A stretch of 46,685 nucleotides of DNA from a virus: the IMG/VR virus record IMGVR_UViG_3300042291_000585, positions 1 to 46,685 of that record, one strand, 5' to 3'. This document shows, piece by piece, positions 1-46,685 of this stretch. Under the pieces are notes generated by a model. The model was given only the letters and a program-made list of their open reading frames with translations, made no database searches and had not been told where the DNA came from. A program made the position numbers and the translations under genes. The stretch's first letter is position 1. Each line of letters opens with the position of its first letter.

Positions 1-127
1 CGACCCAACAAAGCGTCGGAAATCCAGAACTGGGAGCGTCTGGCTCCCATCCTGATGCAGATTCCTGGCATCTCCCCTGAATTCTTTGCTCGTGAGACGC
101 TCCGCCGTCTGGACGACCGTATTGAGC
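1..127. repeat. Terminal direct repeat, left copy
   Basis: Bases 1-127 are identical to 46559-46685. A 127-base exact overlap at the ends of an assembled sequence equals a common assembler k-mer length, so I read it as the mark of a circular assembly graph, not as a biological terminal repeat. It lies inside the portal gene and the frame is preserved through it. Confidence 0.95.
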
Positions 128-330
128 CTGAGGACATCATTATCGCTACCATCCCGTCTATCGTGGCTACGAATGCCAACGCCAAGGCGACTGCGGTTGA
201 TGATAGTGCCAACGGCTTGAACAACCCCAACTCCCAGGGGCCTCAGGGTGCACAGAATGCACCGTCTCCGACTCAGGCCCCTGGGTCACCTGGCGGTCGC
301 CCTACTGATGCGGCTCCGCCTGGAATGTAA
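1..330 (+). CDS. Portal protein, C-terminal part (continues from the window end)
   Basis: The reading frame is open from base 1 and is the continuation of the frame that leaves the window at 46685: bases 1-127 duplicate 46559-46685. Joined across the circle, the gene is 44765-46558 plus 1-330, 707 residues. This part holds the end of the portal: a helical stretch followed by an Ala/Asn/Pro/Gly-rich tail, typical of a disordered portal C-terminus. The ATG at 55 is an internal methionine, not a start. The scaffold gene follows 45 bases downstream, the usual portal-scaffold-capsid order. Confidence 0.9.
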   Translation, partial: RPNKASEIQNWERLAPILMQIPGISPEFFARETLRRLDDRIEPEDIIIATIPSIVATNANAKATAVDDSANGLNNPNSQGPQGAQNAPSPTQAPGSPGGRPTDAAPPGM

Positions 331-375
331 TTATGTCTTGCTTTGTCTGCGTGTCTGCAGACAGTAAATTTCCCA

Positions 376-1404
376 ATGGAACCCGACGATAACATTCAGG
401 CAGCCCCGTCTGCTGCCGATACCGAAAACTACGGAACTCAGGAATCCTCTGCACAAACTGTTGCGAGCCAACAGTCTGCAGACACGAGCCAGAGTTCAGA
501 CGCTAATGATGTGCCGCAAGCCTCGTCTGCTGCGGAGACTGACGCTAATAAGCGGGCAAGCCTACTCGATGTCATCAAAGGCGTCGTAAAGGCTAAACCC
601 GACGCTAACTCGTCACTAGCGGTGAATGACAAGGTCACTACCGAGGATTCGGCTACTGGAAATAAAGCGGTCAAGGATGACGCTTCTGGTAACCCGAAGG
701 CCGAAGTTTTACCTTTCCACAACCATCCTCGATGGAAAGAACTACTGTCTGAACGGGACTCGTTTAAGTCTCGTGCGGAACAGTATGACAAGGTTGAACA
801 ATACATGGTCAAGAACCAACTCTCACCTCAAGAGGTGGCGGAAGGTTTTCAGGTCATGTCGTTGCTTAAGCACAACCCCGTCGAGGCGTATAAGGTTCTG
901 TCTGGCCATCTGTCACGATTGGCACCGCTTGTTGGAGAAAGCCTTCCCGAAGATATTTCACGGAGGGTAGACAACGGAGATGTGGACATCGAGTCCGCAA
1001 AAGAACTGGCGAAAGTCAGGGCACAAGCGAACCTACTTGCTCAACAGCAGCAATTGGGTGTCGTTGAACGACAGAATCAGGAATACAACGCAAAGCAGAC
1101 GCAAGTCCGTGATGCGGTTATGGCATGGGAAAGTAATATCAAACAGCGTGACCCAGATTATTCAGCGAAGCAGAAGTTCATCATGGATAAGGTCCGTATC
1201 ATGATTGGCAATGAATCCCCCAACAGCACTCAAGAGGCAATCGCTATGGTCGAAAGAGCATATGCAGATGTCAATGAGGGTATGCGGTCGTTCATTCCCC
1301 GTCGTTCTCAGACCGTCATGACGAGTTCGTCTTCATCCGTCTCCGCCCAGCCTCAGCCCAAGACATTGCTCGATGTCGTTCGGACTGCGGCCTCACGCTA
1401 CTAA
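376..1404 (+). CDS. Capsid scaffolding protein (probable)
   Basis: A 342-residue acidic, Ser/Ala/Asp-rich protein between portal and major capsid, the usual position of a podovirus scaffold, which shapes the procapsid and then leaves. The N-terminal ~110 residues are low complexity and acidic. The middle and C-terminal parts are helical and charged, with a Gln-rich coiled-coil-like stretch near residues 220-260. The C-terminus is basic (RTAASRY), as expected for the capsid-binding tail of scaffolds. I chose ATG 376 (MEPDDNIQ), because the portal starts with the same MEPDD. An in-frame TTG at 343 would add 11 residues. No Shine-Dalgarno is visible. Identification rests on position and composition. 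Confidence 0.75.
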   Translation: MEPDDNIQAAPSAADTENYGTQESSAQTVASQQSADTSQSSDANDVPQASSAAETDANKRASLLDVIKGVVKAKPDANSSLAVNDKVTTEDSATGNKAVKDDASGNPKAEVLPFHNHPRWKELLSERDSFKSRAEQYDKVEQYMVKNQLSPQEVAEGFQVMSLLKHNPVEAYKVLSGHLSRLAPLVGESLPEDISRRVDNGDVDIESAKELAKVRAQANLLAQQQQLGVVERQNQEYNAKQTQVRDAVMAWESNIKQRDPDYSAKQKFIMDKVRIMIGNESPNSTQEAIAMVERAYADVNEGMRSFIPRRSQTVMTSSSSSVSAQPQPKTLLDVVRTAASRY

Positions 1405-1425
1405 CCTACCTAACTAACTACTACT

Positions 1426-2472
1426 ATGGCCTTCACTACCGCCGAACTCGAAAACATTGCCGCTGCTGCTCTTGATTTTTATATCAAGCAGAAGCCGTTT
1501 TCCCAGACCATCCAGGAAAAGCCCCTTCTCGCTGCTCTTACCAAGAAGCAGAAGTCCTTCCCTGGTGGTAAGGGTAAAATCAGCATCCCTGTCGTGTTTG
1601 ATTACACGACCGCTATCAAGGGCTTCTCGCACCTCGATACCGTCACCTACGACAATCCCGCTAACCTGAAGCGTGTCGAATACAACTGGAAGGAAATTCA
1701 TGCTGGTATCACCGTCTCCCTGACGGAACTCAAGCATGACGGTATCTCCGTGTCTGACAGCACGACTGGTGCCTCCACCTCCAAGCACTCCGACCGTGAG
1801 ATGACCGCCCTTACGGGTCTTCTGGAACACAAGTTGGCCGACATGACCGAAGGCTGGGCTCGCTCGTTCAACGAGATGCTCTGGGGCGACGGCACCGCTG
1901 ACCCGAAACTCATCACGGGCGTCACGCACTTTATCACGGACAACCCGACCACGGGTACTGTCGGTGGCATCAACCGTGCGAATGTCGCCGCTTGGCGTAA
2001 TCGTTCGGCTACTGGCACGAATAAGATTACCTCCAGCCCTGCCAACCAGACGCTGACGAAGTTCCTCCGTGCTGAAGTCCGCCAGTTGACCCGCTTCGGT
2101 GGTAAGCCTACCCTCATCTTCTGTGGTTCGACCGCCCTTGCTCTGCTTGAGGCCGAAATCACCGAAAAGGGTACCTACACCCAGACGGGCTTCCTGAAGG
2201 AAGGCTCCACGGAACTCGGCATGGCTGACATCCACATGCGTGGCGTCGGTCGCTTCGTCTACGACCCCACCCTCGACAGCCTTGGCAAGTCGGACTACAT
2301 CTACTTCATCGATGAGTCCAACATCAACCTGTATGTCATGGACGGCGAAGACAAGAAGACCCACAACCCTGCTCGCCCGCATGACCAGTATGTCATCTAC
2401 CGTGCGATGACCTGGACTGGTGGCATGGCCGCCACCCAGTTGAATGGTTGTGCCGTCTATCAGGTTGCCTAA
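1426..2472 (+). CDS. Major capsid protein
   Basis: A 348-residue protein directly after the scaffold gene and followed by a strong terminator, as expected for the most highly expressed virion gene. The N-terminal ~40 residues are a helical arm (LENIAAAALDFYIKQ). Further in are stretches seen in HK97-fold capsids of podoviruses: a beta-rich section around KGKISIPVVFDY and the EYNWKEIHAGITVSL segment. It forms the icosahedral shell. The start ATG lies in a context of C, T and A only (CTACTAACTACTACT), with no purine-rich ribosome site. A 383-residue open frame on the opposite strand is a shadow. Confidence 0.88.
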   Translation: MAFTTAELENIAAAALDFYIKQKPFSQTIQEKPLLAALTKKQKSFPGGKGKISIPVVFDYTTAIKGFSHLDTVTYDNPANLKRVEYNWKEIHAGITVSLTELKHDGISVSDSTTGASTSKHSDREMTALTGLLEHKLADMTEGWARSFNEMLWGDGTADPKLITGVTHFITDNPTTGTVGGINRANVAAWRNRSATGTNKITSSPANQTLTKFLRAEVRQLTRFGGKPTLIFCGSTALALLEAEITEKGTYTQTGFLKEGSTELGMADIHMRGVGRFVYDPTLDSLGKSDYIYFIDESNINLYVMDGEDKKTHNPARPHDQYVIYRAMTWTGGMAATQLNGCAVYQVA

Positions 2473-2494
2473 ACCTGTCTGACAGACAAATACA

Positions 2495-2521
2495 GGGGGT
2501 CCCGAAAGGGACCCCTTTTTT
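2495..2521 (+). terminator. Intrinsic terminator after the capsid gene
   Basis: The 8-bp stem GGGGTCCC/GGGACCCC (2496-2503 with 2508-2515) is closed by a GAAA tetraloop and followed by six T. It sits 23 bases after the capsid stop codon. Just upstream is the odd palindrome TGTCTGACAGACA, made of two opposed copies of the phage's abundant pentamer. Confidence 0.92.
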
Positions 2522-2559
2522 GTTGTCTTTCTGTCTGAGTCCCATTGATTAGAGGTCCT

Positions 2560-2910
2560 ATGCAAACCGTAACCTGCGAAATCCTAATCGGCGGAGACAT
2601 GGGTAACACCGTCGTCAAGGCTGGTATCTCCGTCCCTGAAATCGTCCTGCTGTCCGCCCTCCACGGCGTTGGCTCCGTGACGAACATGAAGTTGGAAGGC
2701 GAGAATGTCATCAACAACGCCTCTGAACTCAAGCGTCTGTCTGATATCTATGGCCGTGATGTCGTCGCCAAGGCGTTCCCTGGTGCGAACCCGTCCCTCC
2801 CTAAGTTGCTGATTGATATCGGCATCGATGATGTCGCCGTCGAGCCCGAGCCCACCAAGGTGAAGAAGTTCAAGAAGGCTGCTGCTGAAGACAACTTCAT
2901 GAATAACTAA
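2560..2910 (+). CDS. Virion-module protein of unknown function
   Basis: A 116-residue protein between capsid and adaptor genes. It starts with a short beta-rich segment (TVTCEILIGGD), has a likely helix-loop region (SVPEIVLLSALHGV), and ends with an acidic then lysine-rich tail. I do not recognise a family. Position suggests a head or head-tail joining protein. ATG 2560 has AGAGG five bases upstream, one of the few SD-like sites in this genome. An in-frame TTG at 2545 is less likely. The stop overlaps the next start (taATG). Confidence 0.7.
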   Translation: MQTVTCEILIGGDMGNTVVKAGISVPEIVLLSALHGVGSVTNMKLEGENVINNASELKRLSDIYGRDVVAKAFPGANPSLPKLLIDIGIDDVAVEPEPTKVKKFKKAAAEDNFMNN

Positions 2911-3599
2911 TGGCCTCTGGCGTAACATTGTCGCTCCTTCGGGACAGGCTCCGTTCTGAAATCGGTGCCTCTCCTAATCCTGCCATGGGGACCAACGCCC
3001 ACCATGCGATGAATACGCTGCTTGAGCGTACGCAGGAGCGACTGTGGTACGACTTCGACTGGCCCAACATGATGATTGACCGAGATATCAATCTGGTGGA
3101 CGGTCAGCGTTATTACGCTTTCCCCGCCCAGATTGCGTATGACCGAATCATCTGCACCAATGTCAAGTACGCCGCTTCTTGGCGTCCCGTGATTCCTGGC
3201 CTGAACCTGAAGGACTACAACTTCATGGATTCTGATGACGGCATCAAGCAGGACCCGCCCCTTAAGTGGCGTCACTACGAAGATAACATGCTGGAAGTAT
3301 GGCCTATCCCTGCGTCTGCATCTGTCTTGCGTCTGTCTGGCATCAGGAAACTCAAGCCCTTGGTCATGGACACGGATGTCTGCGAAATCGACGACAAGTT
3401 GATTGTCCTGTACGCTGCGTCCGAAATGCTTTCCCATACCAAGTCGGCTGACGCCCCCGCTAAACTGGCCCTTGCCAACGCCCATTACGCCCGCCTTCGT
3501 GGTCTTAACTCTAAGAATGAGGTTGTCCGCTTCGGTGGCGGCCTCATGAATAACGAGCATAACCACGGTCTAATCGGTGGCCGTATGCCAAACCCTTGA
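2910..3599 (+). CDS. Head-to-tail adaptor protein (T7 gp11-like)
   Basis: A 229-residue protein of the size and gene position of podovirus adaptors (tail tubular protein A), whose ring joins the portal to the nozzle. The N-terminal half is helical (LLRDRLRSEIGASP; TLLERTQERLWYDFDWP), followed by beta-rich segments with many Tyr and Trp (WRHYEDNMLEVWPIP), matching the adaptor pattern. It starts on the stop codon of the previous gene and lies directly before the nozzle gene. Assigned from layout and sequence style, not a database search. Confidence 0.8.
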   Translation: MASGVTLSLLRDRLRSEIGASPNPAMGTNAHHAMNTLLERTQERLWYDFDWPNMMIDRDINLVDGQRYYAFPAQIAYDRIICTNVKYAASWRPVIPGLNLKDYNFMDSDDGIKQDPPLKWRHYEDNMLEVWPIPASASVLRLSGIRKLKPLVMDTDVCEIDDKLIVLYAASEMLSHTKSADAPAKLALANAHYARLRGLNSKNEVVRFGGGLMNNEHNHGLIGGRMPNP

Positions 3600-3600
3600 T

Positions 3601-6153
3601 ATGGCCTATCTTGTTATCGAGAACTTCGTAGGCGGGCTCGATACGAGGCGGCACATCCTGACCTCCAAGCCTGGGTCTGTAGTAGAACTGCGTAACGCCC
3701 ATGTGACCCGTGGTGGAGAAGTCGAGAAGCGTAAGATTTTCGAGTTATACAAGACCCTGCCAGCGGGCACTTTTGGTCTAAATGTCTGTGGAAACAAGTT
3801 GTTTACATTTGGCAGCCAAGTCCTGTCTGTTCCGTCTCCGATTGAATACAGGCGTCTGCAGCACCCAGATGGCATCTTTGCGATGACCAAACTGGTGTCT
3901 TTCACCACTTATAACGGAAAGCCATTCGTCATCGCTGAGTTCGCAGACAACAGCCGTTATGCATTTTACGACGACGCAATCGTTGAAGATTGGGTTACTG
4001 GAGTCTTCCGCCCTAGCCATGTGAACATCAATGGCTTCCTTAACTACCTGAAGACTGGTCTTACTGGAGGCTATACGGCTACGGTCCTGAACAATGGCAT
4101 GACCATTATCGGACCAGAAGGTAAGGAATTCACCGTGTCTGCCGTCGCCAATAAAGGTCTTATCGTTGGAGCACCAGTCACTACCAGTAAGGCTGTTAAG
4201 CCGATTCCAGAGGTGCTTGCTAAGGGTAGTTTTATCGTGGCTGGAGGAAGCCCGACCCCCGCTTCATTCTGGAAGGACGGTCGAAACATGGATGCGGCAT
4301 CATGCCCTGGAATCCGAAGCATTCGGGTGAAAGCATCGAGCCTTACGGATGATGATGGTATCGACCTTATCGGTTGGGGTGGTGCTACTGGCGTTCGGTT
4401 TGATACATTCCCACCCCCTTATACTACTGGTTCTAGTTGGGGCTCCTTGCTTTATAACATCGCCAAGGCAATCAATGACAACACAAGCACGGGGATTGCC
4501 CACGGCTACTCGGCTTATTCCTACCGTCGTGCTCAGAATAGCGGCAATGATACGAACTCAATGTATGTCTATGGGCCAGGAACTGATGGTGCTGACGCCA
4601 ATGGCGTTGTTGTCCAAGTTGAGTTTGATGGCAACCCAAGTTTTGTTGGTGAAATAGGAAGCCTTGTTGACCCAGGCTCAATTGCCGTAAGCCCTTATGA
4701 CCCTAATAGGTTTATTGCAACCATGGGTGTCCTTGCTGGTGGTGCGACTAATGCCATCATGGAGGTCAAGGTTGATGGGGTGGATATCCTTGGTGGACGG
4801 GTGAACTGGAAGGAGTCCAACTCTGTTACGGCACAGAGCATCGCTGACCAAATCAACAGTCACACCTCAGACCCAGAATACACGGCAACGGCAATTGAAG
4901 GTGGCAAGGTCCTGCTTACGGCTGTCGCTGGAACTGGTTCCTCCGTCAACGGGAGAACCGTGGTTACTGGCACAGTAGGCAATGTTGTGATTACATCTAT
5001 GGTTCCGATGGCTGGCGGAGTGAACGCAGTCGGTGGAGTCAGTCAGCGTACCACGCTACCCTATTCTGGAACGCCCGTGACTGGTTCGCACACGACCATC
5101 ACCGTGACGGAGACTGAAAACGCCGAGTATCCTTACTATTTTGGTGCCACCCGTATGGCTGGCCTCAATCCAAACTTCTGTTTGACGCATCGCTCAAAGG
5201 TCCATGTTCTCGCAGACACTTACATGCTGTCTAGCGGTCTTGATAATCCCACCAAGTGGCGTATTAGCGACCTTGGCAGTTCGTTCATTAATCTTTCCAA
5301 CAATGTGAACGGCTCAGAAAACCTCGTGTCTGCTGCTCCGTATCAGGGCAAACTCGCCATTTTCACCCGTGATGCCTGTCAGGTTTGGACTATTGATGTG
5401 GATGCCGCCCAGAACGCACAGGCTCAGATTATCCAGAACTCTGGGTGTACGGCTCCAAACTCTGTCCTGAACTGGGGTGAGGTCGATGTCTTCTATCTGT
5501 CTGACAGCGGCATGCGTTCCCTGCGTGCTCGTGACTCGTCTAATCAGGCGGTAGTCAATGATATCGGGACCCCTATTGACACGGATATCGTGGCAGAACT
5601 TCGTGCTCATACTGACGAGGAAGTGTTCAACTCTCACTCAATCGTGGAGCCCAAAGATGGCCGATTCATGATTACTATCGGTGAAAAACTGTATGTCCTA
5701 TCTCAATTTCCCGCATCTGGTATCCTAGCGTGGTCAACCTACGAGCCTGGATTCACGATTGAAGACATGTGTGTCTGCGATGGACGGCTCTATGTCCGCA
5801 GTTCAGACAACAAGGTCTATCTCTACGGAGGTTCAGACAATAACACCTATGATGCTTGCACCGTGACGGTCACCCTCCCCTATCTGAACGGCGGAAAGGC
5901 AGCCCACCAGAAGACCTTACAGGGAATTGACATCACCTCAGACGGAACCTGGGAATTCTACGCTGGCACGGACACCTATCGCCCAGAGGTCCGTGACCTT
6001 ATGGCGACCATCACCGATTCCTCGCTCCAGTTGGGCCGTGTTCAGGCTTATGGAATCGGGACCCATATCGGGGTTAAACTTGTCAGTCTTGGTTCTGGGT
6101 ATCATCGTGTGGCCAATATCGTCGTACACTATGAACTCAACGACGCTGACTAA
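3601..6153 (+). CDS. Tail nozzle protein (T7 gp12-like, tail tubular protein B)
   Basis: An 850-residue beta-rich protein following the adaptor, as in T7-like phages, where six copies form the DNA-exit nozzle. The N-terminus (ENFVGGLDTRRHILTSKPGS) and the C-terminal half (AIFTRDACQVWTID; SDSGMRSLRARDSSN) have the look of nozzle proteins. Roughly residues 370-480 hold a Gly/Val/Thr-rich stretch resembling an inserted immunoglobulin-like or lectin-like domain, plausibly exposed on the tail. ATG 3601 is used; an upstream in-frame alternative at 3577 overlaps the previous gene. Confidence 0.83.
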   Translation: MAYLVIENFVGGLDTRRHILTSKPGSVVELRNAHVTRGGEVEKRKIFELYKTLPAGTFGLNVCGNKLFTFGSQVLSVPSPIEYRRLQHPDGIFAMTKLVSFTTYNGKPFVIAEFADNSRYAFYDDAIVEDWVTGVFRPSHVNINGFLNYLKTGLTGGYTATVLNNGMTIIGPEGKEFTVSAVANKGLIVGAPVTTSKAVKPIPEVLAKGSFIVAGGSPTPASFWKDGRNMDAASCPGIRSIRVKASSLTDDDGIDLIGWGGATGVRFDTFPPPYTTGSSWGSLLYNIAKAINDNTSTGIAHGYSAYSYRRAQNSGNDTNSMYVYGPGTDGADANGVVVQVEFDGNPSFVGEIGSLVDPGSIAVSPYDPNRFIATMGVLAGGATNAIMEVKVDGVDILGGRVNWKESNSVTAQSIADQINSHTSDPEYTATAIEGGKVLLTAVAGTGSSVNGRTVVTGTVGNVVITSMVPMAGGVNAVGGVSQRTTLPYSGTPVTGSHTTITVTETENAEYPYYFGATRMAGLNPNFCLTHRSKVHVLADTYMLSSGLDNPTKWRISDLGSSFINLSNNVNGSENLVSAAPYQGKLAIFTRDACQVWTIDVDAAQNAQAQIIQNSGCTAPNSVLNWGEVDVFYLSDSGMRSLRARDSSNQAVVNDIGTPIDTDIVAELRAHTDEEVFNSHSIVEPKDGRFMITIGEKLYVLSQFPASGILAWSTYEPGFTIEDMCVCDGRLYVRSSDNKVYLYGGSDNNTYDACTVTVTLPYLNGGKAAHQKTLQGIDITSDGTWEFYAGTDTYRPEVRDLMATITDSSLQLGRVQAYGIGTHIGVKLVSLGSGYHRVANIVVHYELNDAD

Positions 6154-6619
6154 GATTACCCGCCTAGACCTGGAATATGTGGCCAGGAATATGCGTGAAC
6201 TTGACAGGATTGAAATAATGTCTGGCCGTTGGTCAGACAGTATTGATGACTTTATCTACAGTTTTGATGTCGGGGATAATGCCATGGGGTATGTAGCCTC
6301 TGTTGATGGAATTCCTGTCGCTATTTTTGGTGCAATCCCCGTATCACCTACCTTTTGGGCACCGTATCTGTTTGCTACAGACAGACTGTCTGAGGTCGCC
6401 TACACGGTCGCTAAGTTTATTAAGAAGTCCATGATTCCTGGCATTGCGAAACTTGGACACTTCAGGGCAGAATGTCGGTCCATCGATGGTCATGTCAACG
6501 CACACAAGTGGCTACGAATGCTTGGCTTCAAATATCAGGTTGCGTGTCCGCTGATGGGCAAGAACGGAGAGACATTCCACCTTTTTGCCTTGTGTCATAA
6601 GGGTTCTCAGACAGATTAA
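6131..6619 (+). CDS. T7 gp13-like internal virion protein (GNAT-type fold, DUF2833-like)
   Basis: A 162-residue protein whose N-terminus (YVARNMRELDRIEIMSG), central PVAIFGAIPV and C-terminal HKWLRMLGFKYQ match the pattern of T7 gp13/DUF2833, a small acetyltransferase-like fold needed for virion morphogenesis. Whether it acetylates anything is unknown. ATG 6131 overlaps the end of the nozzle gene by 23 bases; longer in-frame starts would lie entirely within the nozzle gene. Its place between nozzle and internal virion genes agrees with T7 order. Confidence 0.72.
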   Translation: MNSTTLTKITRLDLEYVARNMRELDRIEIMSGRWSDSIDDFIYSFDVGDNAMGYVASVDGIPVAIFGAIPVSPTFWAPYLFATDRLSEVAYTVAKFIKKSMIPGIAKLGHFRAECRSIDGHVNAHKWLRMLGFKYQVACPLMGKNGETFHLFALCHKGSQTD

Positions 6620-6623
6620 CGCC

Positions 6624-7229
6624 ATGTGTTTCTCGTCTTCAGATGGAGGTGCGGCTGCCCGAGCACGGCAGGAGGAAGAAGCACGCCAAGGACGAATCAA
6701 ACAGGGTACCGCCGCCATCAACGAAAAGTTTGCTGGTTTTGATGACCAGTTTTACAACAATCGTAAGCAAGAATTTGTTGATTTCTCCACCCCAGATGTC
6801 CAGCGTCAGTATAAAGACGCCCAAGGTGGTGTCTTATACGGCCTAGCCCGAAGCGGAAACCTTGCATCATCCGAACGGGCACGCCAACTTGGCGTTGTTG
6901 ACCGTGAGCGTGATACGGCTACTATGCGTGTCGCAGACAAGGGTGCAGAATACGCCAATCAGGCCCGCACTCAGGTCGAAAGCAACCGAACGGACCTCAT
7001 CAATCAGGTAAATGCCACGGGTGACGCTACTTTGGCTTCAAATCAGGCCATGAATCGTGCCGCAACCATCCGCCCCAGCCCAGCCTTTGAAGGACTTGGC
7101 TCTCTTTTTGAGAATAGCGGAAACATTATCAAGGCTGGCCGTCAGGCTGAGTTTTATAACCCTGGAGCCCCTGGGGTTGGTGCTCTTTTTGGTAAAACTG
7201 GTAAATCTTCCACCAATGTACCCAAATAA
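6624..7229 (+). CDS. Internal virion protein (gp14-like, first of two)
   Basis: A 201-residue Ala/Gln/Arg-rich, strongly helical protein starting MCFSSSDGGAAARARQEEE. The MC- start, the helical content and the position before a second MC- protein resemble T7-like gp14, which inserts in the outer membrane during DNA ejection. A segment around residues 45-75 (YNNRKQEFVDF; QGGVLYGLARSGNL) recalls virion proteins of other podophages. The start ATG has no SD. The next gene begins three bases after its stop. Confidence 0.65.
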   Translation: MCFSSSDGGAAARARQEEEARQGRIKQGTAAINEKFAGFDDQFYNNRKQEFVDFSTPDVQRQYKDAQGGVLYGLARSGNLASSERARQLGVVDRERDTATMRVADKGAEYANQARTQVESNRTDLINQVNATGDATLASNQAMNRAATIRPSPAFEGLGSLFENSGNIIKAGRQAEFYNPGAPGVGALFGKTGKSSTNVPK

Positions 7230-7231
7230 CC

Positions 7232-8059
7232 ATGTGTGAAGCAATGACAGCGATGACTTGGGCGACGCTTGCAGCCAGTACGGCTGCTAAATATGCTGCT
7301 ACCCAAAAAGCCAACTCCGCCATGGAAAGTGTCCAGAGCATGGAGGCGGAACGGCAGCGTAAACTGCGTGAAGAAGCCGACGCCGCACTCAATGCAAACA
7401 TCAATAAAAGCGGTGTAATTGATGTAAATACTGAAATTGACGAGCAGAAAGGCAAGCGAGTCGCTGACCTTAATGCCGCTGTTGCGAACCAAGGCGGACC
7501 CGCTGGATTGCCTGGGATTAAAGACCTAGGCGTGTCTGCAGAAAATAAACTTGTTCAGTCAGACACGGGTGCCCGTGCGTCTGAAGGTGCTGCTCAGACA
7601 AAGTCGCTTGCCAACTCGATGGCTTCGATGGGTGGCTTTGGTGACACCATGATGAACACGGGAATTCGCAATGTCCGTGGGCTTCAGGAACAGGGACGAA
7701 TCGGCAACTTCATGCAGGGTTCGTCTGGTGTTGCTGGCGTTGAAAATGAATTTGCCAGCAAGGCTGGAGACAATCTTAAGACTATTGGTGATATCCTCGG
7801 TGCCGTGTCTGTCCTGTCTGGAGGATACGCAGCCAATGGGACTACGCCTTGGATGACAGCGGCGGAAAAAGCCGCCGTACTTAAGGCTCAGGCTGCCGCT
7901 GCTGTCGCTGGTACGGCTACTAACACCGCAGGTACCATTGCTTCTACTGCTGCTAATGTTGCTCCTGTTTTTGGCATCTTAGGAACGAGAAAGCCACCAC
8001 CTAACATGTATGCATCCCTGTACCCGACATCTGGGTATCAGACTAAGAAAATATCCTAA
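7232..8059 (+). CDS. Internal virion protein (gp14-like, second)
   Basis: A 275-residue protein starting MCEAMTAMTWATLAAS, with a hydrophobic Ala-rich N-terminal helix, a charged coiled-coil-like stretch (residues 30-60), a Gly/Ser/Met-rich middle and Ala-rich hydrophobic segments near residues 220-250 that could cross a membrane. This layout fits ejection proteins that leave the virion to form a channel. It and the preceding gene may be diverged duplicates or a split gp14 function. Confidence 0.62.
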   Translation: MCEAMTAMTWATLAASTAAKYAATQKANSAMESVQSMEAERQRKLREEADAALNANINKSGVIDVNTEIDEQKGKRVADLNAAVANQGGPAGLPGIKDLGVSAENKLVQSDTGARASEGAAQTKSLANSMASMGGFGDTMMNTGIRNVRGLQEQGRIGNFMQGSSGVAGVENEFASKAGDNLKTIGDILGAVSVLSGGYAANGTTPWMTAAEKAAVLKAQAAAAVAGTATNTAGTIASTAANVAPVFGILGTRKPPPNMYASLYPTSGYQTKKIS

Positions 8060-8061
8060 TC

Positions 8062-9588
8062 ATGGCTACCCTTAATCCATTTGTTGCTGGCTTGCAGTCT
8101 TTTGCCGCCGACCCTGAAGGAGAAGCCAAGGGACGCTACATCATGGCCAACACGGCCAAGACTCAAAACGAGGCAGACATCCTTGCAGACAGAAAGAAGT
8201 GGCGTACCCTCTTTGGCGGAGCAACGGACATCACCCCTACCGCCAAGGCGGGCGAACTATCCAATGACAAAGTTGATGCTGGTGCTGCTTATGCGGCTAC
8301 TGGGGTTGGAAGTGGTCAAAGGATGCTTTTTGATACCGACGCTGGCGGAAATTTGGTCCCTAAGGCTACCCCTCCAAGTGCTAAGGATGTTGGCCTTGCT
8401 TCTATTCTCCTTAGCAGGGGTCAGCCTACTGAGGTTGTTTCACGCATGCTCAGTCCTACTGGCGGCTTTGATAAGCCTTTGGCCCCCGCCAAGACGGATT
8501 ACAAACTACACGAGTTCACGGACGCCAATACTGGCATTCATTACAGACAGGCTGCAAATGCTGATGGCAGTCCAAAGTTTAAGGGCAATGGGGAGCCAGA
8601 AATGGTTGCTCTCAACCCATCCTCCGTAAAGAAGCCAGTAGTAAGCCTACACGAGTTTACGGACACTAATACTGGCATTCATTACAGACAAGTTGCCAAT
8701 GCTGATGGTAGTCCGAAGTTTGACGCTAGTGGGAAGCCAGAAATGGTCGCACTCAACCAAAATACGGTCAAAACGAGCATGCCTTCGGCTGCTGGAGGTA
8801 ATGTTCTTCAGACATCTCAGGCTGCTGGTGCTGCCCCTGTTACGACGACTCTTAAGGTGCCTGGAAGTCAGATGATTGACACATCAAGACTCAGCCAGAT
8901 TGCCAGACTTGCCCACGCCAACGATGCGGCATCCCGTGGCTTGGCACCTGATGGCATGACTGACCTTGAGTTTGTGATTGCCAAGCGAATCGGTCACATT
9001 GGACCAGACGGGAAGCAGAATGCCAACATTCCGATGGTCAACCCTGATGAGGTTGAATCTATCAAGAGTCTTGCAGACACGATTATGGGTGGAGACGCAA
9101 CCATCCCCCTGAGTGTTGCGGTTAGTGCGGCTATTGACCATCACAAGGATTTGGCTGCTGGAAGGACCTACAAGGGTGACTATGACAAGGGGTTGGGATG
9201 GTGGATTACTGACTTTGAAACTGACGCAAATAAGCAACTATTGCCTCAATATAAGGATAAACACTACACCACGAGCAGCGGATATATCCAAAAGAAAGAT
9301 GCCACCCCTGCACAGAAAGCCCGTGGCAAGTATTCCGACCTGCCTGACGACGCTAAGGTTGTACCGCTGTCTGTCCGTCTGGCTGGAGATGCGATTGATG
9401 AGACTGGAATTGCCCAACTCCTTGCCTCTAATAATACTGGCCAACCAGTATTCTCTACGACCCTTCCAGAAAAACCGACCGATATGGTTGCTGGGCAGTT
9501 CTACCATAAGGGTGGAAAGTTCTACATAGCCGAGTTTGGGGCTGGTGGTGCGGTTACGGCCCGTCTGATTACCAACATCAAAAAGTAG
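8062..9588 (+). CDS. Virion-module protein with an internal duplication
   Basis: A 508-residue protein, likely structural from its place between internal virion genes (gp15-like position), although I recognise no domain. The N-terminus (TLNPFVAGLQSFAADPEG) is followed by Ala/Gly/Asp-rich sequence. About residues 149-186 and 196-233 are near-identical copies of a unit with the core TNTGIHYRQ and NADGSPKF, offset by 47 residues. The C-terminal ~60 residues (GQFYHKGGKFYIAEFG) look like a small beta domain. Confidence 0.6.
   Translation: MATLNPFVAGLQSFAADPEGEAKGRYIMANTAKTQNEADILADRKKWRTLFGGATDITPTAKAGELSNDKVDAGAAYAATGVGSGQRMLFDTDAGGNLVPKATPPSAKDVGLASILLSRGQPTEVVSRMLSPTGGFDKPLAPAKTDYKLHEFTDANTGIHYRQAANADGSPKFKGNGEPEMVALNPSSVKKPVVSLHEFTDTNTGIHYRQVANADGSPKFDASGKPEMVALNQNTVKTSMPSAAGGNVLQTSQAAGAAPVTTTLKVPGSQMIDTSRLSQIARLAHANDAASRGLAPDGMTDLEFVIAKRIGHIGPDGKQNANIPMVNPDEVESIKSLADTIMGGDATIPLSVAVSAAIDHHKDLAAGRTYKGDYDKGLGWWITDFETDANKQLLPQYKDKHYTTSSGYIQKKDATPAQKARGKYSDLPDDAKVVPLSVRLAGDAIDETGIAQLLASNNTGQPVFSTTLPEKPTDMVAGQFYHKGGKFYIAEFGAGGAVTARLITNIKK
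8506..8759 (+). repeat. Tandem duplication inside the 508-residue gene
   Basis: Bases 8506-8618 and 8647-8759 are diverged direct repeats with a period of 141 bases (47 codons), so the frame is kept. The core ACTGGCATTCATTACAGACA is identical in both copies; differences elsewhere are often third-position. Confidence 0.85.
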
Positions 9589-9611
9589 GTCAGACAAGTA
9601 GGCTGGACATC

Positions 9612-9626
9612 AGACAGAGTCTGTCT
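9612..9626 (+). other. Small hairpin in the spacer before the giant gene
   Basis: AGACAG, loop AGT, CTGTCT, followed by TTCTATTT. It may be a weak terminator or simply two opposed copies of the abundant pentamer. It is the only structure in the 49-base spacer. Confidence 0.4.
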
Positions 9627-9637
9627 TTCTATTTGGA

Positions 9638-12600
9638 ATGGAAATGCAGACCAAGCAAGAAGGCGGCAATGTACCTGACAAGTCCCTTGGACTTCGCAGG
9701 TTCTTACAGGCAAATCCAGTAGCCACGCCAGAAGAACGACAGGAACTCATTAAGAGTTACTATCTTAATTTCGGCAAGCAGGGTGGTGGTAACAACATGT
9801 TCCCAGGCGGCCTAGTCCCTGGTGCCCCCATGATTATGCAAGAGTTTGCCCGTAATCCTGGCCCCGCTGGATATGAGAAACTCGGAACGCTGACCGACAA
9901 GAAACAGGGCGTTCGATACACCATCGAAGATATCGAAACCGTAGACGGAGAAGATGGTGTTCCTGAGCCTTCTAAGATTAACTATGTGTCTGAGGATGGT
10001 ACTCGCATGTCTTGGGACCTGACTACTAATAACATGGGAATCAACCCAGTTGTAAAGGCTGACTGGGGCAAGAAAAATCCAAAGACTGGCAACCCCGTCC
10101 AGCCACTCAATGTGCAGCAAGCACAGACAGACAGAAACCCGTTCAAGCACCCAGTAAAGTATGTGTCTGAACTTTTGATGGGTCCGAACGAGGACACTAT
10201 CTCCGACCAGACACTTCCGTTTAGTTCAAAGTGGACTCGGGAAGAAAACAGGGAATTTCAGCAGACAGGCAAAATTCCCCTTGGCCGTGATGCCCGTGAC
10301 CTAAATGGCATGGGCTATCAACCTTGGTTAAACAAGAGCACGCTGAACAGAGGTGAGGACGCAACCATCAAGAATAATGGAGTCTTAGATACCGTATGGG
10401 ATTCTAATCTGAATCCGTTTGGCCTTGCACAGCGTGCCATCAATGCTCCCGCAGACTGGGTTCACAATAAAGGTAAGCCAGCATATCAAACTGCCGCAGA
10501 TGGTCGTGGGTATCTAACGGAACCAGAAAGCCACTCCTTGCTTACCCCGTTCAAAGGTGCAAATGATGACGGAGTCGGCATGGGCCTCGCAAAAGGTATG
10601 GGAAATGTCTTGGTGGCTGGCGGACAAATGGCTGGTGGTCTTGGAGAATTTCTTACCAGCCCCCTTGGTGCTGCTACGATGGCTACTGGCGGACTTGCCG
10701 CTGGGGCTACCCGTGGTGCGGTTGGTGCTACCGAAGGGCTTGCTGCTGCCCGTGCGGCTGTTGCGGCTGCCGCCACTCCTGCCGAACTTGCGGCTGCACA
10801 GTCTGCACTTGTTACGGCTGGTAACGCCGCCCGTGCGGCCAATGTGGTTGCTGGAGTAAACTCAGCCGCTAACGCTGGACTTCAAGGGAAGTTTGCCGTG
10901 GACATGGGGACTGGTGCTTGGGATGCGGGCAAGAACGCATACAACGAAGCCGTAGGCAATGTGCCCGTCTATAACAAGGAAGGTGCTGGGTATGAAAACC
11001 GTGGCACGACAAATCTTGCTGGAGTTTTTCACGAAGGTGCGAACTCCTTGTTGAACGCCGCCTTTGCTGGTCAAATCGGCAAGCATACGCTAGGTGCGGC
11101 CAAGGACGCCGTGATGCCTGGACAGGCCGCCGTTACTGGTGCGATGCAAAACGCCCTGACGCTTCCTCCTGTGGGTCAACTTGCCAGCAAGGGTGAAAAT
11201 ATCGGTGACTTCCTGTTCACCAACACTCCAACTGGTGCTTCTACGCCTTGGCAGAATGAAGCCCCCAATTACCGTCCCTCCTTTGAACCTCAAGGTCAGG
11301 GAAGTGCTGGCGTAAACACCAGCCCAGAACTAGGTGCCGCAGACCAGATTCGCCCTGCCTCTGCAGCCGCCCCCGTTTCGCCCGAATACGCCCGTGCTCG
11401 TGCCATTCTTTCTGGCCAGCAGCAGCCAGCCAACCAGCCAGCAAGCATTCCCGAGCCTCAGACACTTGCTGAAGTCGTGCAGAAAGCCGCCGAGCCCAAG
11501 TATGAAGTTCCTCCCGAGATGAAGGGTCCCGTTCCCCCTGGTCAAGGCCAACGCCCGCTAGACCCAGAATACAAGAAGTATCAGCACCTTATTGATGCCT
11601 TCCCAGACAGTTATGTGTATGACCGCAATAACCTTGTGGCTGGGCCTGGGGCTGGGCGTGCTCGTGGAATTGATAAGAACCTTGACCCAAAGATTGCCGC
11701 CGAAGCCGCCCAGCGTGCGGCTCTTGGTCTGAAACCTGGCGAACCGCTTCCGTCTGGCATCCCAGGGAGTGCCGCCAAAGACAAGTCTGCCGCCGAACTG
11801 GCTGCGTCTACTGGCCCGTCTCTTGTGCCGACTGAGGCCGCAAAGCCTGTAATCACGGACCGTGAGTATGATGTCATTAATGCGGTCCGTCTTGGGACTG
11901 ATTTTCTTAATGATTCAGACAGGGTGGCAGTTCTGGAAGGAGAGGCGGTCATTGACCCTCGAAATGTAGATGCTCCCGAATTTGCAGCAGCCAAGGCTCA
12001 AGGAATGATTGAACCGTTCAAGAGGGCCAATGGAGTCCAGTATTGGAAGTATACCGAAAAGGGTCTGAGTCTGCTTGAACAGCAGATGGAGATGGATGGT
12101 TATGAAGTGAACTGGAAGGGCAAGGAAGAAGCAGCCCCTGCGGCACCTGCCGCCGAGTCGGTTGCTACCGCACCTGAACGCAATGTAATGCCGATTGATG
12201 TCATCAAGAACCTGCGTCCGTTCAATGAATATTCCAAGGTTCTTCAACAGCAGTTGTCTGACATCATCGAAAGCGGAGAACTTGAATCCAAGAAAGCGTC
12301 GGTAAGGAAGGAAGCCATTTCCAGACAGGTTGCGATTCGTGCTAAACTCAAGGAAATCGCATCCAACCCAGACGCAGCCAACAACGCTCCCGTGTCTGAG
12401 CCTGTTGCGGCCCCCGTGTCTGAGCCCGCTGCCGCACCTCCCTCTGTCGCTGATGTCGTTGCCCCCGCCAAGCCCGTCAAGCAACCCAAGAAGCCGAAGG
12501 TCCAGCCAGCGGCTCCGCTTGAGCCCGTCGTTGAACCTGCCAAGCCCCCTGTCACGGAACCCGTGACCGCTGCGGCTGCTCCTGTCGCCCCTGCCGCCGC

Positions 12601-15600
12601 ACCGCTGATTGACACTTCTGCGGTTGAATCCGTAGTTCCTCCTCAGCCTAAGGTCAATGTGTCTGGCCCCACGGTCCGTGGTGGCCCTGACGCCCCTCGC
12701 CAGCGTGGTGAGCGTGGTGTCCGTACTGGCCCGTGGCTTCCTGACGCCGCTGCTCAGGCTGCTCAGACAGCCGCACCTCAGACACGAGCCCCCTCTCCTG
12801 CTGGCCAGGGACGAGTTCGCCCACAACTTGCCAAGCCGCAGTTCAACGCCCGTGGTATGCCCATTCTGTCTGCGAAGCAGATGTTTGAGCGTAACAACGG
12901 ACAACTTAGCCGCCTGACCTACAGCCACCTTAAGGACCTGCACGAGGAAACCATTGCTGACCCTGGTCATAACCCTCAGTTCGCCAAGCGGATAAAGGAC
13001 GAGATGGATAACCGTCAAAACCGATTCAAGGACACCTACAGTCCTCAACAGGAAGGCCGCAATCTTATCAGCGGTGACCCTGTCGAAACGATGACGGACG
13101 CTCAACTGAAGGATGTCGTCGATAACGGTCAGGCCCGAATCAAGGCCCAGCGTGAAATCGTTGCTGGTCATAACCGTGGTGACTACCGAAGCCCTACCCG
13201 TGAACGCTCGCAGGAAGGCAAGGACGCCCTGCGTGAACTGAACCGCCTTGAGTACCAATGGCAGTTTGCAAAGCAGGAGCAGAACAAGCGAGTTCGTGTC
13301 AACGCTGGCATCGCCCGCCCTGACGGCAGCCGTATCGTGGCCTCAAAGGAGCGTCAGATGATGCAGACGAGGATTGACCCGCTAACTGGCGAGGAGAAGA
13401 CCGCCCCTGCCCAGAAGCGTAAGCCTGTCGAAGCCCTCAACCACGCCCGTGGTCGCTTTGATAAACTCAGCCTAGATGAACTGGTTGCCGCCGAAGCCGA
13501 ACTTCGCAAGCAGGGGCGTCCCTATGCAGACAAGGTTAAGGACGCTATTCAAGCCCGCCTCAAGGAAGGCGATGCCGTCCATCGCCGCCTTCACGGGAAG
13601 GACGCAGACAATATTCCTAACCCCCGCACGGCCACCCGTGAGCAACTTGAAGGCCGAATCCCTGACCTGAAGCAAGATGTAGCCCGTCTTGAAGGCGAAA
13701 TTGCCGAGCAGCGTAAGGCTGGCGGTGTTGACCCTCAGACAGAAAAGAGTCTGGCTGAAGCCCGTGGTGACCTGTCTGGATTTGAAAAGGAACTGGCAGC
13801 CCGTGAAGCCATGGAAAAGGCAGACATCCGTTATGACGCCAACAAAGGAAACTTCAAGCAGACCAGCGGCGACATTCAGGGTACTGGCACTACCCCCAAG
13901 GGAAGCGGCTACAAGCCCCAGCCTAAGCAGCCAGCCCCCGAGAAGGCTCCGCCTATCGAGGGCCGTGACAAGGATGTAATCCGAAACGAGGGGGCTGCGG
14001 CCTATGAAGCCGAACAGCGTGAAGCCGCTGCTCGTGCCAACCCGCTTGGTCTTGAGGGTCAGGGCCGTGATTCCTCTGGACCAGCCTGGAGCCCTATTGA
14101 TTTCAATCGACCCGTAGAACGCTCGGGCGGTGGTGAGTTGGTCGTGGATGGAATCATCAAGAAGTATGGAGATGGTAATGTCATCCCTCCGTCCAACGGT
14201 CTTCAGCGTGCCCTTGACAAACTCAAGGCTTCTACGGGCAGAGATTATGAGGTGAAACTAAAGCGTAGTACCGTTGGCGGCCCAGACGGAGTCGAACTGC
14301 ATCTTGGCGAAGTTGGCTCCAATATGATTGATGCTTCGGCTACCTTTACCGTTAAGCCTAATGGTGAAATTCATGTCGATTGGCTTAGTACCGACAAATC
14401 GATTGAGCGTAATGGTGTCGCTACTGGCCTGATTACTCAGGCAATCAAGACCGTGTCTGAGCAACTTCGTGACCTTGACCCCAATACTAAGGACCGCAAA
14501 ATCACGCTGAGGGATGCCTCTGAAGGCGGACGGAGCACCAAGGCTCTTTCCCGTGCCCTTGGCACCGAGGTTCCTGCGGGCAGATATCGTGGCGAAACCC
14601 GCATTGGCTCATTCAACCAGAACAGGGACTACAGTCGTGGTTCGTCTGGCCGTGGTAATGCCCCTGAGTTTGGTGGTGGCGACAGAAGCAAAGGTAGGAC
14701 TGAGCGTGAAAACTTCGTTGCAAACGAGGCTGTCTACATGCGTCTGTCTGACGCCCAGCGTCGTCTTGCAGACGCCATCACCCGTGGCGGCTCTACCGTC
14801 GGTGACATCCTAAAGCAGATTGTCCGAGACTCTAAGTCTCCCGATGGCCTTGGTGGAAACATGGGCAAGATGGCGGAACTCCTGCTCAAGAACACGGACG
14901 GCAAGACCCTCGCCAAGATGGTCGAAATGAACAAGGACAGGTTCATCCGTGAATCCTATTACCAAGGGTCTGCGATGTCTGGTGCCGCAAGAATGATGGG
15001 GGACAAGTCGCTTCAAACCATCAAGGGAGAAGTAAGCCTGTCTCAGTTGCACCTGTCTAACCCGAATGACATCATGCGTGTCGTCATGCACGAGTTCGTG
15101 CATGCCAGCACTTCAGACAAGATTAACCGTGCCATCTTCGGACGCACGACTACTGGCGAGTTCAAGAATGACATCTTCGGCCAAAGCGGACAGAAGTACC
15201 TTGACCGAATCCGTGGGTATGTCCGTGACCCGAAGTCTGACAAGGGTATCGTCAAGATTGCTCAGGCTTACCTGAAGTATCTGTCTACCCTTGAGGCCAA
15301 GGAAATCGACAACCGACCCATCACGACCGATACGCTTAATTCCCCTCGCAATGCGGAAACTGGAGAATCTTGGCGTACCAATGTGGTAGGTCAGGGCATC
15401 AATACCGCCCCTCACGGCCCTCATGGCCAGTATCGAATCCATAACATTATGGAATTCATAACTGCTACCATGACTGAGAAGGATTTCCAAGAAACCCTCA
15501 AAGGAATCAAGATGGGCAACTCTAACGCATGGAGTAGGTTTAAGGATGCGGTCGCTGATGTCATGGGAATCGTCCCTGGAGATAGTGCCCTGCGTCACAC

Positions 15601-18600
15601 CTTTGACGGCGTTATGGAGGTCAGCGTCAAGGACCTGTCTGAATTCAAGAAGGGCGACTTCAAGTCTCAGGGTGAAAATGTAGCCCAAGTACGCATGGAG
15701 CGTTTCATGGATGAAGGCATGTCTCCTGAGGACGCCAAACGCCGTGCGACTGAGGAAGTGAGCCCAGACAAGGAAGATGCTTTCGGCTTTGGCAAGCAAG
15801 ACACCGCTGAAATTCGCTCCCCCGCTGACATTACGGCAGACATCGAAGAACTTCTGGCCGAGGAGCGTGAGAATGCCAACAAGCCCAATATCGACAAATA
15901 CTTCGACCGACAGGATAGGCTTGCAGAACTTACGGCAGAACTAGGAGTTGCTGAAGACGCCGTAATGAAGAATACGCTTGAGCACCCCCGCTACGACGAG
16001 GCCCTCAGAACTGTCGAAGACAATAACATCGGTGCTAAGTATGATGTCCAAGACACCCATGACGCAGTAGCCGCCGAAATCCGCCGCCTGGAGGGTATTG
16101 ATAAAGGCAACTATGACGCCAAGCGTACCGAATCAGACAGACGCCGATTTTATGAAAAGAGCCGCCGTTCTGAGCAGAACCTAGGTGAAGAACTCCGCAC
16201 GGCTCGTGATAGTTATGACATTAAACGCATGCGTGAAATCGCACGCAAAGAAGCGGCAGATTTAGATGATGCGTGGGAGTCTACCCCTGCCGAAGTTAAG
16301 GCTAAGGCTGAGTTTGATGCCGTGACCTCAATGGAGTCATTTCAAGAGCGTCTGGGCAACTCCCCAGACCCTGAAGCGGAACTTGCTGGCCTCAGGGAAG
16401 ATATCGCAAGGGACTATGGTGTTGACCCGTCTAAGATGATTGAAAGCAAGGGCCCAGAATCGATGTTGCTTGGCGATAAGGATGCAGCCAAGCCGAAGGA
16501 AGATGTCACGGGCCCCATGACCGAGGAGGATTGGGATAGTTTTGAGCAGTCATCCGACGGTGCACCCGTGGTCCGCAACTCCTTTGGCATCGAGGGTCAG
16601 GGCAGAAACTCGTCCAAGGTCGGTGACTTCGTACGCAAGGAAACCCGTGCGTCCATCAACCGTGCTCAAGACACCATTGAGGTCATCAAAAAATTTACGC
16701 CAGACAGTAAACTTGATGTGGCTCACAAGGCCGCAGACATCGTCACCCTGTCTGCACTAAACAGCGGTCAGGCCCACCTAGACAAGTTGGCTGAACGAAA
16801 TAATGTGCCCGCTATTCGTGAAATTAATGACCTTCTCATGGGAGGTCGTGCTGGTGACATGACCCGTGCGGTCAAGAATGGCTTCCACACCAAGGTTAAA
16901 TCTGAAAACAACAGGCTCAACAATGGCCTAAACAACGCATTGCGTCCGCTTGAGTCACGGCTTGAAGACCTGCCTTCCGCCGAACAGGCCAAGTTGCTTG
17001 AAGAAGTTGGCCGTGCCGTAGTTTCCAAAACCCGCCACGCAGACGCAGAAGTTGCTGCTGCCGCTGACGCCGTCCGTGCCGTCTATCGGGACATGTATTA
17101 CATGCAGAAAAATGCTGGTATCGAACTGGGTAACTCTGGTCCTAACTACATTCCTCGCATGCTTAACCATGAGATTGTCCTCAAGGACAGACAGAAATTC
17201 GTGAACGCCGCCGCCAAGGCTTACGAAACGACTGGCCTTGACCCTGCTGACGCCATGGACGCCGCCAATGACTGGTGGTATTCCATCCAGCGTGGAGACG
17301 AAGGCTTCTCTTATGACGGAAACTTCGTGTTTGATGCTGCCGCCCACAATGGCGAGCCGAAGCATACCCGTGGCCGTATCTTTAATGACATTGCCGAAGG
17401 CCACATGGAGCCATTCTATAATCGAAATGTCCTTGATGCCACCCGCCAGTATATCGGGCGTGCGGTGAAGGCTACCGAACTGGCCAAGCGTTTCGGACCT
17501 GACTTCGGACGCTACCGTGACCTCCAGCAGCGTATCATTGACTCTGGTCCCAAGGGCCAAGGTCTTCTCCGTGAGGTCAATGAAACCGTAAAGGGGCAGT
17601 TGGCCCCCCAGAAAATTGGAAACTCTGTGCTTCGTGGTGCAAATGACGCATTGGCCGTCTACCAATCCGTTCGATTCCTAAGCCGTGCCGTCATCTCGTC
17701 TCTTGGTGAGCCTATCGTTGGTGCCATGCGTACAGGACAGGTTGCAGACGCTGGCGTCATGATGTTTGACAGCGTAAAACAGGCTTACAGACAGGCCCGC
17801 CGTATTGAGCCAGACTACCACACCAAACTGGCTGAAGACATCGGTGCCATCCAGAGCATTCTGTCTGACTCCGCAATCACCTCGTCCGTTGATAGCCGAA
17901 TGATTGACACCGTTTCCAGCGGACTATCCAAGAAGGTACAAAATCAATTCTTCCGTACAACTGGCCTCCATCAATGGACGGAAGGCACCCGTGTCGCCAG
18001 TATCAAGTTGGGAGAAAGGTTCATTCGCCGCCTTGCCCTTGATATCGAAGGGGGCGGTCGCTCCCGTGAATTGTCTGCCAGATATCTCACGGAACTCGGT
18101 ATCGACCCGAAGGACCATGCTTCATTCTCAAAGTTCATCAAACAACTTGAAGGAATGGACCAGCAGACACGCTTAAAGGCCATTACCAACCCCCGTGGTA
18201 GGCATGCTTCCGCATACCGTGACGCCCTTGTCCGATTCGGTGAGCAGGTCATCATGGACCCGAACCGTGGTAACCGTGCTCGCATGGCAAACCACCCGCT
18301 TGGAGGACTAATCTTCGGCCTTCAGTCTTACCTTTACGCATTCAATGAAAATGTCGTAAAGCGTACGCTCAAGACGACTGGGGCTGCTGTCTTCAATTCA
18401 GACAACAACAACATGTCTGCGTCGAACAGGATGATGCTTCTGGCACCTCTTGCAATTGCCCCTGTTTTTGCGGCGTTCCAGTACGGTCAGGGTGAATTCC
18501 GAGACGAGTATCTGTCTGACCCTTCCCGTGCGGATGACGAACCTCTGTCTGCTGGCAACAAGTTCATGCGTATGATGTCTCGTTCCGCATTCCTTGGACG

Positions 18601-19003
18601 GCACGACTTCGTAGCCAACTTGTTCGGCTCGTTCAAATATGACAAGGACCCTGCAACCGCCGTTGCTGGCCCTGCCCTTGGTGATGCCTCGACCTTCCTA
18701 AAGAACCAAATCGGGCTCTATAAGGACAGCAACTCGCCAGACACCAACACGGCAGAGCGTCGAGCCGCCCGTTCAGGTTACGATACTGGGGTTGCCCCTG
18801 CGGCTGGTTTGATTGCTTCGCAACTTCCTGGCGTGACTGGCCGTCTGGCAGGAACTGCTCTGACTTATGCAGCAAACCACCCCGCCACCCGTGAGTGGGC
18901 CGTAGAGAAGGTTGCAGGTCCGCCTGTTGCGGCAAAGAAGCAGACTCAAAAGCAAAAGGATGCCAGAAAGAACTTCATAGACCTCCTCACGGAAGAACAG
19001 TAA
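9638..19003 (+). CDS. Giant internal virion / large polyvalent protein with metallopeptidase motif
   Basis: A 3,121-residue protein, far larger than T7 gp16 (about 1,300), filling a fifth of the genome. Visible order: N-terminal soluble region; hydrophobic Gly/Ala segment around residues 300-420; long Pro/Ala-rich disordered stretch (~830-1060); charged helical region; a segment near 1500-1640 with IERNGVATGLI, loosely acetyltransferase-like; HEFVH at 1818-1822, an HExxH zinc site, with a possible third ligand Glu1939 in HNIMEFITATM; charged coiled coils; and a C-terminal ~900 residues with GPNYIPRML and hydrophobic Ala/Gly segments. This resembles the large polyvalent proteins co-injected by phages. 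A likely role is wall or membrane passage of DNA plus delivery of enzyme activities. Start ATG 9638 or 9644. Confidence 0.8.
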   Translation: MEMQTKQEGGNVPDKSLGLRRFLQANPVATPEERQELIKSYYLNFGKQGGGNNMFPGGLVPGAPMIMQEFARNPGPAGYEKLGTLTDKKQGVRYTIEDIETVDGEDGVPEPSKINYVSEDGTRMSWDLTTNNMGINPVVKADWGKKNPKTGNPVQPLNVQQAQTDRNPFKHPVKYVSELLMGPNEDTISDQTLPFSSKWTREENREFQQTGKIPLGRDARDLNGMGYQPWLNKSTLNRGEDATIKNNGVLDTVWDSNLNPFGLAQRAINAPADWVHNKGKPAYQTAADGRGYLTEPESHSLLTPFKGANDDGVGMGLAKGMGNVLVAGGQMAGGLGEFLTSPLGAATMATGGLAAGATRGAVGATEGLAAARAAVAAAATPAELAAAQSALVTAGNAARAANVVAGVNSAANAGLQGKFAVDMGTGAWDAGKNAYNEAVGNVPVYNKEGAGYENRGTTNLAGVFHEGANSLLNAAFAGQIGKHTLGAAKDAVMPGQAAVTGAMQNALTLPPVGQLASKGENIGDFLFTNTPTGASTPWQNEAPNYRPSFEPQGQGSAGVNTSPELGAADQIRPASAAAPVSPEYARARAILSGQQQPANQPASIPEPQTLAEVVQKAAEPKYEVPPEMKGPVPPGQGQRPLDPEYKKYQHLIDAFPDSYVYDRNNLVAGPGAGRARGIDKNLDPKIAAEAAQRAALGLKPGEPLPSGIPGSAAKDKSAAELAASTGPSLVPTEAAKPVITDREYDVINAVRLGTDFLNDSDRVAVLEGEAVIDPRNVDAPEFAAAKAQGMIEPFKRANGVQYWKYTEKGLSLLEQQMEMDGYEVNWKGKEEAAPAAPAAESVATAPERNVMPIDVIKNLRPFNEYSKVLQQQLSDIIESGELESKKASVRKEAISRQVAIRAKLKEIASNPDAANNAPVSEPVAAPVSEPAAAPPSVADVVAPAKPVKQPKKPKVQPAAPLEPVVEPAKPPVTEPVTAAAAPVAPAAAPLIDTSAVESVVPPQPKVNVSGPTVRGGPDAPRQRGERGVRTGPWLPDAAAQAAQTAAPQTRAPSPAGQGRVRPQLAKPQFNARGMPILSAKQMFERNNGQLSRLTYSHLKDLHEETIADPGHNPQFAKRIKDEMDNRQNRFKDTYSPQQEGRNLISGDPVETMTDAQLKDVVDNGQARIKAQREIVAGHNRGDYRSPTRERSQEGKDALRELNRLEYQWQFAKQEQNKRVRVNAGIARPDGSRIVASKERQMMQTRIDPLTGEEKTAPAQKRKPVEALNHARGRFDKLSLDELVAAEAELRKQGRPYADKVKDAIQARLKEGDAVHRRLHGKDADNIPNPRTATREQLEGRIPDLKQDVARLEGEIAEQRKAGGVDPQTEKSLAEARGDLSGFEKELAAREAMEKADIRYDANKGNFKQTSGDIQGTGTTPKGSGYKPQPKQPAPEKAPPIEGRDKDVIRNEGAAAYEAEQREAAARANPLGLEGQGRDSSGPAWSPIDFNRPVERSGGGELVVDGIIKKYGDGNVIPPSNGLQRALDKLKASTGRDYEVKLKRSTVGGPDGVELHLGEVGSNMIDASATFTVKPNGEIHVDWLSTDKSIERNGVATGLITQAIKTVSEQLRDLDPNTKDRKITLRDASEGGRSTKALSRALGTEVPAGRYRGETRIGSFNQNRDYSRGSSGRGNAPEFGGGDRSKGRTERENFVANEAVYMRLSDAQRRLADAITRGGSTVGDILKQIVRDSKSPDGLGGNMGKMAELLLKNTDGKTLAKMVEMNKDRFIRESYYQGSAMSGAARMMGDKSLQTIKGEVSLSQLHLSNPNDIMRVVMHEFVHASTSDKINRAIFGRTTTGEFKNDIFGQSGQKYLDRIRGYVRDPKSDKGIVKIAQAYLKYLSTLEAKEIDNRPITTDTLNSPRNAETGESWRTNVVGQGINTAPHGPHGQYRIHNIMEFITATMTEKDFQETLKGIKMGNSNAWSRFKDAVADVMGIVPGDSALRHTFDGVMEVSVKDLSEFKKGDFKSQGENVAQVRMERFMDEGMSPEDAKRRATEEVSPDKEDAFGFGKQDTAEIRSPADITADIEELLAEERENANKPNIDKYFDRQDRLAELTAELGVAEDAVMKNTLEHPRYDEALRTVEDNNIGAKYDVQDTHDAVAAEIRRLEGIDKGNYDAKRTESDRRRFYEKSRRSEQNLGEELRTARDSYDIKRMREIARKEAADLDDAWESTPAEVKAKAEFDAVTSMESFQERLGNSPDPEAELAGLREDIARDYGVDPSKMIESKGPESMLLGDKDAAKPKEDVTGPMTEEDWDSFEQSSDGAPVVRNSFGIEGQGRNSSKVGDFVRKETRASINRAQDTIEVIKKFTPDSKLDVAHKAADIVTLSALNSGQAHLDKLAERNNVPAIREINDLLMGGRAGDMTRAVKNGFHTKVKSENNRLNNGLNNALRPLESRLEDLPSAEQAKLLEEVGRAVVSKTRHADAEVAAAADAVRAVYRDMYYMQKNAGIELGNSGPNYIPRMLNHEIVLKDRQKFVNAAAKAYETTGLDPADAMDAANDWWYSIQRGDEGFSYDGNFVFDAAAHNGEPKHTRGRIFNDIAEGHMEPFYNRNVLDATRQYIGRAVKATELAKRFGPDFGRYRDLQQRIIDSGPKGQGLLREVNETVKGQLAPQKIGNSVLRGANDALAVYQSVRFLSRAVISSLGEPIVGAMRTGQVADAGVMMFDSVKQAYRQARRIEPDYHTKLAEDIGAIQSILSDSAITSSVDSRMIDTVSSGLSKKVQNQFFRTTGLHQWTEGTRVASIKLGERFIRRLALDIEGGGRSRELSARYLTELGIDPKDHASFSKFIKQLEGMDQQTRLKAITNPRGRHASAYRDALVRFGEQVIMDPNRGNRARMANHPLGGLIFGLQSYLYAFNENVVKRTLKTTGAAVFNSDNNNMSASNRMMLLAPLAIAPVFAAFQYGQGEFRDEYLSDPSRADDEPLSAGNKFMRMMSRSAFLGRHDFVANLFGSFKYDKDPATAVAGPALGDASTFLKNQIGLYKDSNSPDTNTAERRAARSGYDTGVAPAAGLIASQLPGVTGRLAGTALTYAANHPATREWAVEKVAGPPVAAKKQTQKQKDARKNFIDLLTEEQ

Positions 19004-19380
19004 TGGAAAGGCGAAAAAGGAACACCCTTGGTATGCGTAAATTTCGGATGAACAATCCGCATGTTACGCTTTACCACCTAGCCAAGCAAAGGGCTAGGCG
19101 GGATGGCTTTGACTTCAACTTAAGCAAGGATGACATTGTCGTACCTGCCATCTGCCCTGTCTTGGGAATTGAACTTAAGGTAAATTCTGGAGGAAAGGTG
19201 CCAACAGACAATTCGCCTACACTAGATAGGATTCACCCTAAGATTGGGTACATCAAGGGCAACATCATCGTAATTTCGGCTCTCGCCAATAAAATCAAAT
19301 CTTCAGCCAACTACAGACAGATACTTAGTGTCGGCAGGTGGCTGAAAGGCTTGACCGAAAACCAATTAATGGAAGGATAA
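19003..19380 (+). CDS. HNH-type endonuclease-like protein
   Basis: A 125-residue basic protein, starting on the stop codon of the giant gene (taATG). Cys51 in AICPVLGIEL, the SPTLDRIHPKIGYIKGNI block (residues 71-88) and SALANKIKSSA match the small HNH family widespread in phages, which includes free-standing homing endonucleases. The usual second CxxC pair is absent, so metal binding may be reduced. An upstream in-frame start at 18895 lies within the giant gene and is rejected. It separates virion and lysis genes, a typical position for a mobile homing gene. Confidence 0.72.
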   Translation: MERRKRNTLGMRKFRMNNPHVTLYHLAKQRARRDGFDFNLSKDDIVVPAICPVLGIELKVNSGGKVPTDNSPTLDRIHPKIGYIKGNIIVISALANKIKSSANYRQILSVGRWLKGLTENQLMEG

Positions 19381-19384
19381 GGTC

Positions 19385-19510
19385 ATGATTATCCTCATCT
19401 CGACGGCTGTCCTTTTCTTCATTGGTGGCTTTTACGCTGGCTTCAAGAATGCCCAGTCGGCCAAGGTCACCAAGGTCAGCGAAATCCTCAAGGCCCTCAA
19501 GGGCAAGTGA
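19385..19510 (+). CDS. Small membrane protein (41 residues)
   Basis: A short frame: start, one strongly hydrophobic segment (IILISTAVLFFIGGFYAGF, residues 2-20), then a Lys-rich tail ending LKALKGK. It fits between its neighbours with 4- and 3-base gaps and is preceded by GGAAGGA, a good SD-like site. One membrane span with a basic cytoplasmic tail next to a spanin-like lipoprotein and a holin-like gene suggests a role in lysis (pinholin or antiholin), but no homology is recognised. Confidence 0.62.
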   Translation: MIILISTAVLFFIGGFYAGFKNAQSAKVTKVSEILKALKGK

Positions 19511-19513
19511 CCT

Positions 19514-20173
19514 ATGTGGCGTATGCTTGCAGCCTGTCTGTGTCTGTCTGCATGCTCAACGCCTCAGACAGTAACCCCGTCGCCTGGGAACTCCCTGGAA
19601 GTCGTGGGGGCGAAGCAAGACAAGGTTGACGGACGGGTGGCTGCGGCAGTCGTCGTAGCATCGGAGGCAAATACCGCTGGGAAGCCAGCCGTGGTCAACT
19701 CCGAGTTGAAGGTCGCATCCGCATACCTGCCCCCGCCGTCTGAGGCTGATGTCGCTTTCGCCAGACAGCGGGCGTCCAAAGCCGACCCCTCTCAATATGC
19801 CAAGGAAATCGAATACGGCAAGAAACTGAACGCAGACCTAGAAAAGATGTGGGTCAAACTAGAAGCGGAAAAGAAAGAAAACGCAGCCGTCATCGCAAAA
19901 CTTAAGATAGACATCGAACAGGCCAAGAAAGACAGCGTCACCAACCTATTCACGGCAGCGGCCCTTTTTTGCTTTGGAGTCGCCCTTATCATGACGCTTG
20001 CTGGGCAATATGCCCGTGCGGCCATTTCGGCGGCATTCGGTCTTACCCTTGCTGGCGTGCCTATGCTGCTTGATTCCAAGTGGTTTATCGAATGTCTGTC
20101 TGCGTCTATCCTCGTCATCATCATCGCCACGGTCTGGCAACTAAAGCATGAAAAAGCGAAGAAAGCCGAATAA
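19514..20173 (+). CDS. Lipoprotein with C-terminal membrane segments (unimolecular spanin-like)
   Basis: 219 residues. The N-terminus MWRMLAACLCLSACS is a lipoprotein signal with lipobox LSAC (Cys14), so the N-terminus is probably anchored in the outer membrane. Residues ~95-140 are charged and helical (coiled coil). Residues ~144-164, 167-187 and 191-209 are hydrophobic. A lipidated N-terminus plus C-terminal inner-membrane anchor is the plan of unimolecular spanins, which fuse the two membranes in the last step of lysis; the three spans instead of one are unusual. It overlaps the next gene by 26 bases. A lipobox implies a Gram-negative host. Confidence 0.6.
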   Translation: MWRMLAACLCLSACSTPQTVTPSPGNSLEVVGAKQDKVDGRVAAAVVVASEANTAGKPAVVNSELKVASAYLPPPSEADVAFARQRASKADPSQYAKEIEYGKKLNADLEKMWVKLEAEKKENAAVIAKLKIDIEQAKKDSVTNLFTAAALFCFGVALIMTLAGQYARAAISAAFGLTLAGVPMLLDSKWFIECLSASILVIIIATVWQLKHEKAKKAE

Positions 20174-20432
20174 GGACACCATCACGGTCAAGTTTAAGAA
20201 ACTTGGCAAGATGAAGCCAGACGGCAAGCCAGAGGGCACTCCGTTCGGAACCTGCAATAAGCAGACAGGTTCCATCACCATTGACCCACGGCAGGACGCA
20301 GATGAGATGATGGATACCATCATCCACGAAGTCCTGCACTACACCTACCCATTCCTTGAGGAAGACACCATCCTCGTGGGTGGGTCCGCTATATCCTCAT
20401 TGCTATGGAAACTAGGATACCGCCCTCGATGA
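20148..20432 (+). CDS. Small HExxH metallopeptidase-like protein
   Basis: 94 residues with HEVLH at 60-64 preceded by DEMMDTII, and a possible third ligand at Glu71/72, a layout of short phage proteins with a lone zinc-protease motif and a LWKLGYR-type C-terminus. The N-terminus is very basic. Placed between lipoprotein and holin-like genes, it may take part in lysis or virion maturation; the substrate is unknown. The start lies inside the lipoprotein gene and the stop overlaps the next ATG (ATGA), so translation is probably coupled. Confidence 0.66.
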   Translation: MKKRRKPNKDTITVKFKKLGKMKPDGKPEGTPFGTCNKQTGSITIDPRQDADEMMDTIIHEVLHYTYPFLEEDTILVGGSAISSLLWKLGYRPR

Positions 20433-20749
20433 GCCCCGTCCCAGAACCAAACGAATCACTCTTTGAGCAACTCAAGAATGGCGGGGGAACCGCATTCCTC
20501 GTCGCCGCCTCTGGCATGGCCGCCCGCATCATGCTGTCTGCCAAGAAGGTGTCTTGGTGGAAGGCTTTACGCCATGTGCTTGCCGCTGGCATCACAGGTT
20601 TCTTCGTTGGCAAAGTCCTTCAAAGCATGGACATGGCTGACGGCCTACGCATGGCATGCGTGGCTATCAGCGGTGCGTCCGCTACGGAGATTATCGAGTT
20701 CGCTGTGCGTATCGCCAGAGAACGCATGGACAAAGCGTCAAAGGAATGA
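20429..20749 (+). CDS. Holin-like membrane protein
   Basis: 106 residues from ATG 20429, which overlaps the preceding stop as ATGA; an in-frame ATG at 20405 would add eight residues. Three hydrophobic segments are visible: around TAFLVAASGMAARIMLS, ALRHVLAAGITGFFVGKVL and MACVAISGASATEIIEFAV, followed by a charged C-terminus (RERMDKASKE). This is the topology of a three-span (class I) holin, which opens the inner membrane at lysis. The 3' end overlaps the convergent integrase gene by 12 bases. Confidence 0.7.
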   Translation: MSPVPEPNESLFEQLKNGGGTAFLVAASGMAARIMLSAKKVSWWKALRHVLAAGITGFFVGKVLQSMDMADGLRMACVAISGASATEIIEFAVRIARERMDKASKE

Positions 20750-21637
20750 CACGGCTGCCCTGAGGTGGCTGGGGGACTGGTGGGCGTAGACAGAGATGAC
20801 GGTTTGGACCGAGTCTCCCAAGACCCCAGCGATATCAAACATCGACACGCCAGACTGGGCAGCAAGGGAAGCCCAAGTGTGTCTAAGGGTGTGGGCACTC
20901 ATGGCACGCCAGACATCCTTGTGCTCAGGGTGTCTGACAGACAGACGCTCGCAAAGTGTCTTAAACCTGCGGCCCATGTCTGGACGGCCACGGATGACAT
21001 CGGTGTCGTCTGGGTTGAGGGCACGGTGCATGACCATGAAGGAGAATAGGGCATCGCACATGGGGACCGTGACCCTCCGCTTCTTGGTCTTTCTTGAGCC
21101 GTCATCGAAGTTGATAGACCGAGTGGCCATGTTCACCCGACTCCACTCTAGGTTCTGAATAGCACCCCTTCTGGAGGCCGTGTAGGCCGCAATCATGACG
21201 AAGGTGCAGATATGCCCTCCCATGGCCCTAGCCTCCCCTAGGACCATCTCCAACTGCTCCTTGGTGAGGAATAGGGACTTAGGGGCAGGGGGAGGGGGTA
21301 GGAACATGTGGCGAAGGCTGTCGGGGGGTAGGCTACCACACTTGATGCCATAGTTGATGGCCGCCCTGAGCATGCCAATCTCCCGACGGATTGTCGCATC
21401 CCCTACCTTCGTGGGCACATGGGCGATAAGGCCCGCCCTACGCTTGTTATAGTATGCGAGCGTGTTCGTCATCGTCACATCCCTAGGCTTCATCGAGCCA
21501 AAGAAGTTACGGAGGGGCTTGTCGCAGTTGTATTGACGCTGGTATGCGACAACGCTGGTATCGACATGTTCACGCAGATATGTCGAGAGGACGGTGCCCA
21601 CACAGGGGTCAACTTCGTGTTTTAGTTTTGGTGCCAT
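20738..21637 (-). CDS. int: Tyrosine-family site-specific integrase
   Basis: 299 residues. A SAM-like N-terminal domain (residues ~15-110) is followed by the catalytic domain: Arg156/157 in TASRRGAIQ, a Lys-rich beta hairpin (KTKKRR, 183-188), His249-x-x-Arg252 in HTLRHTW, and Tyr284 in VISVYAHQ. At the site where most relatives have LGH (the second His/Trp) this protein reads LGDS, Asp275. It should join phage and host attachment sites, making the phage temperate. It is convergent with the holin-like gene and divergent from the Cro-like gene. No attP core could be found without the host sequence. Confidence 0.93.
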   Translation of the reverse strand: MAPKLKHEVDPCVGTVLSTYLREHVDTSVVAYQRQYNCDKPLRNFFGSMKPRDVTMTNTLAYYNKRRAGLIAHVPTKVGDATIRREIGMLRAAINYGIKCGSLPPDSLRHMFLPPPPAPKSLFLTKEQLEMVLGEARAMGGHICTFVMIAAYTASRRGAIQNLEWSRVNMATRSINFDDGSRKTKKRRVTVPMCDALFSFMVMHRALNPDDTDVIRGRPDMGRRFKTLCERLSVRHPEHKDVWRAMSAHTLRHTWASLAAQSGVSMFDIAGVLGDSVQTVISVYAHQSPSHLRAAVSFL

Positions 21638-21724
21638 GACCTACAACCTGTGGCAGACATTCACATTGTCAACCTACAAATCGCAGTTGACACAAGGTAG
21701 GCTTTTCCCACTTTAATAAGTCCC
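21638..21724. promoter_or_regulatory. Divergent int / cro-like control region with candidate operator
   Basis: The 87 bases between the integrase and regulator starts hold the inverted repeat TGTCAAC...GTTGACA (21667-21692, 12-base spacer). Its right arm supplies a perfect TTGACA (-35, 21687-21692) reading toward the Cro-like gene, with TTTAAT-like sequence about 19 bases on. The left arm, read on the other strand, supplies TTGACA toward the integrase. A repressor on this repeat would cover both promoters. CCTACAA occurs twice here (21648 and 21673). Confidence 0.55.
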
Positions 21725-21964
21725 ATGACTATTAAAGCCATCCACAAACTTGATGTCGTCCGCCTTATCCAGCGGTTCGGCGGAATCAATGAACTACGCA
21801 AGCGTCTGCTTAACCACGAGGTCGATGTGAATCAGAAGACCGTCGAGAAGTGGCGTGAACGAAAACAGATTCCCTCTTGGCGTCTGCTCCAACTTATTGC
21901 TCTTGCCAAGACCGAGGGCCAGCCGATTGATGTCCTTGAATACGCTTTCACCCAAACCAAATAA
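21725..21964 (+). CDS. Cro-like helix-turn-helix regulator
   Basis: 79 residues, mostly one helical bundle. Residues ~12-60 (RLIQRFGGINELRKRL... TVEKWRERKQIPSWR) have the pattern of a Cro/XRE-type DNA-binding domain with the recognition helix near TVEKWRERK. Being first in the rightward early operon, divergent from the integrase and beside an inverted repeat, it probably controls the lysis-lysogeny choice. No separate CI-type repressor gene is recognised. Start ATG 21725 has no SD. Confidence 0.72.
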   Translation: MTIKAIHKLDVVRLIQRFGGINELRKRLLNHEVDVNQKTVEKWRERKQIPSWRLLQLIALAKTEGQPIDVLEYAFTQTK

Positions 21965-21965
21965 A

Positions 21966-22415
21966 ATGAAACTCAAAAAGAAAATCGAAAAAACCTTGGA
22001 CACCATCAGCGTCGTCCGACTCCGTGAAATCCACGATGAACTCGTGGAACAGGCTGCTTCCGCTAAGAAGCAGATTGACGAAATCAAGGCGGAACTCCTC
22101 AACCGATACAAGGACGAGGCCCTGTCTGAAATCTTCGCCCGTGGCAAGGAGCATGGCGAGCACACCATCGAGAAGGACGGCGTAAAAATCGTCTGCGAGG
22201 TCGGCCACAAGGTCACTTGGGATACCGAGAAACTCAAGGCCATCGCCGCTACGCTTCCGTCTGATACCGTCCAGCGTCTGCTCAAGGTGACCATCACGGT
22301 GCCTGAGCGTGTGTATCAGAGCGTCACCGAAAAAGACCTGCTTGACAAGTTGACGGACGCCCGCACCGTCAAATACGAGACTCCCAAAATCTCGTTTCAG
22401 TCCACCAAAGACTGA
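21966..22415 (+). CDS. Early protein of unknown function (149 residues)
   Basis: Lys/Glu-rich, with a coiled-coil-like N-terminal half (residues 10-60) and a beta-rich C-terminal half containing a GHKVTWDTEKLKAI segment and ending KYETPKISFQSTKD. I do not name a family; similar-looking proteins accompany annealing or single-strand-binding genes in phages. ATG 21966 follows the previous stop directly in an A-rich context. A longer frame from 21855 lies inside the regulator gene and is rejected. Confidence 0.65.
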   Translation: MKLKKKIEKTLDTISVVRLREIHDELVEQAASAKKQIDEIKAELLNRYKDEALSEIFARGKEHGEHTIEKDGVKIVCEVGHKVTWDTEKLKAIAATLPSDTVQRLLKVTITVPERVYQSVTEKDLLDKLTDARTVKYETPKISFQSTKD

Positions 22416-22438
22416 ACAATCTCCCCAAAAACAAAACC

Positions 22439-23332
22439 ATGAAAGGCATCATCAAAGCAGACGACCGTCTCAAGGTCGTCCCCAAAGTAAACATCGTAAT
22501 GTTCGGTCCCAGCGGAGTCGGCAAGACTACGCAAGCCCGCACACTACCTCCGCAGGAAACCCTGTTCCTCGACCTTGAAGCGGGCACCCTCGCTATCCAA
22601 GACTGGGCGGGTGACATCGTGGAAATCCGCAAGCAAGCAACCGACCTAGGTATCCATCCTTGGGAGTATTGCCGTGCCCTAACCCTGTTCATCTGCGGTC
22701 CCGACCCGACCAACCCGAACGGTCCGTATGGACAGGAAACCTACAACCGTCTGCTGAAGCACCCGAACTTCGGTGACCCGTCCGTCCTCGACAAATACAA
22801 GAACCTGTATGTGGACTCCATTACGGTGGCTTCCCGCATGTGCTTCGACTGGGTCAACTTCAAGCAGGAGGAAGCGGTCAAGACGGACAGGAACGCCAAA
22901 ATCGACAAGCGTGGTGCCTACGGTACCCTGAAGCAGGAACTCATCCAATGGCTGACCCACCTCCAGCACTCCACTCGCTCCACCATCATCGTGGGCATTC
23001 TGGATGCGGAGAAGGATGACTTCGGCAGACAGGTCTACACGCCTCAGATTGAAGGTGCGGCCACGGCCCGTGAACTCCCAGGCATCTTCGACCAAGTCAT
23101 CACCCTGCAACTTTTTAAGACAGACACGGGCACCCATCGTGCCTTTGTCTGCCGTCAAGACAACGAGTGGGGTTACCCCGCCAAGGACCGTTCTGGTCGT
23201 CTTGAAACCATTGAGGCCCCCGACCTTGGTCTTCTGCTGAAGAAGATTCGGGAAGGTAAGCGACTCGACTCTACGCTGGTTACCGTCCTCCCCAGCGAAG
23301 TGCCCAACCCTAAAAAGGCCGAAACCAAATAA
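22439..23332 (+). CDS. Sak4-like single-strand annealing ATPase (AAA_24)
   Basis: 297 residues with a P-loop GPSGVGKT at 23-30, the LFLDLEAG strand (42-49), and a Walker B-like segment around NLYVDSITVASR. This is the RecA-core architecture of phage Sak4/AAA_24 proteins that anneal single strands together with a phage SSB. The following DUF669-type gene is the usual partner, supporting the call. Probable role: recombination-dependent replication or repair. Leader ACAAAACC before ATG has no SD. Confidence 0.82.
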   Translation: MKGIIKADDRLKVVPKVNIVMFGPSGVGKTTQARTLPPQETLFLDLEAGTLAIQDWAGDIVEIRKQATDLGIHPWEYCRALTLFICGPDPTNPNGPYGQETYNRLLKHPNFGDPSVLDKYKNLYVDSITVASRMCFDWVNFKQEEAVKTDRNAKIDKRGAYGTLKQELIQWLTHLQHSTRSTIIVGILDAEKDDFGRQVYTPQIEGAATARELPGIFDQVITLQLFKTDTGTHRAFVCRQDNEWGYPAKDRSGRLETIEAPDLGLLLKKIREGKRLDSTLVTVLPSEVPNPKKAETK

Positions 23333-23353
23333 CACCAAAACCAAGATAACATC

Positions 23354-23908
23354 ATGTTCACCAGCAAAGATTCGGTCGGTCAGAATAACAACAACGGGCT
23401 CATCCCTGACAAGACGATGAGCAAGGCCGTCATCAACATCCGTGGTATCAAGAACTCCCAGAACACGGGCAGCCGATACCTCGACTGCGAGTTCACGCTC
23501 ATGGGCGGGGACACCAACGGTCGCAAGGTCTGGTCCATCGTCATGGACCCGACTTTCGAGGGCAACTCCGCCGTGGCTAAGGACATGGGGAAGAAGTTCC
23601 TCGTCCGCATGCTTGAGGCGGCGGGTCTGGTCACGGTCGGTGACGAGGCTTCCTATGGCAAGTTCGCCAACCTTGAGGCCCTCATCGCCGCCCTCAGCGG
23701 TCAGACGGTCGCCATCAAGGTCGGCGTCAAGGCGGGCACGGGCGGCTTCTCTGACAAGAACAGCGTGACCGACTTCCTCAGCCCGAACCCTGAAAGCGGC
23801 ACCTCGGAGAACTTCAAGAAGGTGATGGGTGGCGGTGGCTCGGTCGGCAGTTCGCTGTCTGGCAAGCCCTCCTTCCTGTCTACCCCGAAGCCGAACGGCC
23901 CCTTCTAA
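23354..23908 (+). CDS. DUF669-type, SSB-like protein
   Basis: 184 residues with the pattern of DUF669 proteins: polar start, RYLDCEFTLMGG, then GRKVWSIVM and a helix around KKFLVRMLEAAG, and a Gly/Ser-rich flexible tail ending GPF. DUF669 genes lie next to Sak4-type annealing genes in many phages and probably bind single-stranded DNA. The Pro-Phe C-terminus recalls the tip of bacterial SSB tails, but the acidic stretch before it is missing. Confidence 0.78.
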   Translation: MFTSKDSVGQNNNNGLIPDKTMSKAVINIRGIKNSQNTGSRYLDCEFTLMGGDTNGRKVWSIVMDPTFEGNSAVAKDMGKKFLVRMLEAAGLVTVGDEASYGKFANLEALIAALSGQTVAIKVGVKAGTGGFSDKNSVTDFLSPNPESGTSENFKKVMGGGGSVGSSLSGKPSFLSTPKPNGPF

Positions 23909-24077
23909 ACGAAAGAATGTGCTTGGTTTCCCAAAGACTAAGCATTAATACCTTAACCAATAGTCCTCGGCTGGTGAACCATAGGGGTTCTTTTCGGTTT
24001 CCTCTATGAACTCACAAACAGCCTAATGAAGTATGCTTTTTTTGGGAAGCCTCTGCTTCAAGGCACCCCCTTTTTAG
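23909..24077 (+). promoter_or_regulatory. Spacer with hairpins before the helicase gene
   Basis: A 169-base spacer. GAACC/GGTTC (23976-23980 with 23986-23990), followed by four T, is a possible weak terminator. GAAGC-CTCT-GCTTC (24046-24059) is a second hairpin just before the helicase start. TGCTT...AAGCA (23920-23944) encloses TTGG-TTTC-CCAA. No clear -35/-10 pair is visible. It probably ends the annealing operon and restarts transcription for the helicase genes. Confidence 0.4.
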
Positions 24078-25712
24078 ATGATTCTTAGACCTCGCCAACA
24101 AGAGTTGGTCGAACGGGTAAGCAAAGCCCTCAAGGAACATCGCAACACGATTGCCATCGCCCCGACTGGGGCTGGCAAGACTGTCATGCTGTCTGCTGTC
24201 TGTGCCGACCATGACGGCTCCGTGCTGGTCATCCAGCACCGAGACGAACTCGTCAACCAGAACTTGGCGACCTTCGTTAACATAACTGGCCGAAAGGCCG
24301 TCATTTGTAACGCTGATAAAAAGGTGTTCGGACCCAGCACCTTCGCCATGGTCCAGACACTCTGCCGAGACAACACCCTCGCCCAGATGCCAGCGTTCGA
24401 CATGCTGGTAATCGACGAAGCCCACCATGTGGCCGCCGACTCCTACCAGAAAATCATCAAGCGGGCCAAGGAACTGAACCCCAAGATTCGCATCTTCGGG
24501 GTCACGGCTACGCCGCAGCGTGGTGACAGCCAAGGGCTGCAATCTGTCTTCAGCAATGTCTGCGACTCCATTTCGCTGTCGGAACTCATCATCTCAGGCC
24601 ATCTCGTCAGGCCCCGCACCTTCGTAATCAACCTTGGGCTAGGCGACTCCCTGTCCAAGGTCCGCAAGACGGCCAACGATTTCGACATGTCTGAGGTCGA
24701 GGCCATCATGAACAAGCAGGTGGTCAACCAGGCTGTCTGCAGGGAATGGAAAGAGAAGTCGTCAGACAGACAGACAGTCATCTTCTGCAGCACGGTCAAA
24801 CACGCCGAAGACATCACGACGGAGTTCACGGCCAACGGCATCGACGCCCGTGTCGTCCACGGGGCTATGGCAGACAACGACAGACGGGCCACCCTGCACT
24901 CCTTCGACCAGATGAAGTTCAAGGTCTTGGTCAATGTGGCCGTCCTGACAGAGGGTTGGGACTGCCAGCCCGTGTCTTGCGTCATCCTGCTCAGGCCGTG
25001 TAGCCACAAGAGCACCATGATTCAGATGATTGGGCGTGGGCTACGCAAACTTGACCCCGAGCGATACCCGCATGTGGTCAAATCTGACTGTCTGATAATG
25101 GACTTCGGCCACAGCATCCTGACGCACGGCGACATCGATGCCAGCACGGAGATTATCGAGAAGGAGAAGCGGGAGGCCGCCCCCATCGAGTGTCCGAACT
25201 GCAAGACGCTGCACCCTGCGTGGCTGACCGAATGTCCTGTCTGCGGCTACGCTTACATCAAGGTCGGCAAGCCCGAAGGCGAAGAACGGGAAGCCTTGGA
25301 CAGGTTCGCCATGACCGAAGTCGAAATCATCGAGGCCAGCCCATTCCGATGGGAGACGCTCTGGGATGGTGCGGCGTCTGTCTGCTCCGCCCTGTCTGCG
25401 TGGGCTGTCGTCGTCGCCGTAAACGACGGATTCGTCGCATTGGGCTCCGTCGCCAAAGGCAAGGTCCGTGTCCTGAATCGCTCGGATGCACGGGTTCCGT
25501 GCATAGCCTCCGCCGATGACTACATGCGTGAGCATGGTGACCGTGACTTCGCCCGTAAATCCAAGTCTTGGCTACGGCTCCCCGCCACAGACAGACAGAA
25601 GCAGATGCTCGGCCTCGGGTTCATCTCCTCTGTCAACCGCTACTCTGCGACCTGTCGGTTGACTTGGAAATTCAACGAGGAACGCATTGCCAAAGCCATT
25701 CACAACCTATAA
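24078..25712 (+). CDS. Superfamily 2 DEAH-box helicase with zinc ribbon
   Basis: 544 residues. The RecA-like domains show motif I PTGAGKT (29-35), motif II DEAH (113-116), motif III TAT (143-145) and motif VI QMIGRGLRK (~315-323), as in RecG/UvrB-like and phage UvsW-type helicases. A zinc ribbon follows (CPNC 372-375, CPVC 386-389). The C-terminal ~130 residues are unassigned. Probable role: branch migration or replication restart with the annealing ATPase and RusA. The start ATG follows a T-rich stretch without SD. Confidence 0.88.
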   Translation: MILRPRQQELVERVSKALKEHRNTIAIAPTGAGKTVMLSAVCADHDGSVLVIQHRDELVNQNLATFVNITGRKAVICNADKKVFGPSTFAMVQTLCRDNTLAQMPAFDMLVIDEAHHVAADSYQKIIKRAKELNPKIRIFGVTATPQRGDSQGLQSVFSNVCDSISLSELIISGHLVRPRTFVINLGLGDSLSKVRKTANDFDMSEVEAIMNKQVVNQAVCREWKEKSSDRQTVIFCSTVKHAEDITTEFTANGIDARVVHGAMADNDRRATLHSFDQMKFKVLVNVAVLTEGWDCQPVSCVILLRPCSHKSTMIQMIGRGLRKLDPERYPHVVKSDCLIMDFGHSILTHGDIDASTEIIEKEKREAAPIECPNCKTLHPAWLTECPVCGYAYIKVGKPEGEEREALDRFAMTEVEIIEASPFRWETLWDGAASVCSALSAWAVVVAVNDGFVALGSVAKGKVRVLNRSDARVPCIASADDYMREHGDRDFARKSKSWLRLPATDRQKQMLGLGFISSVNRYSATCRLTWKFNEERIAKAIHNL

Positions 25713-25723
25713 TTTATCCTCCC

Positions 25724-25930
25724 ATGAAACCGAAAAACATCAACGAAGATAAGGTCCCGAAGAACCATATCACAGAAGAAGAATACATCAGGCATGTCGC
25801 TGAATTGTCGGCCACACTCGCCGCACACATGGAAGAAGGCGGTTCGCAGACCATCTGCGTGGACCCGAAAACGCTGTTGCACCTGTGCGAAGCGTATTAT
25901 GAATACAAGCGAATCATTTCTAAAAAATAA
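25724..25930 (+). CDS. Small unknown protein (68 residues)
   Basis: Acidic N-terminal half with a helix (EEYIRHVAELSATLAAHMEE) and a C-terminal helix (LLHLCEAYYEYKRIISKK). No family recognised. It lies between helicase and nuclease genes, and its stop overlaps the nuclease ATG (taATG), so it is likely translated. ATG 25724 is preferred over the longer frame, which lies inside the helicase gene. Confidence 0.6.
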   Translation: MKPKNINEDKVPKNHITEEEYIRHVAELSATLAAHMEEGGSQTICVDPKTLLHLCEAYYEYKRIISKK

Positions 25931-26721
25931 TGGACCCTCTATTTTCCCCCAAGGTCGAGAAGGAAAAAACCTTCTCCGACAAGTTCTCCGAAATCATGGA
26001 CAAGGCATGCATGGCTCGCAACAGTTCGCAAGCCCCACGCAAGTACCTTGGTGCGTCCCGCTGGGGCGGTCATTGCGAGCGAGCCCTCGGCTATGAGTAT
26101 CACCAGACCCCGAAGGACGAGGGTGCTGAGTTCAAAGGCAAGACCATCCGCATCTTCGACATGGGCCACGACGGCGAAGAACGCATGGCCGAATACATGC
26201 AGTTGTCTGGCTTCAAGGTGAAGACGCACAAGGAAGACGGCAAGCAGTTCGGATTCTCCGCAGCCGAAGGTCGCCTCAAGGGCCACATCGACGGCGTCAT
26301 CACGGACGGACCAGACATGGGGCACAAGTGGCCCGCACTCTGGGAAAGCAAAGCCCTTGGCAAGAAGTCGTTCGACGATGTCCTCAAGAAGGGCATCAGG
26401 GAATCCAAACCTGTCTACTGGGCACAGGCTCAGATTTACATGGCCTACCTCGACCTGTCGTGGTGTCTTTTCACTTGCATCAACCGTGATAGCGGCGATG
26501 TGTATGCGGAGGTCATCGTGTTCGACCAACACGCCGCCCAGAAACTGAGCGACAAGGCCGTACGCATCGTGGCCACGCAGTCGCCCGAAGAACTCAGCAA
26601 GGCATCCCAAGACCCGTCCAATTTCGGATGCATGTGGTGCGACTACAAGAAGCGTTGCCACAACAAGATTTCCATCACCCAAAACGAAACCGAAAACAAC
26701 ATCCCATCATGGCTAAAATGA
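25930..26721 (+). CDS. PD-(D/E)XK nuclease of the Cas4/RecB type with Fe-S cysteines
   Basis: 263 residues. The active-site pattern is visible: GHIDGVI (Asp121), WESKAL (Glu139-x-Lys141) and the downstream Gln motif in YWAQAQIYMAYL. Cys49 plus Cys234, Cys237 and Cys243 match the four cysteines that hold a 4Fe-4S cluster in Cas4/AddB-like exonucleases. It probably resects DNA ends to supply single strands for the Sak4-like annealer. It starts on the stop of the preceding small gene. Confidence 0.86.
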   Translation: MDPLFSPKVEKEKTFSDKFSEIMDKACMARNSSQAPRKYLGASRWGGHCERALGYEYHQTPKDEGAEFKGKTIRIFDMGHDGEERMAEYMQLSGFKVKTHKEDGKQFGFSAAEGRLKGHIDGVITDGPDMGHKWPALWESKALGKKSFDDVLKKGIRESKPVYWAQAQIYMAYLDLSWCLFTCINRDSGDVYAEVIVFDQHAAQKLSDKAVRIVATQSPEELSKASQDPSNFGCMWCDYKKRCHNKISITQNETENNIPSWLK

Positions 26722-27008
26722 AGAAGAAAAAACCGAAACCTCGGAAGAAGAAGTCCACGCTCCCGACCCAGTTCTGCGGCATGCTTGCCGCAGATGGGTT
26801 CGATGACGCCGTGGTCGGACACACCTTGGCACAACCTGGCCGCCCTGCCTTCATCGTCTACCACTACGAGCGTTGCATCCACATCCTCATGCACCGTGAC
26901 GGCATGGACTATGCCGAAGCCGTGGAGTTCATGGACTTCAATGTCGTCGGTTCGTGGGTAGGCGACGGCACCCCTGTCTTCTTCATCAACAGACACCAAG
27001 AGTTCTGA
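26709..27008 (+). CDS. Conserved phage protein of unknown function (99 residues)
   Basis: A very basic N-terminus (MKKKKPKPRKKK) is followed by a compact domain: FCGMLAADGFDDAVVG, IVYHYERCIHILMHRDGM, YAEAVEFMDFNVVGSWVG and GTPVFF. I recognise this pattern as a small domain common in diverse phages, with no assigned function. It overlaps the nuclease gene by 13 bases and ends one base before the primase-helicase start, so it sits inside the replication operon. Confidence 0.72.
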   Translation: MAKMKKKKPKPRKKKSTLPTQFCGMLAADGFDDAVVGHTLAQPGRPAFIVYHYERCIHILMHRDGMDYAEAVEFMDFNVVGSWVGDGTPVFFINRHQEF

Positions 27009-27009
27009 G

Positions 27010-29301
27010 ATGACACCCCTATTCAAGAGCGTCAGCGACCACCTCGGTCTGCTGTTCAAGACGCCTTTCTCCGAAGGGGAGTGGGTGTGCATCCGTGGTA
27101 TCGGTGAGAAGGGCACGGAGAAGGAGGGCGTGTTCGCTGAGAACATCATGATTCAGCCAGCCCTCGACTGCCCAGACAAACTCGACCAAGTCATCTACCA
27201 GCATGTCCTGCGTTGGTCCGCCCACGGCATCGGCTCGTTCATCGTGCCCGCCGTGTTCAGCCAGCCCGAAGCCAAGTCAAACAATGTATTACGGTTCGAC
27301 ACCATCTGCGTAGACATCGACAGCGGAAACCCGTGGTCTGGCATCGAGCATGTCAGGAAGTCTGGCATCGAGCCGTCCATGGTCGTCGCCTCAGGCGGTC
27401 AGACAGAGCAGGGCCATGACAAACTCCATGCGTATATTTCGCTCGCCCGAAGGGTCGGCAGTCCGCAGGAGGTCGTCCAAATCAGACACGAATTGGCGGC
27501 CAAAATCGGAGGCGACCCGCAGTTCGGAATCGGAACGGACGGGAATCCGTACGGTCGGGCCCATCAGCCTATCCGTCTGGCTGGCTCCATCCATGGCAAG
27601 AACGGCAAGATGACGCTGGTCGAAATCCGTGAACGAATGGACGACGCTGCGTACGCCCCAGAGCATGTCGCAGACACAATCAGACAGATGGTCCCGCTGG
27701 CTGGACAAGCCGTGGAACGCAAGACGAAGGCCCCCTCCGCCGATGGCGTGCAGGGGGAATTTCGGGCTCTGAACCTTCTAGACACGGTCCACGAGGGTGG
27801 CGAAGGCGACATGACACGCTGGTCGCAGTTCAGCCGTGTCGCTGGCATGTTCATCTCGGCGGTCAGACGCAACGAACTGACGGAGCAGGAGGCCCTTGAA
27901 CGGACCATCGGATGGGTAGACACTCATATGGTCCCGCCGTGGCCCCTGCCTCGGAGCATCAAGGAGTTCAACGCCATCTTCCGCAAAGACATCACGGCCC
28001 ACGGACCTGTCCCAGAGCCAGACAAGCCTCTCGTCCAGAACGACACGGGCGAAGGTCTGCTGGCGTGGGCGGCACATCGCTGGTCTGCGGGCGAACCGCC
28101 TACCCGCAAGTTCCTCGTAGACAGGCTCATCTTGGCGGGCAAACACCAGATGCTCGTGGCCGAAGGCGGTGCGGGTAAGACATTCCTGATGCTCGACCTA
28201 GCCCTGAAGGTGGCATGCCATGGTGTCTGCGGTGAGCAGAAGTGGTGCGGCAAGGATGTGAAGCAGGGCGGAACGGCGGTCATCGTGACCACCGAAGACG
28301 ACCAAGACGAACTGCATATCCGTCTGAACGAAATCGACCCAGAGGGCATGCGTTTCGCAGCCGCAGACAGACTCATCATCCTCCCGTTAATCAACACGGG
28401 CGGAGCCTTCGCCTTGGTGGAGAAGGACCCTAAGACACAGGAGGCCAGACCGTCCAAGAAGTGGGTCGAACTCATGGGCCACCTCCGTAAACTGCCAGAC
28501 CTGCGTCTGGTCGTCATCGACACCCTTAACTCGGTCATGCACGGCGAGGAAAACTCGGCCACCATCATCAACGAGTTCATTCGTGTCGCCAGCCAGATTT
28601 GCGGTGAACTCGGCTCGGCCCTCATCATCACCCACCACATCCGCAAGCAGGGCGAAGAACCCATCCGTAGCGTGGATGACATGAAGTCCGCCGTCCGTGG
28701 CTCGTCTGCGTTGCCCGCCGCCTTCCGTTCCGTCATCGGCATCTGGCATGCGTCTGACTACGAACGCCGCATGTCTGGCATGGGCATCCCGCCGAAGCGT
28801 CACCACCTCTGGAAGATGGCTGTCATCAAGGCCAACAATCCTGAGATGCTGGACTCGGAAATGTCCCTGCTCAGACAGCCGTCTGGTCTCCTGTGCGATG
28901 TCACGGAGCGAGACATCTTCAACGCCGTGAACATGGGCGAGCGAGAAGCATGGCTCCTGTTCGCCGTCAAGCATGCGGCGGAGTGCGGTCACCCCTACTC
29001 CATCGAAGGCAAGAACGCCAAGTCGGGCCTGTATCGCAGACGCTCGGAGTTGCCCAAGGTCCTGCAGACGACAGGGGCACACGAATTCGACACGCTTGTC
29101 TCCAAGATGATGATGCGTGAAGGGCTCGTGGCCTGTGCGGCCAAGGGGACCAAGGACAAGAAGTGGCTGGACATCCCGACAGGGACCTACGCTACTGACA
29201 GCGACGGAGCCGAACTGTCTTCGGGGGCCTACCTCGATGTCCCGCATTGGGACAGGTTCGTCTACGACAACCAGACCAAACGCATCAACCAAATCAAATG
29301 A
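27010..29301 (+). CDS. Primase-helicase (RepA-like AAA_25 helicase with N-terminal primase-type domain)
   Basis: 763 residues. The N-terminal half contains DTICVDIDSG (~97-106), the two-acid signature of RepB/AEP-like primases, and KLHAYISL; the Gln/Arg-rich RAHQPIRLAGSIHGK block fits the same domain. The C-terminal half has Walker A EGGAGKTF (~385-392), VIVTTEDDQDE and VVIDTLNS (Walker B), and a helicase loop around ALIITHHIRKQGEE, as in plasmid RepA hexameric helicases. It is the likely replication initiator enzyme; no phage DNA polymerase is present, so the host's is presumably recruited. Confidence 0.85.
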   Translation: MTPLFKSVSDHLGLLFKTPFSEGEWVCIRGIGEKGTEKEGVFAENIMIQPALDCPDKLDQVIYQHVLRWSAHGIGSFIVPAVFSQPEAKSNNVLRFDTICVDIDSGNPWSGIEHVRKSGIEPSMVVASGGQTEQGHDKLHAYISLARRVGSPQEVVQIRHELAAKIGGDPQFGIGTDGNPYGRAHQPIRLAGSIHGKNGKMTLVEIRERMDDAAYAPEHVADTIRQMVPLAGQAVERKTKAPSADGVQGEFRALNLLDTVHEGGEGDMTRWSQFSRVAGMFISAVRRNELTEQEALERTIGWVDTHMVPPWPLPRSIKEFNAIFRKDITAHGPVPEPDKPLVQNDTGEGLLAWAAHRWSAGEPPTRKFLVDRLILAGKHQMLVAEGGAGKTFLMLDLALKVACHGVCGEQKWCGKDVKQGGTAVIVTTEDDQDELHIRLNEIDPEGMRFAAADRLIILPLINTGGAFALVEKDPKTQEARPSKKWVELMGHLRKLPDLRLVVIDTLNSVMHGEENSATIINEFIRVASQICGELGSALIITHHIRKQGEEPIRSVDDMKSAVRGSSALPAAFRSVIGIWHASDYERRMSGMGIPPKRHHLWKMAVIKANNPEMLDSEMSLLRQPSGLLCDVTERDIFNAVNMGEREAWLLFAVKHAAECGHPYSIEGKNAKSGLYRRRSELPKVLQTTGAHEFDTLVSKMMMREGLVACAAKGTKDKKWLDIPTGTYATDSDGAELSSGAYLDVPHWDRFVYDNQTKRINQIK

Positions 29302-29501
29302 TACACGAGTTCCGAAACCCAATCCCCGTCAAGACAGACATCGGCTATGGCTGGCTGATGTATGTCCGTGACGGCGGCACCTACAGCAACGACATCTTTG
29401 CGGTTGTCATGGAGAAAGATGGCGTCATCAGACACATGCGGACAGACCAATTCGCAATCCTCCAGAACAACACCTTCGACATACAAAATGAACAAGAATA
29501 A
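29298..29501 (+). CDS. Small unknown protein (67 residues)
   Basis: The start overlaps the preceding stop as ATGA. The chain alternates short beta-like segments (IGYGWLMYVRDGG; DIFAVVMEKDGVIRHM) and looks like a small beta barrel. No family recognised. The coupled start and continued close packing argue that it is real. Confidence 0.58.
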   Translation: MIHEFRNPIPVKTDIGYGWLMYVRDGGTYSNDIFAVVMEKDGVIRHMRTDQFAILQNNTFDIQNEQE

Positions 29502-29712
29502 AAAAACCAGACAGTCCAAGGCTTTCGAGGCTTTGGCCCCCGACCTTCAATGGTCATGGATGCGGGCGTTATACGAGTCGGCCCTGCGGATTGGGTCGAT
29601 TCGGGCGGTCGAAGACCGTGAGAAAATCGGACGCAATCGCCTGTATCGATGGGTCAAGAAGAACAACGCACCCGTGCCCAAACCCCAGATGGGACCCAAG
29701 CGTCATGGCTGA
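29488..29712 (+). CDS. Small basic helix-turn-helix-like protein (74 residues)
   Basis: Lys/Arg-rich with a likely helix-turn-helix: SAFEALAP-type helix, then ALRIGSIRAVEDRE and KIGRNRLYRWVKKN, in which the second resembles a recognition helix. A DNA-binding regulator is possible. It overlaps both neighbours (14 and 8 bases). ATG 29488 lies in an AAAATG context with no SD. Confidence 0.55.
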   Translation: MNKNKKTRQSKAFEALAPDLQWSWMRALYESALRIGSIRAVEDREKIGRNRLYRWVKKNNAPVPKPQMGPKRHG

Positions 29713-29929
29713 CCTACCCCAAGACTATCGGGATGGCATCATCGAGGGCTTCGCCAAGAGCATTTTGCAACTCGGCTACCTCGGGCGTGACCTCGGGGCG
29801 GAGAACAAGAAACTCAAACACGAGGTCGCTTGCCTGAAGTTGGAGGTTGAGCGTCTCAAGAACAACTACGAGTATATCGACAGACAACTCGACGCCTACA
29901 TCGATGGAAAAACCGAAGAAGACAAATAA
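29705..29929 (+). CDS. Small coiled-coil protein (74 residues)
   Basis: The N-terminal ~25 residues (LPQDYRDGIIEGFAKSIL) are followed by a heptad-like coiled coil (LGAENKKLKHEVACLKLEVE, residues ~29-48) and a charged tail. No family recognised. It overlaps its upstream neighbour by 8 bases and its downstream one by 26, consistent with coupled translation. Confidence 0.55.
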   Translation: MADLPQDYRDGIIEGFAKSILQLGYLGRDLGAENKKLKHEVACLKLEVERLKNNYEYIDRQLDAYIDGKTEEDK

Positions 29930-30074
29930 ACGGGGGACCTGCGGCAAGGGGAAACCAAACACGAAGCGTGGCCTCACGGACACGGAGAAGCAGCGGGTGC
30001 GTAAGCACCTTGAGTGCATCCATCGTCTGTGGGAACGCCTGAACGCCATGAACAAGTGGAGGCCCCTGCCATGA
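29904..30074 (+). CDS. Small basic protein (56 residues)
   Basis: Starts MEKPKKTNKRGTCGKGKP; Lys/Arg-rich throughout, ending in a helix (HRLWERLNAMNKW). It overlaps the previous gene by 26 bases, and its stop overlaps the next ATG (ATGA). Basic charge suggests nucleic acid binding; no family recognised. Confidence 0.5.
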   Translation: MEKPKKTNKRGTCGKGKPNTKRGLTDTEKQRVRKHLECIHRLWERLNAMNKWRPLP

Positions 30075-30490
30075 TGGCTGTCTTACTGCTGGCGGTAGCC
30101 ATGCCGTCCGAACCCTTCGTCGATGCGGTCGCCCGCACGGAGTCCAACTTCAAACACGAAGCCATAGGAGACGGCGGCAGGGCCATCGGAGCGTGGCAGG
30201 TCTGGGATACGGCTTGGCAGACAGCCAACGACTTCAGGGCTTCGCATAATCAAACACGAATCAATAGACAGAAGGCCACGCAAGCACAGCATCGGGAAAT
30301 CGCCCGCTGGCTGCTGGCTTGGCACATGAAGCGTCTGTCTGAATCTGGGGTTGCTGCGACCCCGCAGCATGTCTATCTGTCTTACTCGATGGGGTTCGCT
30401 GGCTTCAAGGCCATCGGCTTCAATCCTCGTCTGGCCCCGCCCGTGAAACAACGGGCGTTAATAAGACTCAACTTTCACCTCCATAACTAA
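30071..30490 (+). CDS. Lytic transglycosylase-like endolysin with signal sequence
   Basis: 139 residues. A short hydrophobic N-terminus (MMAVLLLAVAMP) is followed by ARTESNF with candidate catalytic Glu24, DGGRAIGAWQVWDTAW (the Gly/Gln core of SLT folds) and a C-terminal helix-rich part with YLSYSMGFAGFKAIG. This matches lysozyme-like transglycosylases that cut peptidoglycan glycan strands. It is the only clear wall hydrolase apart from the giant protein, so I take it as the endolysin, perhaps exported by a signal-arrest-release mode. It sits about 10 kb from the holin-like gene. Confidence 0.75.
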   Translation: MMAVLLLAVAMPSEPFVDAVARTESNFKHEAIGDGGRAIGAWQVWDTAWQTANDFRASHNQTRINRQKATQAQHREIARWLLAWHMKRLSESGVAATPQHVYLSYSMGFAGFKAIGFNPRLAPPVKQRALIRLNFHLHN

Positions 30491-30497
30491 CACCAAC

Positions 30498-30650
30498 ATG
30501 ACACCCGAAGAAGAATCCCGCCTGAACGAAACGCTCGACAAACTGACGGAGGCGTATCTGGAAATCGCCCACCTACGCATTCGGTGCGAGGGCTATGACA
30601 GGACGAACGCTGAACTGTATCGGCGTATCGCTGAGTTGGAAAAGAAGTAA
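30498..30650 (+). CDS. Small acidic coiled-coil protein (50 residues)
   Basis: Starts at ATG in the context CACCAACATG, close to the AACATG starts of the minus-strand operon. The chain is one amphipathic helix (LNETLDKLTEAYLEIAHLR, then LYRRIAELEKK). It ends the rightward operon, just before the long non-coding region. Confidence 0.5.
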   Translation: MTPEEESRLNETLDKLTEAYLEIAHLRIRCEGYDRTNAELYRRIAELEKK

Positions 30651-30672
30651 TCGGCCCACATTCACATTGGGG

Positions 30673-30709
30673 TAAATTACTAATGTCTCGGTGAGACATT
30701 AGTAATTTA
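30673..30709. repeat. Perfect 17-bp inverted repeat
   Basis: TAAATTACTAATGTCTC (30673-30689), loop GGT, then its exact complement (30693-30709). It is A/T-rich at the base, 22 bases after the last rightward gene, and is not followed by a T run (TCTTGAG follows), so it is a poor intrinsic terminator. It may bind a dimeric protein or act as a transcription roadblock at the edge of the iteron region. Confidence 0.9.
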
Positions 30710-30786
30710 TCTTGAGTCTTGTCAAACACGAATCTTGCAGCGTGTCTGAGGCGTGTCTGGCTGTTCTGTCTGCAGACATGCCAGAC

Positions 30787-30825
30787 AACCCGACGGATTG
30801 TGGTGCAAACCCGACGGATTGTGGT
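30787..30825 (+). repeat. Tandem 18-bp direct repeat
   Basis: AACCCGACGGATTGTGGT occurs at 30787-30804 and 30808-30825, period 21, which is two helical turns. Two sites on one DNA face suit cooperative protein binding. Confidence 0.92.
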
Positions 30826-30836
30826 CGAGGACGCCC

Positions 30837-31096
30837 GTCCTCAAAATCGTGTCCTCAAGAGCGTTTTTTGAGGACGCTAATTTGTAAGTGTCTGTATTGC
30901 AATGACTTAGCGTGTCCTCAAAGCCGCGTCCTCAAAACGGAAAAGCACTTTCGTAAGTCGTTGTCTATCAACGCTAAAATTTGAGGACACGAGGACTATA
31001 AGATAGTATGGTGTCCTCAAGGGCTACGCCCATGCCTTAACAGGCAGGTCTAGCCATCAGACAACTGTCATACTGATTAGCCAACCCCGTCCTCAG
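30837..31096. repeat. Iteron cluster GTCCTCAA (eight copies)
   Basis: Forward copies GTCCTCAA: 30837, 30851, 30914, 30928, 31013, and GTCCTCAG at 31089. Reverse copies TTGAGGAC: 30868 and 30981, the latter followed by GAGGAC at 30991. The base before is nearly always preceded by CG or TG. The distance 30837-30851 equals 30914-30928 (14 bases). Candidate binding sites for the replication initiator. Confidence 0.85.
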
Positions 31097-31152
31097 ACAG
31101 ACAGAATGACGATTCATCTTGTCGCCTGGGGCCTGGCCACCAACTTGGAGAC

Positions 31153-31719
31153 ATGACGACAGACACCAGACATGGCATCACCATCGTGGCCTATGGACAT
31201 CCCCGACCTCAGCCTCGACCTCGCCTCGCCAAGGGGCGTGTCATCTCTATCGCAGACACCAAGGCGAAATTCTGGCTCGGCTGCGTGCAGCGTGCGTGCG
31301 AACGAGCCCTGTCTGTGGTCGGGGGCAAGCAGGTCATGCCAGACCTTGTCGGGACAGGCGGCCTCACCGTCCGCATGCAGTTCCGCTTTGGCTACGAGGT
31401 CGTGGTCGGGCGTAAGCCCAAGGCTGGGCGAGCAGACGGACAGCCACACCTCCAGCGACCAGACACGGACAACCTAGCCAAACTCGTCCTCGATGTCATG
31501 GTCAAGCATGGCATCCTGCCAGACGACTGCGTTGTCTCGTCTCTGGTCGTGGAGAAAATCTGGACCAAGCAGGAGATGAACGGAGTCACCGTTCAGGTCA
31601 TGCCTTACCGCCAGCAGTTTGACCCCTCTCCGTGGGTCGGCAGGGACGGCTACCCCTGCAACCCTAGTCCTGCTATGCCCGAGTGGCTCAAGGGCCTACA
31701 GGGGCAAGGCAGGACCTAA
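31153..31719 (+). CDS. rusA: RusA-type Holliday junction resolvase
   Basis: 188 residues, longer than E. coli RusA (120). GHPRPQPRPRLA (residues 15-26) is the family N-terminal motif. PDTDNLAKLVLDVM (103-116) carries the catalytic Asp residues (Asp104, Asp106, Asp114), and DD at 124-125 completes the site. It cuts four-way DNA junctions, fitting the Sak4, nuclease and helicase genes. GGAG three bases before ATG 31153 is a partial SD. The 3' end is convergent with, and overlaps by four bases, the end of the leftward operon. Confidence 0.88.
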   Translation: MTTDTRHGITIVAYGHPRPQPRPRLAKGRVISIADTKAKFWLGCVQRACERALSVVGGKQVMPDLVGTGGLTVRMQFRFGYEVVVGRKPKAGRADGQPHLQRPDTDNLAKLVLDVMVKHGILPDDCVVSSLVVEKIWTKQEMNGVTVQVMPYRQQFDPSPWVGRDGYPCNPSPAMPEWLKGLQGQGRT

Positions 31720-31829
31720 GGACGGAAGCGAAAGGTCGTGGCACAGGCGGCGATGGCTAGGCCAGCCAAGACGACCCCGACCCCAAGCATGGCCAGCCAA
31801 AGGACATACCCCCAAAGCGGGGGCTTCAC
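31716..31829 (-). CDS. Possible 37-residue membrane peptide
   Basis: A GTG start overlaps the stop of the upstream gene (GTGA). The chain has one hydrophobic segment (VLWLAMLGVGVVLAGLAIAA) and a basic end (FRFRP). It closes the leftward operon and overlaps the end of rusA. No family recognised; the translational overlap and clean hydrophobic segment support it, the GTG start and small size count against. Confidence 0.4.
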   Translation of the reverse strand: MKPPLWGYVLWLAMLGVGVVLAGLAIAACATTFRFRP

Positions 31830-32314
31830 GGCGTGGGGTGGATGCGGGATGCGTTGCGACTGATGGCCGCAGAATGCAGGACCATCTCGTCCAGCGGGAA
31901 CCGCCAGCGAATCGTGTCTGCCACCACCTTGGACACCTCGTCAAAGGACAGCCCCAGACGGCGACCGTGTCTGTCTCGGAACGACACCCACGCCTGTCCT
32001 GCCAGATAGCACGGACCACAGGCATATTCGTCTGTCCCGTGGCCGAACCTGTCTGACAGGAAGTTCTTGGCGATGCGGACGGAGTTGACCTCCACGCCCA
32101 TCGTCATGGGCTCAAACCAGACATTGCTCGGTCTGGAGACTGTGTCTTCAAAGTGGTCGATGAAGGTCCTGTCTTCGCCGTCATCACCAAGCAGGATATA
32201 GGTCGCTGTGCCGAAGTTGTTGTCTGGCTTGGGCACGACCTTCATGTGGAAGGATACGATGGCGTCCGTGTTGAGCCTGTCTGTGAACAGGTGCTCTCTG
32301 TATTCGATGGCCAT
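31826..32314 (-). CDS. Unknown protein (162 residues)
   Basis: Beta-rich N-terminal half (AIVSFHMKVVP; TATYILLGDDGEDRTF), a CGPC pair near the middle that could bind a metal or be redox-active, and a helical C-terminus. No family recognised. ATG 32314 follows the previous stop by seven bases; a longer frame to 32458 runs into the neighbour in another frame. Near the distal end of the leftward operon. Confidence 0.6.
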   Translation of the reverse strand: MAIEYREHLFTDRLNTDAIVSFHMKVVPKPDNNFGTATYILLGDDGEDRTFIDHFEDTVSRPSNVWFEPMTMGVEVNSVRIAKNFLSDRFGHGTDEYACGPCYLAGQAWVSFRDRHGRRLGLSFDEVSKVVADTIRWRFPLDEMVLHSAAISRNASRIHPTP

Positions 32315-32321
32315 GTCTGTC

Positions 32322-32537
32322 TTAGAGTTGGCCGACCCACGAGTCGATGAACTTTTCGGCGTCCGCCTTGTGGACGAACTTGTGCTCGACCGTCTGCTCG
32401 GCCTTGCCTGTCTGATTGTCGTAGACTTCTTCCCGCACGACCCACATGCCGTCCTCATGGAGAGGGAGCATGTCTATCTGCGTGACGAGGATGACGGCCC
32501 GCTTGTTGCCTTTACGGTTTCGGTTGTTGTGCTTCAT
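32322..32537 (-). CDS. Small unknown protein downstream of a hammerhead ribozyme (71 residues)
   Basis: A basic Asn/Arg start (MKHNNRNRKGNKRAVILVTQ) is followed by a possible small beta domain and FVHKADAEKFIDSW, a pattern seen in short phage proteins that follow a two-strand and helix layout. The start codon lies 51 bases after the end of the ribozyme at 32589-32660, so ribozyme cutting would leave this gene and its followers on an RNA with a short processed leader. Confidence 0.58.
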   Translation of the reverse strand: MKHNNRNRKGNKRAVILVTQIDMLPLHEDGMWVVREEVYDNQTGKAEQTVEHKFVHKADAEKFIDSWVGQL

Positions 32538-32588
32538 GTCTGTCTGGTTGTTTGGTTTTTGGTTGGGGGTGAAAGTTGTCTCTGCGAG

Positions 32589-32660
32589 GGACTCGTCAGT
32601 CTGGGCATTACCCAGATACAGACAAACGCACCATGCCTGTTGCGTCTGTCTGTTTCGTCC
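32589..32660 (-). ncRNA. Type II hammerhead ribozyme 2
   Basis: On the minus strand, in order: GGAC (stem II); G-A-A core; stem III of 13 bp from A32653, including one G-U pair, with loop 32631-32640; U then A as the cleavage position 17; stem I TCTGGG/CCCAGA with loop TAATG; core CTGACGA (the CUGANGA box, N7 = C); and GTCC closing stem II. All invariant hammerhead nucleotides are present, with a GUA cleavage triplet. Predicted cut: between minus-strand bases 32617 and 32616. It starts 10 bases after a stop codon and lies in a 133-base spacer. Confidence 0.88.
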
Positions 32661-32670
32661 TGTCTGGTTC

Positions 32671-33162
32671 TTAGTTGAACCGAGAGCCCGAACTGAAGGG
32701 GTCGATGTCATCGTCCTTCTTCTTCTTGCCTTCGGGCGGTTTGACAATCTTGGTGTGCGGGGTCGCAGAGAAGAACTCATCGATGAAGCCCTTCGTGTCT
32801 TGCTGGAACCGTTCGATGTGCGTGGCCGTCACCGACTCCACGGACATACCCTTGGCCTCACAGCCCTCGCAGATTTTCTGGTCGTGCATGGTCAGTTCGG
32901 AACCGACCTTGCAGACAGTCTTGCTGATAAGGACCATGCCACGCTTCATCAACTGAAGTTCCTTCAGGGCCTCGTCCACCTTGCCGTCCTGCAGGAGGTC
33001 CTCAATCTTCTTGATGTCCTCAGACATGGACCCAGCGGTGACCGCCGCAATGACGGTCGCTTGGGTGATGTGTCCGAGGAAGTTCAGGAATTCCTGAGCC
33101 TCCATGGCGATGTGGTGACCGTTCGGGTCGAAGCCACCGTTCTGGTTCTGGTTGTTCGTCAT
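32671..33162 (-). CDS. Unknown protein with Cys motif and acidic tail (163 residues)
   Basis: Asn/Gln-rich start, helical middle (IKKIEDLLQDGKVDEALKE), a CEGC pair (in KICEGCEAKG) and a Lys-then-Asp-rich tail ending DPFSSGSRFN. No family recognised. The leader AATACGAACATG matches other starts in this operon. The opposite strand has a 294-codon open frame that I treat as a shadow. Ribozyme 2 follows its stop. Confidence 0.62.
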   Translation of the reverse strand: MTNNQNQNGGFDPNGHHIAMEAQEFLNFLGHITQATVIAAVTAGSMSEDIKKIEDLLQDGKVDEALKELQLMKRGMVLISKTVCKVGSELTMHDQKICEGCEAKGMSVESVTATHIERFQQDTKGFIDEFFSATPHTKIVKPPEGKKKKDDDIDPFSSGSRFN

Positions 33163-33169
33163 GTTCGTA

Positions 33170-33556
33170 TTATTTGGTATCTTGGTTGTTGTTGGGGGGA
33201 AGGGGTTTCTCAGACAGGAAGTTGTCTTCGCCAGACATCCTCATGGACGAGTAGAAGACAGACAGGGAACGGAGGATGCCGAAGTCCCATCGCTGGATGG
33301 CCTCGATGCCGTCTCCCTTCTTGTCCTTGATTTCGTCGTAGACCGTTCGACAGACGGAGGCGACGACAGCGGAGGCGACACCTTGGTCGGCCTCCAGAGC
33401 CATCTCCTGAAACTTACGGTGGGCCTCCTTGTAGGCATCGCTCGCCTTGGAGGTGTAGGGCGTCCTGCCTTCATCACGCTCGACCATGTAGTCGTGCAGG
33501 AGATGACGGAACGCTTTGGTGAGGGCCGTGGGCCGCTGTGCTGGGTTTTTGCTCAT
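33170..33556 (-). CDS. Unknown helical protein (128 residues)
   Basis: Mostly helical and charged (LTKAFRHLLHDYMVERDE; SDAYKEAHRKFQEMALEA), ending Pro/Asn-rich. ATG 33556 (MSKNPAQRP) is preferred; an ATG at 33610 would place the start inside the promoter-like stem-loop. The stop lies seven bases before the next gene. No family recognised. Confidence 0.58.
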   Translation of the reverse strand: MSKNPAQRPTALTKAFRHLLHDYMVERDEGRTPYTSKASDAYKEAHRKFQEMALEADQGVASAVVASVCRTVYDEIKDKKGDGIEAIQRWDFGILRSLSVFYSSMRMSGEDNFLSEKPLPPNNNQDTK

Positions 33557-33576
33557 TGGGGGGAAAGTGGTATCGA

Positions 33577-33615
33577 GCAACATGCCTACAATTATTAGGC
33601 TGTCAAGCATGTTGC
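33577..33615 (-). promoter_or_regulatory. Promoter-like stem-loop, copy 1
   Basis: GCAACATGC (33577-33585) pairs with GCATGTTGC (33607-33615) around a 21-base loop. Read leftward the loop contains TTGACA, eight variable bases and ATTGTAG, continuing into GGCAT in the stem. Copy 2 at 36350-36388 has the same loop length and conserved words but a different paired stem. The TTGACA suggests a -35 box for a leftward promoter serving 33556 and downstream genes; the -10 is unclear. Confidence 0.6.
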
Positions 33616-33627
33616 CCGATTTTGTTT

Positions 33628-33987
33628 TTAGTAGTCTTCCTTTCGCATGATGGTCGTGACGGAACGGTCGTGCTCCGTGATGACATAGTAACCTTCTCCG
33701 TCAAGGGTCCAAGCAGACAGGATGCGACCGCCATTCTTCATGGCCATGTCGTTCGTCTGTCTGTCTTCGTCTCCGAGGGTGTTCCCCCAGACGGTCGCAT
33801 TCTGAGCGAAGCCCAGATGCAGACAGACCTTGTCGCCAAGGGCTTCATGGGCCCTAGCGGTGATGGCGAGGTCGCCCAGCGGAAGCCTGTCTTCCAACTT
33901 GGGGACCTCGTTCTTGGTTTTGAAGTCCGCCATGCAGACAGACATAATGGTTCCGATGAGGAACATTTCTTTTTCGGGGGTGGGCAT
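33628..33987 (-). CDS. Unknown protein (119 residues)
   Basis: Alternating helix and strand character (LPLGDLAITARAHEAL; KVCLHLGFAQNATVWG), ending in a beta-rich part (GYYVITEHDRSVTTIMRKED). No family recognised. Its upstream leader carries the CACCCACCCAGA element shared by several genes of this operon. Confidence 0.56.
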   Translation of the reverse strand: MPTPEKEMFLIGTIMSVCMADFKTKNEVPKLEDRLPLGDLAITARAHEALGDKVCLHLGFAQNATVWGNTLGDEDRQTNDMAMKNGGRILSAWTLDGEGYYVITEHDRSVTTIMRKEDY

Positions 33988-34023
33988 AGGTATGTTTTTC
34001 TGGGTGGGTGAGAGTTGTCTGTC

Positions 34024-34407
34024 TTACGGCATGTAGCCTCCGCCGTTGAGGTATTCGCCGTCTTCGTTCCTGTCTGGCAAATCACGGCCAGACGGATTCG
34101 CAGACTCGATGCTGTCATGGAGGTCCATCTCCTCGTCATGGGTCATGGGCTCCATCTCCTCATCGAGGTCGTGCTTGATGTCTGCCTTCTCCTGAATGGC
34201 CTCCAGACGGAAGGCGTGGCGACGCTCGATGACGAGGTCCACGACCTTGTTCTCCAAGACACCCCACTCGGCCTTGAGGGCCAAGTAGGTGGTCTTGTCT
34301 GCGGGGTTGCTGGACATGGCGAGAATCTGGGCCTTACGCTTGAGCGTTTCGACCTTCTCGTGGATGGCGATGATTTCGCTCGTGATGGCTTCGGGGGACT
34401 TGGTCAT
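34024..34407 (-). CDS. Unknown acidic coiled-coil protein (127 residues)
   Basis: The N-terminal ~85 residues are one or two long helices (ITSEIIAIHEKVETLKRKA; ENKVVDLVIERRHAFRLEA), then an acidic segment rich in Glu, Asp and His, and a Gly-rich end. The leader AAAATACGAACATG is shared with other genes here. No family recognised. Confidence 0.58.
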   Translation of the reverse strand: MTKSPEAITSEIIAIHEKVETLKRKAQILAMSSNPADKTTYLALKAEWGVLENKVVDLVIERRHAFRLEAIQEKADIKHDLDEEMEPMTHDEEMDLHDSIESANPSGRDLPDRNEDGEYLNGGGYMP

Positions 34408-34434
34408 GTTCGTATTTTATTTTTGGGGTGAAGG

Positions 34435-34677
34435 TTAGTTGGTTTCGTTGGGCGTCTTGTCAGACAGGAACTCGGCGTGGGCCTTGGCCTTGTCTGCGAT
34501 GGCGGTCCAGATGCGGAGCATCGTCCCGTTGTCATAACGGGCTTGGTCGTAGGGGCCTTGGCCCCAAGAGCCACGACCCCAAGCGAGGAAGTCGGTGGCC
34601 TTCTTGTCTACCCACTCTTGCGAGGGGGTAGGGGGCGGAGGGAGGGGAATGCCGTTCATGTCTGTCTGTTGGCTCAT
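34435..34677 (-). CDS. Small unknown protein (80 residues)
   Basis: A Pro-rich start (IPLPPPPTPSQEW) is followed by an aromatic, Gly-rich stretch (FLAWGRGSWGQGPYDQARY) and a helix (RIWTAIADKAKAHAEFL). No family recognised; closely packed between neighbours with the shared C-rich leader. Confidence 0.52.
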   Translation of the reverse strand: MSQQTDMNGIPLPPPPTPSQEWVDKKATDFLAWGRGSWGQGPYDQARYDNGTMLRIWTAIADKAKAHAEFLSDKTPNETN

Positions 34678-34704
34678 GGTGTGTGTCTGGGTTGGGGGTG
34701 AAGA

Positions 34705-35121
34705 TTATTTCTTGGCAGAGGTGTCTGGGGTGACGGTTCGGATGGGCCTGTCTTCGGTGAGCGAGGCGACCTTGTCTGCGAGGCGTTCGCTGTAGAGGGG
34801 TTGAACCAAGTCCTTAGACAGACGGTTCATTCGACCCCTCATGACAGACATGACCCAGCCAGCGTCTTCCATGTTCTTGAGCACTCGCTCGTAGTCTCGG
34901 CTTTCGAGTTGCTGTCTGACGATGGCGAGATTGTCGTGGACTCGGTTCATGTCCCTCTGCATGGCGAGCATGTAGTTGACGCAGGAATCGATGAGGTGCT
35001 TCCTGTCTGCGACATCGTCTCGCATGACAGACAAGGCTTTCGCCTTGAACTCGTGGACAGCCTCGGCCTGTCTGGCGAACAGGTCGGGCTGGGTGTGGTT
35101 GGTCTGGATGGGTTCGCTCAT
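34705..35121 (-). CDS. Unknown helical protein (138 residues)
   Basis: Almost entirely helical and charged (ARQAEAVHEFKAKALSV; RVHDNLAIVRQQLESRDYE), ending with a polar tail. No family recognised. The leader carries two copies of CCAGACACAACC, and CACCCACCCAGACA follows the previous stop. Confidence 0.56.
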   Translation of the reverse strand: MSEPIQTNHTQPDLFARQAEAVHEFKAKALSVMRDDVADRKHLIDSCVNYMLAMQRDMNRVHDNLAIVRQQLESRDYERVLKNMEDAGWVMSVMRGRMNRLSKDLVQPLYSERLADKVASLTEDRPIRTVTPDTSAKK

Positions 35122-35155
35122 GGTTGTGTCTGGTTGGTTGTGTCTGGGTGGGTGA

Positions 35156-35524
35156 TTAGTTGGAAGTGAAGGTGAAGTGGTGGCACATGTCTGCGACCTC
35201 CTGCATGTTCATGTGGGGGGCTTTGTCTGAGCCGTCTGCGGTCGAGCCCAAGACAAGGCCCTTGCCGTAGATGGGATAGTTGCCGTTCAGATACATCAGG
35301 GTGTTCTCCTTGATGAGAGCACCTTCGTCATCGACATACATGACATCTCCGTAGGTGTTCAGACGGACCAAGGTGAAGGTCCCGCCTTCGATGCCGAGGT
35401 GCTTGTGGATGTCGGTGAAGTCTCCCACGGTCACAGGGGTGACCTTGAGATTCTTCCCGACCGTGGTGGTCACGACCTCCACGAGGAAGGCGGGGGTGGA
35501 CTTGGGCTTTTGGGCTTTGGGCAT
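35156..35524 (-). CDS. DUF3846-like protein (122 residues)
   Basis: The segment HLGIEGGTFTLVRLN, then VMYVDDEGALIKEN and LNGNYPIYGKGLVLG follows the DUF3846 pattern (Gly-rich strand, acidic Asp-Glu-Gly turn, Asn-rich loop, final strand), a small domain found in phage and plasmid accessory regions, sometimes with anti-restriction ArdC-type genes. Function unknown. The leader AAAATACCAACATG matches that of the DUF7192-like gene. Confidence 0.6.
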   Translation of the reverse strand: MPKAQKPKSTPAFLVEVVTTTVGKNLKVTPVTVGDFTDIHKHLGIEGGTFTLVRLNTYGDVMYVDDEGALIKENTLMYLNGNYPIYGKGLVLGSTADGSDKAPHMNMQEVADMCHHFTFTSN

Positions 35525-35561
35525 GTTGGTATTTTTTGGGTTTGTCTGGGTGGGTGAAAAG

Positions 35562-35762
35562 TTAGTCGATTTCGATGTTCACGAACTCTTGGATGATGAC
35601 GAGCATGCCGTCATAGTCGGTTCCGTCAGACATCGCTGTCTTGACCTTCGCCTTGAACAGGTCGAGCGAGGTCGGACGATTTCGGAGGGCCGCTTGGGCC
35701 ATGCCGATGATGGCAAAAATATTGCCGTCTGGGTTGTGGATGGTGGGCTTGATGGTGGGCAT
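35562..35762 (-). CDS. Small unknown protein (66 residues)
   Basis: One compact chain: IFAIIGMAQAALRNRP, then LFKAKVKTAMSDGTDYDGML and a beta-like end (VIIQEFVNIEID). No family recognised. ATG 35762 is used; longer frames read through the large hairpin and are rejected. Confidence 0.55.
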   Translation of the reverse strand: MPTIKPTIHNPDGNIFAIIGMAQAALRNRPTSLDLFKAKVKTAMSDGTDYDGMLVIIQEFVNIEID

Positions 35763-35795
35763 ATATGTGGGGGTGTCTGGGTGGGTGAGAGTGGA

Positions 35796-35866
35796 TGCCT
35801 TGTCTGTCTGGGTTCGCCTGTTCAATGAGGTATGGTCGGGAACATGAACCTCAGACAGACAAGGCA
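35796..35866. other. Large 71-nt hairpin in an operon spacer
   Basis: TGCCTTGTCTGTCTG (35796-35810) pairs perfectly with 35852-35866; inside, GGTTC (35811-35815) pairs with GAACC (35846-35850), and TGTTC (35819-35823) with GAACA (35840-35844), leaving a 16-base apical loop (35824-35839). One-base and three-base bulges separate the helices. About 25 bp in all. No T run follows on either strand, so it is not a simple terminator. It lies between the stop at 35873 and the leader of the next gene; it may be a stable RNA or a processing site. Confidence 0.85.
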
Positions 35867-35872
35867 AGGGGG

Positions 35873-36313
35873 TTAGATGCTGTCTTCGATGTGGGTGAAG
35901 AAGGTCACGAATTCGGGCTGGCTGACGAGCCATTCGGCATTCTGGAGATTCAGACGGGCTTCCTCCAGACGAGCCATGACATGGACATAGTCCACGAACT
36001 TGATGTCTTCGCTAGGCACGCCGTCCACAGGAGACTTCGTCTCAAGCCAGCGGTCGAGGTTTTCAGACAGCGTGGTCAGATGGCCTTCGGCCTGTCCGAT
36101 GTCGTCAAGGGCTCGTTCGATGTCTGCAAGGGGGCCAGCATTACGCTTGCTCCACTTGCCCAGCGTGTCGGGCTTCTTGATGTGCTTGGGATTTTCGAGG
36201 TAGGTTTCCACGCTGGCCTCGATGTGGGACAGGCGATTCGTGACCTCGTTGTGCAGTTCGTCCAGAGCGATGAGATTCTGGATGACGATGCCGTATTGCG
36301 GTGCGGATTTCAT
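35873..36313 (-). CDS. Unknown helical protein (146 residues)
   Basis: Nearly all helix (VIQNLIALDELHNEVTNRL; DIERALDDIGQAEGHLTTLS; HVMARLEEARLNLQNAEWL), like a coiled-coil bundle. No family recognised. It is the first gene after promoter-like stem-loop copy 2. Confidence 0.57.
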   Translation of the reverse strand: MKSAPQYGIVIQNLIALDELHNEVTNRLSHIEASVETYLENPKHIKKPDTLGKWSKRNAGPLADIERALDDIGQAEGHLTTLSENLDRWLETKSPVDGVPSEDIKFVDYVHVMARLEEARLNLQNAEWLVSQPEFVTFFTHIEDSI

Positions 36314-36349
36314 TGGTTTTTTTGTGGGTTGGGAGGTGATGCTCGATTG

Positions 36350-36388
36350 GAAAGATGCCTACAATTTGTCGATTGTCAAGCACCTTTC
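36350..36388 (-). promoter_or_regulatory. Promoter-like stem-loop, copy 2
   Basis: GAAAG-A-TGC (36350-36358) faces GCA-C-CTTTC (36380-36388), with one mismatch, around a 21-base loop. Read leftward the loop has TTGACA, eight variable bases and ATTGTAG, as in copy 1. Stem bases differ between copies while pairing is kept, so the fold itself appears conserved. It is 37 bases upstream of the gene starting at 36313. Confidence 0.58.
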
Positions 36389-36450
36389 TTTCTCATGCGT
36401 ATTGTGCCTAGGTTATGTATGGGCAGGTGGGTGGGGTTGGGTGGGTGGGC

Positions 36451-37125
36451 TCAGACGCCCTTGCGATTGCCACGCTCGTAGATGGCGGTGGGCGGACACA
36501 TTCCCACAAGACACCAGAGTTCGTGTCTGAGTTTGGTCAGGTCATTGTGCTCGCCCACGATTGGGACGATGACGAAGTGCTTCCACATGTCTTTGTCCAG
36601 ACAGTCGGCGGCCTTGATGACAGCAGACAGGTCATTCGGGTCTGTCTGTCCAAGCGGGGTTCCGCTGATGCTGTGTCTGGGCATCTGTCCGATGCCTTTG
36701 ACACGGTTCGGGTAGTGCGTGATTTCGTGAATGAGCGAGGCGATGTGATTCTGGACAGACAGACAGAATCCATTCGGATTCGTCTCGCAGACATACCGTT
36801 CGTAGCCAACGCCATTGTCTGCATGAGGCCCGTGGTCTGGGCCGACAGACATGGTCAGGTCTGCAATTTTCTTTTCCGTCTGGGCCACGAGTTCAGCCAG
36901 ACGACCGACCTGCAAAGGGCTCAAGCCCTTTGTGCTCAGGGACATCAGGGCCTTCCTGTTCAGTTCCAGCGTTTCGATTTCAGACAGCACCACTTGGTGC
37001 TGTGTCTGGGCGGGTTCGGGCTTGGCCATCACGAAGACATGCCTTCCATCAGGGATGCCGTTGGCATCGGTGAGCATGACTTTCTTCTGAACCAGACCGT
37101 TCGGGATTTGGGGGTGTTTTTTCAT
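36451..37125 (-). CDS. Unknown protein downstream of a hammerhead ribozyme (224 residues)
   Basis: N-terminal beta-rich part (VMLTDANGIPDGRHVFVMA), a helical middle (LSEIETLELNRKALMSL; RLAELVAQTEKKIADL) and a C-terminal part with HEITH (133-137), which fits the HExxH zinc motif but without other support. No family recognised. ATG 37125 lies 19 bases after the ribozyme. The coding sequence contains several perfect hairpins (36913-36932 and 36984-37003, 9 bp each), continuing the ladder of the two upstream genes. Confidence 0.6.
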   Translation of the reverse strand: MKKHPQIPNGLVQKKVMLTDANGIPDGRHVFVMAKPEPAQTQHQVVLSEIETLELNRKALMSLSTKGLSPLQVGRLAELVAQTEKKIADLTMSVGPDHGPHADNGVGYERYVCETNPNGFCLSVQNHIASLIHEITHYPNRVKGIGQMPRHSISGTPLGQTDPNDLSAVIKAADCLDKDMWKHFVIVPIVGEHNDLTKLRHELWCLVGMCPPTAIYERGNRKGV

Positions 37126-37144
37126 GGTGGGAAAGTTGTCTGAT

Positions 37145-37204
37145 GGACTCATCAGTTGCGGTTTCACCGCAAGACAGACACCCCGAAGGGTGTCTGTTTC
37201 GTCC
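37145..37204 (-). ncRNA. Type II hammerhead ribozyme 1
   Basis: On the minus strand, in order: GGAC (37204-37201, stem II); G-A-A core; stem III ACAGACACCC/GGGTGTCTGT, 10 perfect bp closed by TTCG; C at position 17 (GUC triplet); stem I TTGCGGT/ACCGCAA with loop GAA; core CTGATGA (37155-37149); GTCC (37148-37145) closing stem II. Every invariant hammerhead nucleotide is present, with stem II open to the flanks (type II). Predicted cut: between 37173 and 37172. GGAC begins directly after the TAA stop of the upstream gene; the next ATG is 19 bases beyond. Confidence 0.93.
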
Positions 37205-38170
37205 TTACATGTTGCTCAGGTCACCGAAGTCCAAGGCGAAGCCGTTCGTCTTGAAGATTTCAGACAGAGTCTGAAGTGCTCCCTTGGGGGTGCCGTAGTA
37301 ACCGTCTCTTGCCAGAGGCAAGTAGATGGTGCCTTCAGACAACTTGTCCGTAGGACCCCGACAGGTCGAACCGTAGTCACCATCAAGGATGTCTCGGACA
37401 GACCCCGAAGGGGTCTTGAAATTCCACAGACATTCTCGTCCCGAGAAGAACAGGCGTCGGAAGGTCGCAGGATGAGCCAACCAGACAGCCATGGTATTCA
37501 GGTCAAGAGGTGCACCAGCCCACTTGATTAAGACACGCTGACAGATTGGTTCACCGTGGGAAGTTGCGGCCGATTCGGCCCAGACCTCACATTGCTTTCC
37601 AGACCGTTCAATGGCTTGAATTGCGGCCACGATTCCAGCACCTCGATTGAACAGATACTCTGCAGAGTATCCAGCAGTAGCACCGACAGGAACCACCAAC
37701 TTGATGACCTTGGCTCCGCCAATGCTGTCTTCCTCGGGGTCCACATCGTAGTGGTCAGGAGCACCAGAGCAGAAAGTTGCTACGCAAAGCGAACCTCCAG
37801 CAATGTCGCTGTCTGGGATTCTTCCGAAGGAAGCGGTCGAAGGGAAGGTCGCTTGGGCGGTCTTTAGACCGTCAACGCCAGCCTTCCAACCTTCCACCAG
37901 AATCTTCTGGTGGCCTTCCCAACCCGTATTCAAGTCCCAAGACTTGGAAGGGCTGTTGGTTCGGGAGTGGCGACTGTGACCTGTTGCCATACCGTCGAAG
38001 ACGGTCTGGAAGTTCAGGTATTTTTCGATGCTGTCTGCTTCCAGCATGACGAAATTCGACGAAGTCGAACCGCTGTCGAACTGAGAGGTCAGACGGACAC
38101 CTTCAGACAGACTGACAGTCTGTCGTTCCTTGGGAAGGACCATGAGGTCCTTGAGTTTGTCGTTAGACAT
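37205..38170 (-). CDS. DUF7192-like partner of the MoxR ATPase
   Basis: 321 residues. Recognisable pieces: SWDLNTGWEGHQKILVEG (the W-G...GW pattern of DUF7192), a central KVIKLVVPVGATAGYSAEYL followed by NRGAGIVAAIQAIERSG and QCEVWAES, resembling a VWA-like or DUF7192 core with a strand, an Arg-Gly loop and a helix. Such proteins pair with MoxR/CobS-type AAA+ ATPases in phages; the biochemical role is unknown, perhaps a chaperone-like complex. About twenty perfect hairpins lie inside the coding sequence. Leader AAAATACCAACATG; its stop abuts ribozyme 1. Confidence 0.68.
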   Translation of the reverse strand: MSNDKLKDLMVLPKERQTVSLSEGVRLTSQFDSGSTSSNFVMLEADSIEKYLNFQTVFDGMATGHSRHSRTNSPSKSWDLNTGWEGHQKILVEGWKAGVDGLKTAQATFPSTASFGRIPDSDIAGGSLCVATFCSGAPDHYDVDPEEDSIGGAKVIKLVVPVGATAGYSAEYLFNRGAGIVAAIQAIERSGKQCEVWAESAATSHGEPICQRVLIKWAGAPLDLNTMAVWLAHPATFRRLFFSGRECLWNFKTPSGSVRDILDGDYGSTCRGPTDKLSEGTIYLPLARDGYYGTPKGALQTLSEIFKTNGFALDFGDLSNM

Positions 38171-38187
38171 GTTGGTATTTTGGGTTT

Positions 38188-38235
38188 GTTGTCTTTCAGA
38201 CAACCCCTCGGGGTGAGGGGCTGTCCGAAGGACAG
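38188..38235. other. Three consecutive hairpins in the ATPase-partner spacer
   Basis: GTTGTCT-TTC-AGACAAC (38188-38204), CCCCTC-GGGGT-GAGGGG (38204-38220) and CTGTCC-GAA-GGACAG (38221-38235) stand end to end and fill most of the 70-base spacer. Three helices in a row recall the ribozyme spacer at 37140-37204, but no CUGANGA box is present and no T run follows. Confidence 0.85.
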
Positions 38236-38240
38236 TTGGG

Positions 38241-39761
38241 TTAGGCGGTGACAGCAGGGGTGACGATGGCCTTGGCCTTCTCGGCCTCAAAGAGGCCCTT
38301 GAGACGCTTTCGGGTGTTTTCGTCAGACAGTTTGTTCCAGACAAGGACCTCCATGAGGTCCTCCTTAGTCTTGAAGACGGTGCGATTGGGGTTCGTCAGG
38401 AGTTTCACTCCCATGAAGGTCGCTCGGGGGCTGAGAATCATGTTGATGCTGTTGGCTTTAGCCAACTTGCGAATCAGACAGACATCCTCATTCCAATCCA
38501 GACAGACAGCCAAATCCGTAGGATTTCCACCGCACATCTTCGTGACAATCTGTTTCACCAGATTGTTGTCGTAGTCGCAGGTATGGACCGTGAAACGGTC
38601 CTTAGTGGCACCGTCCAGCAACTGTCGGGCCGAATAGGCCGCCGTAGCACCGTCACCGTTGGTGTTGGCTGAAGCCATCACCCTGAAATCAGGGTGAGCC
38701 TTGATAGTGACATCGGGGAAGTCGCAAACTCCGTTTGCCAAGGCCGCATTGAGTTGGAGAAGGACACCGCTGTCTGAGGCATCGATTTCATCGAACAGGA
38801 ACAGACCGCCGTTTTCAAAGGCATCTCGGAAGGTCGTAGACCGATAGTTGCCATGGGCATCGATGAAACCGAACAGTTTGAAGTCCTTTCGGACAGCACC
38901 AGACATGAACAACCTGAGTCCCAAGGACTCAGCGACCGAACTAGCCAGAGTGGTTTTACCACTTCCAGCAGGACCGAAGACGAAAGCATTCAGACCGACA
39001 GACATGGCTTCCACGACTTCGTCGTGGAGAGCATGTTTCATCACCTTCGGTGCTTTCGGGGTCTTCTTGGGAGTCGGAACAGACAACGGAGTTGTCTGAG
39101 GGGTCGTGGGCTGGGCGGTCGGGGCAGACGGAGTCTGCTGAGTCTGCTGATTCTGAGCAGCAGACGGAGTCTGCTGGCCAGACTTCTGAAGCATCTGATT
39201 CAGAATGATGTCGGTGACATCATTGTAGACAGCACCGAGTTCCTTCACCGTGGCCCAACCAGACACCGAAAAGGCTACGCCTTTCTCGGTGAGCCACTTC
39301 TTGATGAGGTTCTTGTTACCATTCCGTCCAGAGGACGGCTTGATGGTTCCCCGAGGGCCGATTAGGGCCTCCAAGGCTAAAGCCTTGAGGTTGGGCGGGG
39401 CGGGCTGCTGGGGCTGGGTGGGTGGGATGTTGGGCATGGGATTTTGGGTGGGATTAGGCATGGGATTTTGGGGGGTGGAATTGGGGGCCGTCTGAGCCGA
39501 AGGCTCCGTGGGCGGGGTGGGCGTCTGGCTGGGGGTGGGCTCGTGGGAAGGTTCAGACGGCGAACCGTTGCTGGGCGAACCGTTCACATTCCCCATAGGG
39601 GAAGGAGTCGGTTCCGCCGTCTGATTTCCAGCGGGCTGGTGGCTGGGGGTGGGCTGGTGGCTGACCTGTGGCGTTTGACAGCGACAGACAGGGGTCGGGT
39701 TTTGGGTGAGGCCGATGACCAGAGGGGTCAGCGGGCTGTTTTGGGATGCGGTTTTTGGCAT
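38241..39761 (-). CDS. MoxR/CobS-like AAA+ ATPase with long Pro/Thr-rich N-terminus
   Basis: 506 residues from ATG 39761. Residues ~20-125 are Pro/Gln/Thr-rich and disordered; ~127-195 form a small helical domain; ~195-240 again low complexity; then the AAA+ core: Walker A GPAGSGKT (263-270), Walker B FLFDEID (321-327), a sensor-1-like VMASANTNGDG and a C-terminal lid. This is the AAA_5/MoxR-CobS type that remodels a partner, usually encoded next door, here the DUF7192-like protein. First gene of the leftward operon, divergent from terS. More than twenty short perfect hairpins occur in the coding sequence. Confidence 0.84.
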   Translation of the reverse strand: MPKTASQNSPLTPLVIGLTQNPTPVCRCQTPQVSHQPTPSHQPAGNQTAEPTPSPMGNVNGSPSNGSPSEPSHEPTPSQTPTPPTEPSAQTAPNSTPQNPMPNPTQNPMPNIPPTQPQQPAPPNLKALALEALIGPRGTIKPSSGRNGNKNLIKKWLTEKGVAFSVSGWATVKELGAVYNDVTDIILNQMLQKSGQQTPSAAQNQQTQQTPSAPTAQPTTPQTTPLSVPTPKKTPKAPKVMKHALHDEVVEAMSVGLNAFVFGPAGSGKTTLASSVAESLGLRLFMSGAVRKDFKLFGFIDAHGNYRSTTFRDAFENGGLFLFDEIDASDSGVLLQLNAALANGVCDFPDVTIKAHPDFRVMASANTNGDGATAAYSARQLLDGATKDRFTVHTCDYDNNLVKQIVTKMCGGNPTDLAVCLDWNEDVCLIRKLAKANSINMILSPRATFMGVKLLTNPNRTVFKTKEDLMEVLVWNKLSDENTRKRLKGLFEAEKAKAIVTPAVTA

Positions 39762-39876
39762 GGCGATTGGAGTTATGGTCAAATGCCGACGATTTGTCGA
39801 ATTTATTTTTCAGACATCGATTGACAGAAGTCGATTTGGACCCCAATTTTGTTGGTCGAAACGCATTTTTCGATTT
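39762..39876. promoter_or_regulatory. Divergent control region between the leftward operon and terS
   Basis: 115 bases, A/T-richer than the surroundings. It contains CGAC-GATTT-GTCG (39788-39800 region), a TTGACA-like word reading rightward near 39820, and ATGCCGACGAT at 39783, a diverged form of the ATGCCTACAAT word found in both promoter-like stem-loops. Probably carries the main leftward promoter and a terS promoter, but I cannot assign -10 boxes. Confidence 0.45.
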
Positions 39877-40449
39877 ATGGAAATTTCCTCAAAAAAATCA
39901 GACAGCCAAGACAGAAAACCCAATCAAAACGGGGTCGGAAACGATGCCAAGACAGGCCGATTTTTTTCAGCGTCACATCATGATGACCTGAACGCTATTC
40001 AGACAGACTTTGTCAAAGAATTCGTTAGGAACGGTGGGGACGCCTGTCTTGCATCAAAGTCAGTCGGAAAGACAGAATCTTATGGATACAGACAGATGAC
40101 ACTCAGTCATGTCAGAGAGGCAATTCAGATTCAAATAGACAAGAATCTAAAGACAGAGGGTGCGAGCATAGCGTGGGGCTGTATCCGTGGGCTCCTGTTG
40201 GATTCAACAACGCCCGCCCATGTGCGTTTAAATGCATCTAAGTGGGTATTAGAGCATTCTGGAATGGGAGTGACAGGCACGGCCATGCGGCTGGGGGTGA
40301 GTGCGTGGACGAGGCCATTGACCGACCTGTCTGAGGCCGAATTGGAGGCCCTGATTAAAGGCCAAAACACCCCGATTTTGGAGATTGAAACCTCGGACCC
40401 CTTGTCTGTCTTAGACAGACAAGAACCGAAAGATGGGGCCAATGGCTGA
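39877..40449 (+). CDS. terS: Terminase small subunit
   Basis: 190 residues from ATG 39877 (MEISSKKSDSQ); in-frame starts further upstream would cross the divergent ATPase start. A helix-turn-helix pattern typical of small terminases is visible: DFVKEFVRNGGDACLASKS followed by KTESYGYRQMTLSHVREAI, then helices for oligomerisation and a polar tail. It recognises the packaging site and delivers DNA to the large subunit. It lies upstream of the tail fibre and terL genes. Confidence 0.8.
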   Translation: MEISSKKSDSQDRKPNQNGVGNDAKTGRFFSASHHDDLNAIQTDFVKEFVRNGGDACLASKSVGKTESYGYRQMTLSHVREAIQIQIDKNLKTEGASIAWGCIRGLLLDSTTPAHVRLNASKWVLEHSGMGVTGTAMRLGVSAWTRPLTDLSEAELEALIKGQNTPILEIETSDPLSVLDRQEPKDGANG

Positions 40450-40496
40450 AAGCCATTGAATTCATTGGGTCGCCTACGCCTAAGGAGGGCGTAGGC
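40441..40496. other. Two hairpins at the end of terS, possible packaging-site region
   Basis: AATGGCT-GAA-AGCCATT (40441-40457) spans the terS stop codon; GCCTACGCC/GGCGTAGGC (40472-40480 with 40488-40496) follows, and GTAGGCGT recurs at ~40505. No T run follows. pac sites often lie in or near terS, so these may be recognition or end-forming structures, but this is inference. The rest of the 213-base spacer to 40662 is C-rich then A/T-rich without other clear signals. Confidence 0.5.
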
Positions 40497-40662
40497 TGGG
40501 GGTGTAGGCGTGGGCTCGACCCCAGACAGACCCCCGACCACCCCCCCGAAAAGGTCGTGCGTGCATGGATACCAGGCCAACCGCTAAAATTTTTTGGAAA
40601 TCAAATCCGAGCCGACATTTTGTTAATCTTGCATTTTTTTGCCATTTCTAAAAAGTCCACGC

Positions 40663-43152
40663 ATGTCGCAGCCTCCATTTCCCTATAATCGCATTTTCGA
40701 CTTTGAGTCCTTCAGCATCGTTAATCCGACCACTCAGCAACCTGGCGTCCAGATTGAAGGCGAACTCGACGGTGTTAAGCGTACGCTCGATAGCGTCATT
40801 TCTCGCCTGTCCGAGATTCAGCGTGATGACGGTTACATCCGTGACTCCGCCCTCGACCAAAGCACGGCAATCCCCCAGTTCTACGACCGACTGGTGATTT
40901 TGTTTAATCCCACCTTTGCACAGATTGACCAGAAGATTAACCTGAAGGCCAACATCGCCTCTCCGACCTTTACTGGCGTCGTCAATATCCCAGCCAATGC
41001 GGTAATCGTGGGCTACGCCAAACTGGTTTCTCCAGATTTTACTGGCGTCCCGACTACGCCGACCCCTGCCGCCCTGTCTGACAGTCAGCAAATCGCCAAC
41101 ACCGCTTTCGTCACCGCCGCAGACAACGCCGTAAAGCAGTATGTCGCAGACAACTTCCTGAGCCTAGGCGGTGACCAGATGAATGAAAACTCTATCATCA
41201 ACTGGACAAGCATCACCCCAGCAACGCAGTACCCTGCGTTTTACAGCAACACCATCACCAATGACATCAGCAAAGGTGGTGTAAGTCTTTTTGGTAAATA
41301 TCCTGTTCCCGAAGGAAACCCTGTTTTTTCGTTTACTAACAGGCGTGAAACCATTGTTTCTCAAGGTTCTATCGAACTTAGTGAATTCAACACCCCTGGC
41401 GTGTACCCCGTTGGGACATCAGACACGGGTGCTGAATGGACGCTCAAAGGCAAGATTGTCATCTGGTCTGGACAGAGCACGAGTTGGGGCGGGCAAAACC
41501 CCCTCCCGATTCTCAACCCCCTGACTGGACCGCACATTACGCTTTGGGATAAGGCTAACACCTACGGCATCAAGCCGATGATGATTAGTTCCAACGGTCT
41601 GCAGTTTCCCGACGGCACCAATCAGGAAACCCGTGGCCTTAGCAGCCCAGAGGTTTTGTCCATCGCCCTGCAACAGGCGACCATTGCGGTAGAAAACCTC
41701 GTTGATGGTGCACCTGCCGCCCTTGATACGCTTAAGGAAATCGCAGACGCCATTGGTAATGACGCCGACCTTGCTGGAAGCCTGACTGCCGCTATCTCTG
41801 GCAAGGCCAACCTTAGCCACACGCATTCGGTTTCTGACATCAACGGTCTGCAGGACGCTCTTGATAGCACCAAACTCCAGCAGTACGACAACTTCAAGGT
41901 TTACTCCGTTGGCGACATCGTGCTCGCAGACAATCGTATTTTTAGGTTCAACGCACCTATCGGTGCGGCTGGTTACGGTCCCATCACGCATCCGTATGCA
42001 TGGACTGAACAGTCCGCCCAGCCCAGTCTGTCTGGCTATGCGACGGAGTCGTTCGTCAATGCGAAGCCTGGTCTTGGCAATCTTGCTTATTCCCTTAACT
42101 ACACGGACCCTACTGTCGCTAGTTACACGGATACGCTTGTCGGAGTAATTGACGCTCAGACTGGTTTTACCTACTATAACCTTACGATTACCTCTCCGAC
42201 TGATGTCCTTGTTTCCAGTTATGCGGGATACACGGTGTCCTTTGTCACACAGGCTGGTTCTTCCAATGTGACTTATGACCATGTGAACAAGACGGTCATC
42301 TTCGATGTCAACACAATGGCTGGTTCTGGTAATATGCAGGATGCGTTTGCTGCCTTGAACTCGAATTACTCTGGGTGGACTTTCGGCGGAAACCTTACTA
42401 CGGCTTACTATGTCAGCCAATACGAACTTTTCGGAAAGTCGTTCCCGATGCATGGTCAGACATTCACGATTGATGCGACCGACAGGCTCGTCAATACGAG
42501 GAACCTGTGGAATGACATCACGACTTCGGTCAACACCCTGAATCTCAGCAACAAGTTGGTAGGCACCGATTCAACGGGTAAGTTCAAGTTCCACCCAATT
42601 GAGGGCCTTGCCAGCGTTAGTGGTGCTACTTTTGTGGGTAAGGTCACCATTCAGCCAGGTTTTTTCATCCCCCCTCTGAACATCGGCCATTCTTCTGCAC
42701 CCTCCTCGTCTGTTGCTGGAGACATCTGGCTCGGCACCAATACCGTGTCCTACAAGGACGCAACCAATGCGGTGCGAACTCTGACCGCAAACGGTCTGAC
42801 AAATGTGTTCTCTGCACCTCAGACGATTGATACGACCGCAACGACCCCAGCCATTCGCATCACCCAGAAGGGTACTGGGAACTCCATCCTTATCGAAGAT
42901 GCCACCACGCCAGACACCTCTGCGTTCGTCATTGACGCCAACGGCAATGTCGGAGTGGGTGTGGCTACTAACTACACTTCTACGGCCAAAGTCGAGGTTG
43001 TCGGCAATGTGAAGGCTACCACCTTCTCCAACGGCTCTGGCCCGACCTTCTCGGTCACCAGCACGGCCTCGCATACTGGCGGTTCCGACACCCTTGACCT
43101 CCTTGTCACCATCAACGGTTCCTCGTACCGCATCGGTCTTCGCCCAGCCTGA
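40663..43152 (+). CDS. Tail fibre / receptor-binding protein
   Basis: 829 residues from ATG 40663 (MSQPPFPYNR); an in-frame start eight codons upstream is possible. The N-terminus probably attaches to the tail. Residues ~105-170 carry tail-fibre repeats (IASPTFTGVVNIPANA; LVSPDFTGVPTTPTPA; QQIANTAFV), and ~340-400 hold DGAPAALDTLKEIADAIGND with SGKANLSHTHSV, classic fibre-shaft signatures. The rest is beta-rich, Gly/Thr/Ser-rich. It binds the host surface. The stop shares its last base with the terL start. Confidence 0.88.
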   Translation: MSQPPFPYNRIFDFESFSIVNPTTQQPGVQIEGELDGVKRTLDSVISRLSEIQRDDGYIRDSALDQSTAIPQFYDRLVILFNPTFAQIDQKINLKANIASPTFTGVVNIPANAVIVGYAKLVSPDFTGVPTTPTPAALSDSQQIANTAFVTAADNAVKQYVADNFLSLGGDQMNENSIINWTSITPATQYPAFYSNTITNDISKGGVSLFGKYPVPEGNPVFSFTNRRETIVSQGSIELSEFNTPGVYPVGTSDTGAEWTLKGKIVIWSGQSTSWGGQNPLPILNPLTGPHITLWDKANTYGIKPMMISSNGLQFPDGTNQETRGLSSPEVLSIALQQATIAVENLVDGAPAALDTLKEIADAIGNDADLAGSLTAAISGKANLSHTHSVSDINGLQDALDSTKLQQYDNFKVYSVGDIVLADNRIFRFNAPIGAAGYGPITHPYAWTEQSAQPSLSGYATESFVNAKPGLGNLAYSLNYTDPTVASYTDTLVGVIDAQTGFTYYNLTITSPTDVLVSSYAGYTVSFVTQAGSSNVTYDHVNKTVIFDVNTMAGSGNMQDAFAALNSNYSGWTFGGNLTTAYYVSQYELFGKSFPMHGQTFTIDATDRLVNTRNLWNDITTSVNTLNLSNKLVGTDSTGKFKFHPIEGLASVSGATFVGKVTIQPGFFIPPLNIGHSSAPSSSVAGDIWLGTNTVSYKDATNAVRTLTANGLTNVFSAPQTIDTTATTPAIRITQKGTGNSILIEDATTPDTSAFVIDANGNVGVGVATNYTSTAKVEVVGNVKATTFSNGSGPTFSVTSTASHTGGSDTLDLLVTINGSSYRIGLRPA

Positions 43153-44750
43153 TGTCTGACGACAACCCAGAGCAGACAGCCGAAAACGCCCAAGCCGCAC
43201 ACCTGAAAAGGATTAGTGCGGCCAAGCGTCTTCTGTCCATCAAGCGTGGACGGAATAGTCTGCTTGAGTTTACGAAGTTGACGCTGCCAGACCCAGACGA
43301 CCCCGAGAACACAGACAGGAGCCGATACACGGCATGCAAACACCACGAGGTGATTGCGGCTGCCCTTGAGGAAGTAGAGAAGGGGACTATCCAGCGGCTT
43401 ATCATCACGATGCCCCCCAGACACGGTAAGTCTGAACTGGCATCTCGCCGTTTTCCTGCGTGGTTCATGGGCAAGGACCCATACCGCCATACCATCTTTG
43501 CGACTTACAACGAGGACACCGCAAAGGACTTCGGTCGTGCTGTCCGTGAAATTGTGCAGATGCCTGTCTACAGACAGTTATTTCCGACGGCCAAACTCCG
43601 CAAGGGGTCTGCGTCTGCCGAGATGTTGCAGACAAAGGAGGGCGGTCAGGCCATGTTCGTAGGCCGTGGCGGCTCCCTGACTGGCCGTGGTGCTGACCTT
43701 CTGGTCATCGATGACCCTATCAAGGACCGTGAGGAGGCTGAATCCAAGGCTACTCGTGATAAGATGTGGGCTTGGTTCACCGATGTAGCCATGACCCGAC
43801 TGATGTCTGTGGGCAGCCGAGTCGTCATCATCATGACCCGCTGGCATGAGGACGACCTGATTGGCCGCCTGATTGACCCGACCAATGGCTACTACAACGA
43901 GGAAGAAGCCAAGCATTGGAAGATTCTGTCTTTGCCAGCCCTGGCCGTCCGAGACGACCCGATGGGCAGACAGCCTGGAGAAGCCCTGTGGCCAGAACGA
44001 TTTGATGTCCCTTTTCTTGAGCGAGCACGCTCATTAAACCCCCGAGGCTTTGCCTCCCTGTACCAAGGCTCACCCGCCCCTGAAGATGGCGACTTCTTTA
44101 AAAAGGACTGGATTAAGTATTACAATCCATCCGAATTACCAAAAGCCCTGACCATTTATGTGGCGTCTGACCATGCCGTGTCCATGGACCAAGACCGTGA
44201 CGCAACCTGTCTGATTCCCGTAGGGGTAGACGAGAACGATGACATCTGGATTCTTCCAGATGTCTGGTGGCGACGGGAGCAGACCGACGAAGTGGTGGAG
44301 GCTATGATTGACATCATGGAGCGACTCAAGCCAATGCTTTGGTGGGCGGAAAAGGGGCATATCTCTAAGTCTATCGGTCCATTCCTACGCAAGCGTATGC
44401 AGGAGCGTAGCACCTACGGGGCTATCGACGAGGTCACCCCAGCCAAGGATAAGCAGACACGAGCCCAAGCAATCCGTGGCCGTATGGCCATGGGGAAGGT
44501 GCACTTTCCTCGGTTCGCTCCTTGGATGCAAGACGCTGAACAGGAACTCCTTAAGTTCCCTGCCGCCAAGCACGATGACTTCGTGGATGCTCTGGCCTAC
44601 ATCGGTCTTGGTCTGAGCAAGCAGTTCAGCGGTCGGAATCCTGTCATCAAGAAAATCGAGGGGTTTGCCACGGGAACCATGGGTTGGCTCAAGCAAGCGT
44701 CTGGTGAGGAGAGACGCAGACAAAACCTATTGCGTTTTGGAGGCTTTTAA
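43152..44750 (+). CDS. terL: Terminase large subunit
   Basis: 532 residues. ATPase domain: Walker A PPRHGKSE (88-95), Walker B LLVIDDP (183-189), coupling motif MTRWHEDD (~228-235). RNase H-like nuclease domain: Asp340 in YVASDHAVS, acidic cluster around Asp347-Asp350, Glu400 in WWAEKG, and HDDFVDAL with Asp475/Asp479. It pumps DNA into the prohead and cuts it. The PRHGKSE P-loop is typical of the podovirus/alphaproteobacterial-phage branch. Start overlaps the fibre stop (tgATG); the portal follows after 14 bases. Confidence 0.95.
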   Translation: MSDDNPEQTAENAQAAHLKRISAAKRLLSIKRGRNSLLEFTKLTLPDPDDPENTDRSRYTACKHHEVIAAALEEVEKGTIQRLIITMPPRHGKSELASRRFPAWFMGKDPYRHTIFATYNEDTAKDFGRAVREIVQMPVYRQLFPTAKLRKGSASAEMLQTKEGGQAMFVGRGGSLTGRGADLLVIDDPIKDREEAESKATRDKMWAWFTDVAMTRLMSVGSRVVIIMTRWHEDDLIGRLIDPTNGYYNEEEAKHWKILSLPALAVRDDPMGRQPGEALWPERFDVPFLERARSLNPRGFASLYQGSPAPEDGDFFKKDWIKYYNPSELPKALTIYVASDHAVSMDQDRDATCLIPVGVDENDDIWILPDVWWRREQTDEVVEAMIDIMERLKPMLWWAEKGHISKSIGPFLRKRMQERSTYGAIDEVTPAKDKQTRAQAIRGRMAMGKVHFPRFAPWMQDAEQELLKFPAAKHDDFVDALAYIGLGLSKQFSGRNPVIKKIEGFATGTMGWLKQASGEERRRQNLLRFGGF

Positions 44751-44764
44751 CTACTTTCCCGCAA

Positions 44765-46685
44765 ATGGAACCTGACGACATGATGAACATGGGTGGCATG
44801 CCGATGCCTGGGGAAAACCCTATGATGGGCCAGCCTGATGGCGAAGGCCGTATCCGCCGTGATACTCCAAAGCCTGATGAAGCCCGTGCCACGCTTGTCA
44901 AGGAGTGGTGCAAGAAGGTCGTCGCCGCCAAGAACCATTGGAAGCGTCCGTTCGCCCGTATGCGTGAAGACATGGATTTCGTGTCTGGCAAGCAATGGGC
45001 TGGCGGAAGCATGGACGAAGACCGCTATACCGCAAACATCACGCAACGGCATATCGCCCAGCGTGTTGCGGCTCTTTATTGCAAGAACCCGAAAGCCACG
45101 GCCAAGCGTAAGAAGCGTCTAGAGTTTGCCATGTGGGACGGAACCTCTGCTACTCTGCAACAGGCACAGGCCATGTCTGCGATGGCCGCCCAGCAGGGCA
45201 TGCCCCCTGACCCTCAGGGCATGGCTTTGATTGAAGATTTCAGCCAAGGCTCCCAGAAGCGAGTGATGCTAGACAAAGTCGCCAAGACCATGGAAATCCT
45301 GTTTGCCCATGTCCTTCATGAGCAGCAGCCCAACTTCAAGGCTCAGATGAAGCAGTTGGTCCGCCGTGTCTGCGTTACTGGCGTTGGTTTCGTCAAGGTA
45401 GGCTTTGAGCGTGTCACCGAAGCCCGCCCTGAAGATGCGGACAAGATTCGTGATATCACGCAGCAACTGACCAGCATCGAGCGTATCACCCAAGACATCG
45501 AAGACAACACTCTCAAGCCTGACGCACCTGAATCTGAGCAGTTGAAACTGATGATGCGTGACCTTCAGTCTAAGCCTGAAGTCCTTGTTCGTGAAGGCGT
45601 TGTGTTTGATTTCCCCCCTGCTACCAGCATCATCGTTGACCCTAAGTGCCGACATCTTTCTTCGTTCCTTGGTGCTGCTTGGATTTGTCAGGAGTTCATC
45701 ATGACCCCTGAGGCGGTCAAGGAAGTCTACAAGGTTGACCTTGGGAAGACCTTTACCTCGTACATGGAAAGCCGCAATGTCGCCCACCATTCTTCGTCCG
45801 AGCAGAATGACAACTGTGTTGTCTGGGAAATCTATTCCAAGTCAGACAAGATGAAATATGTCGTCGTTGACGGCTATCACGACTTCCTGCAGGAGCCTGA
45901 ATCTCCATGGCCTGACCTTGAAGGCTTCTGGCCCATCTACCCTCTTGTCTTCAACGAAGTTGAAAACGAAAAGGAAATCTACCCCCAATCCGATGTCCGA
46001 CTTCTCCGTCCTGTTCAACTGGAGTATAACCGTGCCCGTGAAGGACTGCGTGAACACCGCCATGCTAATCGACCTGCATATGCGGTTCCGTTTGGCATGC
46101 TTGACACTACTGACAAGGCCAATCTGTCTGAGCGTCCTCCGCATTCTATCATAGAGTTGCGTGGCCTTCAGCCTGGTCAAGGTGTTGAATCAGTCCTTCA
46201 GCAAATCAAGCCTGTGGCCATCGACCCTGCTCTGTATGATACGAGCATGCTGGTCGATGATACGCTTCGCATCCTTGGTGCTCAGGAAGCAAACATCGGC
46301 GGAACTGCCGCCTCTGGCACCACGGCTACCGAAGTGTCTGTGGCTGAATCCAGCCGCATGTCTGCGGTCGGCTCTAATGTGGATGACCTTGACGAGTTCC
46401 TTGGGGCCATCTGCCGTGCGGCTGGCGAAGTCATGCTTAAAGAGTTCTCTCAGGAGTTTGTCCTAAAAGTTGTAGGTCCTGGGGCTGTCTGGCCTCAGTT
46501 TAGCCGCAATGAAATCGCTGAAGCCCTGTACCTTGACATCGAGGCTGGCTCGTCTGGACGACCCAACAAAGCGTCGGAAATCCAGAACTGGGAGCGTCTG
46601 GCTCCCATCCTGATGCAGATTCCTGGCATCTCCCCTGAATTCTTTGCTCGTGAGACGCTCCGCCGTCTGGACGACCGTATTGAGC
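44765..46685 (+). CDS. Portal protein, N-terminal part (runs off the window end)
   Basis: Starts MEPDDMMNMGG; the frame is open to the window edge (640 codons) and continues at base 1. Recognisable portal features are the N-terminal helical wing, IIVDPKCRH, the stem-loop region around RPVQLEYNRAREGLREHRH, and the crown-side GGTAASGTTATEVSVAESS helix. As a dodecameric ring it is the DNA entry and exit channel and docks terminase and adaptor. Length (707 when joined) fits podovirus portals. The start lies 14 bases after terL with no SD. Confidence 0.92.
   Translation, partial: MEPDDMMNMGGMPMPGENPMMGQPDGEGRIRRDTPKPDEARATLVKEWCKKVVAAKNHWKRPFARMREDMDFVSGKQWAGGSMDEDRYTANITQRHIAQRVAALYCKNPKATAKRKKRLEFAMWDGTSATLQQAQAMSAMAAQQGMPPDPQGMALIEDFSQGSQKRVMLDKVAKTMEILFAHVLHEQQPNFKAQMKQLVRRVCVTGVGFVKVGFERVTEARPEDADKIRDITQQLTSIERITQDIEDNTLKPDAPESEQLKLMMRDLQSKPEVLVREGVVFDFPPATSIIVDPKCRHLSSFLGAAWICQEFIMTPEAVKEVYKVDLGKTFTSYMESRNVAHHSSSEQNDNCVVWEIYSKSDKMKYVVVDGYHDFLQEPESPWPDLEGFWPIYPLVFNEVENEKEIYPQSDVRLLRPVQLEYNRAREGLREHRHANRPAYAVPFGMLDTTDKANLSERPPHSIIELRGLQPGQGVESVLQQIKPVAIDPALYDTSMLVDDTLRILGAQEANIGGTAASGTTATEVSVAESSRMSAVGSNVDDLDEFLGAICRAAGEVMLKEFSQEFVLKVVGPGAVWPQFSRNEIAEALYLDIEAGSSGRPNKASEIQNWERLAPILMQIPGISPEFFARETLRRLDDRIE
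46559..46685. repeat. Terminal direct repeat, right copy
   Basis: Identical to bases 1-127; shows the molecule was assembled as a circle of 46,558 bp. One copy should be removed when counting genes or motifs. Confidence 0.95.

Follow-up and report, generated by a model that had tools for sequence, protein, structure and literature searches.

The 46,685-nt window analysed here (IMG/VR virus record IMGVR_UViG_3300042291_000585, positions 1 to 46,685) carries two type II hammerhead ribozymes between genes on its minus strand, and behind each lies a short RNA segment, here called the anti-core, that is matched to the ribozyme's own catalytic core and is predicted to be able to refold that core into an inactive hairpin. 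The hammerheads themselves, intergenic and on the coding strand, are an already known type of element. What appears to be new is the downstream element; its novelty is provisional because our literature search, which found no earlier account of a refolding element in type II hammerheads and no DUF7192 literature, covered open-access papers only. We consider it probable that bistable RNAs make up a widespread subclass of phage type II hammerheads, in which the 3' element has coevolved with the core (CUGAN7 with N7'UCAG) and, following cleavage or in competition with it, refolds that core, making the cutting of polycistronic phage mRNA one-way or self-limiting and leaving hairpins at both new mRNA ends.

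Hammerhead 1 lies at 37145..37204 on the minus strand. It starts on the base following the TAA stop codon (37205..37207, -) of a DUF7192 gene, and the last A of that codon is the conserved A adjoining stem II. Read 5' to 3' along this strand, GGAC (37204-37201), which pairs with GUCC (37148-37145) as a 4-bp stem II, is followed by GAA (37200-37198), a 10-bp stem III (37197-37188/37183-37174) with a UUCG loop (37187-37184), C17 (37173), a 7-bp stem I (37172-37166/37162-37156) with a GAA loop, and the core strand CUGAUGA (37155-37149). A sequence-only reading of this DNA had described a complete type II hammerhead directly after the stop of the DUF7192-like gene, with no invariant nucleotide missing, and our direct re-reading of element order and spacing on the minus strand bore out both statements. 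Hammerhead chemistry predicts a cut between 37173 (C17) and 37172, where that reading had placed it, and the 47 nt from this point to the ATG at 37125 agree with the leader length it gave. The isolated 60 nt fold exactly as a hammerhead (-29.7 kcal/mol, z -4.7), and a pattern combining the core with stem II matches the window once and 100 shuffles not at all. Our covariance model R1, described below, scored the site at 58.3 bits (E 7.4e-16). The Rfam type II model (RF02276), which had been suggested as a check, also matched, but its 29.9 bits (E 4e-4 in 501 nt) fell under the gathering score of 37, a threshold that is a curation cut-off and not a defining trait of type II hammerheads. Sequence and structure confirm 37145-37204 (-) as a complete type II hammerhead with predicted cleavage.

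R1 draws on phage and bacterial hammerheads from 57 separate loci, with the window and the related contig L002 excluded. Its rows were pre-filtered for at least 4 pairs in stems I and III, and in the resulting 57-row alignment 99.9% of stem cells are paired, with a two-sided covariation score of 0.83 vs 0.16 after shuffling. Models from such relatives also detect ribozymes that fall under the Rfam cut-off, and hammerhead 2, which the sequence-only reading had missed, is one example. This ribozyme (32589..32660, -), found by both R1 and a descriptor scan, lies about 4.5 kb downstream of hammerhead 1 on the same strand and in the same gene block. It consists of a GGAC/GUCC stem II, a 13-bp stem III, a UCUGGG/CCCAGA stem I, the core CUGACGA and the cleavage triplet GUA, and its predicted cut falls between 32617 (A17) and 32616 (-). 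Position 7 of the hammerhead core is free. R1 gave hammerhead 2 a score of 46.6 bits (E 3e-12 in the window) and 42.9 bits in L002; the Rfam type II model returned no match to it. Both window sites contain CUGANGA, GAAA and a UH cleavage nucleotide in the right order, with loops closing stems I and III and an open, 4-bp stem II. The descriptor scan, which covered hammerhead types I, II and III across the whole window, detected just this pair, with no hit in 20 shuffles, leaving no candidate of any of the three types beyond them.

Both hammerheads recur in L002. Hammerhead 1 is unchanged there, inside an 80-nt identical block within a region of 90.6% identity, and the DUF7192 protein is 89% identical. 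In hammerhead 2, stem III differs by an A-U to G-U and a G-U to G-C change, both of which keep the pair, and loop I by two changes (UAAUG to UGAGG); stem covariation in relatives is seen both in the R1 rows and in this comparison. We judge it very unlikely that the two sites are passengers or have decayed, with no cleavage in the cell: all core bases are intact in both copies, hammerhead 1 is unchanged in L002, and the changes in hammerhead 2 preserve pairing. In favour of that view, type II hammerheads are absent from Microcystis phage Mae-Yong1326-1 and Rhizobium phage RHph_N65, the annotated phages whose terminases are closest, so the element may be recent in this phage group or may have been lost in those two. 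Searched by DNA, annotated phages gave no homologue of the window region, and relatives of the DUF7192 protein in viral contigs came from the L002 contig only. In L002 an additional 118-aa ORF (6211-6567) sits directly behind the unchanged hammerhead 1 and the retained leader, a hint that genes downstream of the ribozyme may be swapped.

Along the minus strand, the gene order is an AAA ATPase gene (38241..39782; 513 aa, CobS-like by Pfam/PHROG match, phrog_249), the DUF7192 gene (37205..38170; 321 aa, ATG 38170, Pfam PF23822 E 1e-20), which is the last before hammerhead 1, then hammerhead 1, a 224-aa ORF (36451..37125; ATG 37125) without a Pfam or PHROG match, small genes, hammerhead 2 and a 71-aa ORF (32322..32537; ATG 32537). 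The 163-aa gene preceding hammerhead 2 (32671..33162, -) ends in a TAA 10 nt upstream of GGAC. Type II hammerheads in this stop-ribozyme-start arrangement between phage genes have been known since 2011, when some clusters were found to cleave in vitro and in E. coli (Perreault et al., PMC3088659). The sequence-only reading had proposed that hammerhead 1 cuts a polycistronic mRNA between the ATPase and its partner and the gene that follows. This fits the minus-strand gene orientation, the conservation in L002 and the cleavage reported in vivo for a comparable phage cluster (PMC3088659); at the present site we infer both transcription and cleavage. Predicted sigma-70 promoters and terminators between 31 and 40.6 kb of the window occurred at chance level. 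The gap between the ATPase stop and the DUF7192 start (38171-38240, -) is filled by three consecutive hairpins, CTGTCCTTCGGACAG, CCCCTCACCCCGAGGGG and TTGTCTGAAAGACAA, which have no hammerhead core. Scanning both strands of the window, we found only two copies of AGACAACUUUC, one behind hammerhead 1 (37131..37141, -) and one behind hammerhead 2 (32571..32581, -). AGACAACTTTC, which occurs only behind the two ribozymes (37131-37141 and 32571-32581, -), is perhaps a shared leader signal or the trace of a cassette duplication.

For a wider view, we collected 483 distinct type II hammerheads from the matches listed for fixed core patterns, a set that is not a random draw and whose frequencies are not population estimates. 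One such pattern, GGACGAAAC..GUC..CUGAUGAGUCC, had at least 120 matching stretches in viral contigs and only 14 matches in bacterial and archaeal genomes totalling 257 billion bases. The pattern does not demand pairing in stems I and III, and among the matches listed from this core-only selection both stems reach at least 5 bp in 151 of 157. The position next to a gene end also holds across the set: among the matches listed, a same-strand stop codon lies within -20..+5 of stem II in 73% of distinct hammerheads vs 5.9% of random positions, and an A adjoins stem II upstream in 98% and downstream in 83%.

The anti-core of hammerhead 1 is CAUCAG (37140..37145, -), which can pair with CUGAUG (37155-37150) as 6 bp around an AGUC loop; that of hammerhead 2 is CUCGCAG (32582..32588, -), which can pair with CUG(A)CGAG (32599-32592) as 7 bp with one bulged A. 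When hammerhead 1 is folded with its natural tail of 20 nt downstream, a step absent from the sequence-only reading, the predicted lowest-energy structure is the core-strand hairpin and not the hammerhead. Once the tail is added, predicted pairing drops from 0.98 to 0.02 for the second stem II pair of hammerhead 1 and from 0.88 to 0.03 for the outer stem II pair of hammerhead 2; the energy model omits tertiary contacts, and the balance between the two folds is one of predicted secondary structure only. The window anti-core overlaps CAGACA, the commonest hexamer of the genome, so the single window case may partly reflect composition, and the functional evidence rests on the wider set. TGTCTG/CAGACA occurs 281 times on both strands of the window vs 33 expected from dinucleotides, about 6 per kb, and is densest at 30-40 kb; its frequency is 7.8 per kb in L002 and 0.2-0.9 per kb in other hammerhead phages.

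In the collected set, TCAG, the complement of CUGA, recurs at two fixed distances after CUGAUGA. Among the matches listed, it stands at offset 2 in 29 sequences from 13 clusters (clusters being joined by 200-base blastn links) and at offset 5 in 41 sequences from 20 clusters, against a background of 0.7 per offset. Altogether 115 of the 483 type II hammerheads, about a quarter of the matches listed, have TCAG within 14 nt of the core, so the ribozyme can do without this form. In predicted folds, pairing between core and tail exceeds 0.8 with 19.3% of natural tails vs 4.8% of shuffled ones (among the matches listed; cluster test p 0.0025). Closed-stem-II hammerheads show no excess of TCAG (13 near vs 11 far of 159, among the matches listed), and we rejected the idea that TCAG is a general neighbour of hammerheads.

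If TCAG is kept for pairing, the base before it should follow the free position 7 of the core, a prediction that we fixed before testing it on hammerheads with other N7 bases. Among the matches listed, U7 cores are followed by AUCAG in 47 cases and GUCAG in 6, and C7 cores by AUCAG in 2 and GUCAG in 17 (Fisher p 1e-9 by sequence). Counted by cluster, again among the matches listed, the figures are 19 and 4 for U7 and 2 and 10 for C7 (p 2.6e-4). The test gives its clearest result where base +1 is the pairing partner; at offsets of at least 6, where the partner lies elsewhere, it gives p 0.03 by sequence and 0.24 by cluster and is weak alone. Where TCAG is absent, base +1 (A vs G) is unlinked to N7 (p 0.24, among the matches listed), which argues against the covariation arising from N7 touching base +1 directly. 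Single contigs contain both forms, L052 having CUGAUGA GUCC AUCAG and CUGACGA GUCC GUCAG, and L206 having CUGAUGA GAUC AG and CUGACGA GGUC AG.

These data make it unlikely that the window ribozymes are ordinary constitutive type II hammerheads beside which the anti-core is incidental and without a role. The position-specific enrichment, the N7 covariation across clusters and the lack of enrichment beside closed-stem-II types all speak against that reading, as do the two window ribozymes, which have different cores and each its own self-matching element. It draws some support from the majority of collected type II hammerheads that have no TCAG near the core (115/483 have it, among the matches listed) and from the overlap of the window element with an over-used genome word. 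Given the second ribozyme and the core-pairing segments, to describe hammerhead 1 simply as a cutter that is always on may be incomplete. An alternative role for the downstream element would be to hide the AUG within CUGAUGA from ribosome starts, an AUG that in hammerhead 1 is in frame with the ATG of the gene. We consider this highly improbable and rejected it: CUGACGA (C7) has no AUG, yet GUCAG follows in 17 of 20 TCAG-bearing C7 cases at offsets 5-14 (among the matches listed), and hammerhead 2 is itself a C7 case with its own anti-core hairpin.

The explanation that we favour, and hold to be likely, is that the RNA folds and cuts co-transcriptionally and that the anti-core then refolds the 3' product, releasing the upstream RNA. 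Each hammerhead leaving RNA polymerase would fold with stem II closed by GGAC/GUCC, and it could form and cut first because the anti-core is transcribed after the ribozyme. Cleavage after C17 (37173) or A17 (32617) would leave a 5' product whose stem III hairpin is followed by a single unpaired base bearing the 2',3'-cyclic phosphate, and a 3' product whose 5'-OH sits immediately at the stem I hairpin. In a type II hammerhead the core strand would remain part of the 3' product, where the 4-bp stem II and tertiary contacts would tie it to the 5' product. A few nucleotides later, CUGANGA on the 3' product would pair with the anti-core (CAUCAG or CUCGCAG), breaking stem II, freeing the upstream RNA and preventing religation, such that the cut becomes one-way. 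The downstream mRNA would then begin with two adjacent hairpins, stem I and the anti-core hairpin, the upstream mRNA would end in stem III, and the roughly 4.6 kb of RNA between both cuts would have a hairpin at each end. The sequence, structure, conservation and covariation, both within the stems and between N7 and the anti-core, are observed; we infer transcription, cleavage and this order of events, along with any protection of mRNA ends and effects on mRNA life.

The same anti-core could instead act as a timer or off-switch that leaves the RNA no longer to fold and cut than the synthesis of a few further nucleotides takes, then locks uncut RNA in an inactive state. Cut and uncut mRNAs would then occur together, in a ratio that depends on how fast transcription runs, on Mg2+ or on ribosomes passing the adjacent stop codon. 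We regard this as a possible but less probable account. Uncut RNA with its tail is predicted to adopt an almost wholly inactive fold for both window ribozymes, stem II adjoins the stop codon, where a terminating ribosome would cover it, and downstream competing structures blocked another ribozyme in vivo as well as upstream ones did (PMC2817708). Against this, sequential folding favours the upstream ribozyme and the predicted energies leave out tertiary contacts; the anatomy expected of a timer is identical to that of an element trapping the cut product, so sequence cannot separate the two. An element coevolving with the catalytic strand is evidence, from sequence alone, of selection on what becomes of the cut RNA or on how much of the RNA is cut. 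The anti-core bears on the role of hammerheads between phage genes, and the covariation offers a test at a single base pair, N7 and its partner. By its geometry, type II is the permutation able to leave a closed hairpin at both new ends, which we suggest would suit mRNA processing.

Hammerheads of types I and III in viroid and satellite RNAs can alternate between the active form and an inactive structure in which the core is concealed. Those RNAs are circular and replicating, whereas the element here is a short linear 3' segment in phage mRNA, attached to the type II permutation. The window ribozymes resemble RF02276 and the hammerheads of Perreault et al. (2011) in their core, three helices and open stem II, and in lying between genes of phage or prophage operons, often with several per genome; as in the published clusters, in which several hammerheads flank genes on the coding strand, the window has two on the same strand. 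They differ from RF02276 in that hammerhead 1 scores below its threshold and hammerhead 2 is not found, and from published type II hammerheads in a 3' tail complementary to the catalytic strand, a trait of a subset of the set collected here. A different tail interaction, a pseudoknot with loop I, may form in the majority of type II motifs (PMC3088659), a feature reported for most but not all and not a defining type II trait. In our collected set a 4-bp pairing between loop I and the 3' tail is no commoner than in shuffled sequences (21 vs 23, among the matches listed), leaving such a pseudoknot unsupported there. Twister, pistol, hatchet and twister-sister ribozymes are enriched near phage genes and near each other, according to the part of PMC10085705 drawn on here; they have other folds, and that part mentions no covarying anti-core element.

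Other contigs contain many more type II hammerheads than the window: 12 in L087, 11 in L149, 9 in L003, 8 in L019 and 7 in L069, in places nearly one per gene. Type I and III hammerheads, with closed stem II, are also plentiful in phage contigs (L263, L293 and others). Microcystis phage Mae-Yong1326-1, whose terminase at 53% identity makes it the closest annotated relative, contains CobS/CobT-like genes. Its peptidoglycan transglycosylase gene is very large, and the window likewise has a 3121-aa ORF.
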